Shown: positions 1 to 64,000 of the stretch, piece after piece
Layout of the letters: the number at the start of each line of letters is the position of its first letter
Numbering within the stretch: position 1 is the first letter of the stretch
Assembly: GCF_007197755.1 (NCBI RefSeq)
Contig: NZ_CP041636.1
Location: 496,001-560,000 of the forward strand
Length of the DNA: 64,000 bases
From: Ferrovibrio terrae
GTDB lineage: Bacteria > Pseudomonadota > Alphaproteobacteria > Ferrovibrionales > Ferrovibrionaceae
Reading direction: 5' to 3'
Notes under the pieces: model-generated
Told to the model about the DNA's origin: nothing
The model's input: only the letters and a program-made list of their open reading frames with translations
Database searches by the model: none
Translations under genes and position numbers: made by a program

Positions 1-965
1 CTGGCGAGGAAGCTTTCTGCCTTCTCGCGGCCGAGATCGCGCAGGTAGCACAGGAAATCCCAGTCCGGATTCAGCTTGGACGAGACGCTGAATTTCGACA
101 GCGTCTCCTCGGCATCGACGCTGTGGATGAAGACGCGAGGGTATTTCTCGCGGTTCAGCTCATTGGTGTCGAGCAGGTTGGTGACGAACTGGATCGCCCG
201 CATCTCGCGCATCAGGCTGGAATTCCAGCTCAGCGTATTGATGCGATCGAGGATCGCCGCGGCCGTGGTCGGCACTTCCGGGATATTTACCGGATTGATC
301 TGCACGATCAGGATGTCGCTGGTGCCCTTTTCGTAAATCAGCGGGAAGATCGGCGGATTGCCGCAATAGCCGCCATCCCAATAGTGGTTGCCGTCGATCT
401 CCACTGCCTGGAACAGGAACGGCAGGCAGGCCGAGGCCATCACCGCATCGGGCGTCACTTCGTCGCGGTTGAATACGCGGATGCGGCCGTTCTTCACGTT
501 GGTGGCACAGATGAACAGCTTGGCGGCGGCCTGGTTGGCGCGCAGCGCCTCGAAATCCACCACCTCGGCGATGATGTCGCGCAGCGGATTCATGTTGCTC
601 GGATTCAGCTGGTACGGCGACATCACCTGCGACAGCGAATTGAAGAAATGGTACATCGGTGAAAAGTCCATGTTGCCGATGCTGAACAGCTTGTCGATCG
701 GACTGGGCTGCAACGGGCCCTTCTTGCCGGCCTCAGACGATTTGCGCCAGAACAGCTCGAGCAGTTCCTTGGCCTTGGCCGGACCGCCCTGCCCCAGGCC
801 ATAGGCCGCCACGGCGGCATTCATCGCACCTGCCGAGGTGCCGACCAGCGCTTCGATCTCGATGCGGTCATCGTCCAGCAGGCGATCCAGCACGCCCCAG
901 GTGAAAGCGCCATGGGCGCCGCCACCCTGCAGAGCCAGCTTCAGACTCTTTTTCTTCTTCGTCAT
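1..965 (-). CDS. Patatin-like phospholipase family protein (3' end cut by window)
   Basis: Predicted serine lipid acyl hydrolase. Reading from an ATG at 965, the protein begins with a lysine-rich stretch and then the oxyanion-hole motif GGGAHGAF at residues 14-21. The nucleophile elbow GTSAG puts the catalytic serine near residue 44, and the dyad aspartate sits in a DGG motif near residue 197. All three hallmarks of the patatin family are present, so it should be active on phospholipids or neutral lipids. No signal peptide is seen, so it is probably cytoplasmic or membrane-peripheral. The frame stays open to the window edge, so the C-terminus lies outside. It sits 28 bases downstream of the MscS gene on the same strand and may be cotranscribed with it. 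The true substrate cannot be told from sequence. Confidence 0.9.
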   Translation of the reverse strand, partial: MTKKKKSLKLALQGGGAHGAFTWGVLDRLLDDDRIEIEALVGTSAGAMNAAVAAYGLGQGGPAKAKELLELFWRKSSEAGKKGPLQPSPIDKLFSIGNMDFSPMYHFFNSLSQVMSPYQLNPSNMNPLRDIIAEVVDFEALRANQAAAKLFICATNVKNGRIRVFNRDEVTPDAVMASACLPFLFQAVEIDGNHYWDGGYCGNPPIFPLIYEKGTSDILIVQINPVNIPEVPTTAAAILDRINTLSWNSSLMREMRAIQFVTNLLDTNELNREKYPRVFIHSVDAEETLSKFSVSSKLNPDWDFLCYLRDLGREKAESFLA

Positions 966-993
966 CGCCCAATCCCCCAACCCTTCAAAAAAA

Positions 994-1923
994 TCAATCG
1001 CGCTGCGATACCACAGGCGGGTCCAGATGCAGGAATGCCTCATTGCGCGGCAGATGCGCGGCCAGGTCGCCGGCGCGCAGGGCGGCATAAGCGGCATACA
1101 GCAGCTGGGCCTTCATGATCACGACCCGGCTGAAATCGTCGGTGAAGAAATAGATGCGCCAGACCATGACGCCGGCATTCAGTTCATGCACGGCGATGAT
1201 CGGCGCCGGATCAGACAGTATGCCTTCAATGGTGAGGGCCGCATCCTTCAGCGCGGTCTGCACTGCGGCTTCATCGACACCGTATTGCAGCGTCACGTCG
1301 ACGAAGCCCAGATGCCGCGCCTGCGGCCGGCTGTGATTGAATAGCTTGGCGCGGCCGATCACCGCATTGGGTACGACCAGCAGGTCCATCGACCGGGTGC
1401 GCAAATGGGTGGAACGCCAGTTGGTCTCCAGCACCATGCCCTGGATGCCGTCGATGGTGATCCATTCACCGGCCTTGAAAGGGCGCTCCATATTCAGGGC
1501 CACGCCGGCGAAGATATCGGTCAGCAACTGCTGCAGCGCGAAGCCGAGAATGATGGCAATGACGCTGGAGGTGGCGAAGACGCCGGTCGGCTCCAGATGG
1601 AAGATCTCGATGGCGATGAAGCCGGCTGCCGCCACATACAGGGTTACATTGAACAGATCGGTCAGCAGTTTGCGCTGGCGCGGCACGCCCGCCAGACTCT
1701 GGCCGTACATGCGACGCCAGACGAACAGCTCGAAACCGGTGGCGATCACCCAGGCCAGACTGAACCCGGCGAGAACCGCCAGCGGCCTGTCCAGCCAGAG
1801 CGGCAGATGAGGCGAGATCAGCCAGGTCCACATGAACGGCACGTGACGCGGCTGCAACACCGCATAGACCAGGGCAATCGATATCAGGAGCGCCAGAAGA
1901 AAGCGCCGTGTTTCGCGCGACAT
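994..1923 (-). CDS. Small-conductance mechanosensitive channel, MscS family
   Basis: Integral inner-membrane channel that opens under membrane tension. Several hydrophobic segments occupy the first 130 residues. They are followed by the pore-lining helix and beta-domain of the MscS family: ATSSVIAIILGFALQQLLTD, then a segment with FKAGEWITIDGIQG and VPNAVIG. The C-terminal alpha/beta domain follows and the protein ends soon after. At about 309 residues it is close to E. coli MscS in size rather than the large MscK/MscM forms. I chose the ATG at 1923 because hydrophobic sequence begins right after it; a GTG at 1950 in the same frame is possible. The family call is firm, but a role in osmotic protection is inferred from the family only. 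Confidence 0.88.
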   Translation of the reverse strand: MSRETRRFLLALLISIALVYAVLQPRHVPFMWTWLISPHLPLWLDRPLAVLAGFSLAWVIATGFELFVWRRMYGQSLAGVPRQRKLLTDLFNVTLYVAAAGFIAIEIFHLEPTGVFATSSVIAIILGFALQQLLTDIFAGVALNMERPFKAGEWITIDGIQGMVLETNWRSTHLRTRSMDLLVVPNAVIGRAKLFNHSRPQARHLGFVDVTLQYGVDEAAVQTALKDAALTIEGILSDPAPIIAVHELNAGVMVWRIYFFTDDFSRVVIMKAQLLYAAYAALRAGDLAAHLPRNEAFLHLDPPVVSQRD

Positions 1924-2057
1924 GGGCCGGAAGTTAGCGGTTTGCCGCACAGGGGGCCAGCCTTTTCACGTGACACCTCTGCCTCACTGCAGACCGGAAG
2001 CGCGGCCCGCCCAGCACTGGACAATCGCGCTACCCCCGCCTTATCTCTTCGCTTCAT

Positions 2058-2852
2058 ATGATCGAGACACTCACCCGCACCGTGCAGCCCGCCATCACCG
2101 TGGCCGGCCTTGCCAAGACCTACGGCGGCACCGACAAGCCGGTGCATGCCGTGGCCGGGATCGACTTCCATGTGCCGGCCGGCAGCGTCACCGCACTGCT
2201 GGGCGGCAACGGCGCCGGCAAGACCACCACCATCGCCATGCTGCTCGGCCTGCTCAAACCCACGGCGGGCAGCATCCGCATCCTCGATACCGACATGCTG
2301 CGCGACCGGCACCATGTGCTGCCACGGCTAAATTTCTCCTCGCCTTACGTCGATCTGCCACATCGCCTGACCGTGCGGCAGAACCTGATGGTCTTCGCCG
2401 GGCTCTACGCCGTGTCGCAGGCGCCCAAGCGCATCGAGCAGCTGGCCGAGGAACTAAATTTCGCCACGCTGCTCGATCGCCCCGCCGGCGCGCTGTCGGC
2501 CGGCCAGAAAACCCGCGTGGCACTGGCCAAGGCGCTGATCAACCAGCCGGATGTGCTGCTGCTGGACGAGCCGACCGCCTCGCTGGATCCTGACACCGCC
2601 GACTGGGTGCGCAGCCTGCTGGAGAAGTATCGCAAGGAACGCGGCATCACCATCCTGCTCGCCTCGCATAACATGGGCGAGGTCGAACGGCTCTGCGACC
2701 AGGTGCTGATGATGAAGCAGGGTCGCATCGTGGATCGCGGTACCGCGCCGGATCTGGTGGCGAAATACGGCCGGCAGACTCTGGAACAGGTCTTCCTCGA
2801 TATCGCGCGCGGCCAGGGCAGGGCCGCCGAACTGAACGAGGTGCCGGCATGA
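2058..2852 (+). CDS. ABC-2 type exporter, ATP-binding subunit
   Basis: ATPase of an ABC-2 export system. The Walker A motif is GGNGAGKTTT near residue 50, the signature reads LSAGQ (one change from LSGGQ), Walker B is LLLDEPTASLDP and the switch histidine is in LASHNM. The protein is 264 residues, normal for this class (NodI/CcmA-like). It overlaps the start of the permease gene by four bases (ATGA), so the two subunits are translationally coupled and almost certainly work together. The cargo is unknown: nothing in the neighbourhood names it, and NodIJ-like or drug/polysaccharide exporters are equally possible. Confidence 0.92.
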   Translation: MIETLTRTVQPAITVAGLAKTYGGTDKPVHAVAGIDFHVPAGSVTALLGGNGAGKTTTIAMLLGLLKPTAGSIRILDTDMLRDRHHVLPRLNFSSPYVDLPHRLTVRQNLMVFAGLYAVSQAPKRIEQLAEELNFATLLDRPAGALSAGQKTRVALAKALINQPDVLLLDEPTASLDPDTADWVRSLLEKYRKERGITILLASHNMGEVERLCDQVLMMKQGRIVDRGTAPDLVAKYGRQTLEQVFLDIARGQGRAAELNEVPA

Positions 2853-3658
2853 TGCAGGACATCAGCTGCAGCCTGCAGCGCATCTTCGCCATGCTGCGCC
2901 GGCACTGGTATCTGCTGTCGGGGTCGTGGACGCGCATCGTGGAGCTGATCTACTGGCCCGCCGTGCAGATGATCATGTGGGGTTTTCTCACCCAGTTCCT
3001 CGCCAGCAAGACCTCGTATGTGGCGCAGGCCTTCGGCGTCTTCCTCGCCGGCATGATGCTGTGGGATTCGATGTTCCGCGTGCAGCTCGGCGTGGCGATC
3101 TCCTTCCTCGAGGAAATGTGGTCGCGCAATCTGGGTAACCTGTTCGTCAGCCCGCTGCGGCCTGGTGAATTCGCCACCTCGGTGCTGCTGATGGGCCTGC
3201 TGCGCACGCTGGTCGGCATGGTCCCGGTCAGCTTCATGGCCTGGTGGTTCTTCGATTTCTCGGTCTACGCCATGGGGCTGGCGCTGGCCGGCTTTTTCTT
3301 CAGTCTGATCATGTTCGGCTGGGCCATCGGCATTTCCGTCTGCGGGCTGATCATGCGTCATGGCCTGGGCGCCGAAAGCGCCGCCTGGGGCGCGATGTTC
3401 CTGATCCTGCCGGTCGCCGCCGTCTATTATCCGGTCACGGTGCTGCCGGGCTGGCTGCAGGTGGTCGCCTGGTCACTGCCGCCGGCCTATGTCTTCGAGG
3501 GCATGCGTGCGCTGCTGGTGGACGGCATCCTGCGCACCGACCTGCTGATCGGCGCCTTTGCCCTGAATGTGCTCTATCTCGCGCTCGGCTTCTGGGCCTT
3601 CCTCGCCTTCTTCGAGTCCGCGCGCCGCCGCGGCCAGCTACTGGGCCAGGGTGAGTAA
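2849..3658 (+). CDS. ABC-2 type exporter, permease subunit
   Basis: Membrane subunit paired with the preceding ATPase, 269 residues with about six hydrophobic helices. The later part contains the ABC-2 family pattern of a polar segment (LPVAAVYYPVTVLPGWLQ) followed by PPAYVFEGMRALL, the conserved signature region of NodJ/DrrB-type permeases. It starts within the stop codon of the ATPase gene. Its last 21 bases overlap the 3' end of the convergent DUF2306 gene. Cargo unknown. Confidence 0.9.
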   Translation: MMQDISCSLQRIFAMLRRHWYLLSGSWTRIVELIYWPAVQMIMWGFLTQFLASKTSYVAQAFGVFLAGMMLWDSMFRVQLGVAISFLEEMWSRNLGNLFVSPLRPGEFATSVLLMGLLRTLVGMVPVSFMAWWFFDFSVYAMGLALAGFFFSLIMFGWAIGISVCGLIMRHGLGAESAAWGAMFLILPVAAVYYPVTVLPGWLQVVAWSLPPAYVFEGMRALLVDGILRTDLLIGAFALNVLYLALGFWAFLAFFESARRRGQLLGQGE

Positions 3659-4054
3659 GGTCACGCCTTCCGTCATCAGCCGCCCCAGCAGGCGCATCGG
3701 CAGCAGCGTAAACAGTCCGGGGATCACAAGGGCGCCGAAGAACAGGCCGATCATGGCCATGCGATGCCGCTTCACCTTGCCGCGCCGGATTGCCAGCACT
3801 GCGAGCGGCACCAGAACCAGCACCAGCAGGCTGAGCGCATGGATCGGGCTGTAGCTGCCGGTGATGCCGGTGATCCAGAAAGAGCTGGTCGCGGCCGTCA
3901 GCATCAGCACCACCCAGATCCAGCCGAGCGCCCGGTGCGAGACGGTGCCCTTGCGGCGAATCAGCATGAACGCCCCCAGCGCCAAGGCCAGAATTGTGGC
4001 GGCAAGATGGATATGGACCGCAGGACCGGCATTGAGGAGGGGTATATAATTCAT
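3638..4054 (-). CDS. DUF2306-like small multispanning membrane protein
   Basis: A 138-residue predicted membrane protein with four hydrophobic helices. Histidines lie at helix edges (PAVHIHLAATILALALGAF, VSHRALGWIWVV, KRHRMAMIGLFFGAL), the arrangement typical of the DUF2306 / predicted membrane protein family. The start was placed at the ATG at 4054 (MNYIPLL) because the upstream extension to 4081 is not hydrophobic and lies in a short intergenic region. The 3' end overlaps the convergent permease gene by 21 bases. No biochemical function is established for the family; the histidines could suggest haem or metal contact, but that is only a guess. Confidence 0.7.
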   Translation of the reverse strand: MNYIPLLNAGPAVHIHLAATILALALGAFMLIRRKGTVSHRALGWIWVVLMLTAATSSFWITGITGSYSPIHALSLLVLVLVPLAVLAIRRGKVKRHRMAMIGLFFGALVIPGLFTLLPMRLLGRLMTEGVTLLTLAQ

Positions 4055-4189
4055 GGGCCGAGCCTGCCCCGCCCCCTGCAAACCGGCCAGCGACTTGCTA
4101 TATTGGTGTGATCGTGATCACCGGTTTTCCGGCACTTTCACGCGACTTGGCCGTTACAACCCGACTGCCACCAGATTCAAGGACCTCCC

Positions 4190-4897
4190 GTGAGCGCGAC
4201 GATTGCCCTGGTCGATGACGACCGCAATATCCTGACTTCGGTTTCGATTGCCCTCGAAGCCGAGGGCTATAAGGTACGCACCTATAACGATGGTGCCGAG
4301 GCCCTGCGTCACCTGACGCAGCAGATGCCCGATCTCGTCATCCTCGACATCAAGATGCCCCGGCTGGATGGCATGGAGACGCTGAGCCGTCTGCGCCGCG
4401 TCAGCCAGGTGCCGGTGATCTTCCTCACCTCCAAGGACGATGAGATCGACGAGGCGCTCGGCCTCAAGATGGGCGCCGACGACTACATCACCAAGCCGTT
4501 CAGCCAGCGCCTGCTGATTGAGCGCATCAAGGCGGTGTTGCGCCGCGCCGAAGCCAACCGCCCTGGTGCGGAGGAAACATCCTCCGACAAGCTGGTGGTG
4601 CGCGGCTCGCTGACGCTGGATCCGGCGCGGCATCGCTGCACCTGGAATGGCGAGGAAGTGGTACTCACTGTCACCGAATTCCTGCTGCTCGATGCCCTGG
4701 CGCAGCGGCCGGGCCATGTGAAAAACCGTGACCAGCTGATGGATGCAGCCTACGACGACAACGTCTATGTCGACGACCGCACCATCGACAGCCACATCAA
4801 GCGACTGCGCAAGAAGTTCAAGATGGTGGACGATAACTTCGACTCCATCGAAACCCTGTATGGCGTCGGCTATCGCTTCAAGGAACAGGCGGCCTGA
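4190..4897 (+). CDS. chvI: Two-component response regulator ChvI
   Basis: OmpR-family DNA-binding response regulator, 235 residues. The receiver domain carries the acidic pair in LVDDD at residues 8-11, the phospho-acceptor D53 in VILDIKMP, and the switch lysine in YITKPF. A winged-helix output domain follows from about residue 130, with [17 protein letters not shown]. Sequence and position directly before a ChvG-type kinase identify it as ChvI of the alphaproteobacterial ChvG/ChvI (ExoS/ChvI) system, which in other species controls envelope, acid and carbon responses. Translation starts at a GTG. The pckA gene that often sits beside chvGI in rhizobia is not present here; upstream is a divergent DUF2306 gene. 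Confidence 0.93.
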
Positions 4898-4962
4898 TCG
4901 TAGCGGCCAGAAACGATATAGCTGGCGACGGCGGGAAGGATGTCCGGTATGGAGGGCAGACG

Positions 4963-6558
4963 GTGAGCGATCCGTCTCCGCGCCGGCGACTGATGTCGCC
5001 GCTGACGCGCCGCATCCTGCTGATCAACCTGGCAGCGCCGATCGCACTGGTGCTGGCCTTCTTCTATCTCGACCAGTTCCGCCTCAGCCTGATCGACACG
5101 CGCCTGACTGCCCTGCGCTACGAAGCTGGACTGATTTCCGGCGCACTGGGTGAGGTCGCCATCAGCCCGTCGGAATTCAGTCCCACGCTGGAACCCGAAC
5201 TGGCGCGCCAACTGCTGCGCCGCCTGTCGGCCCAGTCGAGTGCCCGTGCCCGGCTGTTCGATGCCGATGGCGAGATGATCGCCGACAGCCGTTTACTGCT
5301 GGCGGCCGGGCGCGGTGTGGTGACGCGCCAGCTGCCACCGCCGAATATAGACACACCCTGGGAGCAGGCCCTGATCGGTCTCTACGACAAGATCAACGCC
5401 CTGTTCATGACCACACTTAATCTGCCAAAATACGTCGAGCTGCCCTTCACACATGCCAACGACTATCCGGAAGCGCGCCGCGCACTGAACGGCGACGACA
5501 GCGACCAGCTGCGTGATCTGGCGGATGGCCGCATCATGCTGTCGGCGGCCGTGCCGGTGCAGGGCCTGCGTAAAGTCGTCGGCGCGCTGCTGCTGAACGT
5601 CGACAGCGCCGAACTGGATGCGCGCGTGCGCGAGGAACGGCTGGGCGTGCTGAAGGTGTTTGCCGCCGTGCTCGGTTTCACCGTGCTGGCCTCGCTCTAT
5701 CTGGCAGGCGTGATCGTACGGCCGATCCATCGCCTGGCCGAGGCGGCCGAACGCATCCGCGCCGCCAAGGGCCGCATCGCGCATCTGTCGCTGCCGGATT
5801 ACTCGCACCGCGAAGATGAGATCGGCGACCTGTCCAGCGTGCTGCGCGCCATGACCGCCGCGCTATCGCAGCGGCTGGATGCCATCGAACGTTTCGCCGC
5901 CGATGTGTCGCACGAAATCAAGAATCCCCTCACCTCGCTGCGCAGCGCCATGGAAACCTTCCTGCGTACCGAGAAACCGGAACTGCGCGAGCGCCTGCTG
6001 GCGGTGATGCAGGACGATGTGCGCCGCATGGATCGCCTGATCACCGACATTTCCGGCGCCTCGCGGCTGGATGCCGAACTGGCGCGCAGTGAAGCAGCCC
6101 CGCTAGATATCGCCGTCATGCTGCAATCGGTCATCGAAACCTATATGACGCGTCTGGCTGACACCGGGCCGAAGATCGAACTGAAGCGGGTCGAGCCCGG
6201 TCCGTATCTGGCCATCGGCTTCGAGGGCCAGCTGGGCCAGGTGGCGCGCAACCTGATCGACAACGCGATTTCCTTCAGTCCGCCGAATGGCACCATCACG
6301 GTCGCGGTGAAACGCGAACCGCGACATGTGATGTTCAGCGTCGCCGATGAAGGCCCTGGCATTCCGACTGACAATCTGGAATCGATCTTTGAACGTTTTT
6401 ACAGCGAACGGCCGGCCAGCGAGGCGTTTGGCCTGCATTCCGGTCTCGGCCTGTCGATCGCGCGGCAGGTGGTGCAATCGCTCGGCGGCGAGATCCACGC
6501 CGAGAACCGCGATGACGGCAAGACGGGTGCCCGCTTCGTGGTACGCCTGCCGCTTTAG
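4963..6558 (+). CDS. chvG: Sensor histidine kinase ChvG
   Basis: Inner-membrane sensor kinase of 531 residues, partner of ChvI. The first transmembrane helix is near residues 16-35, followed by a large periplasmic domain to about residue 230. A second helix leads to a HAMP domain. The phospho-acceptor H317 lies in VSHEIKNPLTSLRSA, and the ATPase boxes are intact: NLIDNAISFSP, DEGPGIP and HSGLGLSIARQ. The start is a GTG at 4963, 65 bases after chvI. In relatives the periplasmic partner ExoR inhibits this kinase; exoR is not in the window. The intact catalytic boxes contrast with the degenerate kinase at 10498. Confidence 0.93.
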   Translation: MSDPSPRRRLMSPLTRRILLINLAAPIALVLAFFYLDQFRLSLIDTRLTALRYEAGLISGALGEVAISPSEFSPTLEPELARQLLRRLSAQSSARARLFDADGEMIADSRLLLAAGRGVVTRQLPPPNIDTPWEQALIGLYDKINALFMTTLNLPKYVELPFTHANDYPEARRALNGDDSDQLRDLADGRIMLSAAVPVQGLRKVVGALLLNVDSAELDARVREERLGVLKVFAAVLGFTVLASLYLAGVIVRPIHRLAEAAERIRAAKGRIAHLSLPDYSHREDEIGDLSSVLRAMTAALSQRLDAIERFAADVSHEIKNPLTSLRSAMETFLRTEKPELRERLLAVMQDDVRRMDRLITDISGASRLDAELARSEAAPLDIAVMLQSVIETYMTRLADTGPKIELKRVEPGPYLAIGFEGQLGQVARNLIDNAISFSPPNGTITVAVKREPRHVMFSVADEGPGIPTDNLESIFERFYSERPASEAFGLHSGLGLSIARQVVQSLGGEIHAENRDDGKTGARFVVRLPL

Positions 6559-6656
6559 GCGGCACACATGTTAACCAAAGCCCCCTTCATCGAAGCATGC
6601 TCCGTCATGGAAGCGTGTATTGACTCTCTGTGGAGGCCCCGGCAGGCTGCGCGGCC

Positions 6657-7148
6657 ATGCTGACCATTCATGCAAGCTGTGTGTCGATTGCCGGCGCGGC
6701 GCTTCTGCTGCGCGGCCCCTCCGGGGCCGGAAAATCCGATCTGGCGCTGCGTTTGATGGACGCCGGCGCAGGTCTGATCGCCGACGATCAGACCTGTCTG
6801 CAGCGCATTGACGGCAGTATCATTGCCGGCACGCCGGAACGCCTGCGCGGCCTGCTGGAAATCCGTGGCATAGGCCCAGTCCGCATGCCGGCGACAGCAC
6901 CCGCACCTGTGGCACTGATCGTCGATCTGGTGCCGCTGAATGATGTGCCACGCCTGCCCGAGCCGCGCCACGAAAACATCCTGGACATCACACTGCCCTG
7001 CCTGTCACTGCATGCTTTCGAGGCCAGCGCCGCGATCAAGGCAAGATGGGCACTGGCGCGCGCCGTCGAAGGCCGACTGTTCGAGCCCGACGAGATCGCG
7101 GCCGTAGTAGCCGGCACTGTCACCGAACTCTTTAAACGCAAGGCCTGA
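6657..7148 (+). CDS. hprK: HPr kinase/phosphorylase, short alphaproteobacterial form
   Basis: Bifunctional enzyme that phosphorylates and dephosphorylates the regulatory serine of HPr. The 163-residue protein contains only the catalytic domain: P-loop GPSGAGKS at residues 20-27 and the HprK signature segment LEIRGIGPVRM. It lacks the N-terminal domain of the roughly 310-residue Gram-positive enzymes, which is normal for alphaproteobacteria. The ATG at 6657 is preferred to an in-frame GTG at 6630 because conserved sequence begins immediately after it. It is 98 bases after chvG and four bases before rapZ, in a cluster with EIIA and HPr, its expected substrate pathway. Confidence 0.93.
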   Translation: MLTIHASCVSIAGAALLLRGPSGAGKSDLALRLMDAGAGLIADDQTCLQRIDGSIIAGTPERLRGLLEIRGIGPVRMPATAPAPVALIVDLVPLNDVPRLPEPRHENILDITLPCLSLHAFEASAAIKARWALARAVEGRLFEPDEIAAVVAGTVTELFKRKA

Positions 7149-7152
7149 GCAG

Positions 7153-8055
7153 ATGGGCGCTGCTGCAGAGCCGATCCGTTTTGTAGTGGTCAGCGGCCTT
7201 TCGGGTGCCGGCAAGACCACGGCGCTCAAGCTGTTGGAAGATCACGGCTATGAAGCCGTCGACAACCTGCCGATGCCGCTGCTGCGGCGACTGGCCATCG
7301 CAGACGAGGCCGAGGCGGCTGCGGCGCCCACGCAGCCGCGCCGCGCCATCGCGGTGGGCATCGACAGCCGGACCCGCGATTTCCAGCCTGACCAATTGAT
7401 CGCCCTGCTCAGCGAGTTGCGCCAGCGCGACGATCTTGCCGTCCAGCTGCTGTATTTCGATTGCGAGGATGAGGTGCTGCTCAAGCGCTTCACGGCGACA
7501 CGGCGGCGGCATCCGCTCGCCAGCGACCGGCCGATCGCTGATGGCATTGCAGCCGAACGGCGGCTGATGCTGCCGCTGCGCGCCGCGGCCGATCTGGTGA
7601 TCGATACTTCGATGGCGGCCTTGCCGGAATTCCGCCAGGCCCTGGCCGCGCAATTCGCGCTGGACGCCCTGCCGGGCCTCAGTATCATGGTGCTCTCGTT
7701 TTCCTATAAGCACGGCCTGCCGCGCGAGGCGGATCTGGTGTTCGATGTGCGCTTCCTGCGCAATCCCCATTATGACGATGCACTGCGCCCGCATACCGGC
7801 GACAATCCCGCCGTTGCGGCCTATGTGGAGGCCGATCCCGGCTATGCCGACTTCTTCGGACGGCTGCGCGGCATGGTCGATGCGCTGCTGCCGCGCTATG
7901 CCCAGGAGGGCAAGCGTTACCTCACCATCGCCATCGGTTGCACAGGCGGTCGCCATCGTTCCGTTGTGGTTGCCGAGGCCCTCGGCAAGCACTTGCGCGA
8001 AACCGGGCAACGTGTCGATATCCGTCACCGCGATCGCGATCTGGCCCCAGCCTGA
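7153..8055 (+). CDS. rapZ: RNase adapter / nucleotide-binding protein RapZ
   Basis: P-loop protein of 300 residues, full family length. The Walker A motif is GLSGAGKTTALKLLEDHGYE near the N-terminus, followed by the family pattern AVDNLP. The C-terminal domain has FSYKHGLPREADLVFDVRFL, a PHYDDALR segment and the highly conserved IAIGCTGGRHRSV. In E. coli RapZ delivers the sRNA GlmZ to RNase E and so controls GlmS. In alphaproteobacteria the RNA target is not well established, and the conserved link to hprK, EIIA and HPr suggests PTS-linked control of envelope precursors. Gene order hprK-rapZ-EIIA-HPr is the standard alphaproteobacterial arrangement. Confidence 0.95.
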   Translation: MGAAAEPIRFVVVSGLSGAGKTTALKLLEDHGYEAVDNLPMPLLRRLAIADEAEAAAAPTQPRRAIAVGIDSRTRDFQPDQLIALLSELRQRDDLAVQLLYFDCEDEVLLKRFTATRRRHPLASDRPIADGIAAERRLMLPLRAAADLVIDTSMAALPEFRQALAAQFALDALPGLSIMVLSFSYKHGLPREADLVFDVRFLRNPHYDDALRPHTGDNPAVAAYVEADPGYADFFGRLRGMVDALLPRYAQEGKRYLTIAIGCTGGRHRSVVVAEALGKHLRETGQRVDIRHRDRDLAPA

Positions 8056-8125
8056 CCCATGGCCTGAACCGCAGTTGCCGAGGAAACTTCACTGCAATGA
8101 CCAGCCACAAGATCGATAGCGTCCC

Positions 8126-8533
8126 ATGATCGGTATTGTCGTCGTCACCCACGGCCGCCTTGCCGAAGAATTCATCCATGCCACCGAGCATGTGGTGGGG
8201 CCGCAGAAGAACATGCGCGCCGTCTGCATCGGACCGGACGACGACATGGAGCAGCGCCGCCAGGATATCCTCGCCGCCGTCGCCGCCGTCGAAACGGGCA
8301 AGGGCGTGATCGTGCTGACCGACATGTTCGGCGGCACACCGTCCAATCTGGCAATCTCCATTATGGATCAGGCCAAGGTGGAAGTGATCGCCGGCGTGAA
8401 CCTGCCGATGCTAATCAAGCTGGCCAGCGTGCGCGGCAAATCCGAGATGGCTGCCGCCGTCAGCGCCGGCCAGGAAGCCGGCCGCAAATACATCAATGTC
8501 GCCTCCAAACTGCTGGCCGGAGAGTCAGCCTGA
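8126..8533 (+). CDS. PTS EIIA component, mannose/sorbose-type fold (regulatory)
   Basis: Small cytoplasmic phosphocarrier, 135 residues. The N-terminus MIGIVVVTHG carries the expected phospho-histidine H9. The rest matches the EIIA-Man fold (DMFGGTPSNLAI, VIAGVNLPMLIKLA). No EIIB or EIIC transporter domain is nearby, so it is a regulatory PTS protein (often called EIIA or ManX-like) rather than part of a sugar importer. The gene ends where the HPr gene starts (TGATG overlap), so the two are translationally coupled. It likely receives phosphate from HPr and signals to carbon or nitrogen regulation. Confidence 0.9.
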   Translation: MIGIVVVTHGRLAEEFIHATEHVVGPQKNMRAVCIGPDDDMEQRRQDILAAVAAVETGKGVIVLTDMFGGTPSNLAISIMDQAKVEVIAGVNLPMLIKLASVRGKSEMAAAVSAGQEAGRKYINVASKLLAGESA

Positions 8534-8832
8534 TGGACGGAACGGCCCCGAAGGACGCGCCCCTCAAACGCAGCGTTAACATTCCGAACCAGCGCGGCCT
8601 GCATGCCCGCGCCGCGGCCAAATTCGTCCAGGTGGTCGCCCGCTTCCCCCAGGCCAAGATCCAGGTCTCCAAGGACGGCCAGACCGTCAACGGAGAGTCG
8701 ATCATGGGTCTGATGATGCTGGCTGGCACCCAGGGCTCCAGCATCGAGATCAGCGCCTCCGGCACCGAGGCCGGGGCTGCCATGGAAGCCCTGGTCATCC
8801 TGGTCGAGGGTAAATTCGGGGAATCCGAATAG
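8533..8832 (+). CDS. Phosphocarrier protein HPr
   Basis: HPr of 99 residues with a short N-terminal extension. The active-site histidine H24 is in RGLHARAAAKF and is the site phosphorylated by enzyme I. S56, in VNGESIMGLMML, corresponds to the regulatory serine targeted by HprK. Both sites are intact, consistent with the kinase gene two cistrons upstream. Enzyme I (PtsP or PtsI) is not in the window. The gene is the last of the hprK-rapZ-EIIA-HPr run and is followed by an AT-rich inverted repeat before ahcY. Confidence 0.95.
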   Translation: MDGTAPKDAPLKRSVNIPNQRGLHARAAAKFVQVVARFPQAKIQVSKDGQTVNGESIMGLMMLAGTQGSSIEISASGTEAGAAMEALVILVEGKFGESE

Positions 8833-8854
8833 CCGACCTTAAAATCTATATATC

Positions 8855-8876
8855 TATATAAAGATTTCTTTATATA
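8855..8876. repeat. Perfect AT-rich inverted repeat upstream of ahcY
   Basis: Nine-base arms TATATAAAG and CTTTATATA (8855-8863 and 8868-8876) surround a four-base loop, in a strongly AT-rich patch that stands out from the GC-rich surroundings. It lies in the 131-base gap between HPr and ahcY. It may form part of the ahcY promoter, an operator, or a weak transcription-ending hairpin after HPr. There is no GC stem with a T-run, so a classical terminator is unlikely. Confidence 0.5.
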
Positions 8877-8884
8877 ATACTGGA

Positions 8885-8898
8885 CAGCCCGCGGGCTG
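8885..8898. repeat. GC palindrome in ahcY leader
   Basis: CAGCCC and GGGCTG flank a central GC, a perfect 14-base palindrome 66 bases before the ahcY start codon. It follows the AT-rich inverted repeat by eight bases. It could be a repressor operator or, in RNA, a hairpin with a tetraloop. I could not match it to a known AdoHcy or SAM riboswitch. Confidence 0.4.
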
Positions 8899-8963
8899 CC
8901 CTGCTATATCGGCGCCCATTGAGCACATTCCTGTGTAGAATCTCGCCAACTGGAGCTGCCGAC

Positions 8964-10358
8964 ATGAGCGCGGATTATATTGTTAAGGACATTGGCCTGG
9001 CCGACTGGGGCCGCAAGGAACTGGATATGGCCGAGACCGAAATGCCCGGTCTGATGGCCACCCGCGCCGAATTCGGCAAGGCCCAGCCCCTGAAGGGCGC
9101 CCGCATTGCCGGCTCCCTGCATATGACGATCCAGACCGGCGTGCTGATCGAGACCCTGAAGGCTCTCGGCGCCGACATCCGCTGGGCCTCGTGCAATATC
9201 TATTCGACCCAGGACCATGCCGCCGCCGCCATTGCCGCCGCCGGCATCCCGGTCTTCGCCGTGAAGGGCGAAAACCTGGAAGAATACTGGGACTACACCC
9301 ACAAGATCTTCGAATGGGCCGATGGCGGCACCCCGAACATGATCTTGGACGATGGCGGCGACGCCACCCTGCTGATCCATCTGGGCATGCAGGCCGAGAA
9401 GGACGCCTCTGTCATCTCGAAGCCGACCAATGAGGAAGAGACCGTCCTCTATGCGGCGATCGCCAAGAAGCTGAAGGCCTCGCCGGGCTGGTATACGAAG
9501 ATGGGCACCGCCATCAAGGGCGTGACCGAGGAAACCACCACCGGCGTGCATCGCCTGTACATCATGGCAAAGGAAGGCCGCCTGCTCTTCCCGGCCATCA
9601 ACGTCAACGACAGCGTCACCAAGTCGAAGTTCGACAACCTCTATGGCTGCCGCGAAAGCCTGGTCGACGGCATCCGTCGCGGCACCGACGTGATGATGGC
9701 CGGCAAGATCGCCGTGATCGCCGGCTACGGCGACGTCGGCAAGGGTTCGGCCGCCTCGCTGCGCAATGCCGGCTGCCGCGTCATGGTCACCGAGATCGAT
9801 CCGATCTGCGCACTGCAGGCCGCCATGGAAGGCTATGAGGTCGTGACCATGGAAGATGCCGCGCCGAAGGGCGACATCTTCGTCACCGCCACCGGAAACC
9901 TGGACGTCATCACCATCGACCATATGCGTGCGATGAAGCATCGCGCCATCGTCTGCAACATCGGCCACTTCGACTCCGAGATCCAGATCGGCGCGCTGAA
10001 GAACCTGAAGTGGCACAATGTGAAGCCCCAGGTGGACGAGGTGGAGTTCCCCGACAAGAAGCGCATTATCGTGCTGTCGGAAGGCCGCCTCGTGAACCTG
10101 GGCAACGCCACCGGCCATCCCAGCTTCGTGATGAGCGCCTCCTTCACCAACCAGGTGCTGGCGCAGATCGAGCTCTGGACCAACCCGGGCAAGTACGAGA
10201 AGCAGGTCTACACGCTGCCGAAGCATCTGGACGAGAAGGTCGCCAGCCTGCATCTGGAGAAGGTCGGCGCCAAGCTGACCAAGCTGACCCCGGTGCAGTC
10301 GAAGTATCTCGGCATTGGCGAAAAGGGCCCGTTCAAGCCTGACCATTACCGCTACTAA
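8964..10358 (+). CDS. ahcY: Adenosylhomocysteinase
   Basis: S-adenosylhomocysteine hydrolase, an NAD-dependent cytoplasmic enzyme that splits AdoHcy to adenosine and homocysteine and keeps methylation going. The protein is 464 residues, the long bacterial form. The NAD-binding motif is [13 protein letters not shown], the substrate region includes [10 protein letters not shown], and the C-terminus ends PDHYRY as in the family. The ATG at 8964 is chosen over one at 8919 because a GGAG ribosome-binding site lies just before it and [16 protein letters not shown] is the usual N-terminus. A strong intrinsic terminator follows, so ahcY is a single transcription unit. Confidence 0.97.
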
Positions 10359-10393
10359 GCCATCGCCGCTTCGGCGAATCGCTTTCGCAATGC

Positions 10394-10429
10394 AAAGGCC
10401 GGGTTTCAAACCCGGCCTTTGTTGTTTTT
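10394..10429 (+). terminator. Rho-independent terminator after ahcY
   Basis: A perfect 13-base stem AAAGGCCGGGTTT / AAACCCGGCCTTT with a single unpaired C between the arms (at least three loop bases after fraying), followed by GTTGTTTTT. It lies 35 bases after the ahcY stop codon and before the next gene. This is the clearest intrinsic terminator on the plus strand of the window. Confidence 0.9.
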
Positions 10430-10497
10430 AACACCTTGTTTTGCACCTTAAGGCTGGCCGATAGTGGCGCCATGTCTGGGATCGCAGGGGAAATCGC

Positions 10498-12579
10498 GTG
10501 AACGAGGTCTGGGGGCTTGCAGCACTGGCTGCGGCCGTAGCCGGCCTCGCCGGATGGCAGGCCTTGCGCGCACGCGGCATGGCCGAGCGGCTGCACCGCG
10601 CCGAGGCGGAAATGGCCGCGATTGCCATTGCGCGCGATGGCGAACGCAAGGCCGCCGGCGCGCTGCAGCAGCGTATCGACAGCCTGACGGCGGAGAATGA
10701 ACAACTGCACCGTGCCGAGACGCAGGCCAGCGTGCTGCTGGATGCCGCCCCCTTTCCGATCTGGCGTCGCGATGCCGAGGGTCGCCTGATCTGGGTCAAC
10801 GCACGCTATGCCCTGATGGCCGAAACCACGGCGCAGGATGCAGTCGAGCGCGGCCTCGAACTGGCCTCAGCGCATGATCTCGATCAGCCGCGCGATCTGG
10901 CGCTGGCGGCACAGGCCGCCGCCACGCTGAAGTCGCAGGAGCGTCGCTTCGTCGCCGAAGGCGACCGTCGCAACTACCGTATCTTCGAACTCCCTGTGGG
11001 CGATGGCACGTTCGGCTTCGGCCAGGACATCACGCCCGAAGCCGACGCGCGCGGCCAGCTGCGCCGCCATATGGAAGCCCATATGGAAGTGCTGCGCACT
11101 ATCTCGACCGCCACCGCCATCTACAGCCCCGACAAGAAGCTGCTGATCTGGAATCGCGCCTATGCGCGGTTGTGGCAGCTGGATGAAGCCTGGCTGGAAA
11201 CCCGGCCCACTTTCGGCGAGGTGCTGGAGCAGTTGCGCGTCGAGCGCCGCCTGCCCGAGCAGATCGACTGGCAGACCTACAAGCGCGGCCAGTTGTCGCT
11301 CTTCACCACCGTGATCGAGCGGCAGGAAGAGCTAATGCACCTGCCCGATGGTTCGACCCTGCGGCTGGTGATCAGCGCTTATCCTTCGGGTGGCTTGCTG
11401 TTTGCCTATGACGACGTGACGCGACAGCTCACCCTGGAGCGCGCCACCAATACCATGATCGCGGTGCAACGCGCCACGCTGGACAATCTTTACGAAGCCG
11501 TCGTGGTGTATGGCTCGGACGGACGGCTGTCACTGTACAACCGCGCCTTCGCCCAGCTGTGGGAAATCGACGTCAACCTGCTGAACCGCCAGCCGCACAT
11601 CACCGAAGTGGTGGAGGCCGTGCGCCCGCTGATGCAGCGCAACCCCGACTGGGGGCAGCAGCGCCAGCGCCTGATCGACAGCTTCGCCAGCCGCAAGGGC
11701 ACGCGCGGCCGGCTGGAGCGCGGCGACGGCACCGTGATCGATTATGCCTCTGTGCCGCTGCCCGATGGCGCGGTGCTCTACACCTATCTGGATGTCAGCG
11801 CCAATATCCGCATCGAGCGTGCACTGCGTGAACGCAACGAGGCGCTGGAACGCACCGACCGCATGAATGCCGCCTTCATCGGCAACATCACACATGACCT
11901 GCGCTCGCCCCTCGGCACGCTGATCAGCATGACAGAGGTGCTGTCGCAGGGCATTCTCGGCCCGATGAACCCGCGTCAGGAGGAATACTGCGCCGACATC
12001 ATGACGACGTCGCGCGACCTGCTGAAGCTGCTCGACGACATCATCACCATCGCAACCATCGAAGTCGGCCAGATGGCACTGGAGCCTGCGGAGCTGTCGC
12101 TCGATGTCCTGTGGCGCGACGATGCTGCGCAGTGGCGCGAGATCGCCGAACGCCGCGCCATCAGCCTCGACCTGCCCGCGCATGCCGGCACCGGCACGAT
12201 CATCGGCGACGGCCAGCGGCTGCGTCAGGCGCTCGACAGCGTAATGGCCGTCGCCCTGGATGGCACGCCGCAGGGCGGCCGCGTCGCGCTCTTGCTGTCA
12301 GTCGATGACGAATCGCATCTCGGCCTCCGCGTCGAATGCCATAGCGGAGGCTTAAGCCCGGTTCAGCCGCACCAGTTCTTCGCCGATCTGGTCGATGCGC
12401 CGGACCGGCGGCGCATGGATACCGATCTGTCGCTGATCGTGGCGCGCGGCCTTTTCGACCTGCATGCTGTGCGGCTGAAGCTGGACAGCAGCGACGGCAC
12501 ACAAGCCGTGGATATCCTGCTGCCCCGCTATCCGCTGCCCGAACCGGGCCCGATTGCGGCGCTGCTGGCGCGCCAGTAG
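10498..12579 (+). CDS. PAS-domain histidine kinase with degenerate ATPase domain, DivL-like by context
   Basis: A 693-residue protein starting at GTG, with one N-terminal hydrophobic helix (residues 4-20) and then a helical region. It has at least three PAS-like segments (about 75-185, 190-310 and 320-440) and a dimerisation domain with phospho-acceptor H466 in ITHDLRSPLGTL. The ATP-binding domain is unusual. The N-box position reads LDSVMAVALDGTP without the usual asparagine, the DxGxG box is replaced by CHSGGL (about 614), and the GxGLGL box by DTDLSL (about 640). It therefore looks like a pseudokinase or phosphatase-only partner. Its place before tsaE-amgK-murU-addAB is, as I recall, where DivL-type cell-cycle kinases lie in other alphaproteobacteria. 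Caulobacter DivL has Tyr instead of His, so the match is by context. Confidence 0.8.
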   Translation: MNEVWGLAALAAAVAGLAGWQALRARGMAERLHRAEAEMAAIAIARDGERKAAGALQQRIDSLTAENEQLHRAETQASVLLDAAPFPIWRRDAEGRLIWVNARYALMAETTAQDAVERGLELASAHDLDQPRDLALAAQAAATLKSQERRFVAEGDRRNYRIFELPVGDGTFGFGQDITPEADARGQLRRHMEAHMEVLRTISTATAIYSPDKKLLIWNRAYARLWQLDEAWLETRPTFGEVLEQLRVERRLPEQIDWQTYKRGQLSLFTTVIERQEELMHLPDGSTLRLVISAYPSGGLLFAYDDVTRQLTLERATNTMIAVQRATLDNLYEAVVVYGSDGRLSLYNRAFAQLWEIDVNLLNRQPHITEVVEAVRPLMQRNPDWGQQRQRLIDSFASRKGTRGRLERGDGTVIDYASVPLPDGAVLYTYLDVSANIRIERALRERNEALERTDRMNAAFIGNITHDLRSPLGTLISMTEVLSQGILGPMNPRQEEYCADIMTTSRDLLKLLDDIITIATIEVGQMALEPAELSLDVLWRDDAAQWREIAERRAISLDLPAHAGTGTIIGDGQRLRQALDSVMAVALDGTPQGGRVALLLSVDDESHLGLRVECHSGGLSPVQPHQFFADLVDAPDRRRMDTDLSLIVARGLFDLHAVRLKLDSSDGTQAVDILLPRYPLPEPGPIAALLARQ

Positions 12580-12589
12580 AGTCCGCGCC

Positions 12590-13099
12590 ATGCCGATGAT
12601 TCGCCGCTATCAGTTGCCCGACGAAGCGGCGACCGCTGCCCTGGCCGTGCTGCTGGCCGACCGGCTGCAGCCCGGCGACGCAATCCTGCTCGATGGCGCG
12701 CTCGGCGTTGGCAAGACCTGCTTCGCGCGCGCCCTGATCCGGCATCTCAGCGGTAATGAGACCGAGGTGCCGAGCCCGAGTTTCAACCTGGTGCTGACCT
12801 ATGACATTCCGCCAGATCGCTTGAATGGGGGGACCCTGTGGCATTTCGATCTCTACCGCGTCAGCCATCCGCGCGAACTCGATGAACTTGGCCTTGATGA
12901 CGCCCTGCGCGACGGCATCACGCTGATCGAATGGCCCGACCGGCTGGGCACACAAGCACCCGCCAATGCCCTGACCGTCGCACTGTCACTGCTGACCGAT
13001 GCCGCAGGGCCACGACGTGCCGAACTGCAGGGTAGCGCGGCCTGGACGACCCGTCTTTCCGATTTACCCGAGGCCTTTGCCCACGATGCCGATGTCTGA
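12590..13099 (+). CDS. tsaE: tRNA threonylcarbamoyladenosine biosynthesis ATPase TsaE
   Basis: P-loop ATPase of 169 residues (YjeE family) that works with TsaB and TsaD to install t6A at position 37 of ANN-decoding tRNAs. The Walker A motif is GALGVGKT; the conserved VPSPSFNLVLTY, a LWHFDLYR segment and IEWPDRLG are all present, the last being the family hallmark. The ATG at 12590 comes ten bases after the kinase stop codon and matches the usual N-terminal length. The next gene begins inside its 3' end. tsaB and tsaD are elsewhere. Confidence 0.94.
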   Translation: MPMIRRYQLPDEAATAALAVLLADRLQPGDAILLDGALGVGKTCFARALIRHLSGNETEVPSPSFNLVLTYDIPPDRLNGGTLWHFDLYRVSHPRELDELGLDDALRDGITLIEWPDRLGTQAPANALTVALSLLTDAAGPRRAELQGSAAWTTRLSDLPEAFAHDADV

Positions 13100-14114
13100 C
13101 CGCGCCGCACTCTCTCATGCTTTCCTGCAGCGCGCCGGCTGGGGCGATGCCGTGCGGTCGACGCTCGCAGGTGATGCTTCGTTCCGCAAATACGAACGGC
13201 TGAACCGCGGCGGCGAACCGGCCGTGCTGATGGATGCGCCGCCACCGCAGGAAGATGTGCGTCCGTTCACGCGCATCGCCCGCCATCTTGATTCACTTGG
13301 CTACAGTGCTCCACGCATTCTGGCCGAGGATGCTGAACACGGTTTCCTGCTGCTGGAAGACCTTGGCGACGACCTGTTCGCGCGGCTGCTGAAATCCGGC
13401 GGCGACGAGCGCATGCTGTATGCAGCCACCATCGACTTCCTGCTCGACCTGCATCGGCATCCCGCGCCCACCGATCTGGCACCCTATGACGAAGACCGCC
13501 TCATTGATGAGGCCGAACTCTTCATCGACTGGTATCTGCCAGCCCTGACCGGGCGCGATACGCCAGCCAATCTGCGCCAGGCCTTCCGCTTCCTGTGGGG
13601 CATCCTGGCGCCGGAAGTCGGCATGGACCTGCTACCGGAACGTCGCGTGCTGGTGTTGCGCGACTTCCATGCCGAGAATCTGATCTGGCTGCCGCAGCGT
13701 TCCGGCCCGGCCCGCCTCGGCCTGCTTGATTTCCAGGATGCTGTGGCGGGCCATCCGGCCTATGACCTGGTCTCGCTGCTGGAAGATGCGCGCCGCGATG
13801 TCGATCCGGATTTCGCCGAGGCGATGCTGCAGCGCTATATCGCCGGCAGCGGCGTTGACGACGCTGACTTCCGCCGCATGTATGCGATACTGGGCGCACA
13901 GCGCAACATCCGCATTCTCGGCATATTTACCCGGCTGTGGAAACGCGACGGCAAGCCGCAGTACCAGGCCTTCATGCCGCGCATGTGGGGTCTGGTCGAG
14001 CGCGATCTCGCACATCCGGCATTGACCGACCTGCGCGGCTGGTTCGATGCGATGGTGCCGCGGGAGCTGCGCCGCCAGCCGCTGCCGGGTTTAGACAAGA
14101 TTGGCTTGTCGTGA
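13086..14114 (+). CDS. amgK: Anomeric MurNAc/GlcNAc kinase AmgK
   Basis: Aminoglycoside-phosphotransferase-fold kinase of about 342 residues. Visible are the ATP-binding loop region GDASFRKYERL, the catalytic LRDFHAENLIWLP and the metal site LLDFQDAVAGHPAYDLVSL. This set and the pairing with murU identify the cell-wall recycling kinase that phosphorylates MurNAc and GlcNAc at C1. Two start codons are close together (13086 and 13092), both overlapping the tsaE 3' end. The stop codon overlaps the GTG of murU (GTGA). In Pseudomonas this pathway bypasses de novo UDP-MurNAc synthesis; the same role is inferred here. Confidence 0.9.
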   Translation: MPMSDRAALSHAFLQRAGWGDAVRSTLAGDASFRKYERLNRGGEPAVLMDAPPPQEDVRPFTRIARHLDSLGYSAPRILAEDAEHGFLLLEDLGDDLFARLLKSGGDERMLYAATIDFLLDLHRHPAPTDLAPYDEDRLIDEAELFIDWYLPALTGRDTPANLRQAFRFLWGILAPEVGMDLLPERRVLVLRDFHAENLIWLPQRSGPARLGLLDFQDAVAGHPAYDLVSLLEDARRDVDPDFAEAMLQRYIAGSGVDDADFRRMYAILGAQRNIRILGIFTRLWKRDGKPQYQAFMPRMWGLVERDLAHPALTDLRGWFDAMVPRELRRQPLPGLDKIGLS

Positions 14115-14839
14115 TTGTCGTTCCGCATACTGCCATGGTGCTGGCAGCCGGCCTCGGCACGCGGCTGCGGCCGTTGACCGACCGCACACCCAAACCGCTG
14201 ATTCCGGTGGCTGGCCGCACGCTGCTCGACCGCTGTCTCGACCGGCTGGCGGAAGCCGGCGTGCGGCGCGCGGTCGTCAATATCCACTGGCTTGGCGGCC
14301 AGATCAGCGAACACCTGAAAGCGCGGTACGATCTGGAGATCGTCATCTCAGACGAAACCGACCTGCTGCTGGAAACCGGCGGCGGCATTGCCAAGGCCCT
14401 GCCGCTGCTGGGCGACGCGCCTTTCCTGGCCGTGAATGCTGACCTGATCTGGCGCGATAATGAAACCGAGATGAGTGCAGTAAGGCGCCTTGCATCTGGC
14501 TTCGATCCTGCCGCGATGGACGGGATTCTGCTGCTGCAGCCCCGCGAGCAAGCCGATGGCCATGGCGGGCCCGGCGATTTTTTCCTCGACGCAGACGGAA
14601 AATTGCAACGTCGCGGCGCGCAGGCGACGGCACCATATGTCTATACCGGTGTGCAGATCCTGCAACCAGCGTTGTTTCGTGATGCACCGACCGGCGCCTT
14701 CTCGCTCAACATTCTCTATGACCGCACGATTGCCGCTGGCCGCCTGTACGGCATTGTGCATCGCGGCAGCTGGATGGATGTCGGCACGCATGACGGCCTG
14801 AAACATGCGGAGGCAATGCTGCATGGCGCGCACGACTGA
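14111..14839 (+). CDS. murU: MurNAc-1-phosphate uridylyltransferase MurU
   Basis: Nucleotidyltransferase of 242 residues that makes UDP-MurNAc from MurNAc-1-phosphate. The family signature LAAGLGTRLRPLTDRTPKPL is at the N-terminus, with the metal-binding NADLIW motif and GSWMDVGTHDGL near the end. The GTG at 14111 overlaps the amgK stop by four bases, which fixes the start and couples translation with the kinase acting one step earlier. Glucose-1-phosphate thymidylyltransferase-like enzymes share the fold, but the amgK neighbour makes MurU the best call. Confidence 0.9.
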   Translation: MIVVPHTAMVLAAGLGTRLRPLTDRTPKPLIPVAGRTLLDRCLDRLAEAGVRRAVVNIHWLGGQISEHLKARYDLEIVISDETDLLLETGGGIAKALPLLGDAPFLAVNADLIWRDNETEMSAVRRLASGFDPAAMDGILLLQPREQADGHGGPGDFFLDADGKLQRRGAQATAPYVYTGVQILQPALFRDAPTGAFSLNILYDRTIAAGRLYGIVHRGSWMDVGTHDGLKHAEAMLHGAHD

Positions 14840-17798
14840 CCCGTCCGTATATGCGATCGCACCCGGCCGGCCGTTCCTCGACCTGTTGGCCCACGGCATC
14901 CTGCAGCAGCAGGGCGGCGATCCGCTGACGCTGTCCCGCGTTACCGTGCTGTTGCCGACGCGGCGCGCCTGCCGCGCACTGGCCGAGGCCTTCCTGCGCC
15001 AGAGCGACGGTACAGCTTTGCTGCTGCCAGTGATCCGGCCGCTCGGCGATGTCGACGAAGACGAACTGGAGCTGCGCGGCAAGGCCGATGAGCGCAGCGA
15101 CGCCCTGCCCTTCGGCACGCTGGAGCGCAGCCTGCTGCTGGCGCGCCTGGTACAGGCTTCGCCACTGGCCGGCGGTGACAGCGCCAATGCGCTGCGGCTG
15201 GCGCGCGAACTCGGCCACCTGCTCGATGCGGCGGCGACCGAAGAAGTTGGCCTTGATCGCCTGCCTGACCTGGTGCCGGCCGAGCTGGCCGGGCATTGGC
15301 AGCAGACGCTGGATTTCCTGAAAATCGTCCGTGAGACATGGCCCGCTATCAAGGCCGAACAGGGCCGCAGCGACAGCGCCGAACACCGCCAGCACGCCAC
15401 TCAGCGCTGGATCGAGCATTGGCAGAAGACTCCGCCGACTGGCCCGGTCATCGCCGCCGGTTCGACCGGTACGATCCCGGCCACTGCGCGACTGCTCAAA
15501 CTGATCTCGCGCCTGCCGCAGGGCAGCATCATTCTGCCCGGCCTCGACCGTGGGCTGGACGAGGCCGCCTGGGCAGCCGTGCAGGATGAGCCTACCCATC
15601 CACAGCATGCGCTGGCGCGGCTGCTGGATACGCTGGGTGTAATGCGCGATGACGTCGTCGATTGGCCCCATAGCCTGGCATCGGCTGGTAAATCCGATCA
15701 GGGCCGCGCCGGATTGCTGACGGCAGCGCTGCTGCCGCCGGCGGAAAGCCATCGCTGGCGCGACCTGCGCGGCGGGATCGCCGCAGACGCACTGGCCGGC
15801 CTGCAGCGCATCGACGCCCCGGGTCCGCGCGAGGAAGCGCTCAGCATCGCACTGGCGATGCGCGAGACACTGGAAACACCGGGACGTACCGCCGCCCTGA
15901 TCACGCCCGACCGCATGCTGGCGCGGCGCGTCTGTCTGGAACTGGCGCGCTACGGCATCACCGTGGACGATTCCGCTGGCATGCCGCTGATCCAGACCGC
16001 GCCTGCGGTGTTCCTGCGCCTGCTGGCCGCCGCAGTGGCCGAGGATTTCGCAGCCGTCCCGCTGCTGGCGCTGCTCAAGCACCCTTTCTGCCGGGTTGGC
16101 ATGGCGCGTGGCGACCTGCTGCGCTGGACGCGCCGCGTGGAGCGGAAACTGCTGCGCAGAAGCCGGCCGGCTGTTGGCCTCGTGCAGCTGGTTTCTGATC
16201 TGGCAAGTAAACCTGACCTGCTGCCGCCACTGGCGCGCCTCGCTGCCATCGCCGAAACGATGCAGAGCGAAGACGGTCAGACCACGACGCTGAAAACCTT
16301 ACTGCAGGTGCAGGTGATAGCGGCCGAAGCGCTGACGGTGGCGCCCGACCAACCGACGCCGCTGTGGCAGCAGGATGCCGGCGAGGCACTGCATGCTCTC
16401 GTGGTTGACTTGCTGGATGCGTCAGACCAGTTCGGCGCGGTGACCCCGGCCGAATGGCCGCGTCTGCTGGATGCACTGCTGGAAGGGCAGGTCGTGCGAC
16501 CACGCCGACCCTCGCATAGCCGGCTGGCCATCTGGGGCCTGCTGGAAGCGCGTCTGCAGCAGGCCGACCGCATCATCCTCGGTGGCCTGAACGAAGGCAC
16601 CTGGCCGCCGCAGGCCAAAGAAGACCCGTGGCTCAGCCGTCCGATGCGCGCAGCCCTGGGCCTGAGCAGTCCTGAATTCCGTCTGGGCCAGACCGCGCAT
16701 GATTTCGTGCAGGCGGCCAGCGGCGGCGATGTGATCCTGACGCGGGCAGCGAAAGTGGATGGCACGCCGACCGTGCCGGCCCGTTGGCTGCTGCGGCTGG
16801 AGGCCTTGCTGGACGAGAAGGATGTGCGTTGGCAGGGTAGCCTCGCACCACAGTATCTCGCTTGGGCCGAGCAGCTCGATACGCCGGCACAGAGCCTCAA
16901 ATTCGATCCCCCGAAACCGGCCCCGCCGGTGACGGCGCGGCCGCGTAGCCTGCCAGTCACAGATATCGAAACCTGGATTCGCGATCCTTACGCGATCTAT
17001 GCCAAGCGCGTGCTGGGCCTGCGCCGGCTCGATCCGCCCGATCAGCCGCCCGATGCCCGGCTGCGCGGCAATGTGATCCATGCCGTGCTGGAGAAATTCC
17101 AGCAACGGCATATGGCGACGCTGCCCGACGATGCCGCGGCACTGAACGAACTGTTCGATCTGGGCCGCATCGAATTCGGCACCTGGCTGGAGCAGCCGGA
17201 TATCGCCGCTTTGTGGTGGCCGCGGTTTGAGCGCGCGATGCGCTGGTTTCTGGCTTACGAGCGCGAACGGCGCAGCGATGGCTTCCGGCCCGCGCTGCTG
17301 GAAACCAAGGGCGCGACAGAACTGGTCGCGCCCGGTGGCGCCTTCACTCTGGAAGCGCGCGCCGACCGTATCGACCGGCATGACGTGGACGGCCGGCTGG
17401 CCATTCTGGATTACAAGACCGGAAATCCCCCGACGCCAAAACAGGTCAACAGCGGGCTGGCGCCGCAGCTGGCGCTGGAAGCCGCCATCGCACAGGCCGG
17501 CGGTTTCGAAGGCCTGTCGCCGGCAGGGATCGCCGAGCTGGTCTATATCCGGCTGGGCGGGGGCGCCGAACCCGGCGAGGCGAAACGCATCGAAGGAACC
17601 AGCCGTACCGAGATTCCGCCGGCCGATGATCTGGCACGCGAGGCACTGGCGCGGCTGAGCGGCTGGGTGGCGTGGTTCGACGACGAGACAAAACCCTACC
17701 TGTCGCGGCCGCGTCCGCAATTCGTCGACTATCCGGGCGACTACGATCATCTCGCCCGCGTCGCCGAACGCGCCGAAGGCACGGGAGAAGGCCAGTGA
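14823..17798 (+). CDS. addB: Double-strand break repair helicase-nuclease subunit AddB
   Basis: AddB subunit of 991 residues. The C-terminal RecB-type nuclease motif is LAILDYKTGNPPTPKQV; the N-terminal half is helicase-like, with LLPTRRACRALAEAF. The ATG at 14823 lies 17 bases inside murU. The stop overlaps the GTG of addA (GTGA). No cysteine occurs after about residue 422, so the four-cysteine iron-sulphur cluster that frames the nuclease in Bacillus AddB is absent, as expected for the alphaproteobacterial subtype. With AddA it resects DNA ends for RecA in place of RecBCD. Confidence 0.93.
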   Translation: MARTTDPSVYAIAPGRPFLDLLAHGILQQQGGDPLTLSRVTVLLPTRRACRALAEAFLRQSDGTALLLPVIRPLGDVDEDELELRGKADERSDALPFGTLERSLLLARLVQASPLAGGDSANALRLARELGHLLDAAATEEVGLDRLPDLVPAELAGHWQQTLDFLKIVRETWPAIKAEQGRSDSAEHRQHATQRWIEHWQKTPPTGPVIAAGSTGTIPATARLLKLISRLPQGSIILPGLDRGLDEAAWAAVQDEPTHPQHALARLLDTLGVMRDDVVDWPHSLASAGKSDQGRAGLLTAALLPPAESHRWRDLRGGIAADALAGLQRIDAPGPREEALSIALAMRETLETPGRTAALITPDRMLARRVCLELARYGITVDDSAGMPLIQTAPAVFLRLLAAAVAEDFAAVPLLALLKHPFCRVGMARGDLLRWTRRVERKLLRRSRPAVGLVQLVSDLASKPDLLPPLARLAAIAETMQSEDGQTTTLKTLLQVQVIAAEALTVAPDQPTPLWQQDAGEALHALVVDLLDASDQFGAVTPAEWPRLLDALLEGQVVRPRRPSHSRLAIWGLLEARLQQADRIILGGLNEGTWPPQAKEDPWLSRPMRAALGLSSPEFRLGQTAHDFVQAASGGDVILTRAAKVDGTPTVPARWLLRLEALLDEKDVRWQGSLAPQYLAWAEQLDTPAQSLKFDPPKPAPPVTARPRSLPVTDIETWIRDPYAIYAKRVLGLRRLDPPDQPPDARLRGNVIHAVLEKFQQRHMATLPDDAAALNELFDLGRIEFGTWLEQPDIAALWWPRFERAMRWFLAYERERRSDGFRPALLETKGATELVAPGGAFTLEARADRIDRHDVDGRLAILDYKTGNPPTPKQVNSGLAPQLALEAAIAQAGGFEGLSPAGIAELVYIRLGGGAEPGEAKRIEGTSRTEIPPADDLAREALARLSGWVAWFDDETKPYLSRPRPQFVDYPGDYDHLARVAERAEGTGEGQ

Positions 17799-20700
17799 AG
17801 CCAGACACCGTGAAGCCTGATCCCGAACTGCTGACGCACACAATGAACCAGCGCAGCGCTGCCGATCCGGCACAGTCGGCCTGGGTCGCTGCCAATGCCG
17901 GCTCGGGCAAGACGCGCGTGCTGGTCGACCGCGTCACGCGGCTGCTGCTGATGGGCACGCGGCCGAGCGGCATTCTCTGCCTGACTTTCACCAAGGCGGC
18001 AGCGGCTGAAATGCAGCTGCGCCTGACCGACCGACTGGGCAAATGGACCACACTGGCCGATGCCGCGCTGAAGACCGACCTGTTCGAACTGCTCGGCCGG
18101 CCGGTGACAGAGTCCGATATGGATTCGGCGCGACGGCTGTTTGCCCGCACACTGGAATCGCCGGGCGGCTTGAGGCTGCAGACCGTGCATGCCTTCTGCG
18201 AGGCGCTGCTGAAACGCTTCCCCGTAGAAGCGCAGGTGCAGCCGGGATTTGCCGTCGCCGACGACGGCGTGACGGCCGATCTGTTCGAAACCGCGCGCAA
18301 ACGCGTGCTGGGCGATGGCCTGTCTGACGCCGGCTTCCGCCCGGTGATCGACTTTTTCGCGGCCCGCGTCGATGACGGCCGCTTCGCCGATCTGCTGAAA
18401 GCGCTGCTGGGCCGCCGCCGCGACCTGGCGCTGCTGCTGGACGCGCATGGCAGCGCGGCTGGCGCTATCGGTGCACTCTATGCACAACTTGAACTGCCGC
18501 CGGATGCGACGCGTGATCTCAGCATCCGCCTGCATATCGAGACGATGCGGCTGGACGACCTGCGTCGCGCCGCGGCGGCCCTCTGCGATGGTAGCGTCAC
18601 CGACCAGAAGATCGGCCGGCCGCTAGCCGACTGGCTGGCCGCCGGACTGACTGCCGATGGCTTTGAAGATATCTGGTTCTCCGGCTTCTTCACCAATGAA
18701 GGCAAGCCGCGCGCCAAGATGGCAACCAAGACGGCTGAGAAGATTGCACCTGATTGCGCCGAGATTCTGACCGAGGAACAGGGCCGCCTGATCGCGCTGC
18801 AGCAGCAGTTGAATGCGCTGACAGTGGCCGAGGCCACCGCCATGCTGCTACGGCTGGGCGAACGACTGCTGACGGCCTATGCAGCACTGAAGACCGCGCA
18901 TGGCCTGCTGGATTATGACGACCTGATTCTACGAACGCGCGACCTGCTGGTCGAGCCGAGTCAGGTGCCTTGGGTGATGTTCAAGCTGGATCGCGGCATC
19001 GACCATATCCTGGTCGACGAAGCGCAGGATACCAGCCCGGACCAGTGGGCTGTTGTGGCAGCACTGGCCGAGGAATTCTTCAGCGGTACCGGCGCGCGCG
19101 ACGACATTCACCGCCGCACCATTTTCGCGGTCGGCGACGTGAAGCAGTCGATCTACAGTTTCCAGGGTGCGCGACCGCAGGCCTTCCTCGACACCTACAA
19201 TGATTTCCGGCGCCGGGCCGAGGCTGTCGACCAACGGCTCGCGCAGATTCCGCTGGAGATGTCATTCCGCTCCGCGCCGGCGGTGCTGCAACTCGTCGAT
19301 ACCGTCTTTGCCGACGATGCGGCAAAACCCGGTGTCGTTGGTGACAAACCGCTGCATCACAAGGCCAGCCGCCGCGACGAGGCCGGCCGCATCGAACTCT
19401 GGCCGCCGTTCAAGCCCGATCCGAAAGCGCAAAGCGAACCTTGGGAAACACCGCTCGACTATGTTGGCCAGAAGGATCCACGCAAACGCTTGGCTGAAGA
19501 GATCGCGGCGCAGATCAAGCGCTGGATGGACAACGAGGAGATGCTGTCCAGCCTGGGCCGCCGCGTACAGCCCGGCGATGTGATGATTCTGGTGCGTCGC
19601 CGCAACGTGTTCTTCGAGGCGATGGTGCAGGAACTGAAAGCTGCCGGTGTACCGGTGGCCGGCGCCGACCGCATGAAACTGGCCGAGCAGATTGCAGTGC
19701 TGGATCTTCTGGCGCTCGGCGCCTTCTGTCTGCTGCCGGAAGACGACCTGACACTGGCCACCGTGCTGAAAGGCCCACTGTTCAATTTCAGTGAAGAAGA
19801 CCTGTTCGACCTGTGCTGGAACCGCCAGCAGCCGCGGGTATGGCATGAGTTGCAGCGCCGTGCCGAGGAGCGTCCGCTGTGGCGCGCGGCGAACGAAGAA
19901 CTGCACAAGTGGCTTTCGCGCGCCGATCTGATCACGCCCTTTGCGCTCTATGCCGAACTGCTCGGCGCCGGCGGTGGGCGGCAACGGCTGGTCGCGCGGC
20001 TGGGCCGGCAGGCCAATGAACCGATCGACGAATTCATAGCCGCCGCGCTGTCCTATGAACGCGAGGCCACGCCCAGCTTGCAGGGATTCATTCATTGGAT
20101 CACTCGGCACGAGATGGTGATCAAGCGCGACCTCGATCAGGGCCGCAACGAAGTGCGCGTGCTGACTGTGCATGGCGCCAAGGGCCTGGAAGCTCCCATC
20201 GTGATGCTGCCCGATACCTGCGACCTGCCGCAGGACCAAGGTGGCAGCGGCCTGCTCTGGGGTGAAGCACCCACGCCAGAAGTGCATGTCGCCGGGCCGG
20301 CTGCGGCGCGCGCCGTGCCACAGCTCTACTGGCCGATGCGCAAGGACAACGATACGGCCGTCACGGCCGGATTGCGCAGCAAACGCCAGGCCGAGCAGCT
20401 GGAAGAATATCGCCGCCTGCTTTACGTGGCGCTGACGCGGGCGCGCGATCGGCTCTATGTCTGCGGCTATCTCGGCGTCCGCAACGCCGACAAAGGCCCG
20501 CCGCAGGGCAGCTGGTACGATCTGGTCGCGACCGGTTTCGATCATCTGACGCCGACAACAACCATTGTTTTGCCATGGGGCGACGAGGCCCGACGCTTCG
20601 AGACCAACCCCGACAGTCGCAGCGAAGCCGAACCAACAGCGGCTGCTGCGAAACCCATTGCCGCGCCCGGCTGGCTGCAGCAGCCGGCACCGCCCGAACC

Positions 20701-21292
20701 CGTACCGCCACGCCCTTTAAGTCCTTCGCAGCCGAGCCGCCCCGATCCCGCACCGCTCAGCCCGACCGCACCGGATCGTCTGGCCGGCCTTGTGCGCGGC
20801 CGCCTGATTCACCGGATGCTGCAGACATTGCCGGATCTGCCGGACGACGAGCGTGCGCCGGCGGCGGCACGCTTCCTCGCCCATTCGGGGCATGGCCTCG
20901 ATCCCGCCAGCCAGTCGGCACTGCTGAGGGAAGTGATGGCCCTGCTGGGTGATCCGCAATTTGCCGCGATCTTCCGGCCTGAGGCGCGCACTGAAGCGCC
21001 GCTGGCCGGCCGCATCGGCACCAGAACGGTTGTCGGCCAGGTCGATCGCCTGCTGGTGACTGACGAGGCCGTGCTGGTGGTGGATTACAAGACCAACCGG
21101 CCGCCGCCGTCATCGGTGAGCGAGGTCGATCCGGCCTATCTGGATCAAATGGCGCTGTATCGTGGTCTGCTGGCCCAGGTTTTCCCCAGCCACCGGATCG
21201 AAGCGGCACTGGTCTGGACCCATGTCGCCCGGCTGATGCCACTACCGAATGATCTGCTGGATCAGCGCCTTGCCGCTTTCACCGCAACGTGA
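17795..21292 (+). CDS. addA: Double-strand break repair helicase-nuclease subunit AddA
   Basis: UvrD/RecB-type helicase with a C-terminal nuclease, 1165 residues. Helicase motif I is AANAGSGKTRVLVDR near residue 35, motif II is ILVDEAQDTSPDQW, motif V is LTVHGAKGLEAPIVMLPDT, and motif VI is LYVALTRARDRLYV. The nuclease domain carries VLVVDYKTNRPPPSS. The start is the GTG at 17795 inside the addB stop codon; an upstream extension to 17672 is arginine-rich readthrough of addB and is rejected. trxA, often next in other alphaproteobacteria, does not follow here. Confidence 0.95.
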   Translation: MKPDTVKPDPELLTHTMNQRSAADPAQSAWVAANAGSGKTRVLVDRVTRLLLMGTRPSGILCLTFTKAAAAEMQLRLTDRLGKWTTLADAALKTDLFELLGRPVTESDMDSARRLFARTLESPGGLRLQTVHAFCEALLKRFPVEAQVQPGFAVADDGVTADLFETARKRVLGDGLSDAGFRPVIDFFAARVDDGRFADLLKALLGRRRDLALLLDAHGSAAGAIGALYAQLELPPDATRDLSIRLHIETMRLDDLRRAAAALCDGSVTDQKIGRPLADWLAAGLTADGFEDIWFSGFFTNEGKPRAKMATKTAEKIAPDCAEILTEEQGRLIALQQQLNALTVAEATAMLLRLGERLLTAYAALKTAHGLLDYDDLILRTRDLLVEPSQVPWVMFKLDRGIDHILVDEAQDTSPDQWAVVAALAEEFFSGTGARDDIHRRTIFAVGDVKQSIYSFQGARPQAFLDTYNDFRRRAEAVDQRLAQIPLEMSFRSAPAVLQLVDTVFADDAAKPGVVGDKPLHHKASRRDEAGRIELWPPFKPDPKAQSEPWETPLDYVGQKDPRKRLAEEIAAQIKRWMDNEEMLSSLGRRVQPGDVMILVRRRNVFFEAMVQELKAAGVPVAGADRMKLAEQIAVLDLLALGAFCLLPEDDLTLATVLKGPLFNFSEEDLFDLCWNRQQPRVWHELQRRAEERPLWRAANEELHKWLSRADLITPFALYAELLGAGGGRQRLVARLGRQANEPIDEFIAAALSYEREATPSLQGFIHWITRHEMVIKRDLDQGRNEVRVLTVHGAKGLEAPIVMLPDTCDLPQDQGGSGLLWGEAPTPEVHVAGPAAARAVPQLYWPMRKDNDTAVTAGLRSKRQAEQLEEYRRLLYVALTRARDRLYVCGYLGVRNADKGPPQGSWYDLVATGFDHLTPTTTIVLPWGDEARRFETNPDSRSEAEPTAAAAKPIAAPGWLQQPAPPEPVPPRPLSPSQPSRPDPAPLSPTAPDRLAGLVRGRLIHRMLQTLPDLPDDERAPAAARFLAHSGHGLDPASQSALLREVMALLGDPQFAAIFRPEARTEAPLAGRIGTRTVVGQVDRLLVTDEAVLVVDYKTNRPPPSSVSEVDPAYLDQMALYRGLLAQVFPSHRIEAALVWTHVARLMPLPNDLLDQRLAAFTAT

Positions 21293-21311
21293 GTAGTCGT
21301 AGGCTGACGGC

Positions 21312-22118
21312 ATGCCTAGCTTGACCCTCATGATCGATCCAGCCTCATATCTCCGTTTTGTGCTCCGCCGGGCCGGGCATGTCATGTTTCTGGCCATGTC
21401 TCTGGCGCTGACCGGCATGGTATCCGCCCATGCGCAACCGCAGACGGCTCCCGCGACACCTGTCGTGCTGGAGCTGTTCACCAGCCAGGGCTGCAACTCC
21501 TGTCCGCCAGCCGACGAGTTGATGCAGGACTGGCTCAGGCAGCCGAACATCATTCCGATCTCGCTGCATGTCGATTACTGGGATTATCTCGGCTGGAAAG
21601 ACACGCTCAGCCGCAAGGGCCACGGCATCCGCCAGCAGGATTACGCGCGCAATTCCGGCAAGCGCGAAGTCTACACACCGCAGGTGGTGGTGAACGGCAA
21701 GTTTGTTGCCGTCGGCTCGGACCGCGAAGCCGTCGAGAAGGCGCTAGCAAAAGCCCGACGCATGCCGTCGGTCGCCATCCAGGCCGAGAAGAACAAGACC
21801 ACCGGCAACTGGCAGATCAAGGTGCCGACCCTGGCAGGCTTCGAGGGCGAAGCGAAACTGGTGCTCTGCCGCTACGACGCGCAGCATGAGGTCGCGATCG
21901 AGCGCGGCGAGAATTCCGGCAAGACGCTCAACTATCTGAATGTCGCCCGCAGCTGGGGCGACCTCGGCCGCTGGAAAGGCCAGAGCGCCAGCTATGACGT
22001 ACCCGACCTGACCGGCACCGACTGGGGCCGTCAGGGGGCCATGGTGATGCTACAGGTCATTGCCAATGATGGTGTCGGCCAGATCCTGGGTGCGGTCGAC
22101 ATCAAAGGTGGCAAATAG
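21312..22118 (+). CDS. DUF1223 domain protein, exported thioredoxin-fold
   Basis: A 268-residue predicted periplasmic protein. An N-terminal signal with hydrophobic MFLAMSLALTGMVSAHAQ suggests cleavage around residue 42. The mature part begins with VVLELFTSQGCNSCPPAD, a CxxC motif (CNSC) in a thioredoxin-like fold typical of DUF1223, followed by HVDYWDYLGWKD, another conserved block of the family. It starts 19 bases after addA and may be cotranscribed. A disulphide or metal role is plausible but unproven. An internal ATG at 21330 is an alternative start. Confidence 0.85.
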   Translation: MPSLTLMIDPASYLRFVLRRAGHVMFLAMSLALTGMVSAHAQPQTAPATPVVLELFTSQGCNSCPPADELMQDWLRQPNIIPISLHVDYWDYLGWKDTLSRKGHGIRQQDYARNSGKREVYTPQVVVNGKFVAVGSDREAVEKALAKARRMPSVAIQAEKNKTTGNWQIKVPTLAGFEGEAKLVLCRYDAQHEVAIERGENSGKTLNYLNVARSWGDLGRWKGQSASYDVPDLTGTDWGRQGAMVMLQVIANDGVGQILGAVDIKGGK

Positions 22119-22226
22119 CCCGCACCTGTACCCCTCTCCGCACAATCGAGAGCCCATAAAGGTTACACCCCCTGTGGTTGACAGGCCGGCCAGTGCGGCC
22201 GATGGTTTCCCCATGATATCCGTTCC

Positions 22227-22682
22227 ATGTTCCGGAATTGCCGCATGCCGGTAGGCAACAGGCCCGCAAACAGAATCGAACACCGCCTGCGCGCGGCCGA
22301 TCGCAACGACCTGCATCGCCTGCAGGAAATCGCCCGCACCACCCTGCCCGATGCCATGAGCCTCGATCTTGCCGCGCTGCAGCGTGACGAAAACCTGTTT
22401 GTGGCGGAGTGGCGTACCGCCATCGATGGCTTCCTCGTGCTGCTGCCGTTGCAGACCAGCCTGCTGATCAGCCGGTTGGCAGTGGCCGAAGACGCGCGCC
22501 GTCAGGGCCTGGGCGCCTGGCTGCTCGACTGCGCCACCATGCATGCGCGCGGCCTCGGCCTCGTCGCCATCGAGATCCAGCGGCCGGAGCATGACACCAT
22601 CGGCATTACCTGGCTGGCCAAACGCGGCTTCGCGCGCCTTCCGCATGGCGGCAACAAGGTCTATCTCACCCGCGACGTCTGA
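22227..22682 (+). CDS. GNAT family N-acetyltransferase
   Basis: A 151-residue acetyltransferase of the GNAT fold. The acetyl-CoA binding motif A is visible as LISRLAVAEDARRQGLGAWLL (R/QxxGxG/A type: RRQGLG), and the C-terminal beta-strand segment is GFARLPHGGNKVYLTRDV. Substrate cannot be predicted. It sits 108 bases after the DUF1223 gene and 30 bases before a Nudix gene in the same direction. An alternative ATG at 22245 would shorten it by six residues. Confidence 0.82.
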   Translation: MFRNCRMPVGNRPANRIEHRLRAADRNDLHRLQEIARTTLPDAMSLDLAALQRDENLFVAEWRTAIDGFLVLLPLQTSLLISRLAVAEDARRQGLGAWLLDCATMHARGLGLVAIEIQRPEHDTIGITWLAKRGFARLPHGGNKVYLTRDV

Positions 22683-22712
22683 CCATAAAAAAACGAAATT
22701 GGGGAAACATCG

Positions 22713-23510
22713 ATGAGCGATCCGAAATCCGTCCTGCGTCCCTCCAGCACCGTGCTGATGGTGCGCGACGGCGCGGCCGGGCTGGAAGTCTTCATGGTCA
22801 AGCGCAACCACGCGATCGATTTCGCCTCCGGCGCCCTGGTCTTTCCCGGCGGCAAGCTGGCCGATGGCGACAGCGATCCGGTGCTGATGGGCCGTCATGC
22901 CCGCCCCGGCGCTTTCGATCCGGCGCTGACCTCGTTTGGCTTCGGTGCGATCCGCGAGGCATTCGAGGAATCCGGCCTGCTATTGGCGCGCGCGAAAGGC
23001 GACGGAGCACTGCTGTCAGCCGCGCGGGTCGAGACGCTGGGCCATTGGCGCGAACCGCTCAATCGCGGCGAGAAGACCCTGCGCGACATGGCCGAAACCG
23101 AAGGGCTGGATTACGCGCTCGATACGCTGGTGCCTTTCGCACACTGGATCACACCCGACGTCATGCCGAAGCGGTTCGACACCTGGTTCTTCCTGGCACC
23201 GGCGCCGGCCGACCAGATCGGCGTGCATGACGGTTCGGAATCGGTGGAATCGGAATGGGTCGGCGCGCAGGCCGCACTCGACGACTGGGAGGCCAAGACC
23301 CGCACCATCGTCTTCGCCACGCGCATGCAACTGGTGAAACTGGCACGGTCAAACACCGTGGCCGAGGCGCTGGCCGCCACAAAGCGCGATACTGTCGTCG
23401 ACGTCATGCCGGTGCTGGACAAGACATCCTTCGCCGAACCGCATCTGCGCATTCCGGCTGAAGCCGGCTATGGCATCACCGAGGTGCCGCTGAGCCGCGT
23501 GGGAATGTAA
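22713..23510 (+). CDS. Nudix hydrolase, NUDT19/NUDT7-like
   Basis: A 265-residue Nudix family pyrophosphatase. The N-terminus has PSSTVLMVRDGAAGLEVFMV and a VFPGGKLADGD segment. The catalytic box includes GAIREAFEESGLLLAR, keeping the REx2EExG core after an expanded loop. The size and the C-terminal domain containing FVTPDVMPKRFDTWFFLA-like sequence (here HWITPDVMPKRFDTWFFL) resemble the CoA-diphosphatase NUDT19/NUDT7 group. A GGGGAAA ribosome-binding site precedes the ATG at 22713. The end converges on htpG with 23 bases between stop codons. Confidence 0.88.
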   Translation: MSDPKSVLRPSSTVLMVRDGAAGLEVFMVKRNHAIDFASGALVFPGGKLADGDSDPVLMGRHARPGAFDPALTSFGFGAIREAFEESGLLLARAKGDGALLSAARVETLGHWREPLNRGEKTLRDMAETEGLDYALDTLVPFAHWITPDVMPKRFDTWFFLAPAPADQIGVHDGSESVESEWVGAQAALDDWEAKTRTIVFATRMQLVKLARSNTVAEALAATKRDTVVDVMPVLDKTSFAEPHLRIPAEAGYGITEVPLSRVGM

Positions 23511-23533
23511 GGCCCAAAAAAAGACAAAGCGCG

Positions 23534-25396
23534 CTAGATCGCCTTTTCCATCAGCTTGGCCAGCCGCTGGGCGAACTGCAGCGCATCGGCCGGCGGCTCG
23601 CCCTCGACCAGGCGTGCCTGGTCGAGCAGAAGATGCGCTGCATCCTCCAGCGCATCGACCGCGCCGGGCTGCTGCGCACGCACCGCCAGCGCCTTGATCA
23701 GTGGATGGCCGGGATTGATCTCGAGAATGCGTGTGCTGGCCTTGTCGAGCTGCTTATGCTGGCGCAGCAGGCGCTCCAGATGCATATCCAGATCGCCATC
23801 GGCCGCACTCAGGCAGACCGCGCTGTCGGTCAGGCGTTTCGATTCCCGCACATCCTTCACGGCATCGCCCAGAACCTGCTTCAGCGCCGCAATCAGTGTG
23901 CCCAGCGTGGCGTCGTCCGGGCGGTCTTCTGATTTTGTCTCATCCGCTGAACCGGCAATGCCGTCGAGGTCAGCGCCAGCCCGGCTGGCCGACTTCAGCG
24001 GTTTGCCGGCATGGTCGCGTACCACCGAGAGCCAGAAGTCGTCCACCGGATCGGTCAGCAACAGCACTTCAACGCCCTTGGCGCGGAAGCCTTCCAGTTG
24101 CGGACTGTGTTTCAGCTGCTCCAGCTGCTCGCCACTGATCACATAGATAGCGCTCTGGCCGTCCTTCATGGCGGCGATATAATCGTCAAGCGAGACCCAG
24201 CCGTCGCGCTGCGAGGAACGGAAACGCGCCAGCTTCAGGATCGCCTCGCGATGCTCGGGGTCCTCGTAGAGGCCCTCCTTCAGCACCGGGCCGAAGGCTT
24301 CCCAGAATTTCTCATAGTCGGCGACGTCCCTGGCAGCCTTCTTGTCCAGCTCGGTCAGCACACGCCGGTTGATCGCCTGCTTGATGCGCGCCAGCACCGG
24401 ATTGTGCTGCAGCATCTCGCGACTGACATTCAGCGGCAGGTCAGCGGAATCAACCACGCCGCGCAGGAAGCGCAGCCAGGGCGGCACCAGCTCGTCGCAG
24501 CGATCCGTGATGAAGACGCGGCGGACGTAGAGGCGGAGCGCCGATTTACGCGCCGGATCAAACAGGTCATGCGGCCGCGAGGACGGCACAAACAACAGCA
24601 GGCTGTAATCCAGCTTGCCCTCGGCCCTGGTATGCAGTGTCAGCCACGGATCGTCGAAGGCATGCGACACATGATGGTAGAAGCCCTGATACTGTTCCTC
24701 TGTGACGTCGGATTTCGGCCGCGCCCATAATGCGCTGGCACTGTTCAGCGTCTCTGACTTGCCATCGCCCTCTTCGAGCACCACCGGCAGGGCGATATGG
24801 TCCGAGTAAGTCCGCACGATATGGCTGAGCCGCAGGCTCTCGAGGAATTCCTCCTCGCCCTTGCGCATGTGAAGAATGATCGTGGTGCCCCGGCCGGGCT
24901 TTTCCGCTTCGCCGATGGTAAACTGGCCCGACCCGTCCGAGGTCCAGCGCCAGGCCTGGGCTTCGCCGGCCTTGCGCGAAATCACCTCGACCTTTTCGGC
25001 CACCATGAAAGCGGAATAGAAACCGACGCCGAACTGGCCGATCAGCGCCATGTCCTTGGCAGCATCGCCGGTCATTTTGGCGGCGAATTCACCCGTGCCC
25101 GACCGCGCGATGGTGCCAAGATTGCCGATCAGCTCGTCGCGATCCATGCCGATGCCGTTATCGGCAATCGTCAGCGTGCCGGCGGCCTTGTCGGGTGTCA
25201 GGACAACCTTGAGATCGCTGTCGCCGGCCCAGAGATCGGCCTCGGTCTGGGCGGCGAAGCGCAGCTTGTCGCAGGCATCGGAGGCGTTGGAGATCAGCTC
25301 GCGAAGGAAGATTTCCTTCTGGCTGTACAATGCGTGTGTGACGATATGCAGCAGCCGGGTGACGTCCGACTGGAATTGCAGGGTCTGGTCAGTCAT
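23534..25396 (-). CDS. htpG: Molecular chaperone HtpG (Hsp90)
   Basis: Cytoplasmic Hsp90 of 620 residues, full length. The N-terminal GHKL ATPase has LRELISNASDACDKLRF, LTIADNGIGMDRDELI, and GVGFYSAFMVAEKVEV. The middle domain contains FEAFGPVLKEGLYED-like sequence with the client-binding region. The C-terminal dimerisation domain is shorter than in eukaryotes, with no MEEVD tail. The ATG at 25396 is preceded by a strong GGAGGTG ribosome-binding site. It follows the DUF4340 gene by 17 bases and may be read from the Gld-type operon as well as from its own promoter. Confidence 0.96.
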   Translation of the reverse strand: MTDQTLQFQSDVTRLLHIVTHALYSQKEIFLRELISNASDACDKLRFAAQTEADLWAGDSDLKVVLTPDKAAGTLTIADNGIGMDRDELIGNLGTIARSGTGEFAAKMTGDAAKDMALIGQFGVGFYSAFMVAEKVEVISRKAGEAQAWRWTSDGSGQFTIGEAEKPGRGTTIILHMRKGEEEFLESLRLSHIVRTYSDHIALPVVLEEGDGKSETLNSASALWARPKSDVTEEQYQGFYHHVSHAFDDPWLTLHTRAEGKLDYSLLLFVPSSRPHDLFDPARKSALRLYVRRVFITDRCDELVPPWLRFLRGVVDSADLPLNVSREMLQHNPVLARIKQAINRRVLTELDKKAARDVADYEKFWEAFGPVLKEGLYEDPEHREAILKLARFRSSQRDGWVSLDDYIAAMKDGQSAIYVISGEQLEQLKHSPQLEGFRAKGVEVLLLTDPVDDFWLSVVRDHAGKPLKSASRAGADLDGIAGSADETKSEDRPDDATLGTLIAALKQVLGDAVKDVRESKRLTDSAVCLSAADGDLDMHLERLLRQHKQLDKASTRILEINPGHPLIKALAVRAQQPGAVDALEDAAHLLLDQARLVEGEPPADALQFAQRLAKLMEKAI

Positions 25397-25413
25397 GACA
25401 GCACCTCCAGTCA

Positions 25414-26559
25414 TCAGCCTTTCTTTTCGTCGTCTTTCTTTTCCGGCTCGATCAGGTCTTTCAGCCGGCGGGTCAGATCGCGTGCCGCATAGTCGTTGAC
25501 CAGATAGGCCCAGCCATCCATGCGTGCCATCGCGTCCTTCACCTGTTTCTCGGCCTCTTCGCGCTTCAGCAGGTCCTTGTTCGCGTCATTCGGCTTGACC
25601 AGCGCGGGGTCGTAGCTGGCCGAGATCACGACCCAGAATTTCTTCTCTTCGCCAGCGGGAATCGTACGGACTACGGCCTTCACGCCATCCAGTGTGACGA
25701 TCTCGGTCACTGTTGCCTTCGAGAAGTCATGCTCGGTCGCCTTGCCGACATCCTCGAAACCGAGATAGGCCAGACCGCCGGCCACGGCATTCACATCGAA
25801 CGGCGAACCGGCCTTCATGCCCTTCGGCATATTCGGCAGCACGAAATCGACCGGCGTATTGTCGGCCTTCTCCGGACCGCGATTGACCTTGAGCATTTCG
25901 CCGTCTGGATGCGTCACAGTGGCATAGGCCACGCGGTTTTTGTCGATCTTGATCAGGTCCTTGACCAGCCACTGCACCGGATCGGCCGGCAGTTCCAGCG
26001 TGCCCTGGGCGAGCCAGGCACGCGCCTCGTCGGGCTTGCGCACCTGGATCTGACCAGGCTTGCCGCCGGTGGGATGACTGCGCGTCTTGCCGACGATCAC
26101 GGCGCCCATCGACTTGGCGTCCTTGTCGACGAGGCGGATCAGGATCGGGCCGGGGTCGCTCTTCGCAGCATCATCGACCGGCTTGTACTGATCAGGCTCC
26201 GACACCTGCAGCAGGTTGTAATTCTCCGGCTTGTCGCTGCGCGGCTCGATGGTTTCCAGCGCGGCAACGCCCAGCACGTTCTTGCGCACCAGATCGGCAC
26301 GCACCGGATAGTCGTGCCGGCTCGGCATGGTCCACTGGTCGGCCGCCGCACCACGCTCAATGCGGAACAGCGACTTCGCCGTGGCGATCTCCAGCGAGGC
26401 GACGTCATTCACCTTCGAGGTCAGGCCGGGAAACATCGGCTTCGGCGTGAAATCGGCCTGCGCCGCTTTGTCGCGCGACGTCGCCACCCACCAGCCAGCG
26501 CCGCCCAAAACCACAGCGGCAACGACCAGAATTGCCCAGCTCTTGTTACGCATCTTCAT
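25414..26559 (-). CDS. DUF4340 domain protein, Gld-type ABC accessory
   Basis: A 381-residue protein with a single N-terminal membrane helix (SWAILVVAAVVLGGAGWWVA) and a large extracytoplasmic part. The family DUF4340 is consistently linked to GldG-like ABC genes, as here. The sequence includes DVASLEIATAKSLFRIERG and a repeated beta-rich organisation seen in the family. ATG 26559 is used because a CGGAG ribosome-binding site lies just upstream and overlaps the earlier in-frame GTG at 26568. It is the fourth gene of the minus-strand run ATPase-permease-GldG-DUF4340 and ends 17 bases before htpG starts. Function is unknown; it may be a periplasmic partner of GldG. Confidence 0.8.
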   Translation of the reverse strand: MKMRNKSWAILVVAAVVLGGAGWWVATSRDKAAQADFTPKPMFPGLTSKVNDVASLEIATAKSLFRIERGAAADQWTMPSRHDYPVRADLVRKNVLGVAALETIEPRSDKPENYNLLQVSEPDQYKPVDDAAKSDPGPILIRLVDKDAKSMGAVIVGKTRSHPTGGKPGQIQVRKPDEARAWLAQGTLELPADPVQWLVKDLIKIDKNRVAYATVTHPDGEMLKVNRGPEKADNTPVDFVLPNMPKGMKAGSPFDVNAVAGGLAYLGFEDVGKATEHDFSKATVTEIVTLDGVKAVVRTIPAGEEKKFWVVISASYDPALVKPNDANKDLLKREEAEKQVKDAMARMDGWAYLVNDYAARDLTRRLKDLIEPEKKDDEKKG

Positions 26560-26583
26560 GACGACCACTCCGGAAAAGACGCC

Positions 26584-28509
26584 TCAGCCTTCCAGCGCGC
26601 GGCGGATGCGCCGCTGACGCCAGACGATGGCCAGACCGACCGCGACCAGCGCGGCGAGCAGTGGCATCAGGCCTATATTGATGAACTTGACCAGCACCTG
26701 CAGGCTTTCGATGTCGCGATTCAGCTCGCGCTGCACGCCGCGCAGTTCTCGCCGGGTCGACAGCAGATCATCGCGGAAGGTAGTCATCGCCGCTTCCTGC
26801 TCGGCGCTGAGCAGGGCATTCGACTGGTCCTGCGCTTTGCTCTGCAGATCGGCAAGCTGCTTCTGCGTGGTTTCCAGCTTCTGCTCAAGCTGCTTCTGCC
26901 GCGCGAGGAACTGCTGTTCCGCCTGCCGGCGCATGTTGTCGATCACCTCGAACGGGCGCTGCGACCGGCCACGGCTACGCAGACCGATCAGGTCGCCCGA
27001 GCCCGACATGTTGTCTATCGCGTTGACCAGCAGGTCGGCATTGGCCGCGATCGGCACATACATGTTCTGGCCCATCATCTGCTGGCTGCGCACCCAGAAG
27101 CGGTCGTCCAGCAAATCGGCATCAGCCACCAGCAGCACGTTGATCGGCTTGGCGCTCTCGACCACATGGGCGGCAGGCGCAACAGCCGGCTTGTCGCCGT
27201 CCTTCTTCTCGACAGGCGGCGCGCCATTCGGGAAGGCCGACTTGACCGTACCGCTGATGCGGGCCGCCAGCATATAGGTCTCGCCGGTGGGCTTGAACTT
27301 CTCGGCCAGCGCCTGCGGATTCGGATCGCCGTCGAGATCCTTGACGTCCATCAGCATCGCCTGGTTCGACGAGGTGATCAGCGGCGTCACGGTGGTCGTC
27401 GCACCCTCCAGCTTGCGGATCGAGCCCATCGAGGCGGCGTTGATCTGCGTCAGCTCCGCCGTCACGACATCATCGCGACTGAGTCGCTCGCCGGGGATCG
27501 CCAGCCAGGGGACATAATCGACCACGGCAGCCGCGCCACTGCGACCGGTCTGCACGCGCTGGGCCAGCGCCAGATCGGCGACGAATTTGCCCGACGCGAC
27601 CTCGATACCCCAGGCCTTGAACAATTCGGGCAGCAGCGACGACTGGTCGCCACCCGGCATCGGCCGGCCGGTCATCGGATTCGGCATCGCCGACATGGTT
27701 TCCGAATAGGGATCGGCAAAGACGATCAGCCGGCCGCCCTTCAGCACATACTGGTCGATGGCATACTGCGCCTGCGGGCTCAGGTCCTTCGGATGCGCGA
27801 GGATCAGCGTCGAAATCTTGTCGTCGATCTCTTCCGGCTTGGCAGCATCCAGCATCTTGACCTGGAAGAACTGCTTGATCTGCTCGAGGATCAGATAGGG
27901 CTGCGCCTGGCCGCGCATCGCCGCCATCATGCCGCCCGGGCCGTATTCCAGCGGCAGGGCGCCGAGGATGCCGACGGTCGGCTTGGTCGGGTTGCTCAGG
28001 GAATAGACCAGCTTGGTCAGGTCATATTCGAGGAACTGTTCCTTGTCGGCCTGGAAGAAGGTGATGGTCTGCTGCTGGTCGAGTGCATTGGTGCCGACCA
28101 GGCCGAAATACAGCTGCCCGCCGGGCAGCTGCGCGCCCTGCAGGCCGGCCTGCACCGCACGATCTTCAGCTTCGGTGAAGGGTTCGGGATCGATCACTTC
28201 CAGGCGAATCTTGCCGCCGGCCAGCGAGGCATAGCGCTCGAGCAGTTCGCGCACGCGATTGCCATACTGCTTCAGCTGCGGCGCATTGCCGGCCAGCTTG
28301 TCCGAGAAGAAGAAGCGCAGTGTCATCGGCTCCGGGATGGCTTTCAGCACATTGCGCGTACCGTCCGACAGCGTATAGAGCCGGGCTTCCGTGAGATCGA
28401 TGCGCGCATCACGCAGGCCATTGTTGACCAGGATATTGAAGCCGAAGAACAGGGCGAAAGCGGCGATCAGGCCGGTGCCGGTGAGAAGGGCTTTGCTGCC
28501 GGTTTTCAT
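26584..28509 (-). CDS. GldG-family ABC transporter substrate-binding-like protein
   Basis: A 641-residue membrane-anchored protein. One hydrophobic helix near the N-terminus (GLIAAFALFFGFNILV) and one at the C-terminus (IGLMPLLAALVAVGLAIVW) flank a large domain with the GldG pattern: ARLYTLSDGTRNVLKAIPEP, then DPEPFTEAEDRAVQAG and QAQYAIDQYVLKGGRLIVF. A long coiled coil rich in Gln, Lys and Leu occupies about residues 525-600. In Bacteroidetes GldG works with GldA and GldF in gliding. In proteobacteria the same three genes occur without gliding motility and the cargo is unknown. It sits between the permease and DUF4340 genes with gaps of only a few bases. Confidence 0.85.
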   Translation of the reverse strand: MKTGSKALLTGTGLIAAFALFFGFNILVNNGLRDARIDLTEARLYTLSDGTRNVLKAIPEPMTLRFFFSDKLAGNAPQLKQYGNRVRELLERYASLAGGKIRLEVIDPEPFTEAEDRAVQAGLQGAQLPGGQLYFGLVGTNALDQQQTITFFQADKEQFLEYDLTKLVYSLSNPTKPTVGILGALPLEYGPGGMMAAMRGQAQPYLILEQIKQFFQVKMLDAAKPEEIDDKISTLILAHPKDLSPQAQYAIDQYVLKGGRLIVFADPYSETMSAMPNPMTGRPMPGGDQSSLLPELFKAWGIEVASGKFVADLALAQRVQTGRSGAAAVVDYVPWLAIPGERLSRDDVVTAELTQINAASMGSIRKLEGATTTVTPLITSSNQAMLMDVKDLDGDPNPQALAEKFKPTGETYMLAARISGTVKSAFPNGAPPVEKKDGDKPAVAPAAHVVESAKPINVLLVADADLLDDRFWVRSQQMMGQNMYVPIAANADLLVNAIDNMSGSGDLIGLRSRGRSQRPFEVIDNMRRQAEQQFLARQKQLEQKLETTQKQLADLQSKAQDQSNALLSAEQEAAMTTFRDDLLSTRRELRGVQRELNRDIESLQVLVKFINIGLMPLLAALVAVGLAIVWRQRRIRRALEG

Positions 28510-28512
28510 GAC

Positions 28513-29247
28513 TTAGCCAGCCTTCTTGAGGTCGACGATAACCGCGTTGGCATAGAGCCAGACCGCGATGAGCGAGAGGAAGAACACCAGATCGCGCACA
28601 TCGATCACGCCTTCGGTGATGGCATTGAAATGCGCCAGGAAGCTGAAGGAGGCGATGGTGTCGACGATCAGCGTCGGCGCCCAGCCCTGGAAGAAGCCCA
28701 GCACCATCGGCGCACCCGATACGGTGAAGATGAAGCAGACCAGCACGCTGAGCACGAAGGCGATCACCTGGTTCTTGGTGACGGCCGACATGCAGCTGCC
28801 GATCGCGAGATATGCGCCCGCCATCAGGAAGCTGCCGATATAGCCAGCGAGGATCACGCCGTTGTCGGGGTTGCCGAGCCAGTTGACCGTGAGCCAGAGC
28901 GGGAAAGTCAGCGCCAGCGCGATGCCGGCAAAGGCCCAGGCGGCGAGGAACTTGCCCAGCACGGCGGCCCAGAGCGGAATCGGCAGCGTCAGCAGCAGTT
29001 CAATAGTGCCGGCCTTGCGCTCTTCCGCCCACAGCCGCATGGCAATGGCCGGCAGGAAGAACAGGTAAAGCCAGGGATGGAACATGAAGAAAGACTTCAG
29101 GTCGGCCTGGCCGCGATCAAAGAACTGGCCGAGATAGAAGGTGAAGATTCCCGCAGTGAACAGGAACACCACGATGAAGACATAGGCGACCGGAGTGGAG
29201 AAATAGCCGCTGAATTCGCGGCGGAGAACGGCAAGCATCGGTTTCAT
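28513..29247 (-). CDS. ABC transporter permease, GldF type
   Basis: A 244-residue multispanning permease with about six helices. The N-terminus MKPMLAVLRREFSGYFSTPV, the loop RLWAEERKAGTIELLLTLP and the end helix segment match the ABC-2/GldF subfamily, in which the EERKxGTxELLLTxP motif is a hallmark. It lies 16 bases after the ATPase gene and three bases before gldG, so the three make one transporter. Cargo unknown. Confidence 0.9.
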   Translation of the reverse strand: MKPMLAVLRREFSGYFSTPVAYVFIVVFLFTAGIFTFYLGQFFDRGQADLKSFFMFHPWLYLFFLPAIAMRLWAEERKAGTIELLLTLPIPLWAAVLGKFLAAWAFAGIALALTFPLWLTVNWLGNPDNGVILAGYIGSFLMAGAYLAIGSCMSAVTKNQVIAFVLSVLVCFIFTVSGAPMVLGFFQGWAPTLIVDTIASFSFLAHFNAITEGVIDVRDLVFFLSLIAVWLYANAVIVDLKKAG

Positions 29248-29263
29248 GGTCTTCAGATCCTAA

Positions 29264-30004
29264 TCAGGCGGCGCGGGCCTGGGTGATTTCGCGGAAGGCG
29301 GCATCGAGCTTGCCGGGACCGGCGAGCACTTCACCGATGCGCCAGCCAGCGCTGCCTTCGGGCTTGCCCTCGGCCAGAATTCGGCCACGGGCGATGATGA
29401 TGGCGCGGCTGCACACCGCTTCCACTTCCTCAAGGATATGCGTCGAGATGATGATGGCCTTATCACGCGACATGGCCTGGATCAGACCGCGCACTTCATG
29501 CTTCTGATTAGGATCGAGGCCGTCGGTCGGCTCGTCCAGCACCAGCACCGGCGGATCGTGCAGGATCGCCTGGGCCAGGCCGACACGGCGCTTGTAGCCC
29601 TTGGACAACGTGTCGATCGGCTGGTCCAGCACGTCCTTGATGTTGACCTGGTCGACAACCTTGTCGAGCCGCCACTGTCGGTCCTTGCCGGACAGCTCGC
29701 GCACATCGGCGATGAAGTCGAGGAAACCGCGCGCGGTCATGTCGGCATAGGTGGGTGCGCCTTCCGGCAGGTAGCCGATGGCGCGACGGGCAGCCAGAGG
29801 CGCAGCCTCGACGTCATGGCCACAGACCGAAATGCTGCCTGACGTGGGGTTCAGAAAACCGCAAAGCATTTTCATGGTGGTGGATTTGCCGGCGCCGTTC
29901 GGGCCGAGAAAGCCCAGCACCTCGCCCTTGGCGACGGTGAAACTGATATTATCGACGGCGGTGAATGGTCCGAACTGCTTGACCAGATTCTTTATGTCGA
30001 TCAT
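29264..30004 (-). CDS. ABC transporter ATP-binding protein, GldA type
   Basis: A 246-residue ATPase: Walker A GFLGPNGAGKSTTMKML near residue 35, signature LSKGYKRR, Walker B VLVLDEPTDGLDPNQ, and the switch histidine in IISTHIL. The sequence SKGYKRRVGLAQAILHDP is characteristic of the GldA/CcmA-like class. The start at 30004 (MIDIKNLVKQFGPF) was chosen because an upstream open extension reaching 30349 overlaps the divergent DUF1289 gene and is not conserved-looking. It is the first gene of the Gld-type operon. Confidence 0.92.
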   Translation of the reverse strand: MIDIKNLVKQFGPFTAVDNISFTVAKGEVLGFLGPNGAGKSTTMKMLCGFLNPTSGSISVCGHDVEAAPLAARRAIGYLPEGAPTYADMTARGFLDFIADVRELSGKDRQWRLDKVVDQVNIKDVLDQPIDTLSKGYKRRVGLAQAILHDPPVLVLDEPTDGLDPNQKHEVRGLIQAMSRDKAIIISTHILEEVEAVCSRAIIIARGRILAEGKPEGSAGWRIGEVLAGPGKLDAAFREITQARAA

Positions 30005-30142
30005 CGTTTTAGTTGTCCCTTGCCCCACAGTGGCGACCCCTGCCGCCCGGCGCCCGCTAGATAAGAGTGTCCCACACCATGGTTCAAGTCCCCGGCCAAG
30101 ATTTGCGATGCTTCGCCGCGCCCGGGATGCCACATTTTGGCC

Positions 30143-30373
30143 ATGATTGACGCCCCATACCCCGCAGCCATGTCCGGCGACGAGTCGCCGCCGTCGCCCT
30201 GTAACAAGGTCTGCACGATCGACCGTCGCACCGGCTGGTGTCTCGGCTGCTGGCGCACGGGCGAGGAAATCGGCGCCTGGTCCACCATGAGTGCGCAGGC
30301 CAAGCATGCCCTGCTGGCACAGCTGCCGAGCCGGCAGGCCGCCGCGCAACCTGCCATGCGAGGGCGCCGCTGA
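30143..30373 (+). CDS. DUF1289 small cysteine-rich protein
   Basis: A 76-residue protein with the DUF1289 pattern: CNKVCTIDRRTGWC followed by LGCWRTGEEIGAW, four cysteines that could hold zinc or an iron-sulphur centre. The ATG at 30143 is chosen over an in-frame TTG six bases upstream. Its stop codon overlaps the start of the dppB-type permease gene (TGATG), so it is translationally coupled to the peptide transporter operon, although its own function is not known. Confidence 0.85.
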   Translation: MIDAPYPAAMSGDESPPSPCNKVCTIDRRTGWCLGCWRTGEEIGAWSTMSAQAKHALLAQLPSRQAAAQPAMRGRR

Positions 30374-31323
30374 TGGCCGCTTTCCTGCTCAAGCGCCTGG
30401 CCACGCTGCTGGCGACCCTGCTGGCAACTTCAGTGATCGTGTTCCTGGTGCTGGAAATCCTGCCCGGCGATCCGGCGCTGCTGGTGCTGGGCATCGACGC
30501 CACCGACGAGCAACTCGCCGTCTTCCGCCACGAATATGGGCTGGATAAACCGGTCCTCGACCGTTACCTGTTGTGGATCGGCAATCTGCTGGTGGGTGAT
30601 TTCGGCATTTCCTATGCCTACAAAACGCCCGTCTGGCCGCTGATCGCCGAACGCCTCGCGCTCACCTATCCGCTGTCGCTCAGCGCCATGCTGCTGACCG
30701 TGATCCTAGCGCTCGGCCTTGGCGTCTACGCCGCCGCCCAGCACAACAAGCCGGGCGATCTCGTCATCATGGGCATCAGCCAGCTCGGCATTTCGATCCC
30801 GAATTTCTGGTTCGGCCTGCTGCTGATCCTGCTGTTCGCCGTCAATCTCGGCTGGTTCTCCGCCGGAGGCTTTGCCGGCTGGGCGGGCGGCCCCGCCGGC
30901 GCGATGAAAAGCCTGATCCTGCCCAGCATCTCTCTCGCCGTCGTGCAGGCCGCGATTCTGGCCCGCATCACGCGCTCCTCGGTGCTGGAAGTGCTGCGCG
31001 AGGATTTCGTGCGCACCGCGCGCGCCAAGGGACTGAGCCGCCAGGCCGTATTATGGCGCCATGTGCTGCGTAATGCGCTGATCCCGGTGATCACCGTGAT
31101 CGGCCTGCAGTTCGGCAACCTGCTGACCGGCACCATTGTCGTTGAGCAGGTCTTTTCCCTGCCCGGCCTGGGCCGTCTGATCTTCCAGGCGATCAGCAAT
31201 CGCGACATCGAGGTGGTGAAGGCGGCCGTCATCCTGCTCGCCTTCACGGTGGTGGCCGTGAATTTCATCGTCGACGTGCTGTATGCGGTGATCGATCCAC
31301 GACTGAAGGCGCATGATGTCTAA
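30373..31323 (+). CDS. Dipeptide/oligopeptide-type ABC transporter permease (DppB class)
   Basis: A 316-residue inner-membrane permease. The N-terminal helix LLKRLATLLATLLATSVIVF, the periplasmic-side segment EILPGDPALLVLG and EYGLDKPVLDRYLLW are diagnostic of DppB/GsiC permeases, and the cytoplasmic EAA loop is ARAKGLSRQAVLWRHVLRNA. Its start overlaps the stop of DUF1289. It forms a four-gene unit with the following permease and two ATPases. No substrate-binding protein gene is adjacent, so the substrate (peptide, nickel, glutathione or sugar) cannot be told. Confidence 0.93.
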   Translation: MAAFLLKRLATLLATLLATSVIVFLVLEILPGDPALLVLGIDATDEQLAVFRHEYGLDKPVLDRYLLWIGNLLVGDFGISYAYKTPVWPLIAERLALTYPLSLSAMLLTVILALGLGVYAAAQHNKPGDLVIMGISQLGISIPNFWFGLLLILLFAVNLGWFSAGGFAGWAGGPAGAMKSLILPSISLAVVQAAILARITRSSVLEVLREDFVRTARAKGLSRQAVLWRHVLRNALIPVITVIGLQFGNLLTGTIVVEQVFSLPGLGRLIFQAISNRDIEVVKAAVILLAFTVVAVNFIVDVLYAVIDPRLKAHDV

Positions 31324-32152
31324 TTTCTTCAAACGCGCCTTCCGTCACCGCAGCTTCATCGTCGGCGCAGCGCTGACCGGCTTTGTTGTCGGCATGGCCT
31401 TGCTGTCGCTGATCTGGACGCCCTATTCGCCCACCGCCATCAACATCCGCCGCCGGATGCAGATGCCGTCGGCCGATTACTGGCTCGGCACCGATCCCTT
31501 CGGCCGCGACGTGCTGTCGCTGGTCCTGGCCGGAGCGCAGAATTCGCTCACCGTCGGGCTGCTTGCTGTCGGTGGCGGGCTCGTGCTGGGCTGCGCGCTT
31601 GGCCTGCTGGCCGCGGCGAGGCGCGGCTGGATTGAAGAGCTGGTAATGCGCTTCGCCGATTTTACCTTCGCCTTCCCCGCCATTCTTTCCGCCATCATGC
31701 TGGCCGCCATATTCGGCCCCAGCACAATGAATTCCATCGTCGCCATCGCGATCTTCAACATCCCGGTCTTCGCCCGCGTGGTGCGTGGCTCGGCCAATGC
31801 GATCTGGGCGCGCGATTACATCCTGGCCGCGCGCAGCGCCGGCAAGGGTGGTTTCCGCATCACCATTGAACATGTGCTGCCCAACATCCTGGCGGTCATT
31901 GTCGTGCAGGCCACCATCCAGTTCGCGCTCGCCATCCTGGCCGAGGCCGCATTGTCCTATCTCGGCCTCGGCACCCAGCCGCCGACGCCGAGCTGGGGCC
32001 GCATGCTGAACGAAGCCCAGAGCATGGTCTTCCGCGCGCCGTTCCTGGCCGTGTTCCCCGGCCTTGCTATCGCCGTCGCCGTACTCGGCTTCAACCTGCT
32101 GGGCGACGGGCTGCGCGATCTGACCGATCCGCGACTTTCGAGACAACGCTGA
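31313..32152 (+). CDS. Dipeptide/oligopeptide-type ABC transporter permease (DppC class)
   Basis: Second permease, 279 residues. The N-terminal helix is preceded by a cytoplasmic KRAFRHRSFIVG. Next comes the DppC hallmark WLGTDPFGRDVLSLVLAGAQ-like segment (here YWLGTDPFGRDVLSLVLAGA) and the EAA loop ILAARSAGKGGFRITIEHVL. It overlaps the preceding permease by 11 bases and its stop overlaps the ATG of the next ATPase. The protein ends in LLGDGLRDLTDPRL, as usual for the class. Confidence 0.94.
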   Translation: MMSNFFKRAFRHRSFIVGAALTGFVVGMALLSLIWTPYSPTAINIRRRMQMPSADYWLGTDPFGRDVLSLVLAGAQNSLTVGLLAVGGGLVLGCALGLLAAARRGWIEELVMRFADFTFAFPAILSAIMLAAIFGPSTMNSIVAIAIFNIPVFARVVRGSANAIWARDYILAARSAGKGGFRITIEHVLPNILAVIVVQATIQFALAILAEAALSYLGLGTQPPTPSWGRMLNEAQSMVFRAPFLAVFPGLAIAVAVLGFNLLGDGLRDLTDPRLSRQR

Positions 32153-33159
32153 TGTCGCCCCCGTTGCTCTCAGTCACTGATCTTCGCGTCGCGTTACAGA
32201 CCGCGCGTGGCCCGGTCGAAGCGGTGCGCGGCATCGGCTTCGAACTTGGCAAGGGCGAGACGCTTGGCATCGTCGGTGAATCCGGCAGCGGCAAATCGCT
32301 GACCGCACTGGCCCTGATGGGCCTGCTGCCCGATGGCGCCATCACGACAGGCCAGGTGAATTACGCCGGCCGCAACCTGCTGGCCACAACCGAGGACGAA
32401 CTCTGCGGCCTGCGCGGCAACCGCCTGGCAATGATCTTCCAGGAGCCGATGACCTCGCTCAATCCGCTGCATCGGGTCGGCGACCAGATTGCCGAGCCGC
32501 TGCGGCTGCATCTGGGCCTGCACGGGCCGCAGGCGCGCGAACGCACTGTTGAACTGCTCGATCGTGTCGGCATCCCCAATCCGCGCAACCGGCTCGATGC
32601 CTATCCGCACCAGCTGTCGGGCGGGCAGCGGCAGCGCGTGATGATCGCCATGGCGCTGGCCTGCGACCCCGACATCCTGATCGCCGACGAGCCGACCACC
32701 GCGCTGGATGTCACCATCCAGGGCCAGATCCTCGACCTGATCCGCCGGCTGGTCGATGAAACCGGCATGGGTCTGGTATTGATCAGCCACGATCTCGGTG
32801 TGATTGCCGAAACGGTGGACCGCGTGCTGGTGATGTATGCCGGCCGCGCCGTCGAATCCGGCCCGGTACGCGAAGTCTTTGCCCGTATGGCACATCCTTA
32901 CGCGCGCGGGCTGTTTTCGGCGATGCCGCGTATCGCGCCAGGACTGGCACATCCGCGGCCGCCGCTGGCAACCATTCCCGGCATTGTGCCCGACCTGCAT
33001 GACCTGCCGGCGGCCTGCGCCTTCGCCGACCGCTGCAAGCTGGTCGAGCCGCGCTGCCGCACAGAGTTTCCGCCCAATGCGGCCATCGGCCCGACGCATC
33101 AGGCCGAATGCTGGCGTACGGATATGACTATTGGCGTCGCCGTGGGGGTTGCGCCATGA
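32152..33159 (+). CDS. Dipeptide/oligopeptide-type ABC transporter ATPase (DppD class)
   Basis: Cytoplasmic ATPase of 335 residues. Walker A is [19 protein letters not shown] near residue 42, signature [16 protein letters not shown], Walker [15 protein letters not shown]. The C-terminal oligopeptide/dipeptide extension contains three cysteines around [16 protein letters not shown], a region that in relatives binds an iron-sulphur cluster. It is translationally coupled at both ends. The end overlaps the DppF-type ATPase by four bases. Confidence 0.95.
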
Positions 33160-34157
33160 CCGCCCTGGTCGAGCTGACAGACATTCACAAGACCTACACG
33201 CTGAAACGGGCGACGCCGTTCTCAGCCGCGCAGCAGGTATTTGCGGTCAACGGCGTGTCGCTGGTCGTACAGGCCGGCGAAAGCCTTGGCATCGTCGGTG
33301 AGTCTGGCTGTGGCAAGTCCACACTGGCACGGCTGGTGATGGCGCTGGAAAAGCCGAGCCAGGGCCGCATGCAGTTTGCCGGCCGCGATCTGAATACCCT
33401 GTCGACCGACGAGTTGCGGGCGACGCGGCGCGATTTCCAGATGGTATTCCAGGACCCTTACGGCTCGCTCGATCCGCGTCTGACGGTGGAGCGTATCGTC
33501 GCCGAACCGCTGGACGTGCTGGAAAAACTGACGCGCACAGAACGGCGCGAGCGCGTCGCCGAAACACTGGCCACCGTGGGCTTGCGCGCCGGCGACATGG
33601 AAAAATATCCGCATGAATTTTCTGGCGGTCAGCGCCAGCGCATCGCCATCGCCCGCGCACTGATCACAAGGCCGAAGCTGATCGTCGCCGACGAAGCCGT
33701 GTCGGCGCTCGATGTCTCCGTGCAGGCGCAGGTGCTGAACCTGATGGCCGACCTGCAACAGCGTTACGGCATCACCTACCTGTTCATCAGCCACAATCTG
33801 GCAGTGATCGACCATCTGTGCAGTCATGTGGCTGTGATGTATCTCGGCCGTATCGTCGAACAGGGCAGCACGGCGACGATCTTCGCCAAACCGGCGCATC
33901 CCTATACCCGCGCGCTGCTGGCAGCCCTGCCGCAGCCAGTGCCGCCACCACCCGGACAGGCGCGGCGCAGCAGCCTGCTGCAGGGCAATCCGCCGAGCCA
34001 GACGGCGCTCAAGCCCGGTTGCGCGTTGGCCGACCGCTGCATCTATGCGGATGCACATTGCCGCGAGATCAGCCCTGAACTGCGCAGCCTGCCTGATGGC
34101 CGTGCCGTCGCCTGCCACAAGGCCGAAAGTGTTCTGGAAGAGCCGCTAACGAGGTGA
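33156..34157 (+). CDS. Dipeptide/oligopeptide-type ABC transporter ATPase (DppF class)
   Basis: Second ATPase, 333 residues. Walker A is GESGCGKSTLARLVMALEKP, signature FSGGQRQRIAIARALI, Walker B LIVADEAVSALDVSVQ. The C-terminal cysteine segment GCALADRCIYADAHC is present. The ATG at 33156 overlaps the stop of the DppD-type gene (ATGA). Its 3' end overlaps the convergent lipoprotein gene by 12 bases. With the DppB, DppC and DppD subunits it completes the transporter core; the solute-binding subunit must be supplied from elsewhere. Confidence 0.95.
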   Translation: MTALVELTDIHKTYTLKRATPFSAAQQVFAVNGVSLVVQAGESLGIVGESGCGKSTLARLVMALEKPSQGRMQFAGRDLNTLSTDELRATRRDFQMVFQDPYGSLDPRLTVERIVAEPLDVLEKLTRTERRERVAETLATVGLRAGDMEKYPHEFSGGQRQRIAIARALITRPKLIVADEAVSALDVSVQAQVLNLMADLQQRYGITYLFISHNLAVIDHLCSHVAVMYLGRIVEQGSTATIFAKPAHPYTRALLAALPQPVPPPPGQARRSSLLQGNPPSQTALKPGCALADRCIYADAHCREISPELRSLPDGRAVACHKAESVLEEPLTR

Positions 34158-34496
34158 GCTGACCACGGCCTGCAGGCGATAACCACGCTCGCGCATGCAG
34201 TAATCGGTGAATTCTGCTTCGCGCGGACCACGGTCGAAATAGGACGGGGTGCGCGGTTCACGCCAAGGCGCGCCAAAGCTGTTGAAGCCGGTGCCAGTCC
34301 AGGGCGGATAGAGCGGCCGCGTCGATGAGCTTTCATCCAGCGCCTGTTTCCAGGCGATATTGCGACAGTCCTTGTAGTCACCATCGCGCTGCACGGCTCC
34401 GGTGTCGCTGCGCACCCATTCGGTCGGCGTCGTCGTGCAGGCGGACAGCAGCAGGAGCAGCGACAGAAGCGGCGCTCGGCTGGCCACGCGTATCAT
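34146..34496 (-). CDS. Small predicted lipoprotein, member 3 of a tandem triplet
   Basis: A 116-residue protein with a lipoprotein signal: APLLSLLLLLSACTT puts the lipidated cysteine near residue 20. The mature part shares a clear pattern with the next two genes: EWVRSDTG, then DCRNIAWKQALDES, TRPLYPPW, and DRGPREAEFTDYCMRERGYRL near the end. I know no named family. The start overlaps the stop of the upstream gene by four bases, so it is translated from the triplet mRNA. It ends convergently inside the DppF-type ATPase gene. Likely located at the periplasmic face of a membrane. Confidence 0.75.
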   Translation of the reverse strand: MIRVASRAPLLSLLLLLSACTTTPTEWVRSDTGAVQRDGDYKDCRNIAWKQALDESSSTRPLYPPWTGTGFNSFGAPWREPRTPSYFDRGPREAEFTDYCMRERGYRLQAVVSSPR

Positions 34497-34837
34497 GATG
34501 TCACACCCGACTTTTGCGCGATCGGGCGCAGATGGTAGCCACGCTGCTCCATGCAGTAGATCGACAGCTCATACATGCGCGGGCCACGGCGGGTATAGGA
34601 CGTGGTGACACCGCCACCGTCCTCGCCGCCCGACTCCATGAACTGGGTATCGCGAAACGGCGGATAGATCGGCCGCGTCTTATCGCTTTCATCCAGCGCC
34701 TGCCAGCTGGCGATGTCGTGGCAGTCCTTCTCATCCTTCTGGCGCTGCTCGAGCGCCGTGTCTGCACGCGCCCATTCCGTGCTCGGTGCACATGCAGCGA
34801 AACCGAGAAGCAGCAGTATTGCGGCGGGGCGGCTCAT
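34493..34837 (-). CDS. Small predicted lipoprotein, member 2 of a tandem triplet
   Basis: A 114-residue paralogue of its two neighbours. The signal peptide AAILLLLGFAACAPS gives a lipobox with cysteine near residue 16. The shared core is EWARADTALEQRQKDEKDC, then ASWQALDESDKTRPIYPPF, a TSYTRRGPRMYELSIYC segment, and MEQRGYHLRP at the end. Two cysteines in the mature part (DC and YC) are conserved with the other copies and could form a disulphide. Function unknown. It overlaps both neighbours by four bases. Confidence 0.75.
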   Translation of the reverse strand: MSRPAAILLLLGFAACAPSTEWARADTALEQRQKDEKDCHDIASWQALDESDKTRPIYPPFRDTQFMESGGEDGGGVTTSYTRRGPRMYELSIYCMEQRGYHLRPIAQKSGVTS

Positions 34838-35217
34838 GAGCCTTGCTCGGGGACCGGCGCCAGATGGTAGCCGCGGGCGCGCAGGCAGAAATTCTGCAGG
34901 TCACCCTCGCGCTGCTGGCGCCACATGAAGGAGTCGTGCCGGTAGCCGTACGGCCCCGGATAAGGCCCGAAGCGCGATGGCCAGCTGCCGTATCCGTAAT
35001 GGCCGGGATATCCATATGGCCCGGCGAAGAAGCTTTCGCGGAAGGCCTGGTCGCGTGCGAGATTGCTGCAGTCGCGGCTGTCGGTCTGGGCTTCGGCCAC
35101 GGTCACACCGGGCTTCTGCCAGGCCATGGGCGGCCCACAGGCCGCCAGCAAGCCGGCGATGCCCAGCATCAGAATCGAAGGGCGGGTAAGAACCGTAAAG
35201 GGTGTGTTTCTGCCCAT
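34834..35217 (-). CDS. Small predicted lipoprotein, member 1 of a tandem triplet
   Basis: A 127-residue paralogue. From the ATG at 35217 the signal SILMLGIAGLLAACGPP predicts lipidation near residue 27. The core has AEAQTDSRDCSNLARDQAF, aligned with the DC...QA motif of the next two genes, and the end QNFCLRARGYHLAPV matches their C-termini. Between them lies a Tyr/Gly/Pro-rich stretch (YGYPGHYGYGSW) not found in the other copies, so this one has diverged most. The open frame extends to 35364 but conserved lipoprotein features begin at 35217. Confidence 0.72.
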   Translation of the reverse strand: MGRNTPFTVLTRPSILMLGIAGLLAACGPPMAWQKPGVTVAEAQTDSRDCSNLARDQAFRESFFAGPYGYPGHYGYGSWPSRFGPYPGPYGYRHDSFMWRQQREGDLQNFCLRARGYHLAPVPEQGS

Positions 35218-35324
35218 GTCGGCGCGACCTCCGGGGGACAGTATAACGGAGCAGCCTATCCGCGAGTTGCGGCGGAAATGCGGCCATGCCTCACCTTTTC
35301 GTGCGCCGGGAAGCAGCCGGTCAC

Positions 35325-35356
35325 TCCTGGCAGGGCCAAATTTATTCCTGGCAGGG
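35325..35356. repeat. Direct repeat of 11 bases, 21 bases apart
   Basis: TCCTGGCAGGG occurs at 35325-35335 and again at 35346-35356. The second copy encodes the last residues (PCQE) of the Rap1a/Tai-like protein on the minus strand. Reading on past its stop codon gives I-W-P-C-Q-E and a second stop, so the tail and stop region seem to have been duplicated. Confidence 0.55.
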
Positions 35357-35716
35357 GAAGGCATCCGTCATGGCTAGCCGGACAGCCTGGATCGCCTCCT
35401 GCCCCATCTGGTCGGCGTTTTCCTTCGCCCATTCGACAAACTGCTGGCGCAGCAGCACGGCCGGCGCCTCGCGCGGCGCGCAGAACCAGGTGAGTTCCTT
35501 CTCCGCCACGGCCATCTCATACATCGCCACCGAGGCCTGCAGGTAGCGCAGGCAGCCGGCCAGACGCGGACTGCCTTCGGCGCCCTCGCACAGCGCCAGC
35601 AGGTCACGGGCGAAGAATTTCGGCGGCGGCGCCAGGCTCCCCCCGGGATTTTGCTGTGCGGAAACAGTAGGGGCCAGCAGGCCGGCAACCAGGCCGGCAA
35701 GGACGAACAGGCGCAT
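35342..35716 (-). CDS. Rap1a/Tai-like exported protein
   Basis: A 124-residue protein with a signal peptide (LFVLAGLVAGLLAPTVSAQQ). The mature part fits the Rap1a/Tai pattern: LLALCEGAEGS, CLRYLQASVAMYE, FCAPREAP, then a helical end and a terminal AFPC, so four cysteines that may pair. The family includes immunity proteins of type VI effectors, but many members, like this one, have no T6SS neighbours. Its ATG overlaps the stop of the CinA-like gene (TGATG). The role is unknown; immunity should not be assumed. Confidence 0.65.
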   Translation of the reverse strand: MRLFVLAGLVAGLLAPTVSAQQNPGGSLAPPPKFFARDLLALCEGAEGSPRLAGCLRYLQASVAMYEMAVAEKELTWFCAPREAPAVLLRQQFVEWAKENADQMGQEAIQAVRLAMTDAFPCQE

Positions 35717-36477
35717 CAGACGATCTCGTTCTCGAAAGGCTCGCCGCCCATGCGGCGGAAGATGGCATACATCGCGTCGGCTGCGGCATCCAGCAGGATG
35801 CGATCCGTGGAGCGCATCACGATGGCGGTCGAGGCCCGGCCGCCACGGAAGGCCGGATAGGAGCCCATATCGACATCGGGATACTGCTTCTGCAGCGCGC
35901 CCAGATCCTCCGCGACCGCGCCTTCGGGCACCAGCGCCAGCACGGTGCGCGACAACAGCTTGTCGCCGCCGGTCAGGGTCGGTGCCACGCTCGCCACCAT
36001 GGCCTCGAAAATCTTCGGCACACCAGCCATCACCATGACATTGCCGATGCGGAAGCCCGGCGCCGCCGACACCGGATTGTCGATCAGCGTGGCGGTGTCA
36101 GGAATCCGCGCCATGCGCAGGCGAGCCGCATTCAGCATGCCGGCTTCGTAATGTGCCTCCAGCCGGCGGCGCGCCTCCGGGTGAATGTCGATCGACACGC
36201 CAAAGGCCTTGGCTATGCAGTCGGCGGTGATGTCGTCATGCGTCGGGCCGATACCGCCCGAGGTGAAGACATAGTCGTACCGCGCGCGCAGATCGTTCAC
36301 TGCCGCGACGACGGTCTCTTCGATATCGGGTACCACGCGCGCTTCGCGCAGGCGGATGCCGAACTCGGTCAGCTTGCCGGCCAGGTGGTACATGTTGGCG
36401 TCACGGGTGCGGCCCGAGAGAATCTCGTTGCCGATCACCAGCATGGCGGCAGTGACGATTTTAGGCGCGTCTGTCAT
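35716..36477 (-). CDS. CinA-like competence/damage-inducible or molybdopterin-binding protein
   Basis: A 253-residue protein consisting of the MoCF/CinA N-terminal domain only. MLVIGNEILSGRTRDANMYHL and VFTSGGIGPTHDDITADCIAKA are the typical motifs, and the full-length CinA amidase domain is missing. Such single-domain forms are widespread in alphaproteobacteria and are annotated as molybdopterin-binding. They have been linked to nicotinamide-nucleotide or ADP-ribose hydrolysis in related proteins, which I cannot confirm here. The 3' end overlaps the Rap1a/Tai-like gene. Divergent from sfsA, 56 bases apart. Confidence 0.88.
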   Translation of the reverse strand: MTDAPKIVTAAMLVIGNEILSGRTRDANMYHLAGKLTEFGIRLREARVVPDIEETVVAAVNDLRARYDYVFTSGGIGPTHDDITADCIAKAFGVSIDIHPEARRRLEAHYEAGMLNAARLRMARIPDTATLIDNPVSAAPGFRIGNVMVMAGVPKIFEAMVASVAPTLTGGDKLLSRTVLALVPEGAVAEDLGALQKQYPDVDMGSYPAFRGGRASTAIVMRSTDRILLDAAADAMYAIFRRMGGEPFENEIV

Positions 36478-36533
36478 GCGACAGGAAATAGCATGCGCTG
36501 GACGTGCAGACCAGCCGCCGTTATAGCCGTGAC

Positions 36534-37229
36534 ATGCAGTTTCACGAGCCCCTGACGCCGGCCACCCTGGTCCGCCGCTACAAGCGGTTCCTCGCCGACA
36601 TGCAGTTCGATGACGGCCGCATCGAGACCGTGCACTGCCCCAATCCCGGCGTGATGCTGGGCCTGACCGAACCGGGCAGGCGGGCCTGGCTCAAGCGCGG
36701 CAAAGGCAAGCTGAACTGGGGCTGGGTGATTGCCGAGGCGGAAAACGGCAGCCTGGTCGGGGTCGATACCGGGCTGGCCAACAGGCTGGCCGCCGAGGCG
36801 CTCGCGCAGGGCGTGATGCCGGAACTCAGCGGCTACAGCCTGCATCGCCCGGAGGTGAAATACGGCACCAGCAGCCGCGTGGACTTCCTACTGACCGCAG
36901 AGGGCAAGGCCCCCTGTTATCTCGAGATCAAGAATGTGCATCTGAGCCGACAGCCGCCGCTGGCGGAATTTCCCGACTGTGTCACCGAGCGCGGCGCCAA
37001 GCATCTGCGCGAACTCTCCGCGATGGTGGCTGCCGGTCACAGGGCGGCGATGCTGTATGTGGTGCAGCGCGCCGATTGCAGCCATTTCAGCATTGCCGCC
37101 GACTGCGACCCGGGCTATGCCGCCGGCTTCATCGAGGCTAGGAATGTCGGGGTAGAGGCATTATGTTACGCCTGCAGCGTAACGGAGGCCGGTATCGCGA
37201 TTGCCCGCCGACTCCCGATTGACCCGTAA
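36534..37229 (+). CDS. sfsA: DNA/RNA nuclease SfsA
   Basis: A 231-residue SfsA family protein. Motifs are RRYKRFLADMQFDDG near the N-terminus, HCPNPGVMLGL, then the nuclease-like core SRVDFLLTAEGKAPCYLEIKN and FPDCVTERGAKHL. The ATG at 36534 aligns with the normal N-terminus (MQFHEPL). Historically described as a sugar-fermentation regulator, the family is now regarded as a nuclease with an RNase H-like or PD-(D/E)XK-type core. It is 29 bases before map on the same strand. Confidence 0.93.
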   Translation: MQFHEPLTPATLVRRYKRFLADMQFDDGRIETVHCPNPGVMLGLTEPGRRAWLKRGKGKLNWGWVIAEAENGSLVGVDTGLANRLAAEALAQGVMPELSGYSLHRPEVKYGTSSRVDFLLTAEGKAPCYLEIKNVHLSRQPPLAEFPDCVTERGAKHLRELSAMVAAGHRAAMLYVVQRADCSHFSIAADCDPGYAAGFIEARNVGVEALCYACSVTEAGIAIARRLPIDP

Positions 37230-37258
37230 CGCTTTGAGTTAACAGGAAAATCAAGCCC

Positions 37259-38095
37259 GTGAACCAGACTCAGGCCCGCATTCTCGAGACCGAAGACGAC
37301 GATGACATCCAGTCCGGCGCCGTCCGCCTGCACCGGCCAGAGGATTTCGCCAGCATGCGTGCGGCCGGCAAGCTGGCGGCCGAGACCCTGGATTTCATCA
37401 CGCCCTACGTTCAGCCCGGCGTCACCACCGGCAAGCTGGACGAGCTGTGCCACACCTACATCGTCGAGCACAGCGCCGTGCCGGCGCCGCTCGGCTACCG
37501 CGGCTTCCCGAAATCGATCTGCACGTCTGTGAACCACGTGGTCTGCCATGGCATCCCGGGCGACAAAGTTCTGGAAGACGGCGACACCCTCAATATCGAC
37601 GTCACCGTGATCCTGGACGGCTGGCACGGCGATACCAGCCGCATGTTCTATGTCGGCGATGTCGGCGTGAAAGCCCGCAGACTCAGCGACATCACCTATG
37701 AAGCGATGATGCGCGGCATCGAAGTGGTGAAGCCCGGCGCAACGACGGGCGATATCGGCCATGCGATCCAGAGCTTCGTCGAGAAGGAACGCTTCTCGGT
37801 GGTGCGTGACTTCTGCGGCCATGGCTTGGGCCGGATTTTCCACGAGCCGCCGAATATTCTGCATTACGGCGAGCCGGGTACCGGCGTGCCGCTGCAGACC
37901 GGCATGTTCTTCACCATTGAGCCAATGGTGAATGCCGGCAAATGGCAGGTGAAGCTGCTGTCGGATGGCTGGACCGCGGTGACCAAGGACCGTTCGCTCT
38001 CGGCACAGTTCGAACATTCGATCGGCGTCACCGAGACCGGCTACGAGATTTTCACGCTGTCGCCCAAGGGCTGGCACAAGCCGCCATACGCATAG
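37259..38095 (+). CDS. map: Type I methionine aminopeptidase
   Basis: A 278-residue metalloprotease that removes the initiator methionine. Metal ligands are visible: D in INIDVTVILDGWHGDTSRMF-like sequence (DVTVILDGWHGDTS), H in CGHGLGRIFHEPPNI, E in FTIEPMVNAG and E in AQFEHSIGVTETG. The N-terminal extension with DDDD is not part of the core. Translation uses a GTG at 37259. The stop is 21 bases before radC, so sfsA, map and radC probably form one unit. Confidence 0.95.
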   Translation: MNQTQARILETEDDDDIQSGAVRLHRPEDFASMRAAGKLAAETLDFITPYVQPGVTTGKLDELCHTYIVEHSAVPAPLGYRGFPKSICTSVNHVVCHGIPGDKVLEDGDTLNIDVTVILDGWHGDTSRMFYVGDVGVKARRLSDITYEAMMRGIEVVKPGATTGDIGHAIQSFVEKERFSVVRDFCGHGLGRIFHEPPNILHYGEPGTGVPLQTGMFFTIEPMVNAGKWQVKLLSDGWTAVTKDRSLSAQFEHSIGVTETGYEIFTLSPKGWHKPPYA

Positions 38096-38116
38096 ACCGC
38101 CAGAGACAGGGACTGA

Positions 38117-38815
38117 TTGGCAGAAGCGGGCGACACCGAAAAACCCCACTTCCACGGCCATCGCGCAAGATTGCGGGCCCGCTTCCTCGATAGCGCCGGT
38201 GCCGGCATACCGGATTATGAAATCCTCGAACTGATCCTGTTTGGCGTGTTCCGCAATGGCGACACCAAGCCGCTGGCCAAGGCGCTGGTAAGCGAATTCG
38301 GCTCACTGGCCGCCGTGCTGGCGGCGCCGGTCGAACGCCTAGGCAAAGTGCCCGGCTGCGGCGACGCGGCGATCGCCGCGCTGAAAGTGACACGCGAAGC
38401 CGGGCTGCGCATGCTGCAGGCCGAGGCGAAGGCGCGGCCGGCGCTGTCGAACTGGCAGGCCCTGCTGGATTACTGCCGCGCCGTGCTGCAGCACGAACAG
38501 ATCGAGCAGTTTCGCATTCTCTTCCTGGACAGGAAGAACCAGGTGATCGCTGACGAGCAGCAGCAGCGCGGGACGGTGGACCACACGCCGGTCTATCCGC
38601 GCGAAGTGGTGAAACGCGCGCTGGAGCTGAATGCCGCAGCGCTGATCCTGGTGCACAACCATCCCTCAGGCGATCCGACGCCGTCACGCGGCGATATCGA
38701 GATGACGCGCGAGGTGGCAAAAGCCGCGGCCACCATGGGCATTGCCGTGCATGACCACCTGATCATCGGCCGCAACGGCCATACCAGCTTCCGCGAGAAG
38801 GGGCTGATCGGATGA
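38117..38815 (+). CDS. radC: RadC/JAMM domain DNA repair protein
   Basis: A 232-residue RadC protein. The N-terminal helix-hairpin-helix region contains KVPGCGDAAIAALK. The JAMM metal motif is ILVHNHPSGDPTPSRGDIEMT, and before it stands QQQRGTVDHTPVYPREVVKRA. The start is a TTG at 38117, an uncommon codon, with AGGG a short distance upstream. The name is historical: a direct repair role is not established, and the JAMM fold suggests a metallohydrolase. Immediately downstream the base composition drops sharply. Confidence 0.92.
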   Translation: MAEAGDTEKPHFHGHRARLRARFLDSAGAGIPDYEILELILFGVFRNGDTKPLAKALVSEFGSLAAVLAAPVERLGKVPGCGDAAIAALKVTREAGLRMLQAEAKARPALSNWQALLDYCRAVLQHEQIEQFRILFLDRKNQVIADEQQQRGTVDHTPVYPREVVKRALELNAAALILVHNHPSGDPTPSRGDIEMTREVAKAAATMGIAVHDHLIIGRNGHTSFREKGLIG

Positions 38816-38879
38816 ACTTGCGCGGCATTCAGGCAACTATTGGTCAATCGCGCATAAACGCAAATGACACCTCATCGCT

Positions 38880-39623
38880 TCAAGTTAGATTTGATTTTGA
38901 TCGCAGTTTAGTCCGTGTTTTTTTCCTTCGTACTCCACGATGAGCCGTCTTAGCGATTACAGCCTTAGTATCTCCTGGAAGCATAGGCATAGGGCGAGGG
39001 TCGTGAAATTTGGCCGATGTAATTTTGAAGCTGGTAATGGTTCCAATTGAATATGCGCAGAGTCGATGCCGGAAGTTTTCCAAACTGATGCTGGCATAAA
39101 TACCGCTGGGACTCTTAGGCTCTTGGTGAAAATCTATGCTCACACCGAAAACATGATCCCGATTGATAAAGTAGTAGTGCGGCCCGCTAGTGTGGGGGAG
39201 TTGGTACATGAAGAGGCAATTTTCTGCTTCAGATGGCGCAGGTAAAGGCGTCGGTTCCTCCGCTACATATCGCGCCCCCAGTATTTCATATTGAACCGGA
39301 TAATATGATTTCGGCTTTGGGAAACCCTTCATTGAGTGAATACGGGCAATAACATTGTCCCCGATATAGTACGTCCCGCCAGGTGGGACTCGCACTTCAA
39401 ATGAATGCGGAAATAAATTGGAGCGATTGAACCGCAGGTTCGTTACGGGATATGGGTCCGAGCATTTTACAATCAAATTCGCAACAATAGCTCTCGATGT
39501 ATTCAGGTTGCGAATGCCTACTTGGCGATGGTTAGTTTGAACTGGTTCATCAGGAACATGGAAAACAAGAACTGCGTCGTCGAAAGCCGCTAGTTCACGA
39601 GATTTCGCAATCTTCTTTTTCAT
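38880..39623 (-). CDS. Unrecognised AT-rich orphan gene
   Basis: A 247-residue open frame I do not recognise. It begins MKKKIAKSRELAAFDDAV and ends with a lysine/arginine-rich tail (RGVRRKKTRTKLRSK). No signal peptide or membrane helix is seen; the middle looks beta-rich, with LRFNRSNLFPHSFEVRVPPG and YYIGDNVIARIH. The base composition is far lower in G+C than the rest: bases 38881-38940 contain 23 G or C of 60, while neighbours are clearly above 60 percent. Codon use is correspondingly different. It lies alone between radC and the exporter gene, suggesting recent acquisition. The frame is long and intact, so a real protein is likely. Confidence 0.6.
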   Translation of the reverse strand: MKKKIAKSRELAAFDDAVLVFHVPDEPVQTNHRQVGIRNLNTSRAIVANLIVKCSDPYPVTNLRFNRSNLFPHSFEVRVPPGGTYYIGDNVIARIHSMKGFPKPKSYYPVQYEILGARYVAEEPTPLPAPSEAENCLFMYQLPHTSGPHYYFINRDHVFGVSIDFHQEPKSPSGIYASISLENFRHRLCAYSIGTITSFKITSAKFHDPRPMPMLPGDTKAVIAKTAHRGVRRKKTRTKLRSKSNLT

Positions 39624-39754
39624 CTATCCCCCAAGCCGTTTGGATGCCTAACCTCGCCAATGTATTGCTTGAGTCTAGTAACTTTCTACCTATAATATTA
39701 CGCAGTTCCAATGCATGTGCTTTTAATATATAAACATACAATCTAATTCCGCCT

Positions 39755-41302
39755 TTAATGCGACGCACCGCCGGTCGGCACACGGCGCAGCATCACGGCC
39801 GCCATCACCGCGCCCAGGGCCGCGATCACCGCACAGGCCAGCACGCTCAGGAAAAAGCCTTGCGAAAACGCCAGCCGCGCAGCCTCCAGCAACGCGGCAC
39901 CTGATGCGGCCGGGAGATCGGCTGCCACCGTCACTGCACCACCCAGCGTGCTGCGGGCGGCGTGTTCCGCAGCGGGTGAAAGCCCGGGCGGCAGAACCTG
40001 GCCGATCGTGCTGCGATAGGCGGCCGCAGCCAGGCTGCCGAGCACGGCGATGCCGAGCGCGCCGCCGAATTCGGCACTGGTTTCCGACATCGCCGCTGCG
40101 GCACCCGCACGTTCCGGCGGCGCGGTGCTGACCACCAGATCGGTCGTCAGCGTGAAGACCGGCGAAAGCCCGAGGCAGAAGACGATCGAGCCGGCCATCA
40201 GGAAGATGAAACCCTGCGGCCCGCCGGCGCGTGCGATCATCACATAGCCCACAGCCGCCAGCGCCAGGCCGAGCGCCAGAACGGTGCCCGGACGCAGGCG
40301 GCGGATCACCATCGGCGCCAGCATCGAGCCGATGATGAAGGTGACACCCATTGGCGCCATCCACAGGCCGGCCTCCAGCGCGCCCATGCCCAGCACGAGC
40401 TGGAAATACTGCGCCAGGAACAGGAACATGCCAAAGGCGATGAACACGCCGATGATGTTGATCGCGAGCGCCGTGCTGAACGAGGCCGAGCGGAACAGCG
40501 TCATGTCGATCATGGGATCAGCCAGCCGCAGTTGCCGCCGCACGAAAATCGCGCCCATCACGACACCGAACAGGATCAGCGAGCCCGACGGCCAGTTCAG
40601 GCCGTATTCGGCCAGCCGCTTGATGCCGTAGATCACCGGCAGCACGGCAACCAGCGACAGCACCGCGCTGAGGATATCGAGCCGGCCGGCTTTCGGATCC
40701 TTGTATTCGGGCAGCAGGATCGGGCCCAGCACCAGCAGCAGCGCCATCACCGGCAGGGCGACGAGGAAGACGGAGCCCCACCAGAAATATTCGAGCAGCG
40801 CACCGCCGATGACGGGCCCGATGGCACCGCCGGCCGAGAAGCTGGCAACCCAGATACCGATGGCGACCGTGCGCTGCTGTGGATTATGGAACATGTTGCG
40901 GATCAGCGACAGCGTCGACGGCGCCAGCGTGGCCGCAGCAATCCCGAGCAGCGCACGCGCCAGGATCAGCATGTCCGCCGTGGTGACGAAGGCCGCGAAG
41001 ACCGATGTGATGCCGAAAGCCACGGCGCCGATCAGCAGCACGCGACGGCGACCGATACGGTCGCCCAGCGTGCCCATGGTGATCAGCGAGCCGGCAACCA
41101 TGAAGCCATAGATATCGACGATCCAGAGCAGCTGGATGCTGCTCGGCTGCAGATCGGCGCTGAGCTGCGGCACAGCCAGGTTCAGCACCGTCAGGTCCAT
41201 CGAATACAGCAGGCAGGGCAAGGCCAGCACAGCCAGGCCGACCCATTCGCGCCGGCCAGCCTTTACGGCAGGCGAATCCATCGTTTGTTCAAGCGTCGAC
41301 AT
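39755..41302 (-). CDS. DHA2-family major facilitator exporter
   Basis: A 515-residue transporter of the 14-helix DHA2 (drug:H+ antiporter) class, similar to SmvA/QacA. Signals are the helix 1-4 motif ADLQPSSIQLLWIVDIYGFM, the motif A loop MGTLGDRIGRRRVLLIG and motif C in FSAGGAIGPVIGGALLEYFW. Expected to expel cationic or hydrophobic drugs. It is divergent from the TPP-riboswitch region; no regulator is adjacent. High G+C, so distinct from the AT-rich neighbour downstream. Confidence 0.92.
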   Translation of the reverse strand: MSTLEQTMDSPAVKAGRREWVGLAVLALPCLLYSMDLTVLNLAVPQLSADLQPSSIQLLWIVDIYGFMVAGSLITMGTLGDRIGRRRVLLIGAVAFGITSVFAAFVTTADMLILARALLGIAAATLAPSTLSLIRNMFHNPQQRTVAIGIWVASFSAGGAIGPVIGGALLEYFWWGSVFLVALPVMALLLVLGPILLPEYKDPKAGRLDILSAVLSLVAVLPVIYGIKRLAEYGLNWPSGSLILFGVVMGAIFVRRQLRLADPMIDMTLFRSASFSTALAINIIGVFIAFGMFLFLAQYFQLVLGMGALEAGLWMAPMGVTFIIGSMLAPMVIRRLRPGTVLALGLALAAVGYVMIARAGGPQGFIFLMAGSIVFCLGLSPVFTLTTDLVVSTAPPERAGAAAAMSETSAEFGGALGIAVLGSLAAAAYRSTIGQVLPPGLSPAAEHAARSTLGGAVTVAADLPAASGAALLEAARLAFSQGFFLSVLACAVIAALGAVMAAVMLRRVPTGGASH

Positions 41303-41414
41303 GGGGAGACTTTCTTATCTTTGGCGAGATGCGTCTTGTGAAAACGTAACCTGCGGCGATGACAGCCAGCGGCAGCAGTTGACCCTGCCCTCTGCCTGCG
41401 CCACCATCGGCGTT

Positions 41415-43419
<2,005 letters not shown>

Positions 43420-43445
43420 TACTGCCCAAAATACTGCACTGCAAA

Positions 43446-43480
43446 AGTGGCAGCCGGTGCTTGTGAATCCGGCTGCCACT
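43446..43480. repeat. 12-base inverted repeat after thiC
   Basis: AGTGGCAGCCGG and CCGGCTGCCACT form a perfect hairpin with an 11-base loop, 27 bases after the thiC stop. There is no run of T after it on the plus strand, so it is at best a weak or factor-dependent terminator, or a stabilising 3' hairpin. Confidence 0.5.
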
Positions 43481-43548
43481 GCTTACATCATATAAACTTC
43501 GTATAAAAATCCGTGCACGCGCCGGATAGCTAAAGGGGCAGGCAAACC

Positions 43549-44544
43549 ATGATCCGCAAACCGACCTCCATCCTTGTCGCCATTCTGGCCGCCGGCCTTG
43601 TCCTGCTGCCCGCTCTGGTCGAGGCCAAGGCCGGTCGCGGCGGCAGCATCGGCAGCCGCGGCACTCGCACCTATGACGCCGCACCCGCCACGCCGACCGC
43701 GCCGTCTGCTGCGCCCGTTCAGCGCAGCGTGACGCCGCCGGCGACCACCCAGCCGCAGGCTGCGCCCAGCACGGCGCCACGCCCGGCCACGGCTGGCGCA
43801 CCTGCCGCTGCGGCCCAGCCCGGCTTCTTCAACCGCCCCTTCATGCCGGCCCTGATGGGCGGCCTGATCGGCATGGGCATCGGCGGCCTGCTGTTTGGCG
43901 GCGGCCTGTTCGGCGAAGGCGGCCTCGGCGCCATGGGCTTCGGCGGCATCGTCGGCCTGCTGCTGCAGCTGGCGCTGGTCTTCTTCATCGTCCGTCTCGC
44001 CATGAACTTCTTCCGCAACCGTCAGCAGCAGCCGGCCATGGCCGGCGGCCCGCAGTCGTATGATCGCACGCCGGTGACTGATATCCCGTCGCAGACCCAG
44101 GCCCGTACTGGCGCGATGCTCGGTGGTGGTGCCGCCGTTGCGGCCCTGCAGATCAGCGACATGGATTTCGAAGCCTTCCAGCAGTCGCTGACTGACATCC
44201 AGACCGCCTGGTCGAACGGCGACCTTGAAGCGCTGCGCAGCCATGTCACGCCCGAGATGCTGGGCTATTTCGGCCGCGAACTGTCGCTGCTGGCCAGTCA
44301 GGGCCTGACCAACCGCGTGGCCGAGGTCAATCTCGAACAGGGCGACCTGGCCGAGTCCTGGTCCGAGGACGGTATTGATTATGCGACCGTCGCGATGCGC
44401 TGGAGCGCGCTGGATTACACCACCGATGCCAGCGGCAAGGTCGTGGACGGCAGCAAGACCGAGCGTAGCGAAAGCGTGGAGACCTGGACCTTCCTGCGTG
44501 CCAACAATGGCCGCTGGATCCTGAGCGCCATCCAGCAAGTCTAA
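43549..44544 (+). CDS. Tim44-like domain protein, exported/membrane
   Basis: A 331-residue protein. A signal or anchor helix (SILVAILAAGLVLLPALVEAKA) leads into a RGGSIGSRGTRTYD motif typical of the bacterial Tim44-like family. An Ala/Pro/Thr-rich linker is followed by glycine-rich hydrophobic stretches (LMGGLIGMGIGGLLFGGGLF) and a membrane helix near residue 145. The C-terminal Tim44-like domain starts around residue 200 and has AWSNGDLEALRSHVTPEM and WTFLRANNGRWILSAIQQV. Function unknown; the family is thought to act at the membrane. The next gene starts one base after the stop codon. Confidence 0.88.
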   Translation: MIRKPTSILVAILAAGLVLLPALVEAKAGRGGSIGSRGTRTYDAAPATPTAPSAAPVQRSVTPPATTQPQAAPSTAPRPATAGAPAAAAQPGFFNRPFMPALMGGLIGMGIGGLLFGGGLFGEGGLGAMGFGGIVGLLLQLALVFFIVRLAMNFFRNRQQQPAMAGGPQSYDRTPVTDIPSQTQARTGAMLGGGAAVAALQISDMDFEAFQQSLTDIQTAWSNGDLEALRSHVTPEMLGYFGRELSLLASQGLTNRVAEVNLEQGDLAESWSEDGIDYATVAMRWSALDYTTDASGKVVDGSKTERSESVETWTFLRANNGRWILSAIQQV

Positions 44545-44545
44545 G

Positions 44546-45187
44546 TTGACGCCGCCGGTCTTCGATGAGGCGTTTCGCGCCAGGCTGACCGAGCTGATGG
44601 TGTGGCGGCGCGACGTGCGCCGCTTCATCCCCCATAAACCTGTATCGCCCGACCTGGTCGCCGGACTGCTGGAAACCGCAGCCCTGGCGCCCAGTGTCGG
44701 CAACAGCCAGCCCTGGCGCTTCGTGCTGGTGGAAGACGCGGATCGTCGCGCAAAAGTCATCGCCAATTTCGAGCGCGCCAACAAAGATGCGCTCTCCGAC
44801 TACAGTGGCGAAAAGGCCAGGCTTTATGCCGGGCTGAAACTCGCCGGCCTGAAAGAGGCGCCGGTGCATCTCGCCGTCTTCGCCGACGAAGGCACCGGCC
44901 AGGGCCACGGCCTCGGCCGCCGCACCATGCCCGAGATGCTGGATTATTCGGCTGTCATGGCGGTCTACGGTTTCTGGCTGGCCGCGCGCGCCGTGGGCCT
45001 GGGCGCGGGCTGGGTCTCGATCTTCGAGCCGGAAACACTGACCCGCGACCTTGAAGTTCCCGAAGACTGGAAGCTGGTGGCCTATCTCTGTGTCGGCTGG
45101 CCCGAAGAGGAACAGGCGACGCCTGAGCTCGAACGCGCCGGCTGGGAACACCGCCGCAGCGTGGACCAGCAGATCATCAAGCGGTGA
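44546..45187 (+). CDS. bluB: 5,6-dimethylbenzimidazole synthase BluB
   Basis: Flavin-destructase of the nitroreductase fold, 213 residues, that converts FMNH2 into the lower ligand of vitamin B12. Typical BluB sequence is seen: MVWRRDVRRFIPHKPV, LAPSVGNSQPWRFVLV, then RRTMPEMLDYSAVMAVYGFW and LGAGWVSIFEPETL. The SVG and the lid region distinguish it from ordinary nitroreductases. The start is a TTG immediately after the Tim44-like gene (one base gap). No other cobalamin gene or B12 riboswitch is in the window. A dispersed palindromic element follows. Confidence 0.88.
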   Translation: MTPPVFDEAFRARLTELMVWRRDVRRFIPHKPVSPDLVAGLLETAALAPSVGNSQPWRFVLVEDADRRAKVIANFERANKDALSDYSGEKARLYAGLKLAGLKEAPVHLAVFADEGTGQGHGLGRRTMPEMLDYSAVMAVYGFWLAARAVGLGAGWVSIFEPETLTRDLEVPEDWKLVAYLCVGWPEEEQATPELERAGWEHRRSVDQQIIKR

Positions 45188-45211
45188 AGCAGCCTCACGC
45201 ACTCAATCCAA

Positions 45212-45350
45212 ATGGGATCCCGACTCTCGCGGAGCCTGTCCTCGGGCTGCGCATGGCGCAGACCCGTGGGCTCGGACGGGATGACGAGATGTTTCTGCGA
45301 AAGCGCCCATTCCAGAGCCGTCACCCCGGGCTTGACCCGGGGTCCCATTT
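45212..45350. repeat. Dispersed palindromic (REP/BIME-like) element, copy 1
   Basis: Two imperfect palindromes lie between bluB and the atp terminator. The first (about 45212-45290) runs from GGGATCCCG to CGGGATGACG. The second (45323-45343) is ACCCCGGG-CTTGA-CCCGGGGT, a perfect eight-base stem with a five-base loop. The stretch 45320-45350 repeats, with one difference in 31 bases, at 51396-51426. Such paired palindromes resemble REP or BIME elements, which can stabilise mRNA or serve as gyrase or transposase sites. Confidence 0.65.
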
Positions 45351-45404
45351 CTCACGCGGACATATTCACGATGACCAACAGCAGAACGAGAACATAAATG
45401 GTAC

Positions 45405-45448
45405 ATTAAAACCAAAAATCAAGGCCCGGTTTTGAGGCGGGCCTTGAT
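45405..45448 (-). terminator. Rho-independent terminator of the atp operon
   Basis: On the minus strand an 11-base stem ATCAAGGCCCG / CGGGCCTTGAT (45438-45448 and 45418-45428) with a nine-base loop is followed by TTTTTGGTTTT. It lies 22 bases after the atpC stop codon and is the expected end of the ATP synthase transcript. Confidence 0.9.
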
Positions 45449-45469
45449 CGAAACTCTGTGACGCCGCCC

Positions 45470-45871
45470 TTACGCCGCCGCCTCGAGCATGGCGGTGTAC
45501 TTTTCGACCTGCGCATTGGCCTTGGCCTTGGCGTGGTCGTCCTTGGCGTCTTCGAAGTCTTCGCGGGCATCCTTCAGCGCCGCCTCGACCTTCGCACGAT
45601 CCAGCTTCGACACCGGCGTGGCCTCTTCGGCCAGCACGGTCAGCTTGTCGTTCGCCACTTCGGCGAAGCCGCCGGCCACGAAAATCCGCTCGGTGACGAC
45701 GCCGTTGACGGTCACTTCGATCACGCCGTTACGGATGGTGGAGATCAGTGGGCTGTGACCCGGCAGCACGCCGAAGTCACCGGCCTCACCGGGCACCACC
45801 ACCATTTCGGCATCGACCGCGAGAAGCAGCTTCTCGGGCGATACCAGTTCGAACCTGACGCTCTCCGCCAT
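45470..45871 (-). CDS. atpC: ATP synthase F1 subunit epsilon
   Basis: A 133-residue epsilon subunit, part of the central stalk. The N-terminal beta-sandwich contains FELVSPEKLLLAVDAEMVVV, GEAGDFGVLPGHSPLIST and FVAGGFAEVANDKLTVLAEE. The C-terminal helices carry KAKANAQVEKYTAMLEAAA, which in other bacteria can inhibit ATP hydrolysis. It is the last gene of atpHAGDC and is followed by a strong terminator. Confidence 0.96.
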   Translation of the reverse strand: MAESVRFELVSPEKLLLAVDAEMVVVPGEAGDFGVLPGHSPLISTIRNGVIEVTVNGVVTERIFVAGGFAEVANDKLTVLAEEATPVSKLDRAKVEAALKDAREDFEDAKDDHAKAKANAQVEKYTAMLEAAA

Positions 45872-45895
45872 GGTCTACTCCTTTGCGCGAAGGGC

Positions 45896-47365
<1,470 letters not shown>

Positions 47366-48253
47366 TTAGACCGCCTCGGCGCCAGAGATGATTTCGATAA
47401 GTTCTTTGGTGATCTGGGCCTGACGCGACCGGTTGTAGACGGTCGTGAGTTTCTTGATCATCTCACCGGCATTGCGCGTCGCATTGTCCATCGCGGACAT
47501 GCGGGCGCCCTGTTCGGAAGCCGCATTCTCCAGCAGCGCGCGATAGACCTGCATCGACAGGTTCCGCGGCAGCAGCTGGTCGAGAATGGTCTCTTCGTCG
47601 GGCTCGAATTCGTAGATCGCGCCTTTCAGGTCCGGGCCGGCATTGGCGGCATCGCCGGCAATCATGGCCGGGATGAGCTGCTGCGCGGTCGGAATCTGGC
47701 TGATCACCGACTTGAAGTCGTTGTAGAAGATGTGCGCGACATCGAATTCGCCGGCCTCGAACATCGCCAGCACGCGGTCGGCGATGTCCTGCGCGTCCGT
47801 GAAACCGATTCTCTTCGACTTCGCCAGATCAACCGTATCGGCGATCTTCGACGCATGGTCGCGACGCAGCTGGTCGCGGCCCTTCTTGCCGACGCAGAGG
47901 ATCTTGACCGTCTTACCCTGACCGGTCAGTTCCTCGATCTTGCGGCGCGCCAGCTTGACGATCGACGAGTTGAACGCACCGCACAGGCCGCGTTCGGCAG
48001 TGGCGACGATCAGGAGATGAACCTGATCCTTGCCGGTGCCGATCATCAGCTTGGGCGCGGTGTCGGAACCCGTCTGGGCGGCCGACAGCGAAGCCATGAT
48101 GCTGGCCATACGCTCAGCGTAAGGACGCGCGGCTTCGGCGGCCTCCTGGGCGCGGCGCAGCTTGCTGGCTGCCACCATCTTCATCGCCTTCGTGATCTTC
48201 TGGGTCGATTTGACCGAGTTGATCCGAACGCGCAGTGACTTGAGGCTAGGCAT
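47366..48253 (-). CDS. atpG: ATP synthase F1 subunit gamma
   Basis: Rotor gamma subunit, 295 residues. The N-terminal coiled helix [20 protein letters not shown] and [18 protein letters not shown], the central [14 protein letters not shown], and the C-terminal [18 protein letters not shown] and [20 protein letters not shown] are all diagnostic. It is transcribed with atpA and atpD. Confidence 0.97.
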
Positions 48254-48279
48254 GAAGCTCTACCCTTTGGTTCAGGCGA

Positions 48280-49805
<1,526 letters not shown>

Positions 49806-49806
<1 letters not shown>

Positions 49807-50366
49807 CACGCAACACCTTTCATGGCGGTCTTCAGATTATTGAGCTTGGTGAGGACCGACGCATCGATCATGCGCGATCCGAATTTGACGATCAGGCCGC
49901 CGATCAGCGAGGGATCGACCTTGGCGTTGATCACGACATTGCCGGCGGAAGCCGACGACAACGAAGACTTGATCTGGGCGAGCTGCGCGTCGTTCAGCGC
50001 CACGGCCGAGACGACGTCCGCGATGGCTTCGCCGCGATGATGGCTGAGCAGCTTCCTGAAGCCGGCAATCACTTCAGCCAGCACGAAGAGGCGGCGGTTG
50101 GCGGCGGCCACACCGAGGAAACGGCGGACCAGATCGCTCATGCCGGCCTTGTCGGCGACGGCGGCGATCGCCTTGGCCTGGTCTTCGCGGCTGAACACCG
50201 GCGAGCGGACCAGACGGACAAGATCGGCCGATCCGGCCAGCATGGCCGAAAGCTGATCGAGATCCTTTGCGACGGCATCGAGCTGACCGGCGTCACGCGC
50301 CAGATCGAACAGCGCGGTCGCATAACGGCCGGCAATGCCGGTAACGAGCGAGGTTTCCTGAGCCAC
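49806..50366 (-). CDS. atpH: ATP synthase F1 subunit delta
   Basis: Peripheral-stalk subunit of 186 residues. Recognisable features are [20 protein letters not shown] near the N-terminus, [21 protein letters not shown] in the middle, and the C-terminal [30 protein letters not shown] start at 50366 follows an AGAAGGGG ribosome-binding site. It is the first gene of the operon; in many alphaproteobacteria priA lies upstream, but here an HTH gene and repeats do. Confidence 0.95.
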
Positions 50367-50727
50367 GAAAGCCCCTTCTTCTTCATGGACCGGAACATCG
50401 GGACGGGACTCGCCGCATCTGTTTGCGGCCAGCCTCCCGACGCTCCACTTAAGACGTTGGCAGACTTAAGGAATTTTCGGGGAAGCTATAGCTTTTTAAC
50501 GGCCCCCCCGGCGCGAAAGCCGCGTTTAGTTAGCATACGGGTATTAGCGGCGCAACGGGCAGCGCCGCACTGCGGACCAGCCCTTTTGTCGCAGTGCATC
50601 CAGACGGCGCCGCAGGGTGCTCCGGCGCGCTTTTCCGCCGCGTTGTGCAACCTGATGTGTCCGGTTTCATCCCGTTTGACGGCCAGTTCCGTCCCGTTCG
50701 ATCCCGTTGCGGCCTGTTTCGTCCTGT
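50367..50727. other. Intergenic region upstream of the atp operon
   Basis: This 361-base stretch carries the promoter and leader of atpH on the minus strand. Seen in it are two ACTTAAG copies 17 bases apart (50447-50453 and 50464-50470), a perfect 12-base palindrome AAGCTATAGCTT at 50483-50494 and, from 50659 on, the 10-base tandem array. Small open frames in it have no recognisable content and I regard them as non-coding. Confidence 0.55.
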
Positions 50728-50760
50728 TTAAGCCTGTTCCGTCCCGTTTTGTCCCGTTTG
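50659..50760. repeat. 10-base-phased tandem repeat array across the 3' end of the HTH gene
   Basis: Ten units follow the pattern NNCC(C/T/A/G)GTTNN on the plus strand (AACNGG core on the minus strand). Eight consecutive units from 50681 to 50760 start exactly ten bases apart, and two more (50659 and 50669) are in the same phase but offset by two bases. Six of the ten contain CCCGTT or CCTGTT followed by T. The array covers the last coding bases and stop codon (50728-50730) of the helix-turn-helix gene and 70 bases beyond. Because ten is not a multiple of three, loss or gain of a unit would shift the reading frame. Confidence 0.8.
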
Positions 50761-51279
50761 AGCCAGCCTCTGCCGCGGCTTGGGACGTGCCGGGGTGCGA
50801 ACGGCCTCGGCCCATTGTTCGCCCAGCGTGGCGCGGAATTCGCGGTTCAGATTGAGTTTTTCGCCCAGCCACTGCAGCAGGCGCGGATCGAGGGTGTGGG
50901 CCTGGCGCTGCAGCTGGCGCGTGGTGTCCTCGCCCAGCGCCGCGAACCGCAGCCGGGCCGACAGTTTCATCCGCTCGACCTCGCGGTCGATCCGGTGCCG
51001 GAATTTGGCCGAACGACGCAGATTGCGCAGGATACGCTCCGGCTCGCAGCCGAGTGTGGTCGCGGTCGCTTCAACCGTGGCGCCACCGGCGATCAGCTGC
51101 GCCGCCCGGCCCCAGTTCACTTTCTTCCAGTGCCGGCGGTTTCCCGTCGCGGCTTGTTGAGGCACGGGCTGGGCCGGCGGCTGCCAGCCGATGGCCTTGT
51201 TGAAAGCATCCCGAGCCGCAATCAGTTCGGCATCGGCGGGATTATTCTCATCGAGCAATGGTTTATGGCGGTTTTCCAT
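50728..51279 (-). CDS. Predicted helix-turn-helix protein, unrecognised
   Basis: A 183-residue basic protein. Residues about 55-100 look like a helix-turn-helix: NWGRAAQLIAGGATVEATA, then TLGCEPERILRNLRRSAKF, similar in layout to small-terminase or resolvase-type DNA-binding domains. After it comes a helical, arginine-rich region (DREVERMKLSARLRFAALGE) and a C-terminal tail RLAQTGQNGTEQA encoded by the 10-base repeat array. I do not recognise a family. An AT-rich probable promoter region lies upstream at 51318-51360. It may bind the neighbouring repeats, but that is a guess. Confidence 0.6.
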   Translation of the reverse strand: MENRHKPLLDENNPADAELIAARDAFNKAIGWQPPAQPVPQQAATGNRRHWKKVNWGRAAQLIAGGATVEATATTLGCEPERILRNLRRSAKFRHRIDREVERMKLSARLRFAALGEDTTRQLQRQAHTLDPRLLQWLGEKLNLNREFRATLGEQWAEAVRTPARPKPRQRLAQTGQNGTEQA

Positions 51280-51395
51280 GATCCTGCCTCTGTGGCGACG
51301 TGGATTTGCTGGTCCAGTTTAGCAGAAAAATTAGAACAATTATAGTATAATGTGATTTAAAACCTATACTCACAAATGTCCCCGCAGCTGTCATC

Positions 51396-51470
51396 GTCAC
51401 CCCGGGCTTGACCCGGGGTCGCATTTTCCTGGCGGTGAAAAAATGGGATGCCGCTCAAGGCGGCATGACG
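51396..51470. repeat. Dispersed palindromic (REP/BIME-like) element, copy 2
   Basis: Two hairpins: ACCCCGGG-CTTGA-CCCGGGGT at 51399-51419, identical to copy 1, and ATGCCGC-TCAAG-GCGGCAT at 51448-51466. The element ends five bases before the glpK stop codon region and may serve as the 3' end of the glpK transcript. Confidence 0.65.
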
Positions 51471-51474
51471 TGGC

Positions 51475-52959
51475 TCAGCGCGTCAGCACGCGCTGCACGG
51501 CCTTCTGCCAGCCGGCATAAAGCTGGGCGCGCGCGGCCGCATTCATGCGCGGCTCGAAGCGGCGCTCGCAATGCCAGCCATAGGCCACGGCGTCCAGGCC
51601 GGCATAGACGCCGGTGGCAAGCCCGGCGAGATAGGCGGCGCCGAGCGCCGTGGTTTCGATCACGCGCGGACGTTCGACCGCGACATCCAGCATGTCGGCC
51701 AGGAACTGGCAGAGCCAGTCATTCGCCACCATGCCGCCATCGACGCGGATCGCCGCCGGCGCCGGCGCGCCATCGGCCTTCATCGCCGCGGTGAGATCGC
51801 GCGTCTGGTAGCCGACCGATTCCAGCGTGGCGCGGGCAATGTGAGCGCGACCCGCATCGAGCGTGAGGCCGAGGATGGCGGCGCGCGCATCGGAATCCCA
51901 GTAGGGCGCCCCCAGGCCGACGAAGGCCGGCACCATATAGACGCCATGGTTTTCCGGCACTTGCGCCGCCAGCGTGGCGGTTTCGGCCGCGCCCTCGACG
52001 ATCTTCAATCCGTCGCGCAGCCATTTGACAGCCGCGCCCGCGACGAAGATCGAGCCTTCCAGCGCGTAGGTGGTCTTGCCATTGAGCCTGTAGGCAACAG
52101 TCGTGAGCAGGCGGTTGTTCGACAGCACCGGCTTGTCGCCGATATTGACCAGCGCGAAACAGCCGGTGCCATAGGTGGATTTCACCATGCCGGGCTGGAA
52201 ACAGGCTTGTCCGAAGGTAGCGGCCTGCTGGTCGCCGGCGATGCCAGTGACCGGTACGGCATGGCCGAGGATGTCAGCAGAGGCCACGCCGAATTCGCCG
52301 CTGCAATCCAGCACACGCGGCAGCATGGCCGCCGGGACGTTGAAGATTTTCAGCAGCACCTCGTCCCAGCTTTGCGCGCCGATATCGAACAGCATGGTGC
52401 GCGAGGCATTGGTGGCATCGGTGGCATGCACCTTACCGCCGGTGAGGCGGAACAGCAGATAAGAGTCGATGGTGCCGAAGCAGAGGTCGCCCTTCTCGGC
52501 CCGGGCGCGTGCACCCGGCACGTTGTCGAGCAGCCAGGCAATCTTGGTGGCGGAGAAATAGCTGTCGATCAGCAGGCCGGTTTTCTGCTGCACGATATGA
52601 CTGAGGCCATCGGCGACTTTCTGCCGGCAGAGTGCGGCCGTGCGGCGATCCTGCCAGACGATGGCGCGATGGATCGGGCGGCCGGTATCGCGTTCCCAGA
52701 CCACGGTGGTTTCGCGCTGGTTGGTAATGCCGATGCCGGCGATGTCGCTGCCGCGCAAAGAGGCCTTGGCGACCGCCTCGCGCATCAGGCTCTGCACATC
52801 GCGCCAGATTTCCTCGGCATCATGCTCCACCCAGCCATCGGCCGGATAATGCTGGGTCAGTTCCTTCTGCGCGGTGGCGACCGGCAGGCCCGCGGCATCG
52901 AAGACGATGGCGCGGCTCGACGTGGTGCCCTGGTCGATGGCGAGGATGTATTTCGGCAT
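51475..52959 (-). CDS. glpK: Glycerol kinase
   Basis: FGGY-family kinase, 494 residues, converting glycerol to glycerol-3-phosphate. The N-terminal phosphate motif is [15 protein letters not shown]. Also seen are [37 protein letters not shown], then [11 protein letters not shown] and [19 protein letters not shown] near the C-terminus. It is the last gene of eda-DUF1272-glpK, with ten bases between DUF1272 and glpK. No glpF, glpD or glpR is seen nearby. Confidence 0.96.
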
Positions 52960-52969
52960 GGCGTGTGAC

Positions 52970-53221
52970 TTATTCCGCCGCAGAAGCGCAGCCTTCGGCC
53001 TTGAACACGCGCTTGGTGCTGGCCGGGAATTTCACCAGCTTCGACGCCGGGCGGATCGGACGCGCCACCAGATTGCCGGTGCAGTTCGGGCAGATGCCCT
53101 TCAGCACAGTGCCGGCGCAGTCGGCGCAGAAGGTGCATTCAAAGGTGCAGATGCGCGCCAGCTCTGACTCGGGCGGCAGGTCGCGGTTGCAGCATTCACA
53201 GTTAGGACGCAGGTCCAGCAT
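52970..53221 (-). CDS. DUF1272 zinc-ribbon-like small protein
   Basis: An 83-residue cysteine-rich protein. The pattern [24 protein letters not shown], and [11 protein letters not shown] matches the DUF1272 family, in which the cysteines probably bind zinc. The N-terminus [11 protein letters not shown] is typical. It lies two bases after eda and ten before glpK. Function unknown. Confidence 0.9.
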
Positions 53222-53223
53222 GG

Positions 53224-53892
53224 TTATTGGCCTTTCGCTATCTGCACGGCTTTTTTCGCGATCGCGGTGATGCCTGCCCAGTCGCCCGTCTGCACCATCT
53301 GCTTCGGCGCGAGCCAGGAGCCGCCGGCGGCAAACACATTGGGCAAAGATGTGTAGCTGCGGAGGTTGGCTTCGGTGACGCCGCCGGTGGGGCAGAATTT
53401 CATTTCGGGGAACGGGCCGCCGAAACCTTTCAGCGCGGCAATGCCACCCGAGGATTCCGCCGGGAAGAACTTGGCGCGCAGGAAGCCCTGCTCCATGGCG
53501 CGCATGATTTCAGAGGCGGTGGCGATCGCCGGCAGATACGGCAGGCCGGTGTCTTTCGCGGTGAAATAGAGTGCTTCGGTCGCACCGGGCGAGATGACGA
53601 ATTTGGCGCCGGCCATCTGGGCGGCGGCGAACTGCGCCGGATTGAGCACCGTGCCGGCGCCGACGATGGCCTCGGGTACTTCGGCGGCGATGCGCCGGAT
53701 AGCGTCGAGCGCTGCGGCGGAGCGCAGGGTGATTTCCAGTACCGGAATACCGCCGGCGACCAGCGCCCTGGCCAGCGGCACCGCCTGGGCGGCGTCTTCC
53801 ACCACCAGCACCGGAATGACCGGGCTGCGGGTCAGGATGGCGTCCAGCGTTGCAGTCCGCTCGGTCAGCTTGTCGATGGCCTTGTCCGGCAT
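53224..53892 (-). CDS. eda: 2-dehydro-3-deoxy-phosphogluconate aldolase
   Basis: KDPG/KHG aldolase, 222 residues, last step of the Entner-Doudoroff pathway, giving pyruvate and glyceraldehyde-3-phosphate. The Schiff-base lysine lies in [19 protein letters not shown], with [19 protein letters not shown]-like sequence ([20 protein letters not shown]), [10 protein letters not shown] and [12 protein letters not shown] class I aldolase with normal length. edd is not in the window. It heads the minus-strand unit with DUF1272 and glpK. Confidence 0.93.
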
Positions 53893-53956
53893 GATTCCTC
53901 CCGTGTTTGAGGGAAGGATACGCGCGGGAGGAGGCCGGCTTCAAGCCGCCCGGCTG

Positions 53957-54409
53957 TCAGACCTGCTCCTTCAGCTTGCCGCGGTGATAGCGCCGTACGA
54001 CCGTGTCGTCCGGCGGAAACTGCTCGGGCTGCAGCGCGGTCAGCTGCGCCTGGATGCACAGCCACTTGTCGTCTTCAAGAATGTAGGTATCGGTGTAGAA
54101 GGTCATGCCCGACCTGGCGATGTCGCCGTTGCGCCGCGTGTAGCAGGTGGCGGCGCTGACCAGGGCGACGCTGTCGAAAATCTCGATCCGCTCGTCGCGA
54201 TAGTCCCAGTAGGTGATCACCTCGGGATCGAACCCGGTCGCCCAGTAGGCAAGATAGTCGGCGCGATACATGCGACTGCCATCGGGCATGATGCAGAGAA
54301 AGCGCGGATGGATGATGGCCGAATGCGACACCACGTCGTTGGTGACGAAATTATGGATGAACGTGGCATTCAGCCGGCGCAGTGCGACCAGTTTGGTATC
54401 CTGCAGCAT
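53957..54409 (-). CDS. SnoaL-like / NTF2-fold protein
   Basis: A 150-residue cytoplasmic protein with the cone-shaped NTF2/SnoaL or DUF4440 pattern: [40 protein letters not shown], and a [20 protein letters not shown] end. The start is at 54409, where GGAGATG precedes the ATG. It lies 75 bases downstream of the XRE regulator in the same direction, so the regulator may control it. Catalytic role unknown. Confidence 0.75.
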
Positions 54410-54484
54410 GAGACATCTCCCCTTCTCCGGTGCCGATATCCCTGTATCGGCGATAGGAGGGAAGCGGCGCAATTACATGCGGCG

Positions 54485-55330
54485 TCAATCCAGCAGGGAA
54501 AATTCCGGCTCGGCGGCCAGCTTGCGCGCCAGCTGCGCCGTCGCCGCGTCGGCCGGAAAGAAGCCCTCGATCTTGATCTGCTGCAGCGTGACATCGCGCG
54601 GCATCGCGAAGGTCGTCAGGGTGACGAAGAAACTGAGATCGTGTTTGCCGATGCGCAGTTGCATCGGCACCACCGGGCTGTCCATGCCGGAACTGCTGAA
54701 AGCCTCCGGCATATCGGGATAGCGCAGCAGGTCCTCGCGCAGATGTGCAGCGGCATGGCTCAGCCCCTGCGTCGCCTCGCGATGCAGCACCTGCAGATAG
54801 GCAGCGGTGAAATCCTGCCAGTTCGGCATGAAGCGCCGCATGCCGCCGGGATGACACATCACATGCATCACATTCTGCGACAGCTCCTCCGGCACGGTGT
54901 AGAACGGCCGCAGCGCGCCGAGGATGCGGGTGGCAGCCGTGTTGCGGTGGCGCAGGTTCCAGGCCTCGTCGACCACCAGAGCCGGGAACGGTTCCTGCTG
55001 CGCCAGCATGAAGTCCAGCGCCTGCTGCACCGAGGAAAGCTCCGGCGCATCGAGCCGCGCTTCGGTGAACAGTGGCGCGAAACCCGCGGCCATGAGAAGC
55101 GCATTCTGCGCCGCCAGCGGGATATCCAGCACCTGCGCGAGCAGCACGACCATCTCGCGGCTCGGCTGCGAGCGGCCTTTTTCGAGGAAGCACAGATGCC
55201 GCGTGGAAATGCCGGCCTCGGTGGCCAGACCAAGCTGGCTCATGCGGCGTTCGCCGCGCCACTGTCGCAACAGATCAGGGAAGGCGGCACGGTCGGTGCG
55301 CGCCGGGGAAACCACCAGCATCTCGTTCAT
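54485..55330 (-). CDS. XRE-family regulator with MmyB-like sensor domain
   Basis: A 281-residue transcription regulator. The N-terminal helix-turn-helix is [20 protein letters not shown] with [20 protein letters not shown]. The C-terminal part ([35 protein letters not shown]) fits the MmyB-like ligand-binding domain found after XRE domains, thought to bind a fatty acid-like ligand. Start at 55330 (MNEMLVV). A SnoaL-like gene follows in the same direction and may be its target. Ligand unknown. Confidence 0.88.
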
Positions 55331-55394
55331 GCCGGGCAGCCTAGACCCGGCAGGTAAAGCCGACAATTACCTTTGAGGTCAATCGACCGGAGAC

Positions 55395-55856
55395 TTACGG
55401 CTTCCAGACCGTCGGCTCGACTATCACTGATTGATCTCGGGAATCAGGGCCATACCGGTTTGGCCCGCGTGTACCCGGTATAAAAAGCAGAGCAAAGGTA
55501 AACAGCCACCCCAGGATGACCCACAATACCAACCAATTGCCGGTAATGCCCCAGCTCGTCTCCGCCGCTATCGAGATCGCGCCATCAAGCGCCAGCCATC
55601 CGAGTACAACCCAGCCCGGATAACTGAAGTCGTGGCAGCGCTGCACCATCGCCCCGATAGACAGCAGAAAAGCAATAAACGCGACGATATTGAACAGCCA
55701 GACAACGGGACCGAATAGCCAATTATGTTTTAAAAGCGCCGCCACGATCCCTATTGGGATGAGAACTAACAGTACGCCGACATAGAATCGTAAAAACGAT
55801 ATTCGGGAGCGCCGTTGCGATAACCACCCCTTCAGATCATCCCATGCCGTCGACAT
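55395..55856 (-). CDS. DUF805 membrane protein
   Basis: A 153-residue membrane protein with four hydrophobic helices. The DUF805 marks are MVQRCHDFSYPGWVVLGWL and the C-terminal GTRGPNRYGPDSRDQ. It starts four bases after the ureG stop codon on the same strand and so appears to ride on the urease transcript, although its composition is less GC-rich than the ure genes. Function unknown. Confidence 0.85.
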   Translation of the reverse strand: MSTAWDDLKGWLSQRRSRISFLRFYVGVLLVLIPIGIVAALLKHNWLFGPVVWLFNIVAFIAFLLSIGAMVQRCHDFSYPGWVVLGWLALDGAISIAAETSWGITGNWLVLWVILGWLFTFALLFIPGTRGPNRYGPDSRDQSVIVEPTVWKP

Positions 55857-55860
55857 CGTC

Positions 55861-56475
55861 CTATTCCTGCAGACCGCCGCTTTTCAGGATGAAGTCGGCG
55901 ATCTCGGCGACGCCTTTTTCCGCCTTCAGATTGGCGAAGATGAAGGGGCGAACCCCGCGCATTTTCTTTGAATCGCGGTCCATCACTTCGAGCGAGGCGC
56001 CGACCAGCGGCGCGAGATCGATCTTGTTGATCACCAGCAGGTCCGAGCGCGTGATGCCGGGGCCGCCCTTGCGCGGAATCTTGTCGCCGGCCGAGACGTC
56101 GATCACATAGATGGTGATGTCGGCCAGTTCGGGCGAGAAGGTGGCGGCCAGATTGTCGCCGCCACTTTCGACGAAGATCACGTCAAGGCCGGGGAATTTC
56201 TTCTGCATATCCGCCACGGCGGCGAGATTGATCGAGGCGTCTTCGCGGATCGCCGTATGCGGGCAGCCGCCGGTCTCGACGCCGGCGATGCGTTCCGGCG
56301 CCAGCGCATTGGCGCGGGTGAGGAATTCGGCGTCTTCCTTGGTGTAGATGTCGTTGGTGACGACAGCGATGTTCCAGTCGTCGCGCAGATGACGGCAGAG
56401 CCGTTCGACCAGCGCGGTCTTGCCGGAGCCGACCGGGCCACCGATGCCAACGCGAAGGGGATTGGAAGAACTCAT
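55861..56475 (-). CDS. ureG: Urease accessory GTPase UreG
   Basis: A 204-residue SIMIBI-class GTPase that carries nickel delivery energy for urease maturation. The P-loop is [15 protein letters not shown], followed by the conserved [36 protein letters not shown] and the [16 protein letters not shown] specificity motif. Its ATG overlaps the ureF stop by four bases. In the complex it works with UreF and UreD; ureD is not in the window. Confidence 0.97.
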
Positions 56476-57155
56476 GAGCGGAACAGCCTCGTATACTGGG
56501 TTTCGTGCATCATAGAGGTGAGATCGACCATCGGCGAGGCCGTGCCGCAGTCTTCCAGCGCACAGGCCAGCGCGCAGGGCACGATGCTCCCGACCACCGG
56601 CATCAGATTGCTGAGCGTGCGCTGGCCATCGGTCTGTCCGAGCGGGATCAGGCGCACGGCGGCCGAGACGAGGTTGGCGGCAAAGGCATGCAGATAGGCC
56701 GCCAGCACGGTTTCGACGCCGAGTTTATGCGCGCCGGCCGCGACGCCGACGGCGACGCAGAGCGGCACGGGTTTGTCGTCGCGTAAAGCGGCGAAGGCAT
56801 CGAGTGTGGAAGACTGGCCCCAGGCGGCGCGGGTGACGGAGAGATACGAGCCGCCCTGCTGCGTGCTTTCCAGCGCCATTTCGGTGGTGCCGCGCCAGGC
56901 CGCTGCCAGATCGGCCAGTTCATCGAGCCGCGCCATATCGTCGCCGGCGGCATAGGCTTCCTTCAGCAGCACTGCATCGACCCAGCCTGCGCCATGGCGC
57001 AGGATATGCGCAATCCATTGGGTGAGCGTGGTGACATTGGTAACCCGGCCGGTCTCGACCGCATATTCGACGCCGTGGCTGTAGGAAAAAGCGCCGATCG
57101 GATAGCTCGGCGAGAACCAGGCCAGCAGGCGATACAGCTCAGTGCTTGTGGTCAT
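56472..57155 (-). CDS. ureF: Urease accessory protein UreF
   Basis: A 227-residue all-helical urease chaperone: [52 protein letters not shown] and [14 protein letters not shown] are family marks. The ATG at 57155 lies inside the 3' end of ureE (17-base overlap). The upstream open extension runs through the His-rich tail of ureE in another frame and is not used. Stop overlaps ureG. Confidence 0.94.
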
Positions 57156-57720
57156 GGTCGTGGTAGTGATCGTGCTCATGGCCGGGGTCATCGGCATGAG
57201 GATACACATGGCTATGGCCGCCATGACTATGTTCCTGCTTGCCGTAGCGCGAGCCGAGACCATAGGGATGCGAGGGATCGTGGTTGTGCTGGCCGTAGGC
57301 GCCGCCTTCGGGATCGAAGGGCGCGTCCACCGCCTTCACCTCGGCGCCGAGACCCTTCAGCATGTCGACGATCACATGATCGTCGCGGATGAGAATGCAA
57401 TCCGCGTGAATTTCAGCGGGAAGGTGCCGGTTGCCGAGATGCCAGGCCAGCCGCGCCAGCAGCTGGGCCGAGGCGGCGCGCACTTCGATCAATGGCTCGG
57501 GCGCGGCCTGCACCTCGATATAGCCGCCGCTCTCGAGCTTCAGCCCGTCGCCGTGTCGCAGCACAGTCGCCTCGGAAAGATCGAGCAGGAAAGTGCTGCC
57601 GTCATCGGCGGTGAGCCGGATGCGGCGGCGATGCCGGTCGTGATGCGCCAGCGTGACGGTGGCGCGGCGTTCAGGCGCGGGCCAGTGGCCGGCGGGCGTA
57701 ACGGAGATTGCCTTCAACAT
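57139..57720 (-). CDS. ureE: Urease accessory nickel chaperone UreE
   Basis: A 193-residue metallochaperone. The N-terminal domain includes RATVTLAHHDRHRRRIRLTA and DGSTFLLDLSEATVL, then WHLGNRHLPAEIHADCILIR with the conserved metal-binding histidine. The C-terminal 45 residues are histidine-rich (HSHGGHSHVYPHADD, then [13 protein letters not shown]), binding several nickel ions. A palindromic element separates it from ureC. ATG 57720 is preferred over one four codons upstream. Confidence 0.94.
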   Translation of the reverse strand: MLKAISVTPAGHWPAPERRATVTLAHHDRHRRRIRLTADDGSTFLLDLSEATVLRHGDGLKLESGGYIEVQAAPEPLIEVRAASAQLLARLAWHLGNRHLPAEIHADCILIRDDHVIVDMLKGLGAEVKAVDAPFDPEGGAYGQHNHDPSHPYGLGSRYGKQEHSHGGHSHVYPHADDPGHEHDHYHDHDHKH

Positions 57721-57733
57721 CTCCAACTCCAAT

Positions 57734-57843
57734 TGTCATGGCCGGGCTTGACCCGGCCATCCACGACTTTCTTTCCATGCGTAACTGTAAGCATCATTCA
57801 GAGTCCCATCGCGTGGATGGCCGGGTCAAGCCCGGCCATGACA
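57734..57843. repeat. Perfect 32-base inverted repeat between ureC and ureE
   Basis: Arms 57734-57765 and 57812-57843 are perfect reverse complements, separated by 46 bases. Each arm is itself a near-perfect hairpin, ATGGCCGGG-CTTGA-CCCGGCCAT, related to the CCCGGG-CTTGA-CCCGGG elements at 45323 and 51399. It has the form of a REP pair or small MITE inside the operon. It could change the stability of the ureC-ureE message. Confidence 0.8.
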
Positions 57844-57857
57844 CGTTTGTTTTTCGG

Positions 57858-59621
<1,764 letters not shown>

Positions 59622-59635
59622 CGTCTACATCCCCT

Positions 59636-59941
59636 TCAGAGCTTGCCCATGATGTCGGCGCGGAAGCCGTAGACTTCACGCTTGCCGGCAAACGACACCA
59701 GATTGACGCTGCGCGTCTGGCCCGGCTCGAAGCGCACGGCGGTGCCGGCCGGAATATCCAGCCGCATGCCTCGGGCTTTGTCCCTGTCGAATTTCAGCGC
59801 CGGATTGGTTTCGAAGAAATGATAGTGGCTGCCGACCTGGATCGGCCGGTCGCCGCTATTGGCGATCTCCAGCGTCACCGTCGGGCGGCCGGCATTCAGT
59901 TCGACCTCGCCATCGGGGGTAATGATTTCACCGGGGATCAT
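59636..59941 (-). CDS. ureB: Urease subunit beta
   Basis: A 101-residue structural subunit. [38 protein letters not shown] and [20 protein letters not shown] match family sequence and length. Separate from UreA, so the three-subunit bacterial organisation holds. Gaps to neighbours are 14 bases. Confidence 0.97.
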
Positions 59942-59955
59942 ATGCGCGGCTCCCT

Positions 59956-60258
59956 CTAGCGGATCGGATTATGTACGGTCACCAGCTTGGTGCCGTCCGG
60001 GAAGGTGGCCTCGACCTGAATCTCGTGGATCATCTCGGCGATGCCGTCCATCACCTGCGCCCGGGTGATCACGGTCGCGCCGGCCTGCATCAGGTCGGCC
60101 ACAGAGCGCCCGTCGCGCGCGCCCTCGACGACGAAATCGGTGATCAGCGCGATGGCTTCCGGGTGGTTCAGCTTGACGCCGCGTTCCAGCCGGCGGCGCG
60201 CCACGGTGGCCGCCATGGCGACCAGAAGCTTGTCTTTTTCTCGGGGCGTCAGATTCAT
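59956..60258 (-). CDS. ureA: Urease subunit gamma
   Basis: A 100-residue subunit: [40 protein letters not shown] and [11 protein letters not shown] are the standard sequence. First gene of the ureABCEFG run, 34 bases after urtE. ureD, often located directly before ureA, is absent from this gap. Confidence 0.97.
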
Positions 60259-60292
60259 GCCGCTCCCCTCCCCCGGTTAAGCGTCGATGATA

Positions 60293-60988
60293 TCAGACGG
60301 TAAGATAGCGGCGGACGTCGTCGGCATCCAGTCGGGAGGCATCACCTTCGACCACCACCTCGCCGCGCTGCAGCAGGATGAACTGGTCGGCGAGCGCCCG
60401 GGCGAAGTCGAAATACTGCTCGACCAGCACGATGGCCATGGTGCCGCGGTTGGCCAGGTCGCGGATCACCCGGCCGATATCCTTGATGATGGAGGGCTGG
60501 ATGCCCTCGGTCGGCTCGTCCAGCAGCAGCAGCCGGGGCCGCGTGACCAGGGCCCGCGCAATCGCCAGCTGCTGCTGCTGTCCCCCCGAGAGGTCGCCGC
60601 CGCGCCGGTTGCGCATTTCGTGCAGCACCGGGAACAGGGCAAAAATTTCGTCCTCGATCTTGCGCTCGCCCCTGGGGAGCGGCGCCAGGCCGGTTTCGAG
60701 GTTTTCATAGACGGTCAGGCGCGGGAAAATCTCGCGGCCCTGCGGCACCATGGCGATGCCGCGCTTCGCCCGCTCATGCGGCTTCAGCGCCGTGATGTCC
60801 TGGCCTTCCCACATGATCGAACCGGACCGCACCGTCTGCAGGCCGACCAGCGCGCGCATCAGCGAGGTCTTGCCCACGCCGTTGCGGCCCAGGATACAGG
60901 TGATCTTGCCGATCTCGGCCGAAACGGCGACATCGCGGAGCGCATGGCTGGCACCGTAATAGAGATTGAGATTCGCAGCCTGCAACAT
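60293..60988 (-). CDS. urtE: Urea ABC transporter ATP-binding protein UrtE
   Basis: A 231-residue LivF-type ATPase. Walker A GRNGVGKTSLMRALVGLQ, signature LSGGQQQQLAIARALV, Walker B LLLDEPTEGIQPSI. The GIQP segment is the mark of UrtE rather than LivF. Two bases after urtD; followed by ureA. Couples urea uptake to the urease genes. Confidence 0.95.
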   Translation of the reverse strand: MLQAANLNLYYGASHALRDVAVSAEIGKITCILGRNGVGKTSLMRALVGLQTVRSGSIMWEGQDITALKPHERAKRGIAMVPQGREIFPRLTVYENLETGLAPLPRGERKIEDEIFALFPVLHEMRNRRGGDLSGGQQQQLAIARALVTRPRLLLLDEPTEGIQPSIIKDIGRVIRDLANRGTMAIVLVEQYFDFARALADQFILLQRGEVVVEGDASRLDADDVRRYLTV

Positions 60989-60990
60989 CT

Positions 60991-61818
60991 TCAGCGCCCC
61001 AGATAGACTTCGATGACGCGTGGATCATTCTGCACGTGATCCACCGTGCCTTCCGACAGCACGCTGCCTTCATGCAGCACGGTGACCTTGGCGCCGAGAT
61101 CGCGCACGAATTCCATATCGTGCTCCACGACGACCAGCGTGCGTTCGCCCTTGAGCGTCAGGATCAGTTCGGCGGTCTGCTTGGTCTCAGCATCGGTCAT
61201 GCCGGCGACCGGCTCGTCCAGCAATATAAGTTGAGTGTCCTGCACCAGGAGCATGCCGATCTCGAGCCACTGCTTCTGGCCATGGCTGAGCGAGCCGGCA
61301 ATATCCTCGACCTTGGTTTCCAGGCCGACAGTATCGAGCGCCCAGGCAATGCGGTCGAGCGCCTCGGAATTCAGCCGGCCGAGCAGGGTTTTCCAGGCGC
61401 CGCGCGCCGACTTCAGCGCCAGCTCGAAATTCTCGAACACCGTGAGATTCTCGAACACGGTGGGCTTCTGGAATTTGCGGCCGATGCCGAGATTGGCAAT
61501 CGCCACTTCATCCAGCCTGGTCAGGTCGATGCGGCCGGCGAACAGCACCTCGCCGGCATCCGGCTTGGTCTTGCCGGTGATGATATCCATCATCGTGGTC
61601 TTGCCGGCGCCGTTCGGCCCGATGATGGTGCGCAACTCGCCCGGCGCCACCATGAGCGCGAGATTGTTGATCGCCCTGAAGCCGTCGAAAGAGACAGAGA
61701 CACCATCGAGATAGAGTTGCGTATCCGAGACGCGGACCCTGTCGACCACGTCGGGCGAAAGGCCGGCGGTGGCGGGCTGCAGCAGCGGCGACGGCAATGG
61801 CATGGCGGGGCGTTTCAT
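60991..61818 (-). CDS. urtD: Urea ABC transporter ATP-binding protein UrtD
   Basis: A 275-residue LivG-type ATPase: Walker A GPNGAGKTTMMDIITGKTKP, LSHGQKQWLEIGMLLVQDTQ, and LILLDEPVAGMTDAE; the LSHGQKQWLEIG signature distinguishes UrtD. Its ATG overlaps the urtC stop (TAATG). The unusual N-terminal 40 residues are not found in LivG. Confidence 0.95.
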   Translation of the reverse strand: MKRPAMPLPSPLLQPATAGLSPDVVDRVRVSDTQLYLDGVSVSFDGFRAINNLALMVAPGELRTIIGPNGAGKTTMMDIITGKTKPDAGEVLFAGRIDLTRLDEVAIANLGIGRKFQKPTVFENLTVFENFELALKSARGAWKTLLGRLNSEALDRIAWALDTVGLETKVEDIAGSLSHGQKQWLEIGMLLVQDTQLILLDEPVAGMTDAETKQTAELILTLKGERTLVVVEHDMEFVRDLGAKVTVLHEGSVLSEGTVDHVQNDPRVIEVYLGR

Positions 61819-62984
61819 TATTCAGCCCCCTTCTCGGCCGCGGCCTTGTCATCCAGCGCATATGCCTTTTTCTGGTCGCGCCAGGCTTTCCACTGGCCGA
61901 CCATCCCGACGATGCCCTTGGGGAACAGCAGTGTCGACGCAATGAACAGGCCGCCGAGCACGAAGAGCCAGAGTTCGGGCGCCGCACCGGTGAGCCAGGT
62001 TTTCACCAGGTTGATCACCACACCGCCAAGGATGGCGCCATAGAGCGTGCCGCGACCGCCGACCGCCACCCAGATGGCGATCTCGATGGAATTGGCCGGC
62101 GAGAATTCGCCGGGATTGATGATGCCGACCTGCGGCACATAGAGCGCACCGGCGATACCCGCGAGCAGCGCCGACAGCACGAAGGCGAACAGCTTGGCGG
62201 CGGTCGGCGAATAGCCGAGGAAGCGCGTGCGGCTTTCGGCGTCCCTCACGGCCAGCAGCACGCGGCCGAGCTTGGACTGCGTGACGAAGCGGCAGAGCAG
62301 GAAGCACAGGCCGAGCACGATCACCGATACGACATAGAGCCCGATGCGTGTGCTCGGCGCCTGGATCGGGAAACCGAGGATGTCCTTGAAATCGGTCAGA
62401 CCGTTGTTGCCGCCGAAGCCCATGTCATTGCGGAAAAAGGCCAGCAGCAAAGCGAAAGTCATCGCCTGGGTGACGATGGAGATATAGACGCCGGTGACGC
62501 GGCTGCGGAAGGCGAACCAGCCGAGCACCAGCGCCAGGATGCCCGGCGCCAGCAGCACCATCAGCATGGCGAAGGGGAAGCTGTCGAAACCCTGCCAGTA
62601 CCAGGGCAGTTCCTTCCAGTTCAGGAAGACCATGAAATCGGGAAGCACGGGATGGCCGTAGACGCCGCGCGTGCCGATCTGGCGCATCAGGTACATGCCC
62701 ATGGCATAGCCGCCGAGCGCGAAGAAGGCGCCATGGCCGAGGCTCAGGATACCGGCATAACCCCAGACCAGATCGAGGCTGAGCGCCAGGATGGCGTAGC
62801 AGGCATATTTGCCCAGCAGCGGGATCAGGTAATCCGACAGATGCAGCATGCTGCCGCGACCGGGCAGGATGTTGAGCAGCGGCACCAGCACGATCAGCAC
62901 GAAGCCGATGGCGAGGAATGCGGCCCAGCCCCTGCGATCCAGCAGCGGGCGCGGCTTGGCGAGAGTCTCCAACTGGTTACGCAT
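61818..62984 (-). CDS. urtC: Urea ABC transporter permease UrtC
   Basis: A 388-residue LivM-type permease with about ten hydrophobic helices. Family sequence: ALSLDLVWGYAGILSLGHGA, MGMYLMRQIGTRGVYGHPVL, and FSPANSIEIAIWVAVGGRGT. The ATG at 62984 overlaps the urtB stop codon; the open frame upstream to 63128 is arginine- and serine-rich and runs through urtB in another frame, so it is rejected. Confidence 0.95.
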   Translation of the reverse strand: MRNQLETLAKPRPLLDRRGWAAFLAIGFVLIVLVPLLNILPGRGSMLHLSDYLIPLLGKYACYAILALSLDLVWGYAGILSLGHGAFFALGGYAMGMYLMRQIGTRGVYGHPVLPDFMVFLNWKELPWYWQGFDSFPFAMLMVLLAPGILALVLGWFAFRSRVTGVYISIVTQAMTFALLLAFFRNDMGFGGNNGLTDFKDILGFPIQAPSTRIGLYVVSVIVLGLCFLLCRFVTQSKLGRVLLAVRDAESRTRFLGYSPTAAKLFAFVLSALLAGIAGALYVPQVGIINPGEFSPANSIEIAIWVAVGGRGTLYGAILGGVVINLVKTWLTGAAPELWLFVLGGLFIASTLLFPKGIVGMVGQWKAWRDQKKAYALDDKAAAEKGAE

Positions 62985-64000
62985 CGGCGGAGCGCCCCTT
63001 GGCCGCGAACAGCCCGCGCGGGCGTTTCTGGATGAACAGGATGATGCAGACCAGCACCACCACCTTGCCGAGCACAGCGCCGGCCACCGGTTCAAGGATC
63101 TTGTTGACGACGCCGAGCGTGAGCGCACCGACCAGCGTGCCCATCAGGCTGCCGACGCCGCCGAAGACGACGACGAGGAAGCTGTCGACGATGTAGATGG
63201 TACCCAGATTGGGTGAGACATTGCCGATCTGGCTGAGCGCCACGCCAGCCATGCCGGCGATGCCGGAGCCCAGCGCGAAGGTCATGGCATCGACGCGCGC
63301 GGTGGGAATGCCCATCACGGCGGCCATCTGGCGGTTCTGCGTCACGGCGCGCATATGCAGGCCAAACGCCGTGCGCTTGAGGATCAGCGCGATCAGGCCC
63401 AGCACCAGGAAGCAGAAGATGATGATGTAGACGCGGTTCCAGGTGACGGCCAGGCCGCCGGCGACTTCGATGGCGCCGGTCATCCAGGAGGGATTGGCGA
63501 CTTCCTTGTTGGTGGCGCCGAAGATGCTGCGCACCGCCTGCTGCAGGCAGAGGCTGACGCCCCAGGTGGCCAGCATGGTTTCCAGCGGCCGGCCGTAAAG
63601 GAAGCGGATCACGCCGCGTTCGATGGCGACGCCAACAGCCGCCGCGATCAGGAAGGCGACCGGCAGCGCCACGATCAGATAGGCGCCGATCCAGCCGGGC
63701 GGCAGCAGGGCACGGAAGATTTCCTGCGTCAGATAGGCCGAATAGGCGCCGAGCATGATCATCTCGCCATGCGCCATGTTGATCACGCCCATCACGCCAA
63801 AGGTGATGGCGAGGCCGACGGCCGCAAGCAGCAGCACCGACCCGAGCGAGATGCCCTGGATGAAATTCTCGACATAGGAATAGAGCGTGATCTTGGTCTG
63901 CATCCGGTCGAAGGCTTTCACCAGCGCCGCCTTCACATCGGCATCCTGCTCTTGATTCAGGCGGGCCTGCAGCAGGGCGCGCACGCGCAGATCGGATGCC
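62977..64000 (-). CDS. urtB: Urea ABC transporter permease UrtB (5' end cut by window)
   Basis: LivH-type permease. The part seen begins inside an N-terminal soluble domain (LLQARLNQEQDADVKAALVK), typical of UrtB, which is longer than LivH. It continues into helices: GLAITFGVMGVINMAHGEMI, TWGVSLCLQQAVRSIFGATN and FLVVVFGGVGSLMGTLVGAL. The gene runs off the end of the window, so urtA and probably ureD lie beyond. The stop overlaps urtC by eight bases. Confidence 0.94.
   Translation of the reverse strand, partial: ASDLRVRALLQARLNQEQDADVKAALVKAFDRMQTKITLYSYVENFIQGISLGSVLLLAAVGLAITFGVMGVINMAHGEMIMLGAYSAYLTQEIFRALLPPGWIGAYLIVALPVAFLIAAAVGVAIERGVIRFLYGRPLETMLATWGVSLCLQQAVRSIFGATNKEVANPSWMTGAIEVAGGLAVTWNRVYIIIFCFLVLGLIALILKRTAFGLHMRAVTQNRQMAAVMGIPTARVDAMTFALGSGIAGMAGVALSQIGNVSPNLGTIYIVDSFLVVVFGGVGSLMGTLVGALTLGVVNKILEPVAGAVLGKVVVLVCIILFIQKRPRGLFAAKGRSADA

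What the first reader, a model, noticed from the sequence alone, without database searches (positions are those of the whole stretch)
50659..50760. Exactly 10-base-phased tandem array across the stop codon of an unknown HTH gene
Ten units of a CC(C/T/A/G)GTT pattern occur, eight of them in strict 10-base register from 50681 to 50760. This is close to one DNA helical turn, so each unit faces the same side of the helix: the layout of a cooperative binding site or iteron array. It overlaps the 3' end of a helix-turn-helix gene and lies about 300 bases upstream of the atp operon. Because ten is not a multiple of three, a change in unit number would rewrite the protein C-terminus, as in a contingency locus. 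Both ideas (binding array, slippage locus) are inference; the period is read directly.
Basis: partly seen in the sequence, partly recalled or inferred. Interest (0 to 1): 0.6.

Follow-up and report, generated by a model that had tools for sequence, protein, structure and literature searches.

The report
Helix-phased DNA arrays with partner proteins
In this bacterium a small DNA-binding gene ends in a row of 10-base repeats, one per turn of the helix; sister genes end in rows of their own, and copies of such rows sit at set places around the chromosome where one kind of row can be swapped for another between species, which looks like an undescribed protein-and-address system.

Summary
The array is real: ten CCNGTT units at 50661-50758, eight in exact 10-base register; the longest chain in 100 shuffles was two. 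It is not a local duplication. The phased unit occurs at ten places in this genome and in 21 fetched loci of one congener. The HTH gene belongs to a paralogous family: 21 of 23 aligned genes show a phased word chain near their 3' end that at most 2 of 100 shuffles reach, with several unit types (AACNGG, TTGGC, ATAAG, CGAAC, 21-base ACCTGASTC). Scanned without preset spacing, chains peak at 10/11, 20/21, 30/31. A genome's dispersed arrays match its own HTH genes' units (hand-filled table, p = 4e-6). Dispersed arrays lie between genes; LexA-like boxes precede 25 of 62. In 9 of 19 site groups sharing flanking genes, species differ in unit type: the place stays, the array switches. Best reading: HTH oligomers bind the arrays cooperatively on one helix face, spaced as described for small-terminase rings. 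What the complex does is inferred. Contingency slippage is unsupported. No binding data exist; the window gene lacks an intact LexA box.

The parts
50661..50758 (-). 10-base phased array, ten units CCNGTT on + (AACNGG on -, the sense of the HTH gene)
50728..51279 (-). HTH gene, 183 aa, stop codon 50728-50730; family alignment A1; all-helical model of low confidence (mean pLDDT 60), best in the HTH region
51333..51344 (-). promoter-like TATAATTGTTCT, a form shared with several dispersed elements; no intact LexA box here (GTTCTAATTTTTCTG has 3 of 8 mismatches). The consensus promoter scan did not report it on this strand
50367..50660 (-). spacer between array and atpH; the scan found no terminator-like site on the minus strand
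49806..50366 (-). atpH (ATP synthase delta subunit), the neighbour used to find the site; present in 9 of 10 genomes of the genus

Best explanation
The array is the private binding site of the HTH protein encoded next to it, and one site of a chromosome-wide set. Several HTH subfamilies coexist in these genomes, each with its own unit and its own set of places. The proteins bind as an oligomer with one HTH per helical turn, on one face of roughly 40-120 bp of DNA, much as small-terminase rings are modelled to do. Many arrays close short transcription units (promoter-like leader, in part with LexA-like boxes, then the array) that lie between genes. Shown here: the arrays, their phase, their link to the HTH genes, the shared places and the switching of unit type at those places. 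Inferred: protein binding. Weakly inferred: that the bound array acts as a roadblock that ends the transcript, giving autoregulation at the HTH genes and insulation where a convergent gene follows, partly under DNA-damage control.
For: Ten sites in G000 with no control hit. The HTH orthologue at the same atp locus in G002 has the same unit at its 3' end; in G005 and G008 it has another, TTGGC. I then searched for dispersed TTGGC arrays: 23 hits at 6 places in G005 (control 1) and 39 hits at about 10 places in G008 (control 6); the other 8 genomes had 0-2 hits (controls 0-5). ATAAG type: 9-72 hits in G000, G001, G002, G003, G005, 10 in G009, 0 or 1 in the other four (controls 0-5). Table of 3 unit types x 10 genomes, filled by hand: 10 both, 1 array only, 1 HTH only, 18 neither, p = 3.8e-6. 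21 of 23 HTH genes have a phased chain (10/11 or 21 bases, two tests each) near the stop codon that at most 2 of 100 shuffles reach. With all spacings 5-41 tried, mean chain length peaks at 10/11 (4.1 in 23 HTH genes, 5.2 in 26 dispersed stretches), 20/21 and 30/31, background about 1.7-2.1 and 1.1-1.7. 9 of 19 site groups with shared flanking genes hold two or more unit types. GTTCN7GTTC or GAACN4GTTC in 25 of 62 leaders, 0 of 122 control windows.
Against: No binding data. L269 and L275 share the predicted recognition helix (DEDRIWRHLRKS) yet carry different arrays. G009 has ATAAG arrays at two places but no HTH hit (72% complete genome). G008 has TTTGGYCNAG arrays (L325, L326) with no matching HTH array found. 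G005 has an AACNGG HTH gene (L286) but no dispersed AACNGG array was seen with the strict pattern or in fetched loci. L284 and L300 show no phased chain in the stretch tested. Tandem Repeats Finder at its default threshold reports no array in L285. The window HTH gene has no intact LexA box; GTTCN7GTTC is in only 6 of 62 leaders, all 19 GAACN4GTTC cases are in the related G000/G002 AACNGG elements, and the control windows were not matched for being intergenic. The leader hairpin is not supported by covariation. Only 23 of 60 dispersed arrays lie between convergent genes, so insulation is not a general account.
Confidence: 0.62

Rival explanations
1. A selfish repeat population like REPIN-RAYT: a domesticated HTH gene copies its flanking array to other sites, and the arrays are passengers.
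For: A resident gene beside a copy of the repeat, many dispersed copies, and repeat types mostly found only in genomes with the matching gene. RAYTs are described as single-copy, vertically inherited genes that keep an association with dispersed REPINs (PMC8049555, passages). Two hits of the family to TnsD, a Tn7 target-selection protein, below its cut-off. Several sites are not shared between species in the loci fetched.
Against: No Y1/HUH transposase match among the families reported for 23 members at E<=0.01; units are direct repeats; site groups keep their flanking genes while the unit type changes, and at such sites the leader is kept while the array differs (by eye: L343 and L344; L322 and L398).
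Confidence: 0.17
2. The working molecule is RNA: small RNAs from these leaders whose 3' half is a repeat tail that titrates a protein or pairs with a target; the leader motif TTGGACATCGTGGAT would be a seed against a start-codon context.
For: Promoter-like leaders, and a CATCGT-like motif in 41 of 62 leaders against 26 of 122 control windows; its antisense reads TTCACGATGNCCAA (by eye).
Against: A 10.5-base helical period has no obvious meaning for single-stranded RNA; no Rfam match at the elements and only chance-level ones near the window array; hairpin covariation not above shuffles; CsrA, the obvious partner of GGA repeats, was not found in 10 of 10 genomes of the genus; units turn over.
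Confidence: 0.1
3. Intrinsic DNA curvature, or slippage without a protein partner; or a phase-variable contingency locus.
For: Some units carry phased T or A runs; the array overlaps the stop codon in the window.
Against: Some unit types (GTTGGCTCCC, CGAAC) have no A-tract; units are shared within a genome and go with its HTH genes; units are diverged; dispersed arrays are outside predicted genes (0 of 60 inside).
Confidence: 0.05

Closest known systems
Small terminase (TerS) rings and pac DNA of SPP1/SF6-like phages
   Same: HTH protein. PMC4737164 (passages seen) says most pac-type small terminases form rings of 8-11 subunits with HTH motifs outside, adjacent HTHs about one full turn of B-DNA apart, and about 100 bp helicoidal DNA suited to wrapping. 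AACNGG arrays here have 4-11 units of about 10 bp (7-11 in G000).
   Different: Chromosomal, at many dispersed sites, with unit-specific sets; no large terminase beside the window gene; sequence similarity only marginal (phrog_1482, E = 0.015, in 1 of 4 proteins). The cited paper argues for low sequence specificity of the single HTH.
REPIN-RAYT
   Same: One resident gene beside a repeat copy and a dispersed set of the repeat.
   Different: No HUH transposase match, direct phased repeats, places shared between species while the repeat type switches.
ParR/parC and plasmid iterons (recalled, not tested beyond neighbours)
   Same: About 10-11 bp direct repeats bound by a small protein that oligomerises along DNA.
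   Different: The window gene's two neighbours are atpH and an FGGY kinase, not a partition ATPase; many chromosomal sites; HTH rather than ribbon-helix-helix.
Chromosome-address systems such as MatP/matS, SlmA/SBS, Tus/Ter (recalled)
   Same: One protein, tens of chromosomal sites.
   Different: Single short sites there; here long phased arrays, several parallel protein families and switching of sites between them.

Membership tests
Small terminase (TerS) | significant match to TerS families or structures | tested here: inconclusive
   phrog_1482 (terminase small subunit) E = 0.015 for L288, none for the other 3 of 4 scanned; Pfam HTH_23 in 6 of 23, TnsD in 2 of 23; PDB profile best E = 0.03, not a terminase; Foldseek on a poor model, best E = 0.037
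Small terminase (TerS) | large terminase gene next to it | tested here: not met
   the window gene's neighbours are atpH and an FGGY (glycerol-kinase-like) kinase
Small terminase (TerS) | ring of 8-11 subunits | not testable with these tools
   needs SEC-MALS or a structure
REPIN-RAYT | Y1 (HUH) transposase domain | tested here: not met
   only four Pfam families reported for 23 members at E<=0.01: HTH_23, TnsD, DUF7739, HTH_29
REPIN-RAYT | palindromic REP units | tested here: not met
   direct repeats
LexA (SOS) regulon | alphaproteobacterial LexA box GTTCN7GTTC (recalled) in the promoter | tested here: inconclusive
   perfect in 5 of 23 HTH genes within 300 bases upstream to 150 inside and in 6 of 62 leaders against 0 of 122 control windows; window gene: not met (3 mismatches). 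lexA and recA promoters of the genus were not checked
CsrB-type sponge RNA | CsrA protein in the genome | tested here: not met
   0 of 10 genomes of the genus; control search rings in 3 of 14 named genomes, E. coli among them
Known RNA family | Rfam match at the element | tested here: not met
   20 loci at gathering scores: 3 matches, tmRNA twice and SRP RNA, away from the arrays; window 49000-52000 at E<=5: none above gathering score
ParR/parC partition | partition ATPase beside it | tested here: not met
   window neighbours
Contingency locus | unit number varies between strains with frame change | not testable with these tools
   one genome per species held

The most novel reading that the evidence does not exclude
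A chromosomal addressing system with several parallel lanes: paralogous small-terminase-like HTH proteins, each wrapping about 100 bp of its own helix-phased array in a ring, mark a shared stock of set chromosomal places, and over evolution a place changes hands from one protein to another by replacement of its array while its DNA-damage-type promoter stays.
Probability: 0.3. Interest if true: 0.92.

Novelty: categorically new. Interest (0 to 1): 0.82.

Why it matters
If true, it is a new kind of protein-DNA partnership in bacteria: several resident HTH proteins that each own a helix-phased repeat at the end of their gene and a set of matching chromosomal sites, with sites switching owner between species. 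It offers several natural protein/array pairs with different units, so the rules of recognition, of cooperative binding by phase, and of how whole sets of binding sites are rewritten together become directly testable.

Tried and rejected
CsrA sponge: the AACAGGACG form of the unit recalls CsrB repeats, but CsrA was not found in 10 of 10 genomes of the genus. Known RNA: no Rfam match at the elements. Structured leader RNA: in 21 G000/G002 leaders the CTTGGCA/TGCCAAG hairpin pairs in 82.6% of cells (slid versions 16-50%), but shuffles average 81.8% and 175 of 500 reach its covariation score, so I do not claim it. Small protein in the leader: the frame is broken by indels in L048 and L049 (by eye). 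Fold of the HTH protein: single-sequence model of mean pLDDT 60, Foldseek hits in the viral library all above E = 0.03; not used. Rho-site and Tus-like polarity ideas were considered and not tested.

The rest were not examined. Nine paper searches (open-access PMC library only) showed no description of such a system in their listings; nothing wider is claimed.

Limits of the counts. Site groups join loci by a flanking protein match of >55% identity over at least 70 aa; that the array lies at the same junction was read by eye only for the atp, L040, L036/L384 and L322/L398 groups; L392/L387 is weak, and L054/L323 is not a clean switch because L323 holds both unit types. CGAAC and ACCTGASTC units were counted only in fetched loci. 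AACNGG was searched in all ten genomes only with the strict CCYGTT form. In the table the G005 ATAAG entry rests on a repeated ENK stretch of L284 read by eye, which one search does not support in the stretch it tested; the G008 AACNGG entry rests on L323; G008's single CTTAT hit and G002's two TTGGC hits (one place) were counted as absent. Element copies are related by descent, so the p-values overstate independence. In one search the array finder itself asks for neighbours 10 or 11 apart; one search is the test without that. In one search, 2 of 62 arrays at locus edges were dropped, 2 of 64 loci (L038, L326) had no array of four units, genes came from a home-made caller, and in the same loci 43 of 205 adjacent pairs are convergent, a less favourable base than the window's 5 of 51.

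Full report
What is there. The window holds ten CCNGTT units between 50661 and 50758, eight of them exactly 10 bases apart. In 100 dinucleotide shuffles of the window the longest such chain was one or two units. The array overlaps the stop codon (50728-50730) of a 183-aa HTH gene on the minus strand; 294 bases lie between it and the atpH start. The scan found no terminator-like site between them on that strand.

It is one of a set. Three phased CCNGTT units (one mismatch allowed) occur at ten separate places of the 4.26-Mb genome, the window included, with no hit for the reversed control. In a set of 41 genomes (own plus 40 relatives, 9 of them congeners) the stricter CCYGTT pattern was found in one more, the congener G002. 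In the loci I fetched, G002 holds 21 such arrays, the HTH locus included.

HTH relatives have arrays of their own. At the same atp locus G002 has an orthologue (59% identical) with the same unit at its 3' end. G005 and G008 also have an HTH gene there, followed by 10-base arrays of other units, RTTGGCYCNN and ATTGGCNATN, and both have a second HTH gene, beside a gene that reads like a glutathione S-transferase (by eye), with AACNGG units. Paralogues elsewhere carry CGAAC units (before a clpB-like gene, by eye, in G000 and G002), AATAAG units (short 90-99 aa HTH genes and others), and in G001 21-base units ATAGACCTGAGTCNNNNCCGA. Over all 23 aligned members, looking 280 bases before to 230 after each stop codon, a chain of one five-letter word at 10/11- or 21-base spacing that at most 2 of 100 shuffles reached was found in 21; L284 and L300 failed. 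Tandem Repeats Finder independently reports periods 10 and 21 in L286 and L288 but nothing in L285 at its default threshold. Outside the genus the profile found the family in 3 further genomes; 5 of 241 genomes of the class matched in all, and at most ten candidates were scored in each. By eye G013 (same family, other genus) has a CCTATGG array and G101 a looser GGCCAA array on the 3' side of the HTH match (the chain finder gave pieces of 3 and 4 units for L374 and none for L373 with the word tried).

The phase is helical. Trying all spacings from 5 to 41 without preference, the mean longest chain of one five-letter word peaks at 10/11 (4.1 over the 23 HTH regions, 5.2 over 26 dispersed stretches chosen from 62), with lesser peaks at 20/21 (3.4 and 3.4) and 30/31 (2.4 and 2.4), over a background near 1.7-2.1 and 1.1-1.7. 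In G000 AACNGG arrays 58 gaps are 10, 7 are 11 and 1 is 12; ATAAG arrays have 20 gaps of 11 and 12 of 10 in G001, 23 of 11 and 11 of 10 in G002; longer gaps in all sets are 20-22, 30, 33, 42 and 43 (the finder asks for a 10 or 11 neighbour).

The dispersed arrays follow the HTH genes. After seeing TTGGC arrays at the G005 and G008 HTH genes I searched the ten genomes of the genus for three phased TTGGC units, one mismatch allowed: 23 hits at 6 places in G005 (control 1), 39 hits at about 10 places in G008 (control 6), 0-2 hits elsewhere (controls 0-5). These counts include the HTH loci themselves. The ATAAG type (CTTAT on the other strand), with 10- or 11-base spacing: G000 9 (control 2), G001 63 (1), G002 72 (0), G003 40 (5), G005 29 (0), G009 10 (1), G008 1 (0), none in G004, G006 and G007. 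Over three unit types and ten genomes, array and HTH-linked array occur together in 10 cells, array alone in 1 (G009, 72% complete), HTH alone in 1 (G005, AACNGG), neither in 18 (table filled by hand, p = 3.8e-6). Two of the ten rest on thin ground: G005 ATAAG (L284, by eye) and G008 AACNGG (L323).

Place stays, type switches. Grouping the fetched loci by flanking proteins gives 19 groups, of which 9 contain two or more unit types. Beside one gene, five species carry AACNGG (G000), ATAAG (G001 and G002), TTGGC (G005) or TTTGG (G008) arrays; G000 and G001 have nearly the same leader there although the array differs; G003, G006 and G007 have the gene but no element, and the gene was not found in G004 and G009. 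At the atp locus G001 has no HTH gene but a promoter-like stretch and four 21-base units plus a degenerate fifth, of the type found inside its clpB-locus HTH gene; in G003, G004, G006 and G007 no HTH gene or array was seen in the 1.4 kb before atpH, and G009 gave no atpH match. L322 (G008, TTGGC) and L398 (G002, ATAAG) share the upstream gene end and a perfect GTTCN7GTTC box.

Anatomy of the dispersed elements. None of the 60 arrays scored lies inside a predicted gene; 23 lie between convergent genes (window base 5 of 51 pairs, p = 4e-4; same-loci base 43 of 205, which includes these pairs) and 39 face a convergent gene on their 3' side. Within 300 bases upstream, GTTCN7GTTC occurs in 6 of 62 and GAACN4GTTC in 19 of 62, against 0 of 122 control windows each; all 19 of the latter are in the related AACNGG elements of G000 and G002. 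A CATCGT-like motif occurs in 41 of 62 against 26 of 122. Perfect boxes lie near the start of 5 of 23 HTH genes. That GTTCN7GTTC is the alphaproteobacterial LexA box is recalled; the palindromic form is not the usual one, and the window gene has neither intact.

How it may work. A protein that displays HTH motifs one helical turn apart would see such an array as a row of like contacts on one face. For small terminases this geometry has been described: rings of 8-11 subunits, HTHs outside, adjacent ones about one turn of B-DNA apart, about 100 bp of DNA suited to wrapping (PMC4737164, passages; that paper also finds the single HTH to be of low specificity). Similarity of the present family to small terminases is marginal in sequence, and the structure model is too poor to help, so this is a likeness in mechanism, not membership. 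The array at the 3' end of its own gene and of short transcription units suggests a transcription roadblock; that step has no direct evidence.

Weak points. Two HTH genes with the same predicted recognition helix (L269, L275) have different arrays. G008 has arrays (L325, L326) without a known partner. The leader hairpin is not supported by covariation. No expression or binding data exist.

Noticed in passing
L323:2837-3039 (G008) and L402:1331-1541 (G002): Composite elements: an AACNGG array directly followed by a TTGGC array, and a CGAAC array followed by an ATAAG array, as if caught between two owners.
   Followed up: partly
L325:3038-3117 and L326 (G008): Arrays of TTTGGYCNAG units with no HTH gene carrying the same unit found.
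   Followed up: no
leaders of ATAAG elements in G001/G002 (L392, L397, L398, L401): A motif of the form TTTCACGGCGATGTTTCACGG directly before the array, different from the CATCGTG leader motif (by eye).
   Followed up: no
G000/G002 leaders, for example L036:3086-3162 minus strand: The conserved leader motif read on the other strand looks like a start-codon context, TTCACGATGNCCAANAG; could be a pairing seed or chance.
   Followed up: no
L136 (Desertibaculum subflavum): CCNGTT array just after a likely stop codon in another alphaproteobacterial order; partner gene not sought.
   Followed up: partly
L289 (G008 atp locus): The HTH reading frame appears out of step with its upstream ATG; pseudogene, other start or sequencing error.
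   Followed up: no
window:61429-61473 and window:57141-57188: Other short tandem repeats (18-base and 24-base) reported by Tandem Repeats Finder.
   Followed up: no
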